Virus record (IMG/VR): IMGVR_UViG_3300045733_000153
Location: 1 to 25,700 of that record
Strand: one strand, 5' to 3'
Length of the DNA: 25,700 nt
DNA from: a virus
This document shows, in pieces, positions 1 to 25,700 of this stretch. The notes under the pieces were generated by a model. That model was not told the origin of the DNA. It did no database searches and worked only from the letters and a program-made list of their open reading frames with translations. Positions within the stretch are counted from its first letter, which is position 1, and the number at the start of each line of letters is the position of its first letter. Made by a program: the position numbers and the translations under genes.

Positions 1-280
1 GCACTCTAACAATCCATTTAATATGCATATATCTATGAATTTCTATAAGTTCTTTTAACTTATAAGTAGGCACCCATAAAGCTTCAAGGATTACAATGTC
101 AGGTTTAAATTTATGTATTTCTTTATCTATACCATTAGAATCAACAACGGTAGCAACCTTACATTCATATCCTTCATGTTCCAAAAACTGTGCAATATGC
201 ATTGATGAATTTATCAACCCATAGGAAGTCTTTGAATAGCTATAAAATCTCTCTTTTAAAACAAATAATACTTTTTTCAT
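1..280 (-). CDS. Glycosyltransferase-like protein, N-terminal part (cut by window edge)
   Basis: This is an open frame of 93 codons from an ATG at 280 that runs off the left edge, so the 3' end is missing. It begins MKKVLFVLKERFYSYS and continues with YGLINSS, then KVATVVDSNGIDKEI, KPDIVILEALWVP and HIKWIVRV. The alternating hydrophobic strand pattern looks like the N-terminal Rossmann half of a GT-B fold glycosyltransferase. From memory, many phages encode a family with the same landmarks (the D-x-N-x-I-D-K-E segment, the IEALWVP segment and an IVR-(I/V)-H segment), usually annotated as glycosyltransferase. The ATG lies 2 nt after the muzzle-gene stop, so it is the next gene of the same operon. 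Acceptor and donor sugar are not predictable, and the catalytic half lies outside the window. Confidence 0.7.
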   Translation of the reverse strand, partial: MKKVLFVLKERFYSYSKTSYGLINSSMHIAQFLEHEGYECKVATVVDSNGIDKEIHKFKPDIVILEALWVPTYKLKELIEIHRYMHIKWIVRV

Positions 281-282
281 TT

Positions 283-3200
283 TTATCTTATTGATGTACG
301 ATATTTCAAACCTACATTTTCAACAACAAACCTACGTGTAGTCCCATTGTTATGATAAGTAAAATATACAATCAAGTACTTATCTTTCATACGTTCTTTA
401 TACAGAGTTGTTGCAGGATTTGCATAAATATCTGTGAATATGTTAGGATTATTACTAATATTACTACTTACTATGTTACGTGGTACAAATGTAGTCCAAC
501 TACGTTCCCTACGTTCTAAGTTAACTTTAGGAGTAAGAATAACTTCACCTGTATTTTGGTAATCATTATAACATTGAATTGAATCAAATGTATTTTCAAA
601 TGTGTCAATTGCACTCGCCCTTAATGTAGGAGTTGTAATTGTTGATGAATACGCATTTGATAAAAAGAATATATTATCAAATACTTTAGTACTTTCATAT
701 TCAGGATTAAATAATATTTCTAATGTTGAATCTACATAATTAGCAATATTACCATTAGTTAATCCATAAAAATAACATCTATCCCATATATTACTATCAT
801 GTAAAAATATATACTCTAAGTTTACATCCTCAGAATAATCTGAACTTGTTGTAGTCATATACCTATGTTTATATGGTATATATATAGTAGGAATAAAAGA
901 ATAGAATGCTACGAAAGCATCTATCAATTCACTAAATGATAATGTAAACCCATCAGTTTCCCCATTTTTATAAAAGGTAAATAATACTTCATCATTGTGA
1001 ATATCTGAATGAGCTATAGACTTATGTTCATCATCTAAAGAAGATGTCATATATGATTGTATTGATTTAGTCTTAGTTAAATTAGCTAATTGATTAGCAT
1101 GTTTGTACAAAGACTTTGATAATCTATCAAACCAATATACACCCAAACTAGAGCTAACTATACTAAACTTATCTTTACATCCCACATAATTAGATATATA
1201 ATCATATCTATCTAATACTCCACCTGTACCTAATACTAATTGAGAACTATTATTATCTTGTATTAAACTCCTAGTATTAACAGAAACTATACCTACGGCT
1301 TTATCTTGCCAGTAATATACTTTGTTATCAAAGGTATGTATGGCATTGACTGGGCCATATAAAGAATCAACTTCTATAAATTCATTAAGACCAAATTTAG
1401 TCCAAGAATCAGAATACTCACCATTGGTCTTTATATTAGAAGCTTTGATCATGCAATCAAATGTATCTTCATTAGGTGTATCAAACATAGTAGATATACC
1501 ATTTTGTGCACTAGACTGTTGAGAATATACTGTATTATATAAATATAAATCTAACTCTTGTTCATACAAAATAGTTATTGGACCTTGAATCATAGTGTGA
1601 GTACCTGCATATTCTTGTCTCAAAGCTGCAAGATTGATACCAGCTGTTACGTGTGTAGAACTTGTATCATGTCTTAAACTGACGTTAATTGAACTTTCAA
1701 GAGGTACATACACTGTTTCAGACATTGAATCATCAAACTGAGCAGCGCTTAAATCATATAACAATGTTGATACATCAAAATAATTTATAAAGGTATCTCC
1801 ATATGGTATTTCTATAATAGTAGGAGATAAAATTGAATCAATTATATCTGTAGAATATATTATATCCGAACAAGGTATAGTAGTATTTAATGTACGAGAC
1901 TCAAATGTATTACCTCCATATTGAGAATTAAATATATTAGACTTATAATTCACTATACAATAATGTTCACCTTCTATACCAAAAGCTATATCGTCATAAT
2001 TAATAAGTAATCCTGTAGATCCTTTAGTCCATGTACCATTAGAATTATAATTTATATATCTTCTACCATTTAATATTGTTATTTCTGAAGCATCTAAGGA
2101 AGAAGCAGGACTAACTGATACAGCTCCAGATATAGTAGATTTTAATACACCACTAGAAATTAAAGTATTACCTGTTAACTTATGTATATTTTTAATCATA
2201 CTAGCCTGATTGTAATTATTAGTATGCCAAACATCAAACTTAGTAACATATTCTACATAATCATTACCTCTATAAGATATATTTTTTGTAATGTTTATTT
2301 CTGGAGATACTAATTTAATTAATTCTACTCCATCTGTAGATAGATTATTAGTACTAACAGTAGCAGGATAATATCCACCGCCTCCTCCATCTCTAGTTGG
2401 TATAACTAATCCTTGTGTTACTACAGATCTATCTTCCCTATCTCTTTTAACTCTATGTATACGAGCCCATGCAGCATCAGTAGGAAAGTTCTTAAAACTT
2501 ATAGTAGGAAATAATCTATATGTTAATACAGCACCTATAATAGTATTAGGATCTGCTAATACCTCATATCCAGAATCATGCAAACTAGGCATACGTAAAT
2601 CACATATCCATTTAGGATCTGCTACTTGGCCTCTATTGTTACCAAATTGTATAAATAATCTATATACTTCATCTCTTTGCCAGCTAAGTTTATCACCTTT
2701 CCAAGGACTAGCAAAATCTTTATATGACAAATCAATAGAATCTGTAGGTGGAGATGTAAAGAATAGTGAGTCATTGCCTGATTCATCTAACATTACAGGT
2801 GCAGTATTAAAGCCTATTTTAATATTAGGTCCTTCTGCACCAAGTGTTGAACCATTAGATTGATACCTAAATAAATGATTTGCATCCCCATCGTTATTTG
2901 TATTATTAAATGTATTTATTCCATCATGTGTTGGTAGATAAGTAGACCATCCACTTGTATTCCAACCTGCTAAATTATCCGTTATTGGTTTTGTAATACT
3001 TACAGGATCTTCTGTAGAATCTAATAGATAGGCATATGGTGTAGCATCTGCATGAAACCTAACAGCCCTTGTCTCAAAATCTTCAATACTTTGATTAGAT
3101 CTAAAATCTAATTTTTTAATATTAGCTGCAAATAATCTATTATCCTTAGTTGTTATATCTTCACATACAAATAATTCAGTAGACGATATGTTAAATTCAT

Positions 3201-4164
3201 CTAATGTTAGAGAAGTAATAGTATCACCAACATCAATTACACTAATAGTATCTGGATATGAATTTATTTCTATTTCATTACATACTGTAATTGTTGGTAT
3301 AGCATTTAAAGTTGCATAATGTATTCTAACTAATCTTAATCTATTATACCCTTCATTCTGATTATCTATACTTAATTTAACACCTTTACCTGTTTCAATG
3401 CTTTCAGCATCTCCTTTATATACAAGAGTACTTAGACCAAAATCATTTGCTGTAACAATATGAATCATTGCACTAGCTGGAGAAAATGCTGTCTCAGCAC
3501 CATTAACTTTATACAATTGATAAGAATATTGAACCATACCACTCATCAAATGACCACCGACTATATCTTTTAATTTAGGAGTAGTAGGTATAAACTCAGG
3601 TAAAAATTCAAACATATAAGTAGCCATATAACTACTTATTGGATAAACTTCCCCTGTTAGAGTTAAATTCTTACCTATGTCAATATATCTTAAACTGTTA
3701 TACCCATCTGTAAAATATACTTTTTGAATGTTAGGAGTTTCATATCTAGATATTGCTTTGATTGGATATGCTGTACTAAAGTTTAATTTACTTCCATCTG
3801 TACTTAAACTATCATCATATATAACAACAGGTGTAGTACCAACCTCAGTTTCTAAATCAATAGTAAATTTATATATCATAGATTTACCTGATTCATTTTC
3901 TGGAGTTGTAGTTACATTACTAGTAGTAAATAAAACTATAGTATCCCTAATTTCACTAGAACCTATTATAAATTGACCAGCTGCAATAGCATTTGTACTT
4001 ATCAATTTATTACCTTTGATAGTTTCCAAGGAACCTGTGGTAGCACCTGTAGTAGTGATAATTCTAAAATTTTTAGCATCTAAATAAGAAGTGTTAGGAA
4101 TCATGGACTTACTAGAATCCTTATTCATTGCTTTTGTGAAACCGTTGGTTATAACTTTATTCAT
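283..4164 (-). CDS. Muzzle / tail stabilisation protein of crAss-like phages
   Basis: A 1293-residue virion protein. It opens MNKVITNGFTKAMNKD and then has IPNTSYLDAKNFR and a GSLETIKGNKLI segment. This start is characteristic of the large tail protein of crAss-like phages, which is annotated 'stabilization protein' and was later placed structurally as the muzzle, the distal tail plug. The rest is a long beta-rich chain without signal peptide or membrane segment, with a glycine run (GGGGGYY) near residue 590. Its ATG overlaps the stop of the ring protein 1 gene by one base (TAATG), and the same ring-to-muzzle pairing is known in Crassvirales. Length fits the family (about 1300 residues). It should act at the tail tip, closing the channel before DNA ejection. 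Identification rests on the N-terminal pattern and gene order; no search was run. Confidence 0.72.
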   Translation of the reverse strand: MNKVITNGFTKAMNKDSSKSMIPNTSYLDAKNFRIITTTGATTGSLETIKGNKLISTNAIAAGQFIIGSSEIRDTIVLFTTSNVTTTPENESGKSMIYKFTIDLETEVGTTPVVIYDDSLSTDGSKLNFSTAYPIKAISRYETPNIQKVYFTDGYNSLRYIDIGKNLTLTGEVYPISSYMATYMFEFLPEFIPTTPKLKDIVGGHLMSGMVQYSYQLYKVNGAETAFSPASAMIHIVTANDFGLSTLVYKGDAESIETGKGVKLSIDNQNEGYNRLRLVRIHYATLNAIPTITVCNEIEINSYPDTISVIDVGDTITSLTLDEFNISSTELFVCEDITTKDNRLFAANIKKLDFRSNQSIEDFETRAVRFHADATPYAYLLDSTEDPVSITKPITDNLAGWNTSGWSTYLPTHDGINTFNNTNNDGDANHLFRYQSNGSTLGAEGPNIKIGFNTAPVMLDESGNDSLFFTSPPTDSIDLSYKDFASPWKGDKLSWQRDEVYRLFIQFGNNRGQVADPKWICDLRMPSLHDSGYEVLADPNTIIGAVLTYRLFPTISFKNFPTDAAWARIHRVKRDREDRSVVTQGLVIPTRDGGGGGYYPATVSTNNLSTDGVELIKLVSPEINITKNISYRGNDYVEYVTKFDVWHTNNYNQASMIKNIHKLTGNTLISSGVLKSTISGAVSVSPASSLDASEITILNGRRYINYNSNGTWTKGSTGLLINYDDIAFGIEGEHYCIVNYKSNIFNSQYGGNTFESRTLNTTIPCSDIIYSTDIIDSILSPTIIEIPYGDTFINYFDVSTLLYDLSAAQFDDSMSETVYVPLESSINVSLRHDTSSTHVTAGINLAALRQEYAGTHTMIQGPITILYEQELDLYLYNTVYSQQSSAQNGISTMFDTPNEDTFDCMIKASNIKTNGEYSDSWTKFGLNEFIEVDSLYGPVNAIHTFDNKVYYWQDKAVGIVSVNTRSLIQDNNSSQLVLGTGGVLDRYDYISNYVGCKDKFSIVSSSLGVYWFDRLSKSLYKHANQLANLTKTKSIQSYMTSSLDDEHKSIAHSDIHNDEVLFTFYKNGETDGFTLSFSELIDAFVAFYSFIPTIYIPYKHRYMTTTSSDYSEDVNLEYIFLHDSNIWDRCYFYGLTNGNIANYVDSTLEILFNPEYESTKVFDNIFFLSNAYSSTITTPTLRASAIDTFENTFDSIQCYNDYQNTGEVILTPKVNLERRERSWTTFVPRNIVSSNISNNPNIFTDIYANPATTLYKERMKDKYLIVYFTYHNNGTTRRFVVENVGLKYRTSIR

Positions 4165-5075
4165 TAGTTAGAATCGTTTATTATTTGTCTTTGACCTAAT
4201 GTTACATAAGCATTTTGATGTTCATTAATTTCAGGTACAAGTCTAAGCCATACATTCTTTATACTTTCCATTTGATCTTTATTAGGTAATAAAGCATTAC
4301 CATATGCTTGTTTACAATAGAAGTTCCATGAACGTCTAGCATCATAGTATACTGCATCCCTAACTTGACCATTAGCCCATTGTGGATATAATAATTTAGT
4401 TACTATATACCAATATATTGCTTCTATATAACTAACATTATCTGGTATCATTGGGTAACCTTCTTTATCTGTAGGTACTGCTTGATATGCTAGCATTATA
4501 AAACCATTTGCTATATTAGTTTTTATATAACCTGGTTTAATAAGATAAGTTAAATCAGATGTATAACTCATCTCCCCACCTATTTTTTGATCTATTTTAG
4601 TATTTTGTAAAGCTAATATGCCATTCAATTTAGCTCTCCTTAGTGGATCTGTGTTTATACTTTCTAATGCAGCTTCATAACTTAAGTCATAAAGTGTCAT
4701 ACATAGCATTATTATATTAGCATTAACTGTTATATCAACTGGACTATTACTATCTGTTACATCTACTCCACTATCAAAACTACCAGTAGCATATCTCATA
4801 GGATAAAATGGACCATATATAGATGGAGAATAACCAACTTGAACCATAGTATGAAAATCACATGGCAGCTTTGTTTGATAATTAGATACAACAAGTAAAG
4901 GTATATCATCTTTACCACATACTCTAGTTTCAAGACTAGGGAAACCTCCTATTTTTTCAAGTGCTTCACCAGACCATTCTATCATATCTGATATTCTATG
5001 ATCACCTTCTTGAAGATTAAAATCACTAAATACTTTAGCAATTACTCTTTTTACACTTGTTAAATTATAAACCAT
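4164..5075 (-). CDS. Tail ring protein 1 (crAss-like; P22 gp4/head-tail connector-type)
   Basis: A 303-residue protein beginning MVYNLTSVKRVIAKVFSDF, followed by a predicted helix (HRISDMIEWSGEALEKIG), a beta-rich middle and a C-terminal helical part (SYIEAIYWYIVTKLLY, then RRSWNFYCKQAYGNAL). This layout, with the DMIEW-x-GEALEKIG helix, matches the crAss-like tail tubular or ring protein 1 family as I remember it. That family is a distant relative of P22 gp4 and T7 gp11-type adaptors. It forms a dodecameric-type ring linking portal and tail. The start follows a purely A/T-rich leader (ATTTAAAATAAA-ATG) with no Shine-Dalgarno sequence, which is the normal signal in Bacteroidetes. It is coupled by TAATG to the muzzle gene and separated by 6 nt from the upstream fibre gene. 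The exact ring name is an inference from family resemblance. Confidence 0.75.
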   Translation of the reverse strand: MVYNLTSVKRVIAKVFSDFNLQEGDHRISDMIEWSGEALEKIGGFPSLETRVCGKDDIPLLVVSNYQTKLPCDFHTMVQVGYSPSIYGPFYPMRYATGSFDSGVDVTDSNSPVDITVNANIIMLCMTLYDLSYEAALESINTDPLRRAKLNGILALQNTKIDQKIGGEMSYTSDLTYLIKPGYIKTNIANGFIMLAYQAVPTDKEGYPMIPDNVSYIEAIYWYIVTKLLYPQWANGQVRDAVYYDARRSWNFYCKQAYGNALLPNKDQMESIKNVWLRLVPEINEHQNAYVTLGQRQIINDSN

Positions 5076-5081
5076 TTTATT

Positions 5082-6965
5082 TTAAATATTACTTGCGTTA
5101 GTGGCTAATGCACTAAAATTAAACATTGGTATAACTAAGTTAGTCATGAATTTTATATCAGAACCATTTAATATTACTGAACCTGGCATTGCTGCTGTCT
5201 GTGCTCTATAAGAACCAGCTCCTTGCCATGCAGCATTAGCTGAAGCATAGTTAGATGCTTGTGATACTGTACCCCATTTAACATAAGCAGCTTGTGCCAA
5301 TGATTGATAATGATGACTAACCCTTACGTTGAATGATGCTGTACCAGTACCTTGTGTTGATTTAATACCAAATCCTAACCAGTATCTTCCTGGACTAAAG
5401 GAACTTGATACAGGCATTTGCCATGCTCTTAGTCCTTGTAAACTATCTCTACCATACACTGTTTGAGTACTAGCAGCATTAGCTTGATTATATGTACTAT
5501 AAGATACATTGACAGAATCAGCAAAACCATTAGGGTGAATTATAGAATATGAAGTTGGGCATAAATTCCAACCAGCATAAGCTTCGTCAGACCATATAGA
5601 ACTCATTACTGATGAATTAGCTCCAGCAGCTCTAGTATAAATACCAGCCATATAAGTTAATGTGCCTGTTATAGTACTAGCAGTACTAGATGTAACCCCC
5701 ATAGAATTAAAGAAATTTATACGGTCTACTGTAATATTATTCTCTAAATCAAAAGGTATAAAATAAACACTTGACTGTCCATATATACTACTATTATTTG
5801 TAATAGCAGCAATGTATGCAAATGGCATATACTCTTCAAATATAGCAGGTGCTGCTCCACCAGCATTTACAGATGCTCCTATTGTAGTTGTAGAACCTCC
5901 TACTGTACTTGCCCATGTTACCCCGTTACCATCTTGAAATATTACTGAAGCAGGACCATTAGCTGTAGCACCTACTATGGATATAACTGAACCAGCTTGT
6001 GACAAAGTGATATTACTACCACCTGCAATTAACATAGTTCCTGATGTAATATTAGAATAACCTGCACCAGCACTTGTTGAGTTACCGCCTATGCTAGCTG
6101 CTATACCACCTCCACCACCAGGAGCTGCTGCACTTAATGATAATGTAAAACCATTAGAAGCACTTGCTGTAGTACCTGATAAGTTTGTAAGGTTTAATGT
6201 TGGGTTACCATGACTATGATTACTTGCTGCTGCAGTTGTAAGAAATCCTGCTGTTTGACCTGTGTTTATAAACGACGCAGAGAACTGACTAGTGGCTGAA
6301 TATAAAGCCTGGTTACTAGCCATTGCAGTAGTTAAGAACTTACTAGACAATACAGAAGTTTGGTATGCTGTACTATTCCCAATTGCTATGAAATCACTAC
6401 CTGCATTGGAAGCCATAGCTGTTGTTAAATAGGCTCCAACTGGTTGGGCAGTCGTTAAGAATTTAGTTGACAATACACTAGTTGCCCATTGAGTGCTGTT
6501 TGCTATTGGCAATAATAAACTACTATTAGCTGTAGCGAATGCGTTTGAAGTTATGTTGCTTGTAGCACTAGTATGTTGTAGCAGTGACGACTGTGAAGTA
6601 TTTAAAGCATTCGCTGTTACTGCGCTAGTCGCTGAGGTATGCTGAAACAAACTGGATTGAGAAGTACTTACATATAGGCTAGTATTCTGTGACTGCATAG
6701 CCGTTGTCAAGTATGCACCTGGTGCCTGAGCAGTTGTTAAATATTGGGAATGACTATGATCACCAGCTACAGCAGTCCCCATAGATACACTAGCTGTCAT
6801 AACACTATTAGCACCTAAGCCAAAAGTAACACCGTTACTATTTTGAAAGTTTACAGTACCACCTGTAATAAGTACACTACCTGCACTAATAGCTGCACCT
6901 GCACCGTCTTCCCCTTTAGGACCAGGATAGCCAAGTAGACTATATCTTTTACCTTTTGTGATCAT
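5082..6965 (-). CDS. Tail fibre with collagen-like start, repetitive shaft and C-terminal head domain
   Basis: A 627-residue fibre. Residues 12-22 hold a short collagen-like stretch (GYPGPKGEDG). Residues 38-60 carry the NFQNSNGVTFGLG/VMTAS repeat unit that also occurs in the 886-residue fibre at 20230-22890. Residues 70-250 form a low-complexity shaft with repeated SSL-x-QHTSATS, KFLTTA and DHSHSQYLTT units. Residues 293-332 carry the GGN...SGT...AGGSNITLSQ module. From about residue 375 a non-repetitive globular domain (FEEYMPFAY through FSPGRYWLGFG to the end) resembles the C-terminal head of many phage minor structural or receptor-binding proteins. It lies directly upstream of ring protein 1, in a slot that carries tail fibres. 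No signal peptide or catalytic motif is visible. It is a likely receptor-binding protein with unknown ligand. Confidence 0.65.
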   Translation of the reverse strand: MITKGKRYSLLGYPGPKGEDGAGAAISAGSVLITGGTVNFQNSNGVTFGLGANSVMTASVSMGTAVAGDHSHSQYLTTAQAPGAYLTTAMQSQNTSLYVSTSQSSLFQHTSATSAVTANALNTSQSSLLQHTSATSNITSNAFATANSSLLLPIANSTQWATSVLSTKFLTTAQPVGAYLTTAMASNAGSDFIAIGNSTAYQTSVLSSKFLTTAMASNQALYSATSQFSASFINTGQTAGFLTTAAASNHSHGNPTLNLTNLSGTTASASNGFTLSLSAAAPGGGGGIAASIGGNSTSAGAGYSNITSGTMLIAGGSNITLSQAGSVISIVGATANGPASVIFQDGNGVTWASTVGGSTTTIGASVNAGGAAPAIFEEYMPFAYIAAITNNSSIYGQSSVYFIPFDLENNITVDRINFFNSMGVTSSTASTITGTLTYMAGIYTRAAGANSSVMSSIWSDEAYAGWNLCPTSYSIIHPNGFADSVNVSYSTYNQANAASTQTVYGRDSLQGLRAWQMPVSSSFSPGRYWLGFGIKSTQGTGTASFNVRVSHHYQSLAQAAYVKWGTVSQASNYASANAAWQGAGSYRAQTAAMPGSVILNGSDIKFMTNLVIPMFNFSALATNASNI

Positions 6966-6997
6966 TTATATTTTTGTTAAGACTGAAACCATCGCAA

Positions 6998-8983
6998 CTA
7001 AATTCTACCTTCTTCAGTCAATACCAACTGTGCCAATGTCATATTTGCAATTGCTACCTTTAAATGAAGGAAGTCAGGAGCGTGTTGGTCTATGTCAGCC
7101 GTTGCTGAATAGAACATATAAACTTTGCCATTAACTTCTATTAAATGTATATCAGCAACTTGACCAAGGCTGATGCCAACTCCTTCATCAGATGTTTTTC
7201 TTGTAAATACGTAATTAACCGTATCTTTTACCCATGTAATTAAGTCCGTTGATTTGTATCTATAAAAAAGATCAGTCGGCCTATCTACTGTTGTATCGGT
7301 TCCATGCCCCCACAAATAAAACGTTGAACCTGATTTTATTACCTGTGGCCCTCCTCGCATTCCTGCAAATTGCAAATTCAAAGTAGTTGTTCCGTACTTA
7401 GTCCACGTTCTCAGGTCTGGTGACGTTGCGAGTCCTGTTTTCCATAGTACTCCATCACTAGCCTCATAAAACATATAGTACGTACCTGCATTATAAATAA
7501 TGTTTTTATTAGCAATCTGGGAATAATCCCATCCAGCCGTAGCCTTTGCAAGCAATACATTTGCAGTATCCAATGTAAGATTAACCCCATCGCTGGAAGT
7601 ATAGAGGTCGAAGGCTTTCATTGTTGTCCCGTTTGCTACGATGAAATAATAAACTCCTGAGACTTTAATTAAATCAGGACAACGACATGGTGCAATTAGT
7701 GGAGTTGCATATTTAGACCAAGAATCAGGTAATCCTGTTAATGATTCAGCATAACATAAGGAAACAGATCCTCCGTTTCCGTTTGTATACCACATTTTAA
7801 ATACATTAGTTGCGCCTGTTAGAATCTGAGGATTACCCTCATATAAAATTGTTGATTCACACGCGCCAGCTAAATTTCCGCTTACCAACCCCGTTAATAC
7901 CGTACCTTGTGACAACCATACAGGAGAGGGGTCAGCCTGAATTGTATAATTGGGAAAATTAGCTATATAGTCATTTGACGATAAAGATACATTGTCAAAA
8001 ATAAGCGTATTACTCCAAGTGGGAAAATTCTGTTCATTTGAAAGTACGGCATAGTATGGGCCTGAAATTGAAAACGTCTGAGTTGTGCCTATTTGCGTCC
8101 ATTGCCCAGCCAAACCACCGTCAACATGGGTAAATACCTCCCAATAGAAAAATTTCACATTCGTTCCGTCTGTCCATATTTTTACATCCTTATCTTTTGA
8201 AACGGTACTTCCAAACTGGTATCTCTGGACACCCCCTGTATAGACATAAAGCTGATAGGTATTGCCCGGAGAAATAACTGTTCTGTCCCCTATATAAGCA
8301 TAATTAGTTGAGTCTTTATATAAATATAATCCAGCAACTGCTTCTCCTGCATAAGTTCCTGACCATGTAACATGACTTTGAACAACTGCAACGCCTCCGT
8401 TTGCAACAGTAGCAATAGACTTAACATTGTTCCTGAACATTGCAGTATTAGAACCTGTATTTGCTATGTTCAGTGTACCATTCTGCGTAATTACGCTATC
8501 TGGATTGGTAATTGTCCATTTATTTGTATCAATAGTGCTGCCTGTAAAATCATCAGTAAACGCAACATTTGTGATTTGACTTCTAATCGGAGTACAGTAA
8601 GGTGCATAGTTAGTCCCTTTATATAGCCTTGCCCTCCAAAAATAAACTACCCCTGCTGTTAATCCTGTCGCATCGAAAGTCGTATTGACTGAAGTCCCTT
8701 TGACAGTCCATGTCGCACCACTATCTATTGAATACTCAAGAGATGTACCTTCTTGTCCTGTACCCACAATTCCCAATGTTATCCTTTGTGAAGTATTTGT
8801 AAGAAAAACAGCCGACATTTCAGAAATATATCGTGCATTCCAGTAACTATCTAACGATTCTACTGGTTCATCTCTCTTATCTGTCTCCCAACGTAACAAA
8901 TGATATTCATTACTACCAACGGTATGACTAGTTGTCATTCGTTCGCCACGTCTTTCTATAACTCTATTATATCTGCCAGCCAT
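6998..8983 (-). CDS. Mosaic tail fibre with Fn3, concanavalin-like and GH43-type beta-propeller domains
   Basis: A 661-residue protein. Residues 1-55 (MAGRYNRVIERRGERM...) look like a virion-anchoring start. Residues 56-135 form an Fn3-like domain (SLEYSIDSGATW, YFWRARLY). Residues 141-335 resemble a concanavalin/LamG-type jelly roll (DDFTGSTIDTNKW, then GLYLYKDSTNYAYIGD). Residues 352-661 carry five blade-like repeats of the kind seen in GH43/GH32/GH62 five-bladed propellers: FKMWYTNG, CPDLIKVSGVYYFIVA, IIYNAGTYYMFYEASDG, PQVIKSGSTFYLWGHG and ADIHLIEVNGKVYMFYSA, alternating with SSDG and STDLITW turns. The part after the anchor is clearly richer in GC (about 45-48% in lines I counted, against about 32-37% in the muzzle gene), suggesting recent acquisition. 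It probably binds or trims host glycans. Catalytic acids are not assigned with confidence. It ends with TAG. Confidence 0.66.
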   Translation of the reverse strand: MAGRYNRVIERRGERMTTSHTVGSNEYHLLRWETDKRDEPVESLDSYWNARYISEMSAVFLTNTSQRITLGIVGTGQEGTSLEYSIDSGATWTVKGTSVNTTFDATGLTAGVVYFWRARLYKGTNYAPYCTPIRSQITNVAFTDDFTGSTIDTNKWTITNPDSVITQNGTLNIANTGSNTAMFRNNVKSIATVANGGVAVVQSHVTWSGTYAGEAVAGLYLYKDSTNYAYIGDRTVISPGNTYQLYVYTGGVQRYQFGSTVSKDKDVKIWTDGTNVKFFYWEVFTHVDGGLAGQWTQIGTTQTFSISGPYYAVLSNEQNFPTWSNTLIFDNVSLSSNDYIANFPNYTIQADPSPVWLSQGTVLTGLVSGNLAGACESTILYEGNPQILTGATNVFKMWYTNGNGGSVSLCYAESLTGLPDSWSKYATPLIAPCRCPDLIKVSGVYYFIVANGTTMKAFDLYTSSDGVNLTLDTANVLLAKATAGWDYSQIANKNIIYNAGTYYMFYEASDGVLWKTGLATSPDLRTWTKYGTTTLNLQFAGMRGGPQVIKSGSTFYLWGHGTDTTVDRPTDLFYRYKSTDLITWVKDTVNYVFTRKTSDEGVGISLGQVADIHLIEVNGKVYMFYSATADIDQHAPDFLHLKVAIANMTLAQLVLTEEGRI

Positions 8984-8994
8984 TTTAATTAATT

Positions 8995-9459
8995 TTATTC
9001 AAAATAGTCACACTGATTCTTTTTTATAATTTGAGCCAATTCTCTTTTTAAAGATCTACTTGGTACAAATTTATAATAGTATAAATTAGGTACTGCTGTA
9101 TTTTGTTTTGACCAATAAAACCTATACACAAAACCACGTGAATGAGTATTCAAGTGGTATATCTGTTTGTTATATTTTACGCTTTCTACCCAATTTATGC
9201 CAAACCTATTTAAATGTTCAATATCTATCTTTCTCTTTATAATCCTTAGTACCCCTAATCTAAATGGGAACTTATATTCAGTACCTTTATATAATACATC
9301 ATCTAGTATCTTCTGATAATAAGTTACTATAATACTTTTGAATACTTTAAAATCTACTTTATATAAATCATTATCTCCTAAAGAAGATAAGTAATATTTA
9401 TAAATATCTTTTAAGTTGTGTAAGTTTTGTATCTTGTTAGGGCCTCTCGAGAAAAACAT
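8995..9459 (-). CDS. Conserved small basic protein of the crAss-like structural block (interrupted by an HNH gene, start rebuilt)
   Basis: A 154-residue basic protein rich in Lys, Arg and Tyr, without membrane segments. It has KFPFRLGVLRIIKRK near the middle, NRFGINWVESVKYNKQIY, then a YRFYWSKQ motif and FVPSRSLKRELAQIIKK at the end. A family with these landmarks (a LG-x-LRI-x-K strand, a YHLN, a WSK and a final FIPTR-like helix) is common in the tail region of Bacteroidetes phages, including crAss-like ones. Its exact role is not known to me; a minor tail or assembly protein is likely. The ATG at 9459 lies inside the 3' end of the HNH gene (23 nt overlap, different frame). Its first ten residues (MFFSRGPNKI) are repeated as a stub just after ring protein 2, at 9889-9924. 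The intact ancestor therefore probably started there, overlapping the ring protein 2 stop. Confidence 0.6.
   Translation of the reverse strand: MFFSRGPNKIQNLHNLKDIYKYYLSSLGDNDLYKVDFKVFKSIIVTYYQKILDDVLYKGTEYKFPFRLGVLRIIKRKIDIEHLNRFGINWVESVKYNKQIYHLNTHSRGFVYRFYWSKQNTAVPNLYYYKFVPSRSLKRELAQIIKKNQCDYFE
9430..9459 (-). repeat. Downstream, recoded copy of the MFFSRGPN start sequence
   Basis: These 30 bases are the first ten codons of the 154-residue gene. They pair with 9895-9924, exactly 465 bp upstream in the transcript. The two versions translate as MFFSRGPNKI and MFFSRGPNNI. At the nucleotide level codons 2, 3, 4, 5, 6, 9 and 10 differ. Ser changes from AGC to TCG and Arg from CGT to AGA. Only codon 9 (AAT/AAG) changes the amino acid. 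The longest identical run is CCTAACAA. This copy also encodes the last residues of the HNH protein (DVFLERP) in another frame. Confidence 0.85.
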
Positions 9460-9889
9460 CTTCTATTTTTTTACTTAAATATTCTTTTGCTTTATCTAAT
9501 AATTCTATATTGTCTTCAAAACCACCTATAGATAAATTACACTTGATACATAATAACCCACGTATTTTACCAGTTACATGATCGTGGTCAACAGACAAGC
9601 TTTTACTAAATTCACTTTCATGTTTACCACATATAGCGCAACAACCATTTTGTTTTAAAAATATTAAATTATATTCTTCAATTGTAATACCATAATACTT
9701 TTTTAAAAATTCATTTTTTATAATAGGCTTATGTGCTGTTCTATTAATTATAGATCTACATATCTTACAACGGGAATCCCTATAATACTCTTTACCTCCT
9801 GATTTATGAAATTCAGATCTACTTTTAGTAATTCCACATCCAATACATTTCTTAACTAAAATTTTATCTCCTTTTACTGATGCTCCCAT
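9437..9889 (-). CDS. HNH endonuclease, recombination endonuclease VII type, probable homing endonuclease
   Basis: A 150-residue protein. An N-terminal zinc-ribbon-like part has C15-x2-C18 and C41-x2-C44. It is followed by the endonuclease VII core: C84-x2-C87, then D101-H102-D103-H104 in LSVDHDHVTGKIRG, then C114-x2-C117 with N118. In T4 endonuclease VII the four Cys hold zinc, and the Asp-His pair and the Asn after the last Cys form the active site; all are present here. The ATG overlaps the stop of the 11-codon stub (TAATG), and the 3' end overlaps the start of the 154-residue gene by 23 nt. The insertion and the split, recoded start point to a free-standing homing endonuclease. It shares a long stretch of its core with the HNH gene at 10627-11178, so the two are paralogues. 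A role as a Holliday-junction resolvase is possible but fits the location less well. Confidence 0.88.
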   Translation of the reverse strand: MGASVKGDKILVKKCIGCGITKSRSEFHKSGGKEYYRDSRCKICRSIINRTAHKPIIKNEFLKKYYGITIEEYNLIFLKQNGCCAICGKHESEFSKSLSVDHDHVTGKIRGLLCIKCNLSIGGFEDNIELLDKAKEYLSKKIEDVFLERP

Positions 9890-9924
9890 TATAAAATATT
9901 GTTAGGACCACGGCTAAAGAACAT
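9889..9924 (-). pseudogene. Stranded 11-codon start of the 154-residue gene
   Basis: ATG at 9924 opens a frame reading MFFSRGPNNIL and then TAA. The first ten residues match the start of the 154-residue protein except for N9/K9. The ATG sits inside the last codons of ring protein 2, giving an 11-nt overlap (ATGTTCTTTAG), which is the compact spacing used elsewhere in this operon. The stub's TAA overlaps the HNH ATG (TAATG). I read this as the original start of the interrupted gene, left behind when the HNH gene entered. It may still be translated and serve to carry ribosomes from ring protein 2 onto the HNH start. Confidence 0.8.
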
Positions 9925-10624
9925 TATTTAGTTGTATAGGATTATTTATATCATTGTTAGTTACATCAGTAGGTGCAACTGCTTCGATTTTAAGTTCCTT
10001 CTGTAGTATCATTGCTTTTAAATCAGGCAACATATTTATTGGTATAGGATATTTTGAATCTAAATCAAAATAAGGTTGATTGGTTATTGGATTAACAAAC
10101 CTACCAACTTCTGATGGTACTTCAAATATCCCCCGTACTTTGATATACTCTAATGGAAAATCATTAATAACATATAATTGTTGATTCCTTAAAAAACAAA
10201 GTCTGTCATTTAATGTGTATTTCTTATACTGCTGCCACCTAACCCTACCTTCTGGAACAAGTTGTATCTCTTCGTCCATAGGTGTACCTATGTACATAAA
10301 ACCAGAATTAAAATTTAAATCAATTGTATTAGGAAGTTTTAATACAGTTCGTTTAATACGTGTATTAGATTTATCTCTATCATTAATGATATCATCTCCC
10401 TCTACTTCTGTTTCTTCTAATCTCAAATGATTAATCTCTTGTATATAATCAGGATTAGGTTTCTTACCTTTATCAAGATCTCTCTTTAATAATACAGCTC
10501 TATATTGATGAACCCAATCTTCTATCTGCCTAATAGATATAGTTTCACTAGAAGATATATTAGATGCTCTAATAATCTTTAGTAAGTCATTTGTAATTGT
10601 ACGCAAGGTTGTAAAAGTTACCAT
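9914..10624 (-). CDS. Tail ring protein 2 (crAss-like)
   Basis: A 236-residue protein. Residues near the N-terminus read RTITNDLLKIIR, then a conserved helix with ISIRQIEDWVHQYRAVLLKRD followed by KGKKPNPDYIQEI. A beta-rich centre and a C-terminal helix (INMLPDLKAMILQKELK) follow. The I-x-x-R-Q-(I/V)-E-x-W-(I/V)-HQYRA-x-L-(L/I)-KRD signature is, as I remember it, diagnostic for a crAss-like virion protein that forms one of the stacked tail rings (ring protein 2). It is soluble with no signal sequence. It ends with TAG, overlapping the ATG of the following stub by 11 nt. It is flanked on both sides by endonuclease VII-type HNH genes. The start at 10624 lies 2 nt after the upstream HNH stop, with only A/T upstream. 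Confidence 0.72.
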   Translation of the reverse strand: MVTFTTLRTITNDLLKIIRASNISSSETISIRQIEDWVHQYRAVLLKRDLDKGKKPNPDYIQEINHLRLEETEVEGDDIINDRDKSNTRIKRTVLKLPNTIDLNFNSGFMYIGTPMDEEIQLVPEGRVRWQQYKKYTLNDRLCFLRNQQLYVINDFPLEYIKVRGIFEVPSEVGRFVNPITNQPYFDLDSKYPIPINMLPDLKAMILQKELKIEAVAPTDVTNNDINNPIQLNNVL

Positions 10625-10626
10625 AT

Positions 10627-11178
10627 TTAATTATTTTTTATTATGTATTCAAATGCGTTTCTAAGTAATTCTGTGGATTCCATAAAATAACCTAATCCTC
10701 TATTGCAATTACCACACAGTAGACCTTTTATTTTTCCAGTCACATGATCATGATCAACAGATAGGCTTTTACTAAATTGACTTTGATGCTTACCACATAT
10801 TGCACAACAACCTTTTTGATTTTCAAATAACTCGTTGTACTGATCTAAAGAAATTTTATACCAATAATTTAAATGAACATTACGTATTACTTTTGGATTT
10901 TCTTTTCTATATTTTAAACTTCTCTTACAATCGCATATTTTACATACGGAAGCTTTACCACTATATGAATATTTAAATTTATAAAAATCAGATAAAGGTT
11001 TAGTTAATCCACATTTACTACAAGTTTTAAATTCTGGTATAATTCGTTTGGTATATTTATATTCTGGCCAATCTAAAGATTCACATCTAAATTTAATCTT
11101 ACCTCTAGCAAAATGTAAAGTTTTAGCAGCTTCTGTAATTGAGTTAAAATAAATATTATTTATTATTAAACACGGCAT
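10627..11178 (-). CDS. HNH endonuclease, endonuclease VII type with NUMOD-like N-terminus
   Basis: A 183-residue protein. Residues 5-30 (INNIYFNSITEAAKTLHFARG) look like a NUMOD1-type DNA-binding helix found in homing endonucleases. A zinc-ribbon-like section follows with C53-x2-C56 and C79-x2-C82. The endonuclease VII core has C125-x2-C128, D142-H143-D144-H145 in LSVDHDHVTGKIKG, and C155-x2-C158 followed by N159, so zinc and catalytic positions are intact. The core is nearly identical in motif to the neighbour at 9437-9889; the N-terminal module differs. It begins one base after the stop of the membrane-anchored gene upstream (TAACATG) and ends 2 nt before ring protein 2. It is a free-standing homing endonuclease candidate sitting between genes without breaking either. 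I see no duplicated gene end here, unlike its sibling. Confidence 0.85.
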   Translation of the reverse strand: MPCLIINNIYFNSITEAAKTLHFARGKIKFRCESLDWPEYKYTKRIIPEFKTCSKCGLTKPLSDFYKFKYSYSGKASVCKICDCKRSLKYRKENPKVIRNVHLNYWYKISLDQYNELFENQKGCCAICGKHQSQFSKSLSVDHDHVTGKIKGLLCGNCNRGLGYFMESTELLRNAFEYIIKNN

Positions 11179-11179
11179 G

Positions 11180-11794
11180 TTATTTCTTTTGTTTAAATTT
11201 TATTATAGTAGTACTAAATTCTATACCAAATATATTACCTTGTGGTTGCCAAGTAGCACCAAAAGAACCTTTAGGATATATGTAATCTAATTTTAATGCT
11301 AATTTATTAAATGCATTTAATTTTGTACTATCGTTAGTAAGCTTATATACTGGCATACTTAAACCTAATTGAATATACTTATGATAAGTAATTGAATTAT
11401 CTGTATAATTATTAGTTAAAGTCTGTGGCCTAAGTATGTTATATTTGAAATCATATGACAATGGTTGATTACGACTTATGACAGTACGCAACTTCCAACT
11501 TAGATTACTATCTTGTTCTTCCCAAGTATAACCATATGTACTAAAGTAATCTTTTAATATTGCTGCAGTATCAACATTAGCTGGTATAATTACTGGTTTG
11601 TCTTTATATATCGTATCTCTAATAACCCACGGCTTATAATGATTGACAGAATACCATTGAGTATCTACTACGTATTCTGTATGTGTTATTGTTACTGGAG
11701 GTTTATGAGATTGCCAACCTGCATAAAACCCACTACCAAGCAATGCTAATACAATTAACCCACCTACTATTACTTGCTGCCAAAACTTACTCAT
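11180..11794 (-). CDS. Membrane-anchored, spanin-like protein of the lysis cassette (DUF6808-like)
   Basis: A 204-residue protein. A single N-terminal hydrophobic helix (about residues 8-26, VIVGGLIVLALLGSGFYAG) is preceded by K and followed by a polar region rich in short beta strands (ITHTEYVVDT, VIRDTIYKDKPVIIPANVDT). It ends in a basic tail (KFKQKK). The helix, then paired RDT/PVIIPA segments, then a 'D-x-A-x-(I/L)-L-x-D-Y-F-x-T' stretch resemble Bacteroidetes phage proteins annotated DUF6808, often next to holins. This topology (inner-membrane anchor with periplasmic body) suits an i-spanin-like role, but no lipoprotein partner is visible nearby. The ATG overlaps the stop of the upstream small membrane protein by 8 nt (ATGAGTAA), implying translational coupling. 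The family assignment is from memory. Confidence 0.55.
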   Translation of the reverse strand: MSKFWQQVIVGGLIVLALLGSGFYAGWQSHKPPVTITHTEYVVDTQWYSVNHYKPWVIRDTIYKDKPVIIPANVDTAAILKDYFSTYGYTWEEQDSNLSWKLRTVISRNQPLSYDFKYNILRPQTLTNNYTDNSITYHKYIQLGLSMPVYKLTNDSTKLNAFNKLALKLDYIYPKGSFGATWQPQGNIFGIEFSTTIIKFKQKK

Positions 11795-12089
11795 TTTTTA
11801 TAATTTCCTTTACAGTACCAGTGCTAGGGTCAGTACTAGTTGTTGTTGTTTTAACCATTTTATATTCACCAGTAGGTCTAATACTTTCTCCTATTACCCA
11901 TGTAAGGAATGGAATTTCTATAGCAGCTAATCCTCCGCCTAATTCTAATAGATTGGTTTTAAGAAGCATACCTATATTAAATACAATTACATTTACAAAT
12001 AGTACAAGTAAAGTAATTTTCATTCTACGTTGTGTTTCTGGAAGTATGCTATTTATGTCAAACTTCAAGAAATTCATAAATATACTCAT
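11787..12089 (-). CDS. Small membrane protein, holin candidate
   Basis: A 100-residue protein. After an amphipathic start (MSIFMNFLKFDINSIL) and a basic ETQRRMK there is one clear hydrophobic helix (about residues 25-43, ITLLVLFVNVIVFNIGMLL). A second, weaker one follows (about 50-68, ELGGGLAAIEIPFLTWVIG). The hydrophilic C-terminal tail is Thr/Ser-rich and charged. Short length, two membrane segments, a charged tail and location between a DUF5675-like gene and a membrane-anchored gene fit a class II holin. No family is recognised. The start overlaps the previous stop by one base (TAATG). It could equally be an antiholin or accessory membrane protein. Confidence 0.5.
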   Translation of the reverse strand: MSIFMNFLKFDINSILPETQRRMKITLLVLFVNVIVFNIGMLLKTNLLELGGGLAAIEIPFLTWVIGESIRPTGEYKMVKTTTTSTDPSTGTVKEIIKNE

Positions 12090-12505
12090 TATATTATAGT
12101 TAACTGAAATTTATCTGGAAGTACTGTAAGTAACTTCTTCATAGCTATGCTACTATCTGCAACATCTATACTACCATCATTATTTATATCTACAAATCTC
12201 ATACCTGGTAGTATGCAACCTTCTGTATCTATATGATTACCTGTTACATAATTACCTATATGTATTTCTATAGCTGTACGATTAGGTACGTCTTTTAATA
12301 AAAAGATCATACCCTTTCCCTTTGTTGGAGATATAGTCTTTATTACATCATATGTACCTTCAGGTATACAGGAAGTATTTTGATTGTTATCCTTCCATGG
12401 TAATTCTATTGTGTTACAATTAAATACAGAAATATCTCCACTGAATACATAAAGACATCCTGTTGTTTCTAATTGACTATAATTTCTACTTATAACTACT
12501 TTCAT
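12089..12505 (-). CDS. DUF5675-like protein with an EF-hand/dockerin-type loop
   Basis: A 138-residue protein from the ATG at 12505, which gives TAACATG spacing after the upstream stop, the same as at 11178-11182. An in-frame TTG at 12514 would add three residues and overlap the upstream gene. Landmarks are IELPWKDN (33-40), CIPEGTYDV (46-54), IEIHIGNYV (79-87) and DTEGCILPG (93-101), the pattern of the DUF5675 family common in Bacteroidetes phage lysis regions. Residues 106-117 read DINNDGSIDVAD. This has Asp/Asn at loop positions 1, 3, 5, 9 and 12, a calcium-loop pattern as in dockerins and EF-hands. The H-x-G-N plus T-E-G-C-I pair (H82, C97) recalls the His/Cys signature of YkuD L,D-transpeptidases. 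A peptidoglycan-active role is therefore conceivable but unproven. Confidence 0.6.
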   Translation of the reverse strand: MKVVISRNYSQLETTGCLYVFSGDISVFNCNTIELPWKDNNQNTSCIPEGTYDVIKTISPTKGKGMIFLLKDVPNRTAIEIHIGNYVTGNHIDTEGCILPGMRFVDINNDGSIDVADSSIAMKKLLTVLPDKFQLTII

Positions 12506-12506
12506 G

Positions 12507-12881
12507 TTATTCAAAAAATTTTATAATAAGAGCTACTATACCAGTTAGAAATCCACCAGCACCAATTACATATGCCCAAATAACTGCTGCACTTTGTTTT
12601 ATATTTTCAAGTTTGTCTATTCTTTTACTAAGCTGTTCTAGCTTTTCTATTAAAGCCATGTGAGCTACCTCATATTCCATTCGTGGAATTAAAGTACGCT
12701 GTTGATCAGTTAATGTTCCTCTAAATTCATTTACACTTTCAAATCTCTTATCACTAGCTACTTCAGCTTTAGTAACAGCTCTATCTAAAGAGATAAATTT
12801 TTCATATACTTGTTTTTCTCTTTCTTCTAGAATTGTTTCTAAATATTCCTTTAATGATAGTATAGTCCAAACTTGGTCCAT
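12507..12881 (-). CDS. Coiled-coil protein with C-terminal membrane anchor, holin-associated type
   Basis: A 124-residue protein. Residues 9-50 form a charged helix (LKEYLETILEEREKQVYEKF, then AEVASDKRFESVNEFRGTL). Residues 70-95 are a second coiled coil (ALIEKLEQLSKRIDKLENI), and residues 99-121 are one hydrophobic helix (AVIWAYVIGAGGFLTGIVALII) with a short KFFE tail. The KRFESVNEFRGTL-x-D-Q segment is familiar from small phage proteins placed beside holins and lysins, similar in shape to XhlA-type haemolysin/holin partners. The start overlaps the upstream stop (TAATG at 12881). It probably sits in the inner membrane with the coiled coil in the cytoplasm. The exact function is unknown; it is one of the two holin candidates of this cassette. 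Confidence 0.55.
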   Translation of the reverse strand: MDQVWTILSLKEYLETILEEREKQVYEKFISLDRAVTKAEVASDKRFESVNEFRGTLTDQQRTLIPRMEYEVAHMALIEKLEQLSKRIDKLENIKQSAAVIWAYVIGAGGFLTGIVALIIKFFE

Positions 12882-13186
12882 TATAATTCAATTATATAAA
12901 AGGTTCCACATATATTATTTATGTGTTGCATCACATCCCTAATCTCTTCTATAGTAAAAAAATTATAAGACGAAGGGTTGATCCCATCATCTATGTTAGT
13001 TGAGTATTGTAAAAAATAATCGTATATACAATCTAAGTAAGCAGATAATAACATTAGTTTCATTATATCACATTTCATACCAGACTTACCTAGCCTTTGT
13101 TTTCTAGATATTAAGTCACCATATTCTGTAACTGCTGTACGAATATTAGTTATAAAAGTATCTACCTCTGATTGTGTTGCTGCCAT
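12881..13186 (-). CDS. Small protein of unknown function
   Basis: A 101-residue soluble, mostly helical protein: VDTFITNIRTAVTEYGDLISRKQRLGK as an N-terminal helix, MKLMLLSAYLDCIYDYFLQYS as a central hydrophobic helix, then TIEEIRDVMQHINNICGTFY. Three spaced Cys residues (C39, C53, C93) form no recognisable metal motif. I recall similar small proteins at the head of lysis cassettes or next to tail genes in Bacteroidetes phages, but I cannot name a family. The ATG follows an A/T-only leader (AAAATAAATAAA-ATG), and its stop is coupled to the next gene by TAATG. It starts the tightly coupled run of five genes down to 11180. Confidence 0.6.
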   Translation of the reverse strand: MAATQSEVDTFITNIRTAVTEYGDLISRKQRLGKSGMKCDIMKLMLLSAYLDCIYDYFLQYSTNIDDGINPSSYNFFTIEEIRDVMQHINNICGTFYIIEL

Positions 13187-13197
13187 TTTATTTATTT

Positions 13198-13746
13198 TTA
13201 CTTTTTGGTGAGGACTACGTGGATGTCGTTAATAACATTCATGTAATGGAGTATTGCAAAGTTTCTTGCTTCCTCTGATTTGTTAGCCCATAATACATTC
13301 ATGTCATAACCATAAGTATAATCAAAATCACAAGTTATAGGATAATGATCTAACTTATTAGTTTCTCTCCACTGTTTATTATAATACAAAAATGTAGCTT
13401 CACTTATTGCTCTAAGATGAGTTGGATCTTGCCAACATCTAATAGAGTTATAATAAGGGGCTACAATCTTAAACTTACCACCTGGTTTAAGTATGCGATA
13501 TACTTCATTCATAAATTTCATTAAGTCAGGAGTATGTTCTACATAATGACTGCATACTATATCTTCTGCACTATCTGATTCTATAGGCCATGGGAATATT
13601 GTTAAATCTACCACGCCATCTACATTTTCTCCAGGGAATATATCTACCCCAAAATAACCTTCTTGTTTATTCTGTCCACAGGCCAAATCTAAACGTAATT
13701 CGTTTATCATTTTAACTGGACTCGGTTCTACTGTTCCTTTTTTCAT
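13198..13746 (-). CDS. Class I SAM-dependent methyltransferase
   Basis: A 182-residue protein. Residues 17-36 hold motif I (LDLACGQN) and the following acidic residue D35 (GVDIFPG), which together bind S-adenosylmethionine. SDSAEDIVCSHYVEHTPD (58-75) is motif II with the 'hE' typical of the Methyltransf_11 class. LKPGGKFKIVAPYYNS (86-101) is motif III. DPTHLRAIS (107-115) resembles the DP-x-H-x-R-x-(F/S) stretch seen in small-molecule or sugar methyltransferases. It lies downstream of the glycosyltransferase at 14202-14942, separated only by the HNH gene, so the two probably formed one pair acting on a glycan. The substrate (virion or cell-surface sugar, or a protein) is not known. The length is compact for the family but all core motifs are present. 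Confidence 0.8.
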   Translation of the reverse strand: MKKGTVEPSPVKMINELRLDLACGQNKQEGYFGVDIFPGENVDGVVDLTIFPWPIESDSAEDIVCSHYVEHTPDLMKFMNEVYRILKPGGKFKIVAPYYNSIRCWQDPTHLRAISEATFLYYNKQWRETNKLDHYPITCDFDYTYGYDMNVLWANKSEEARNFAILHYMNVINDIHVVLTKK

Positions 13747-13749
13747 ATT

Positions 13750-14208
13750 TTATATGTGTTTCCAACCTGTACGATTTACTATTCTCTTTATTGTACTTTT
13801 GCTTACTCCATACATTAAAGAAACTAGCCTGGTTGATTTAATATTAAGATAAATTTTTCTTATTTCTAATACTTGTTCTTCAGTTAATTTAGCTGAAGCA
13901 TTTTTTACACCTCTTGCAGATCTTCCTTTATTAGCTTTATCTTTATGATTATCTGCTTCTGTTCCTAAAAATAAATGATCTGGATTTACACATCTTTTAA
14001 CATCACATTTGTGAAGTACATGCTTATCATTTAAAAAGATAGTAGGATTAAATATTTTCCATGATGCTCTATGAGCTAATCTATTTTGTCCATAAATCCA
14101 AAAAATACCATATCCTGTGATATCAATATGACCTTTCCATAACCAACATCCAAAATCATCTTTAATAATTTTAGAAATAAATCTTTCTTCATTAGTCATA
14201 GCTACCAT
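13750..14208 (-). CDS. HNH endonuclease (HNH_3 type) with C-terminal helix-turn-helix
   Basis: A 152-residue protein. Residues 10-50 read FISKIIKDDFGCWLWKG...GYG, a typical start of phage HNH_3 proteins. The nuclease motif is VLHKCDVKRCVNPDHLFLGT, giving H66, C68, C73, N75 and H78. The C-terminal 45 residues (KLTEEQVLEIRKIYL, then LVSLMYGVSKSTIKRIVNRTGW) form a helix-turn-helix that should read the target DNA. It is a different family from the two endonuclease VII-type genes in this window. The ATG at 14208 overlaps the glycosyltransferase stop (ATGGTAG). An internal ATG at 14199 (M4) is an equally good start. It separates a glycosyltransferase from a methyltransferase and is most likely a free-standing homing endonuclease. 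Confidence 0.85.
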   Translation of the reverse strand: MVAMTNEERFISKIIKDDFGCWLWKGHIDITGYGIFWIYGQNRLAHRASWKIFNPTIFLNDKHVLHKCDVKRCVNPDHLFLGTEADNHKDKANKGRSARGVKNASAKLTEEQVLEIRKIYLNIKSTRLVSLMYGVSKSTIKRIVNRTGWKHI

Positions 14209-14942
14209 ACTGTATCAGGTTGACCAGCAGTACCATAATAATCGTAATGGCCTACTTTAACTCTGCAATCGCAAGCAAACCTATAACCGGCCTTCGCAGC
14301 GTTTTCGTAAAAATAGAGATCCTGCGTATAGGCCTTAGCCCCAACCCCTGGTATAACTTCTTGTACTGTTTTAAACCATGGTTTTGGAATATCAGGATCT
14401 TTAAACATCTCCATTTTAAATAGGTTAAATCCCATGCCTAACCCATTACATTCCATTACTTCCCCAGTTCTTGGTATTTGTGGAATAAAATTTTTAGGTT
14501 GAACGCTTGGTGATCCGTAACACATTGGTTGACCACCCTCCCCCTTAGTCCAATATAATCCTTGTACTACATCATACTTATCCATACTTTCGTATAGTTT
14601 AAGTAATCCATCTGCTGGAGGCATATTATCTTCTTCAACTGTTAATATATATTTATAAGTAGAAAGTTCTGGATTAGCAAGTATACTTTCAATTATACTA
14701 TTGTATGCTTGTCCTACTTCCATACCTATAGCAAATATAGGTCCTACTACTTTCTGATTCATAGGTCTCATTAAGCCCATCCAACTCTGCACAACTTTTG
14801 CAGGTATCAATCCTCTTGTAGGACATATTATAATAGTGGATAGGTCTTTGTAACTTTTACTTTTTTCTAGTCTATCTGCTGATGCATCCAAATCTTTATT
14901 ATGAAAGCCTGACGGATCGACTGTTGCTATTTGTGGATTCAT
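14202..14942 (-). CDS. GT-A fold glycosyltransferase-like protein
   Basis: A 246-residue protein. STIIICPTRGLIPAKVVQSW (35-54) is the first strand and helix of a GT-A nucleotide-sugar binding fold. YKYILTVEEDNMPP (96-109) carries the acidic metal-binding cluster (E103-E104-D105). GEVMECNGLGMGFNLFK (160-176) is the glycine-rich acceptor segment. YTQDLYFYENAAKAGYRFAC (205-224) followed by VKVGHYDYYG (229-238) gives the late Asp (D208) and His (H232) common in this group. Such genes are frequent in phage structural regions. The start at 14942 follows the 73-bp gap with a hairpin, so it may be the first gene of its own transcript. Probable role: glycosylating virion proteins or competing with host surface glycosylation. 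Donor and acceptor are unknown. It ends in TAG. Confidence 0.72.
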   Translation of the reverse strand: MNPQIATVDPSGFHNKDLDASADRLEKSKSYKDLSTIIICPTRGLIPAKVVQSWMGLMRPMNQKVVGPIFAIGMEVGQAYNSIIESILANPELSTYKYILTVEEDNMPPADGLLKLYESMDKYDVVQGLYWTKGEGGQPMCYGSPSVQPKNFIPQIPRTGEVMECNGLGMGFNLFKMEMFKDPDIPKPWFKTVQEVIPGVGAKAYTQDLYFYENAAKAGYRFACDCRVKVGHYDYYGTAGQPDTVW

Positions 14943-15015
14943 ATAATGTTTTACTTTTATATACGAAAAAAGTCGTATAAAGTTGCAATTTGTTATATTT
15001 TATGTATAATAAAGT
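14943..15015. other. Only sizeable intergenic gap; A/T-rich with a hairpin
   Basis: This 73-bp stretch separates the adsorption module from the glycosyltransferase onward and is the largest gap in the window. It is almost entirely A/T and holds the inverted repeat at 14960-14979. Its position suits a promoter or processing site for the downstream genes. I could not identify a convincing Bacteroidetes promoter (a -7 TAnnTTTG box) in it. Confidence 0.5.
14960..14979 (-). terminator. Hairpin between operon segments, possible terminator or processing site
   Basis: A perfect 7-bp inverted repeat, TATACGA / TCGTATA, with a 6-base loop (CTTTTT when read on the minus strand). It lies 37 bp after the stop of the 1506-residue gene and 18 bp before the glycosyltransferase ATG. 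The stem is weak (2 G-C pairs) and is followed by TAAAAG rather than a U tract, so a classical intrinsic terminator is doubtful. An RNA-processing or regulatory hairpin is equally possible. Confidence 0.35.
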
Positions 15016-18000
15016 TTATAAAATTATTTTTACTGTAATATTAGTGACTGCCCAATTACATACACCACTACCATGAACATATACATTTGTATCTCCACCT
15101 CTATACACAAATAATCTAGTAATTGTACCATTCGCTTGTATTTCTGTCATTCCGAAACTTGCCCCAAAATAAACTATACCTGTACCTGATACATAATCAA
15201 TAACATCATAACTAATTGAATACGTTCTACCGATTATCATCTTACCTAAACAACTATTATTAGAGCAAGAAATATTATTACCTGTATTTACTAATTTATT
15301 ACTTGGATGAACTATTGAAAATCCTTCATCAAATATAGCCCATTCTGAATTATCCAAGAAATCACCATTTATTAATTCTTCTGCTCCTAAACTATAAGTT
15401 CCTAATATTTCTTTTACAGAGAAACTTAATATACATCCATCAAAAATACTACTGTCAAGCCATAATGATCCTAGAGGATCGTCTGCTATGAAATCAAATT
15501 CATACACACCACTTGCACTCATAGTAAAGTCATGATTCCCTGTCCCATCCCATATCTCAACCCATCCAGATATCCAGTCTAATTCTATTACAACTCTATA
15601 TCTATTACCAGGAATTAGCAAACCCATTTTCTCCAATGGGTATGAATATCCAGGATTACTACATAATTTAACACCATCCCCTGTAAAACCAGTTCCACCA
15701 GAATTATCCCACCATCCTGTAGGCTCATGCAAACTTACTGCACACCAGCCAACCTGATCAATTAATTCAGGTCCCAAAGCAGGAGGTATAGCTGTGTTAT
15801 CACAAAACCATTTATGTACTTTTGCTTTAATAACTTCTAACCAAGTTGAACCAGGTATATCTAATGTTGTAAATTGAACATTACTACTATATGCTGTACC
15901 TATTGAGTTTGTTGCATATGCTCGTATGTAGTACGTAGTATTTGCTGCTAGTCCGCTTATATTGCTAATAAAATTACTAACCCCACTACCATCAGTAGTA
16001 TAACTATTAGCTATAGTAGGATTAGTAGAAGTTCCCCAACATACCCCTTTGACACTTATAGCTGAGCCGTTATCGCTAAGTGTATTACCACCACTTAAGG
16101 CGGTTGTAGAGGTTATTGAAGAAACGGCATTTATGAAAAGCGTTGGTATAGCTGCGCCTGTTGTAAAACTAACTTGATTACCATAGCCTGTACCTGCACT
16201 GTTTGTAGCATATGCACGAACATAGTAAAGAGTATCAAACGTAAGTCCAGTAATAGAACTGACCCAACTAAGAGTAGTACCGTCAGTTGTTTTTGAACCT
16301 GCGATTGTAGGACTACTGGTTGTAGACCAACAAACACCTGTTGCTGTAACAGACGCTCCGTTTATATTTGTAACACCACCACCACTAGTAGCTGTAGATT
16401 GAGCTATGTTAGTAATTGCTGTAGTCGTAACTGTAGGTGCTGATGCAGACAATGTCGTAAATTGAACTTCATTACCATATACTGTACCAGCACTATTAAT
16501 TGCAAATGCTCTAACATAATATATAGTAGAAGGATTAGCTCCACTAAGTCCTATAGTAAATGCACCAGAACCTGTTGTATTACCACCAACGTTGTCAGAC
16601 AAAGTAGGTACAGTATGAGATGCCCAGCATATACCTTTAATAGCATTACTGTCTCCACCATTATTTGTCATGTTACCATTTGCTGTAGCTGATACATATG
16701 ATATAGCTGTAACTGCTTGTGTAGTAACTGTAGGTAAAACTACAGGAGTAGTTGTAACAAACTGTATGTCAGCTCCATAGGAAGTACCAACACTATTAGT
16801 ACCATATGCTCTAACGTGATATATGGTACCAGGAGATAATCCAGATATAGTATTACTAAAAGTTCCTGTTCCTGTTCCGTTATTTATAAATGAATTACTT
16901 AATGTAGGATTAATGTTTATTCCCCAACAAAATCCTCTTGCAGTGATCGTAGCGCCACCATCAGAGGTTATGTTCCCATTTACTACAGCACTTGTTGAGC
17001 CAATAGAAGGCACTGAAGAAGTAATAACAGTAGGTAGTACAGGATTGCTTCCACCAAATTCATATGCACCTAAATCAGGTGCTGCTCCATTATATGGTAG
17101 TCCTACATTAACTCCGACATTAATCATATCGGAACCTGCTGCAAGTTTTAGAAAATTAAGACTAGGTAAACTACCATCTGATAATCTAGGTCCATCAACC
17201 CCTGTTGAATTTATGCTTAAGAAATCTGCAGATGTAACTTTTGTATTATGCCCATTACTTTCCCATGAATTATGATCAACAGTTCCAGAAGTTGCTACTT
17301 CTAATCCAGAAGTATTTTGAGTATCCCAAACTATATTGTTACGTACTATATGAGCTCTTCCATCACCAACATTTAAACCAAATTGATATTCATTTCCAAC
17401 ATTGTTATGATAAGAAGTATTGTTATAAAGCCATATAATACATTTAGAATCATTATAATCTATACCACCTAATCTATTTTGAAATGATAGACAATTAGTT
17501 AAAGTCCTTAAATGAATAGTACTATAATCAGTTGTTGATCCAAGTTTGAAACCTTCTCCATCATTTGCTTGCATTGGACTATTAACATCATCAATATAAA
17601 CTCCGTCTTTAAAACCATTCCAAAACGACCAGCAGTTATCTATTAAAATAAGTCCGTTACCATTAAATAAATCTATTCCATCATCTGAATTTGACCAGAA
17701 CCTACACCCTCTAAATGTATTGGTTGTACCATAATCAGTATGAGCATTTGCACCATCAGCATTGCCATATGAATCGGCTGAGTTCGGATCCTTGTTATGA
17801 TGAAAATCACAATTAAGCATTATATTATTATCTGATTGCCAATTAATATCAAAGCCAATAGTTCCATAACTAAACACCATTCTTTCGAATATATTGTTAT
17901 TAGCCATTTCAACTATCATATTATTATATAGACCACCGTCTGGTTGAGGAAATCCTGTAACTGTTATTCCATCCCAATGAAAGTAATTACCCCTAAAGTT

Positions 18001-19536
18001 AATAGCACATTGATATCCCATGTAGTTGAAGCTACCTACTGTCTTAGTTATGATTGGAACTTCTCCAGGATAAGCAAAAACATTTATTGGATTAATGCTA
18101 GTTCCATTTTTACCGGCAAGTATTTGAGTAGAAGCGTAATTGTAAGTACCACCTCTCAAGTATAAAGTAGCCCCAGCAACCAATGATGGCCACGCTTTAT
18201 TGATAGTAAACCAGGGGGATCCTATAGTACCATTACCTGTTGTATCACTACCATTAGGAGCTATGTAATATGATGTTCCTGTACCACCTGTTGTTGTAAA
18301 AGGTACATCAGTACCGTAAGATGTTCCTACTGAATTAGTAGCATAAGCTCTTACATGGTATGTAGTATTTAACGTTAACCCTGTAAGGTTACTAATAAAA
18401 CTACCTGTACCAGTACCATTAGATGTAGTACTGTTTGCAGTTGTTGGATTTGCACTAGTTGACCAACATACACCACGAGCTGTTACTGAAGCTCCACCGT
18501 CTGAAGTTACATTACCACCACTAGTAGCAGTTGTATTAGTGATAGACGATATAGCAGTAGTGGTTACTATTGGAGCAAACGCACTACCAGCATATACTCT
18601 AGCACCAACCTGCCATGTACCATTCTGAGTTGTTAATGCAGGATCGTTACCTAATGACCATACGGCAGAAGTAGATAACCCGTTTTGCCATGTTGCACCT
18701 AAGTCAGTACCATAATTAAGTCTGGCTGTAGGAACAAAATTAGTGAAGTCAATAAAATTAGGATTTGCTACAACAGAATGTGTATCATACCCTAATGCTT
18801 GCCATTGAGCAAAATTGTATTCAGTACCTCCAACTCTAAACTGTGGACCATTGCCTGTATCCACACACCAAAAAACATTATAATCACTTTGAAAATCAGA
18901 AAGAGTAGCAGAGTTATCTATGTCGATCATGAACTGCCATCTATGCTGACTATAGAATATGTTATTCTTTATCCTAATACCAGTAGGTGAGACATTATTT
19001 GTGGAAGGGTTTCCGCCTATCCAAATATGCCTACCTTGTAAATAACTTTGATCTGTAACAAATGTGTTATTATAATAGCATACCCCATTCATTCCTTTGG
19101 AGTTAGCAGACATTTTGCAGTTCTTAACTATGTTATATGCAATACCACCAGAGGTGTATGTCATATTACCAGTAGTAACACTTCCAGACTTAGGTAATAT
19201 ACCGTAAGGAGTTTTATCTAAATAGTTATAGCGTATATTAAAGTTTTTAGCATAACCAATAAACAGACCATGTGTTATGAATCCTCCAGCCATATCCCCA
19301 TTCCAAGTAATTTTATTACCTGAAATAGTTGAACCATCTAATTTATTATCATAACTAGCATCAGGTCCTTCTCCTCCTGCATTGAGTATATGTCCTGCTG
19401 TATTTACAGCGGTGATGATGTTATTTTTATAAGTAAGATCAGTTACTGTAGTTGTCATAACATCTACAATAGCATTTACTGTACCAGTCTGTGAATCAAT
19501 TATATTATCTCTACCGTTAATTAAAAGAGCTGCCAT
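15016..19536 (-). CDS. Giant tail fibre/depolymerase: beta-helix, Fn3-like repeats and PL9-type pectate lyase domain
   Basis: A 1506-residue protein. Residues 1-320 form a right-handed beta-helix with many N-N and G-N-x-I turns. Residues 323-416 are an Fn3-like repeat. Residues 421-828 form a second beta-helix starting YYIAPNGSDTTGNGTIGSPW and ending APDLGAYEF, as in family 9 polysaccharide lyases. In it GNADG (D594) and NSDDGIDLF (D618, D619, D622) keep the spacing of the four calcium-binding Asp of Erwinia Pel9A, and GFKLG offers the catalytic Lys (K664). Residues 834-1224 are four more Fn3-like repeats with GVCW and YYVRAYATNS cores. Residues 1230-1506 look like two carbohydrate-binding-type jelly rolls (GAEELINGDF starts the second). 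It likely binds and cleaves a uronic-acid-containing polysaccharide on the host capsule or its surroundings. It has no signal peptide, as expected for a virion protein. Confidence 0.72.
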   Translation of the reverse strand: MAALLINGRDNIIDSQTGTVNAIVDVMTTTVTDLTYKNNIITAVNTAGHILNAGGEGPDASYDNKLDGSTISGNKITWNGDMAGGFITHGLFIGYAKNFNIRYNYLDKTPYGILPKSGSVTTGNMTYTSGGIAYNIVKNCKMSANSKGMNGVCYYNNTFVTDQSYLQGRHIWIGGNPSTNNVSPTGIRIKNNIFYSQHRWQFMIDIDNSATLSDFQSDYNVFWCVDTGNGPQFRVGGTEYNFAQWQALGYDTHSVVANPNFIDFTNFVPTARLNYGTDLGATWQNGLSTSAVWSLGNDPALTTQNGTWQVGARVYAGSAFAPIVTTTAISSITNTTATSGGNVTSDGGASVTARGVCWSTSANPTTANSTTSNGTGTGSFISNLTGLTLNTTYHVRAYATNSVGTSYGTDVPFTTTGGTGTSYYIAPNGSDTTGNGTIGSPWFTINKAWPSLVAGATLYLRGGTYNYASTQILAGKNGTSINPINVFAYPGEVPIITKTVGSFNYMGYQCAINFRGNYFHWDGITVTGFPQPDGGLYNNMIVEMANNNIFERMVFSYGTIGFDINWQSDNNIMLNCDFHHNKDPNSADSYGNADGANAHTDYGTTNTFRGCRFWSNSDDGIDLFNGNGLILIDNCWSFWNGFKDGVYIDDVNSPMQANDGEGFKLGSTTDYSTIHLRTLTNCLSFQNRLGGIDYNDSKCIIWLYNNTSYHNNVGNEYQFGLNVGDGRAHIVRNNIVWDTQNTSGLEVATSGTVDHNSWESNGHNTKVTSADFLSINSTGVDGPRLSDGSLPSLNFLKLAAGSDMINVGVNVGLPYNGAAPDLGAYEFGGSNPVLPTVITSSVPSIGSTSAVVNGNITSDGGATITARGFCWGININPTLSNSFINNGTGTGTFSNTISGLSPGTIYHVRAYGTNSVGTSYGADIQFVTTTPVVLPTVTTQAVTAISYVSATANGNMTNNGGDSNAIKGICWASHTVPTLSDNVGGNTTGSGAFTIGLSGANPSTIYYVRAFAINSAGTVYGNEVQFTTLSASAPTVTTTAITNIAQSTATSGGGVTNINGASVTATGVCWSTTSSPTIAGSKTTDGTTLSWVSSITGLTFDTLYYVRAYATNSAGTGYGNQVSFTTGAAIPTLFINAVSSITSTTALSGGNTLSDNGSAISVKGVCWGTSTNPTIANSYTTDGSGVSNFISNISGLAANTTYYIRAYATNSIGTAYSSNVQFTTLDIPGSTWLEVIKAKVHKWFCDNTAIPPALGPELIDQVGWCAVSLHEPTGWWDNSGGTGFTGDGVKLCSNPGYSYPLEKMGLLIPGNRYRVVIELDWISGWVEIWDGTGNHDFTMSASGVYEFDFIADDPLGSLWLDSSIFDGCILSFSVKEILGTYSLGAEELINGDFLDNSEWAIFDEGFSIVHPSNKLVNTGNNISCSNNSCLGKMIIGRTYSISYDVIDYVSGTGIVYFGASFGMTEIQANGTITRLFVYRGGDTNVYVHGSGVCNWAVTNITVKIIL
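15865..17037 (-). repeat. Four tandem Bacteroidetes-type Fn3-like repeats (a fifth copy at 18289-18570)
   Basis: Four units of about 95 residues lie in the 1506-residue protein (residues 834-1224), with one more before the lyase domain (323-416). Each has a T-x-A-x-(T/S)-x-I-x-x-x-x-A start, a G-G-x-x-(I/V) turn, G-(V/I/F)-C-W, NPT or SPT, a (S/T)-G-L turn, Y-(Y/H)-(V/I)-RA-(Y/F)-x-(T/I)-NS-x-GT-x-Y and FTT. Copies differ at many positions, so they are old duplications. The same repeat type is abundant in secreted proteins of Bacteroidetes, which points to the host lineage. Confidence 0.8.
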
Positions 19537-19546
19537 ATATTATATA

Positions 19547-20227
19547 TTAAAAAGGATGAGTTAAACCTGTACCACTATTATAAAGCTGTGATACTTCTGA
19601 ATCTGATAATGCTCTATTCCATACACCAACTTCGTCAATGCTGCCATTCCAATATAATCCTGCCCGTCTTCTTCCAATCTCAAATCGTTCCCCAGCATCA
19701 TTTACATAAGTAAACGAAGCTAATGCACTACCAGTAGTTTTAGCATTATTAACATAACATATCACATCTGTTCCATTCCATACACCTACTACATGAACCC
19801 ATGCATTTGAATTAATAGTAGTACCAGAAGTAACGTAAGCAGACCCTCCAACTTCAAAGTCAAGATATCCTGTATCAGTCATACCAAGGCAATATCCACC
19901 ACTACCACCCCAGTCACTTACAATAAATTGATAGGCTCCTGTAACAGATGTTTTTACCCAAGCTGATATTGTGAATGGTGTAGTAAATTCATAAGTAGTA
20001 TCTATGCTACCTACAAAACTAGATGTACCGTTGAATGTATATGCGGTACCTAATTTACCTGCTTGATTTTGAGTTGCCCCTGAATTAACAAGGTTAGTTA
20101 AACCTTTGGCATCTACTGCATCTCCAGATGTTTCATTTAGTTTCCAGTACGATATTAAACTAGTAAGCAGAGCACTACCAGAAGCTGTAGAAAACTTTAT
20201 AAATTTAGAATCAAAACTTGCACTCAT
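19547..20227 (-). CDS. LamG / concanavalin A-like lectin domain protein
   Basis: A 226-residue protein. After a short Ser/Thr-rich start (about 24 residues), LISYWKLNETSGDAVDAKG opens a LamG_3-type jelly roll. It continues with YTFNGTSSFV, FTISAWVKT, FIVSDWGGSGGYCLGM, WVHVVGVWNGTDVICYVN and the diagnostic end GSIDEVGVWNRALSDSEVSQLYN. These are standard strands of the laminin-G/concanavalin-like family, which binds polysaccharides and often calcium. It is a single domain with a little virion-facing N-terminus and no enzyme motif. It lies between two fibre genes, 10 nt before the giant lyase fibre and 2 nt after the 886-residue fibre. It is probably a separate receptor-binding or fibre-tip subunit recognising host glycan. 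Confidence 0.82.
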   Translation of the reverse strand: MSASFDSKFIKFSTASGSALLTSLISYWKLNETSGDAVDAKGLTNLVNSGATQNQAGKLGTAYTFNGTSSFVGSIDTTYEFTTPFTISAWVKTSVTGAYQFIVSDWGGSGGYCLGMTDTGYLDFEVGGSAYVTSGTTINSNAWVHVVGVWNGTDVICYVNNAKTTGSALASFTYVNDAGERFEIGRRRAGLYWNGSIDEVGVWNRALSDSEVSQLYNSGTGLTHPF

Positions 20228-20229
20228 AA

Positions 20230-22890
20230 TTAACTATGTATAAATATTGTTGTTGATACTCCATTAACAGAAGAACTAAAAGTAAAACCATTAGAATCAG
20301 CAAAGTAAATACTACCTACTGGATAAGATGCTGAAGCTGTCAGTGTAGCTCCAGTCAAGCCAAGTGTAACATTGTTAGAGTTAGATAATCGTAATTGTCC
20401 ATTAGCTATTCCATTAGTTCCATCAAATATGGATATGCCTTGTGTTTGATAATTAGGACGTAATATACTTATACCTGCTGTATTTAATGTTATTGCAAGA
20501 CTAGACCCTGTTACAGAACTTATTGTAACTCCGGTACCTACCGCTCCTCCACCTGCTACGGTTGCTGTAACAACAGTTATGTTGCTTATAGAACCAGTTG
20601 AAGTACCCCACGTTACACCGCCACCATCTACAAATGATACTGTATTGGAAGGAAGTGTTTGGGTAGTAAGATAATTAGGTACCCATAATTTAAGACCATC
20701 TGTAGATACTGAAGCAGATACATTCTGACCTGCTATGGTATTAGATGTAAAACCAGTACCAGCATATCTACGACCATCAAATGATAACCCATTTGAATTA
20801 AATGTTATGTCAGCTGCAGTAGTAGCCAATTGTGTTCCTACTCCTGTTCCCTGTGTATATGTAGTTATAAACTTACCGTAATGTATTGTATTTGTAACAC
20901 CAGTAGATACCTGTATATCTGAACCTGTCTTAGTTGCAGTAGCCCAGTTATTAGCAACTGTTCCACCACCACCAAGTATTGTTATGTTACTACCTGCTTG
21001 AGATAATGTTATGTTGCTACCTGCTATTAATTGTACAGTACCTGAGTTTAAAGTCTGCATAGTGCCTGTGGTGTTACCACCGAAAGCCAAACCCATACCT
21101 GCTCCGCCACCTGTACCACCACCAGCCGTCATCATTATACTAGTAGATCCACCACTCACCGATGATGCCCATGTAACATTAGATCCACCACCGAAGTATA
21201 CACTACCTGCTTCAGAAGTATTTATAAAATTAGTAGGATCATTACCAGTTAAAGATAATGTAATACCAGTTGCATCATTACCTGCTGCTCCAGTTAGATT
21301 CTGCAAATAAACCATTAGTGCAGGTGCACTCTGAACTGCTGTTGTTAAATATTTTGGTATAGCTAGATTTAAACCTAAACTATTTTGAGTAGCTTTAATA
21401 TCAGTACCCACAGTGCTTTGAGAACTAAATCCGCTTCCAGCTAAATTGCTACTTTGAGATACATTAATAAAACTACTAGATGGATAGTTAGTTATAGAAA
21501 GTCCTAATCCATTAGTACCGCTAGTAGCATTACCTCCTGGAAAATGGGATAAATTTAATACTACTCCACCATGAGTATGATCAGACTGAGCAGCTGTAGT
21601 AAGATAATTACCTACACTAAGTCTAACATACTGACTATTACTAGATACATAAGAACCTATTGTTATGTTGTTTTGAGCTGACCATATTACAGATCCAGAT
21701 GTATATGTTGTATTTGAAGCAGCAATCCCACTAATGCCTGTCTGTGCTCCACCTATATTAGCTCCAGATATAGTAATTGCATTACCAACCTGAGATAATG
21801 TTATATTATTACCACCAGCAATAGTAAATGTACCAGAAGATACTTGAGCTAATGTACCAGTTGTATTACCACCTACTGTTATATTATGTGAATTAGATGC
21901 TCCTGCTGAACCTATTATGGTAACAGCATTACCAACTTGAGATAACGTTATGTTATTTCCACCAGCTAATGTAAGAGTACCAGAGGAAACATTTGCTAAT
22001 GTTCCAGTAGTATTCCCTGCTAATGTAAGATTGTGTACATTTTGTGTCTGAGTAGACTGTGCAAATAATGCTAGAGCTGTTACGGTTGAACCATTTAGTC
22101 CGAACTCAACGTTATTAGAATTACTAAACACTGTATTACCAGGAACAGTATAAGAACCAGTCATAGTAGCTCCATTCAATCCGAATGACATTCCATTAGC
22201 ATTACCAAATTGTATAGTACCATTAGTTACACTTGAAGCTCCACTACCTGCTATTGCTGATATACCTGTTTGTGCCCCACCTATAGCTGGTATACTAGCA
22301 GTCATTACACCGTTAGTATTAAGACCAAAGCTTACCGCATTGCTATTTGCAAATTGTATAGTACCAGTATTTTGTGTATATGTACCACTACCTTGTATAA
22401 CTCCACCATAAGCAGTAGTTATATACTTTGGTATACCTACACTTAATCCACTACTATTAGATGTAAATTTTATATCGGTACCAGATATACTAGCAGTGCT
22501 AATACTACCATGACTATGATCTGATAATGCACCGCCTAACCCAGTATGTGTATGATTGCTTATTGCATATATACTGCTATTAGATACAGCTATAAGTAAG
22601 CTACTATTAGAAGTATAATAAAATGATTGTGCAGCTGCAGTACCTAAAGATAAACTATTTTGTGCTGTTAATTGATACAAAGAATTATTGGCAACAGGCA
22701 TAAAAACTGTACTGTTGCTATTAAGCATGTATTGTGGATGGTCGTTATCACCCAAACCATGTAAATAACCATGATCGGTTACACCACCGCCTCCACCACC
22801 ATGATATGCAACTTGTCCAACATTGGTTGATACCAATTCAATTGGAGTGTACATATTAGTTATGTTCTGACTCTTTAATTTAATTGCCAT
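20230..22890 (-). CDS. Long repetitive tail fibre
   Basis: An 886-residue, Gly/Ser/Thr/Asn-rich protein of low complexity. The N-terminal GGGGGG run (31-36) precedes DHGYLHGLGDNDHPQYML, the H-x-LGD-x-DHPQY motif common in phage fibre shafts. The body has recurring units. F-x-NSN-x-(V/M)-x-FGLNG occurs at about 180, 229, 257 and 837. GGNTTGT...SSGT...AGGNNITLSQVGN occurs at about 292-325, 341-376 and 603-641. PKYLTTA-like and DH(T/S)HG units are also present. There is no globular C-terminal head; it ends FTFSSSVNGVSTTIFIHS. It looks like a trimeric beta-structured shaft that may depend on partner proteins (the LamG protein downstream) for binding. The ATG overlaps the 3' end of the small coiled-coil gene by 11 nt. 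The same units occur in the 627-residue fibre at 5082-6965. Confidence 0.7.
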   Translation of the reverse strand: MAIKLKSQNITNMYTPIELVSTNVGQVAYHGGGGGGVTDHGYLHGLGDNDHPQYMLNSNSTVFMPVANNSLYQLTAQNSLSLGTAAAQSFYYTSNSSLLIAVSNSSIYAISNHTHTGLGGALSDHSHGSISTASISGTDIKFTSNSSGLSVGIPKYITTAYGGVIQGSGTYTQNTGTIQFANSNAVSFGLNTNGVMTASIPAIGGAQTGISAIAGSGASSVTNGTIQFGNANGMSFGLNGATMTGSYTVPGNTVFSNSNNVEFGLNGSTVTALALFAQSTQTQNVHNLTLAGNTTGTLANVSSGTLTLAGGNNITLSQVGNAVTIIGSAGASNSHNITVGGNTTGTLAQVSSGTFTIAGGNNITLSQVGNAITISGANIGGAQTGISGIAASNTTYTSGSVIWSAQNNITIGSYVSSNSQYVRLSVGNYLTTAAQSDHTHGGVVLNLSHFPGGNATSGTNGLGLSITNYPSSSFINVSQSSNLAGSGFSSQSTVGTDIKATQNSLGLNLAIPKYLTTAVQSAPALMVYLQNLTGAAGNDATGITLSLTGNDPTNFINTSEAGSVYFGGGSNVTWASSVSGGSTSIMMTAGGGTGGGAGMGLAFGGNTTGTMQTLNSGTVQLIAGSNITLSQAGSNITILGGGGTVANNWATATKTGSDIQVSTGVTNTIHYGKFITTYTQGTGVGTQLATTAADITFNSNGLSFDGRRYAGTGFTSNTIAGQNVSASVSTDGLKLWVPNYLTTQTLPSNTVSFVDGGGVTWGTSTGSISNITVVTATVAGGGAVGTGVTISSVTGSSLAITLNTAGISILRPNYQTQGISIFDGTNGIANGQLRLSNSNNVTLGLTGATLTASASYPVGSIYFADSNGFTFSSSVNGVSTTIFIHS
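21763..22017 (-). repeat. Two tandem AGGNNITLSQVGN units inside the fibre gene
   Basis: Two consecutive coding repeats (residues about 292-325 and 341-376) each read AGNTTGT or GGNTTGT, then SSGT, then AGGNNITLSQVGNA. They are also alike at DNA level (for example GCATTACCAAC(C/T)TGAGATAA on the plus strand). A third, more diverged copy is at 20968-21084 and a fourth in another gene, the fibre at 5082-6965. They provide short homologies that could drive fibre-gene recombination. Confidence 0.7.
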
Positions 22891-23065
22891 TTTCTTTAGT
22901 ATTTATTTCTGCTTGTAATTCTTTTAATAAGACTTGTAAGAGTTCAATAGCTCCTTCAAGTTTCTTCAATAAAGTAATATTATCTTCTATTACTTTATTT
23001 AATTCGTTGTATTTAGAAGTAAATAGTTTTAACTTACTGTCTAATAATTCTTTATATGTTTCCAT
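22880..23065 (-). CDS. Small coiled-coil protein between fibre genes
   Basis: A 61-residue, almost entirely helical protein with heptad-like spacing (LDSKLKLFTSKYNELNKVIE, ITLLKKLEGAIELLQVLLKE), no Cys or Trp and no membrane segment. The ATG at 23065 lies 9 nt after the stop of the 692-residue fibre, and the 3' end overlaps the start of the 886-residue fibre by 11 nt. Position and size suggest a fibre-assembly chaperone or a trimerisation partner, as small coiled-coil genes next to fibres sometimes are. No family is recognised. It is short but in a convincing operon position, so I regard it as a real gene. Confidence 0.65.
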   Translation of the reverse strand: METYKELLDSKLKLFTSKYNELNKVIEDNITLLKKLEGAIELLQVLLKELQAEINTKENGN

Positions 23066-23074
23066 GATTGTACC

Positions 23075-25153
23075 TTAATCTATACGTACCCAACCAGCTG
23101 GTATAGTATAACCATAAAAATGACCAACTGTACCATTGTCATAATATATAATCTGACCTGGTGCTGGAGTAGAAGGATATGAATAGAACACTGGTATTTT
23201 AAATGGATAAGTTGTAGTAGCATTAACTTCAAGTCCCCCATGTATAACTATATTACCTGAATCAGAACTTTGTTCTATTATACTACTGACTAATACTGCT
23301 GATGAACCACTTTTAAATGGTATATATCTACTAGCAACATTAGGTAATTCTAAAAGGGCAACATGAGTATAACCACTAATATCTACGCTAAATGGAGCTG
23401 AACTTCTATAAGCATATGTTTGTCCTGCATAAAAGGGATAATCTAAAGGCGCCATACCTGCCGAATAAGCTGGACCAGCACCATCTTTTCCAATATGAGT
23501 ACCACTAATAGTCCATCCACCTATATCACCAGCAGTTGCAAATATAGTACCTGCAAATGTAGTAGTACTAGCGGAACTATCATAATATATACCTTTACCT
23601 GATGTAGCCCAATCACCTATTACAATATCACCTACATTAGGTCCTCCAACTAAAGCTCTAAAAGCAAATCTACCATATTGATCTACTATTTCCATACCAG
23701 TTTCAACATCTGGAAATATACGTATACGAGGTAAAGAATTAGAACTTGAATAGGTTCCTCCTAATTTAGATGTAAATTTAGTTGCACCACTTATTTCGAA
23801 GTTGTCTGCATCTATTTGTAAACCCTCTGGTGAAGAATTAATACGAGCTATTATACCACCTCCTGCTTGTCCACCTGTAAAATTAATACTATCTAATGTT
23901 ATAGAACCTGTGGTTATCTTAGCACCGTCTATTGTAGTAGTACCTGGAGATGTCCAATTAGCTAAAGTTGTAACACCTTGTATTATAACTTGTCCTGCAG
24001 CTATATTTTCAATATCAGAAGCTGTTACATTTTTAGTTGTAGCACTGACAGTAGATGAATAAGCGGTACTTAAATTACCGCTTGTATCTTTAGCTTTTAA
24101 CCAATAATAATAAGTAGTATTAGCTGCTAAACCATTATCCATATATACATTACCACTGAAATTTGATACTAAAGTAGATGTTGCACTATTGTTAGTTAAT
24201 GATCTGTATATGTTATAAGACTCTAAATCTATATCTGTGTTATGAGTCCATCGTAATAAGACTGCTTGTATAGCTTGAGAAGCTGTCAATCCTGTTACTG
24301 TAGCTGGAGCTATTCCATCTGAAGGAGTAGTGTATATTAAATCTGTACTAAAATTTGATGCTGTACCATATCTATTAACTGAAGATATTCTAAAATTATA
24401 GGATGTGTTAGGAGAAAGTCCTTCTATTATCATATGAGTAGCTGTAGTTGATAGAGGGGTGTAATTATTAAAAGCTGATTTCTTATATTCTATAACATAA
24501 TGATCTAATGTATCACTAACTATAGCATCCCATGCCAATTCTACATAAGCTAAACCATCACGTCCTGTACTTATTCCAGAACCTGATATCATCAATCCAG
24601 TAGGAGTTATATCAGAACCTGATTGTATTATATTAGGAAGTACTATATTAGCAGCTTCACTTAAATGATACCAATGACCACCACTACCACCTTCTTTGCC
24701 AGTAGTATCATTATGTGCTATTGTAGGTGTTACTTCCCCAGTACTTTCAAATACTTGTGCATCTACATACCCTTTAGTAGCTAATTCTGTAGAAGCTATA
24801 GGTGTTTCTTGATTAACATACACTCTTTCAGCATCTAAAGTATTAGTACCTAAGTCTACATTACCGGAAGCACCCGTATAAGGAACCCTACCCGATAAGT
24901 CTTGATCACCTGTATTATTACCTATTATTATACTTGCTATGTCTGTAGTACCGTTACTACCATCAGTAGTTAATATATTAGATCTATCAACTATTTGATT
25001 TTCTTGTATAGAAATACCATCAGATCTATTCCAAGAATTGAATATAGGATCTGTTTCTGCCTGTATACCATCAGGAACAATACCTTCAAATATTGGTGGT
25101 AATGCAAGTACTATTGGACCTTCGTCAAAACTACCATGTATAACTACTGCCAT
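23075..25153 (-). CDS. Tail fibre with two fibronectin type III domains
   Basis: A 692-residue protein. Residues 1-180 form a virion-proximal part with AETDPIFNSWNRS and GRVPYTGASGNVDLGTNTLD, units often seen in phage tail fibres, and a KGYVDAQ stretch. Residues 183-275 are an Fn3 domain (YVELAWDAIVSDTLDHYVIE, LSPNTSYNFRISSVN) and residues 282-373 a second (LLRWTHNTDIDLESYNIYRS, NTTYYYWLKAKD). These are of the classical Fn3 type, different from those in the 1506-residue protein. Residues 375-430 (TTIDGAKITTGSITLDSI) resemble the central-fibre segment after Fn3 domains in many siphovirus and podovirus fibres. The C-terminal third has GDIGGWTISGTHIGKDG and ends IPAGWVRID. It overlaps the upstream gene by 23 nt. 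Probable role: structural fibre or its attachment to the tail. Confidence 0.7.
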   Translation of the reverse strand: MAVVIHGSFDEGPIVLALPPIFEGIVPDGIQAETDPIFNSWNRSDGISIQENQIVDRSNILTTDGSNGTTDIASIIIGNNTGDQDLSGRVPYTGASGNVDLGTNTLDAERVYVNQETPIASTELATKGYVDAQVFESTGEVTPTIAHNDTTGKEGGSGGHWYHLSEAANIVLPNIIQSGSDITPTGLMISGSGISTGRDGLAYVELAWDAIVSDTLDHYVIEYKKSAFNNYTPLSTTATHMIIEGLSPNTSYNFRISSVNRYGTASNFSTDLIYTTPSDGIAPATVTGLTASQAIQAVLLRWTHNTDIDLESYNIYRSLTNNSATSTLVSNFSGNVYMDNGLAANTTYYYWLKAKDTSGNLSTAYSSTVSATTKNVTASDIENIAAGQVIIQGVTTLANWTSPGTTTIDGAKITTGSITLDSINFTGGQAGGGIIARINSSPEGLQIDADNFEISGATKFTSKLGGTYSSSNSLPRIRIFPDVETGMEIVDQYGRFAFRALVGGPNVGDIVIGDWATSGKGIYYDSSASTTTFAGTIFATAGDIGGWTISGTHIGKDGAGPAYSAGMAPLDYPFYAGQTYAYRSSAPFSVDISGYTHVALLELPNVASRYIPFKSGSSAVLVSSIIEQSSDSGNIVIHGGLEVNATTTYPFKIPVFYSYPSTPAPGQIIYYDNGTVGHFYGYTIPAGWVRID

Positions 25154-25700
25154 AATTTAATAATCTTTCCAAGACATATAATTGACTAAGTAACTCTTCT
25201 GTTTTTGCTAAATACCCACCTGCACGCATACTATTTAAATAGGCGTATGCAAATACAGTATCTAATATTTCTTTAGATTTGCATTCTTCACAATCATATA
25301 AAGTAGGTATTTTACGCATTGCATCATATACACCATTACGTACATTACCCTCTATCAATACAAATTCATCTAGAGTTGAAACAGTAAGTAAATCACCATT
25401 ATTAAGTATGTATTTAAATTCATATATACCATCTGGTAAAATATCTGCAGCAGTACCTAAAGGAATACCTAAAATTTTTAAAATTGAAGCATCTATTTGA
25501 AATATAAGTTCTTCTTGTGTAGTTGAAGGACCTATAGAATTAGATAATACTAAATTTATGTTATCATAATCTACAGTAACATTATCAGAAGTAGTTATAG
25601 ATACTTGTAATTCAAGAGTATTTATCTCATTACCTGGTGTAGGTGACCAACCAGTACTTATATCAGTAAGTGTTATTAATTTATTGTCATTACGTTCTAC
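25131..25700 (-). CDS. Conserved tail-associated protein, 5' end missing
   Basis: This frame is open from the right edge to TAG at 25131 (190 codons), so the true start lies outside the window. A TTG at 25358 is inside the gene and should not be taken as its start. The first visible residues read VERNDNKLITLTDISTGWSP. A beta-rich part follows (LELQVSITTS, VDYDNINLVLS, DGIYEFKYILN). The C-terminal helical part contains NGVYDAMRKIPTLYDCEECK, with C-x2-C-like acidic Cys pairing, and LDTVFAYAYLNSMRAGG. Proteins with a beta N-terminal half and a helical Cys-containing C-terminal half of this kind precede fibre genes in many Bacteroidetes phages; function is unknown to me. The stop overlaps the 692-residue fibre start by 23 nt. 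Confidence 0.65.
   Translation of the reverse strand, partial: VERNDNKLITLTDISTGWSPTPGNEINTLELQVSITTSDNVTVDYDNINLVLSNSIGPSTTQEELIFQIDASILKILGIPLGTAADILPDGIYEFKYILNNGDLLTVSTLDEFVLIEGNVRNGVYDAMRKIPTLYDCEECKSKEILDTVFAYAYLNSMRAGGYLAKTEELLSQLYVLERLLNYGSSYTW

Follow-up and report, generated by a model that had tools for sequence, protein, structure and literature searches.

An HNH endonuclease gene (HNH1) that separates ring protein 2 from a 154-codon, seemingly essential tail gene in a crAss-like phage is likely to belong to an intron-less homing cassette, one which carries a diverged homologue of the gene end that it breaks and keeps the host gene whole. The best reading of the locus is that a short stub upstream of HNH1 represents the displaced native start of the 154-codon gene and that the insert would have brought in a substitute start; the nearest relatives free of a homing endonuclease gene (HEG) are 68-73% identical in amino acids. 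A displaced gene end and its insert-borne substitute flank the endonuclease in the window (the whole 25.7-kb stretch of DNA analysed here), native status of the displaced end being directly shown for only one locus of a wider survey (L228, see below). With somewhat less confidence, such cassettes may form a recurrent class in phages, invading essential genes at either end and carrying a diverged, cleavage-resistant substitute. They would then act as natural cleave-and-rescue elements by which phage lineages also exchange gene ends, repeatedly in the HNH/EndoVII family at least.

The interrupted gene and its empty counterparts

The window belongs to a crAss-like phage, as its muzzle (PF25731) and ring proteins (PF24228 and PF25702) match Crassvirales Pfam families. 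Relatives in the family of the 154-residue protein carry annotations such as HU/IHF-like or 'topoisomerase', and no match was obtained when a profile of the family was compared with solved structures. The features of the locus are listed in Table 1.

Table 1. Features around the interrupted gene, in positions of the window
Feature	Position	Strand	Evidence
Ring protein 2 (crAss-like tail ring protein), upstream neighbour	9914..10624	-	PF25702 E=3.7e-44; phrog_9863
Stub, read as displaced native start, MFFSRGPNNIL*, ATG to TAA	9889..9924	-	sequence; 9/10 residues match gene start
Inferred inserted segment, 465 nt: HNH gene and substitute codons 1-10	9430..9894	-	missing from 146 related loci
HNH1, EndoVII-type HNH endonuclease, 150 aa	9437..9889	-	PF02945 E=2.2e-23; phrog_2633
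Substitute start, codons 1-10 of the 154-codon gene, MFFSRGPNKI	9430..9459	-	sequence
GC3-rich tract, codons 2-15 of the 154-codon gene	9415..9456	-	top 0.5% of 14-codon windows
Interrupted and restored host gene, 154 aa	8995..9459	-	phrog_12177
HNH2, EndoVII-type paralogue bordering ring protein 2 on its other side, without a stub	10627..11178	-

On the minus strand, ring protein 2 ends in AAT AAT GTT CTT TAG with the ATG of the stub (9924) inside, the first 11 nt of the stub overlapping this end. The stub reads ATG TTC TTT AGC CGT GGT CCT AAC AAT ATT TTA TAA (9924-9889), and its stop codon shares one base with the start codon of HNH1 (TAATG). The 3' end of HNH1, GAAGATGTTTTTCTCGAGAGGCCCTAA, encodes EDVFLERP*, and its last 23 nt (9459-9437) also encode, in a different frame, the beginning of the 154-codon gene; there the substitute start reads ATG TTT TTC TCG AGA GGC CCT AAC AAG ATA (9459-9430). 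Stub and substitute differ at 10 of 30 bases (20/30 nt and 9/10 residues identical); nine of the changes are silent, including Ser AGC/TCG and Arg CGT/AGA, and one changes N to K. A first-pass annotation of this DNA had described the 11-codon frame, the HNH overlap, the ten differences in 30 bases and the nine silent ones, all of which proved exact to the base.

When MFFSRGPNKI was compared with all other 10-codon windows on both strands of the 25.7 kb, none exceeded 5/10, against 9/10 for the stub, and the likeness between stub and gene start is therefore beyond chance. An unconstrained duplicate followed by neutral decay of the stub was rejected, since none of 1,000,000 random sets of ten substitutions gave one or no amino-acid change and so kept the peptide that well. 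The rejection of neutral drift implies that both copies diverged while serving as coding starts.

For the alignments needed, relatives were gathered with ring protein 2 and with the 154-residue protein as queries; a direct search of viral contigs found no close relatives of the latter. The two genes abut in all of the 146 other loci with both genes (some contigs counted more than once), with a gap of -62 to +55 nt. In the window the interval is +454 nt, and the insert is found in this one of 147 otherwise syntenic loci only, which is the presence/absence pattern of a free-standing phage homing endonuclease. Because ring protein 2 and the 154-residue gene are directly joined in the 146 related loci, as had been predicted for HNH-free relatives, the HNH unit is an insertion. 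Both the empty loci and the recurrence in other phages thus support the earlier proposal of an HNH gene that invaded the host gene at its 5' end, cut a stub off from it and provides a new start in exchange. In the closest relative, L001 (ring protein 2 73%, 154-residue protein 68%), the junction reads ...TAAGTC ATG TTT TAT TCA AGG GGT AAA AAT, and in L005 ring protein 2 and the 154-type gene overlap as TAATG. Homology to the stub ends at 9895 and the 154-codon gene goes on from 9429, so that the insert is most simply described as 465 nt placed after native codon 10 and before codon 11.

HNH1 has intact catalytic DHxH and both zinc CxxC pairs, with VDHDH, CAIC and CIKC conserved in the alignment; by its PF02945 domain and its catalytic and zinc residues it belongs to the EndoVII/HNH (beta-beta-alpha-metal) nucleases, and it resembles Hpy99I and T4 EndoVII. 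An Rfam search of 8900-11300 gave no match at E<=1. A group I intron was rejected on this basis and there is no sign of an intron around HNH1, which has its own start and stop codons and can be regarded as free-standing, outside any detected intron or intein. An AlphaFold model was built to judge the overlapping tail: the last ten residues, the overlap included, form a low-confidence tail of the predicted fold (pLDDT 56), and HNH2 and the HNH protein of L001, both homologous to HNH1, stop before this tail. Foldseek matches of the model beyond EndoVII and Hpy99I were weak. The first-pass annotation had taken the overlap to make the nuclease and the rescued gene hard to separate; the overlap is real, but it is the usual translational overlap and adds to HNH1 just an 8-residue tail of low confidence.

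Other endonuclease genes occur nearby. HNH2 shares 49-52% identity with HNH1, and the catalytic cores are nearly the same; gene conversion or local duplication between the two is possible. L001 also has an HNH gene at the ring protein 2 border occupied by HNH2 in the window, and the insertion at that border is therefore older. A third HNH gene (window 13750-14208), with an HNH_3 domain and a C-terminal DNA-binding part, is flanked by glycosyltransferase-like and methyltransferase-like genes; no displaced gene end was detected beside it. In Buchavirus cr56_1, cr52_1, cr113_1 and cr109_1 (L013-L016), where TAG must be read as Gln, three adjacent junctions hold GIY-YIG and HNH genes that run into the following gene: the one ahead of ring 2, the one separating the 154-type gene from ring 1, and the one separating ring 1 from muzzle. 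No stub was seen at these junctions.

Displaced gene ends at other EndoVII-type endonuclease genes

EndoVII-type HEGs were fetched from viral and genome contigs, and in 268 distinct ones the translated upstream flank was compared with the downstream flank, with permuted pairings as the null. Fourteen HEGs scored above the 99.5% permutation score, where 1.3 were expected. Among the high scores, L352 (twice) and L266 represented tandem HEGs matching each other; L230, a weak match, was dropped, and L194 was suggestive but too short to count. Ten credible cases of a displaced gene end with a substitute were retained, six at gene starts and four in mirror image at gene ends (Table 2), of which about one may be due to chance. 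As the survey is biased towards HNH1 relatives, for which its loci, mostly metagenomic contigs, were enriched, the frequency of ~4% is not a population figure.

Table 2. Credible cases of a displaced gene end with a substitute
Locus	Gene end affected	Gene or matching part	Overlap of HEG and rebuilt gene
Window	start	10 codons, 20/30 nt	HEG end overlaps rebuilt ATG by 23 nt
L172	start	SU10-type adaptor, 17/18 residues, 38/54 nt	1 nt
L314	start	17/34 residues	17 nt
L293	start	terminase large subunit, MKLLDQVEN	14 nt
L229	start	C5-methyltransferase; native start MRYLSVCSGIEAATVA now fused to HEG N-terminus	4 nt
L330	start	phrog_18063; bacterial genome contig	4 nt
L228, L310	end	DUF6321; one HEG lineage, one site	HEG start overlaps gene end by 13 nt
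L218	end	glycosyltransferase; native end fused to HEG C-terminus
L292	end

The rebuilt start shares 1-23 nt with the end of the HEG in the 5' cases, and the rebuilt end shares 4-13 nt with the start of the HEG in L228, L310 and L218. The two copies are 48-71% identical in nucleotides and 38-94% in amino acids across the ten cases. None has near-identical copies, which makes a recent simple duplication unlikely, since such duplicates would be near-identical. No deposited phages with the gene of L172 were found, and a search with L293 gave weak terminase matches only. The arrangement was absent from all 38 AP2/HNH_3-type HEGs, but with 1.4 expected no confinement to the EndoVII type is implied.

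It is very improbable that HNH1 is an ordinary free-standing HEG at a gene border, with a stub that is an unrelated accident or the product of an assembly chimera of two strains. EndoVII-type HEGs are indeed commonly found at gene borders without stubs, and the window is an IMG/VR virus record, probably metagenomic. However, the identity of 9/10 residues together with the geometry is far beyond chance, and the same anatomy recurs in unrelated phages and in a bacterial genome contig (L330).

Which of the two pieces is native can be seen best in L228. Its 30-residue fragment downstream of the HEG, compared over 280 matching records, is identical at 27/30 residues to the intact C-termini of pelagiphage Greip and cyanophage S-SM2, and the gene's present end (RSAGQVKMFPKAAANPESRLNKARRAWDC) is diverged. 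The displaced piece is therefore native and the insert-borne end its replacement. In the cultured cyanophage S-SRM01 (L432:1830-2710), an HEG of the same lineage lies just behind a DUF6321 gene, which likewise has an RSAGQ-type end, and the native fragment is gone; this is possibly a later stage of an insertion of the L228 type. Being cultured and having the linked arrangement, S-SRM01 offers a practical test system. Alternative, diverged versions of the DUF6321 C-terminus go together with an EndoVII gene downstream (L432, S-SRM01), and this suggests that HEGs drive an exchange of gene ends ahead of the cyanophage terminase gene.

Origin of the substitute start

When codons were drawn at random from the phage's own usage, a mean of 3.8 of 8 codons and 4.9 nt changed, and the observed values were 6 and 9. 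Silent divergence between stub and substitute is therefore only modestly above the saturated-codon expectation (P=0.10 by codons and 0.023 by nucleotides). Codons for the same residue differ in 75% of positions between stub and substitute, against ~35% among HEG-free relatives, the latter comparisons being non-independent. Both the nucleotide excess and this contrast, like the nine silent changes out of ten, would be expected if an identical duplicate had been driven in place to silent differences, either by self-cleavage or by recombinational deletion. Such adaptive recoding is nevertheless unlikely: the excess by codons is weak, the Ser AGC/TCG switch takes several steps through non-serine codons, amino-acid changes are present too in most other cases, and near-identical copies, as expected from recent duplication, are seen in none of the ten.

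Moreover, third positions in codons 2-15 of the 154-codon gene are G or C in 8/14, followed by 1/14. The anomaly sets in with the substitute start and stops near codon 15, past the part that matches the stub, which does not accord with recoding in place; the GC3-rich tract may possibly mark the extent of imported DNA. An imported diverged end thus seems more likely than recoding in place. Import from a diverged relative is better supported because the copies in the ten cases look like the ends of diverged homologues, as judged from the identities given above. The first-pass annotation had favoured a recoded start and mentioned such an import as an alternative: the substitute with its nine silent changes stands and deliberate recoding is not needed, and the alternative is now the better-supported origin. 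Selection for a non-cleavable spelling of the substitute may also have contributed.

The codon classes of the substitute (TCN serine, AGR arginine) are those of L001 and L105, which belong to the gene's own clade, and those of the stub (AGY serine, CGT arginine) are not. Since the substitute resembles the gene's own clade, substitute and gene body may have arrived together, or else the stub may be foreign, the HNH gene having brought along part of a start from some other phage and inserted itself just ahead of a native gene that it left intact. The intact downstream gene would agree with a foreign stub. However, the stub adjoins ring protein 2 and overlaps it, like the native start in relatives such as L005, the displaced fragment in L228 is the native one, and the 3' mirror cases fit displacement of native ends; a foreign stub is accordingly considered improbable, slightly more so than recoding in place. 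The substitute may come from another species, to judge from its codon and GC3 traits; no donor was found.

Proposed mechanism and comparison with known systems

We infer cleavage by HNH1, the position of its site, the self-immunity of the cassette and the identity of the donor from the arrangement described above. HNH1 would recognise a site spanning about codon 10 in the conserved start of the 154-codon gene of cassette-free phages. Repair of the cut gene from a cassette-bearing genome would insert the HNH gene and the start of a diverged homologue, with the recipient's own gene end retained on the non-homologous side and its first ten codons left upstream as a dead stub. The stub would probably do no more than relay translation from the stop of ring protein 2 to HNH and on to the gene; the overlaps of ring protein 2, stub, HNH1 and gene imply translational coupling, and coupling by overlap has been described for T4 HEGs (PMC2988022). 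The imported start would restore the 154-residue protein, and the insertion would therefore be harmless. Its spelling would be too different to rebuild the uninterrupted target next to codon 11, so that the cassette should escape its own enzyme; divergence is to be expected if the enzyme is active, because an unchanged copy in this place would rebuild the target. The diverged copies would also be unable to recombine, and the cassette would not be deleted.

If correct, this mechanism explains how a selfish endonuclease can insert into an essential gene of a phage with neither a self-splicing intron nor an intein, and the substitute for the broken part may also serve as the endonuclease's own immunity. 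It further gives a rule for mapping cleavage sites, i.e., the insert begins where the stub ends, and a way for diverged phages to exchange parts of genes.

The view that the arrangement has no named precedent was too strong, as mobile ORFs of fungal mitochondria are alike at gene ends (PMC3630166, PMC7315562). These ORFs carry foreign gene ends and displace the native ones, including cases where all differences are silent (PMC3630166), e.g., in Glomus atp6, atp9, cox2 and nad3 (PMC3630166) and, as cited there, in Allomyces atp6 (Paquin 1994). As in the present case, an endonuclease ORF lies in a gene end with a diverged substitute, the differences are largely silent, and the native end is displaced and partly unexpressed (PMC3630166). 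However, they are mitochondrial and concern C-terminal ends, whereas the cassette described here lies in a crAss-like phage and the cases as a whole involve phages, the HNH/EndoVII type, and 5' as well as 3' ends. Mitochondrial introns of Tremella are similar in that the mobile element contains a stretch homologous to some of its host gene, and exchange of host-gene fragments with other species was proposed (PMC7315562); they are predicted introns, some of them unspliced, while here no intron signal was found and restoration is by the downstream reading frame. The fungal mitochondrial elements are thus the closest precedent, from which the phage setting, the EndoVII type and the use of both gene ends set the present case apart. 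No phage precedent for a displaced end with a substitute was found in the literature searched, most subscription journals lying outside that search.

Among phage systems, MobA and gene 60 of T4 are the closest in logic (PMC5009743): a phage HNH endonuclease lies in a gene, and a companion sequence is thought to protect from cleavage (PMC5009743, PMC2988022). There, however, the host gene is split in two and the protection is a 50-nt bypassed insert (PMC5009743, PMC2988022), whereas here the stub has 11 codons and the 154-codon gene is whole, restored by a diverged coding copy. Engineered home-and-rescue gene drives, as outlined in PMC7968924, are similar in logic, an essential gene being cut and a nuclease with a cut-resistant rescue inserted; they are synthetic and Cas9-based, and the cassette would be a possible natural counterpart of them.

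Free-standing border HEGs (T4 seg/mob, T7-like EndoVII) likewise insert at gene borders, often without a promoter and with translational overlap to their neighbours (PMC2988022), but those examined here are without a displaced gene end and substitute; no stub was found at the T7-like EndoVII genes of the 13/14 and 18.5/19 borders. At the 13/14 border, T7-like EndoVII genes end in YLGG (L019:2150-2200, L021:2160-2200, L023:2160-2200), the codons of which (CTAGGAGG) appear to supply the gene 14 ribosome binding site. In Synechococcus phage 7B11-B (L433), a stretch of 1.7 kb holds three different EndoVII-type genes in alternation with a short gene and one for a terminase small subunit.
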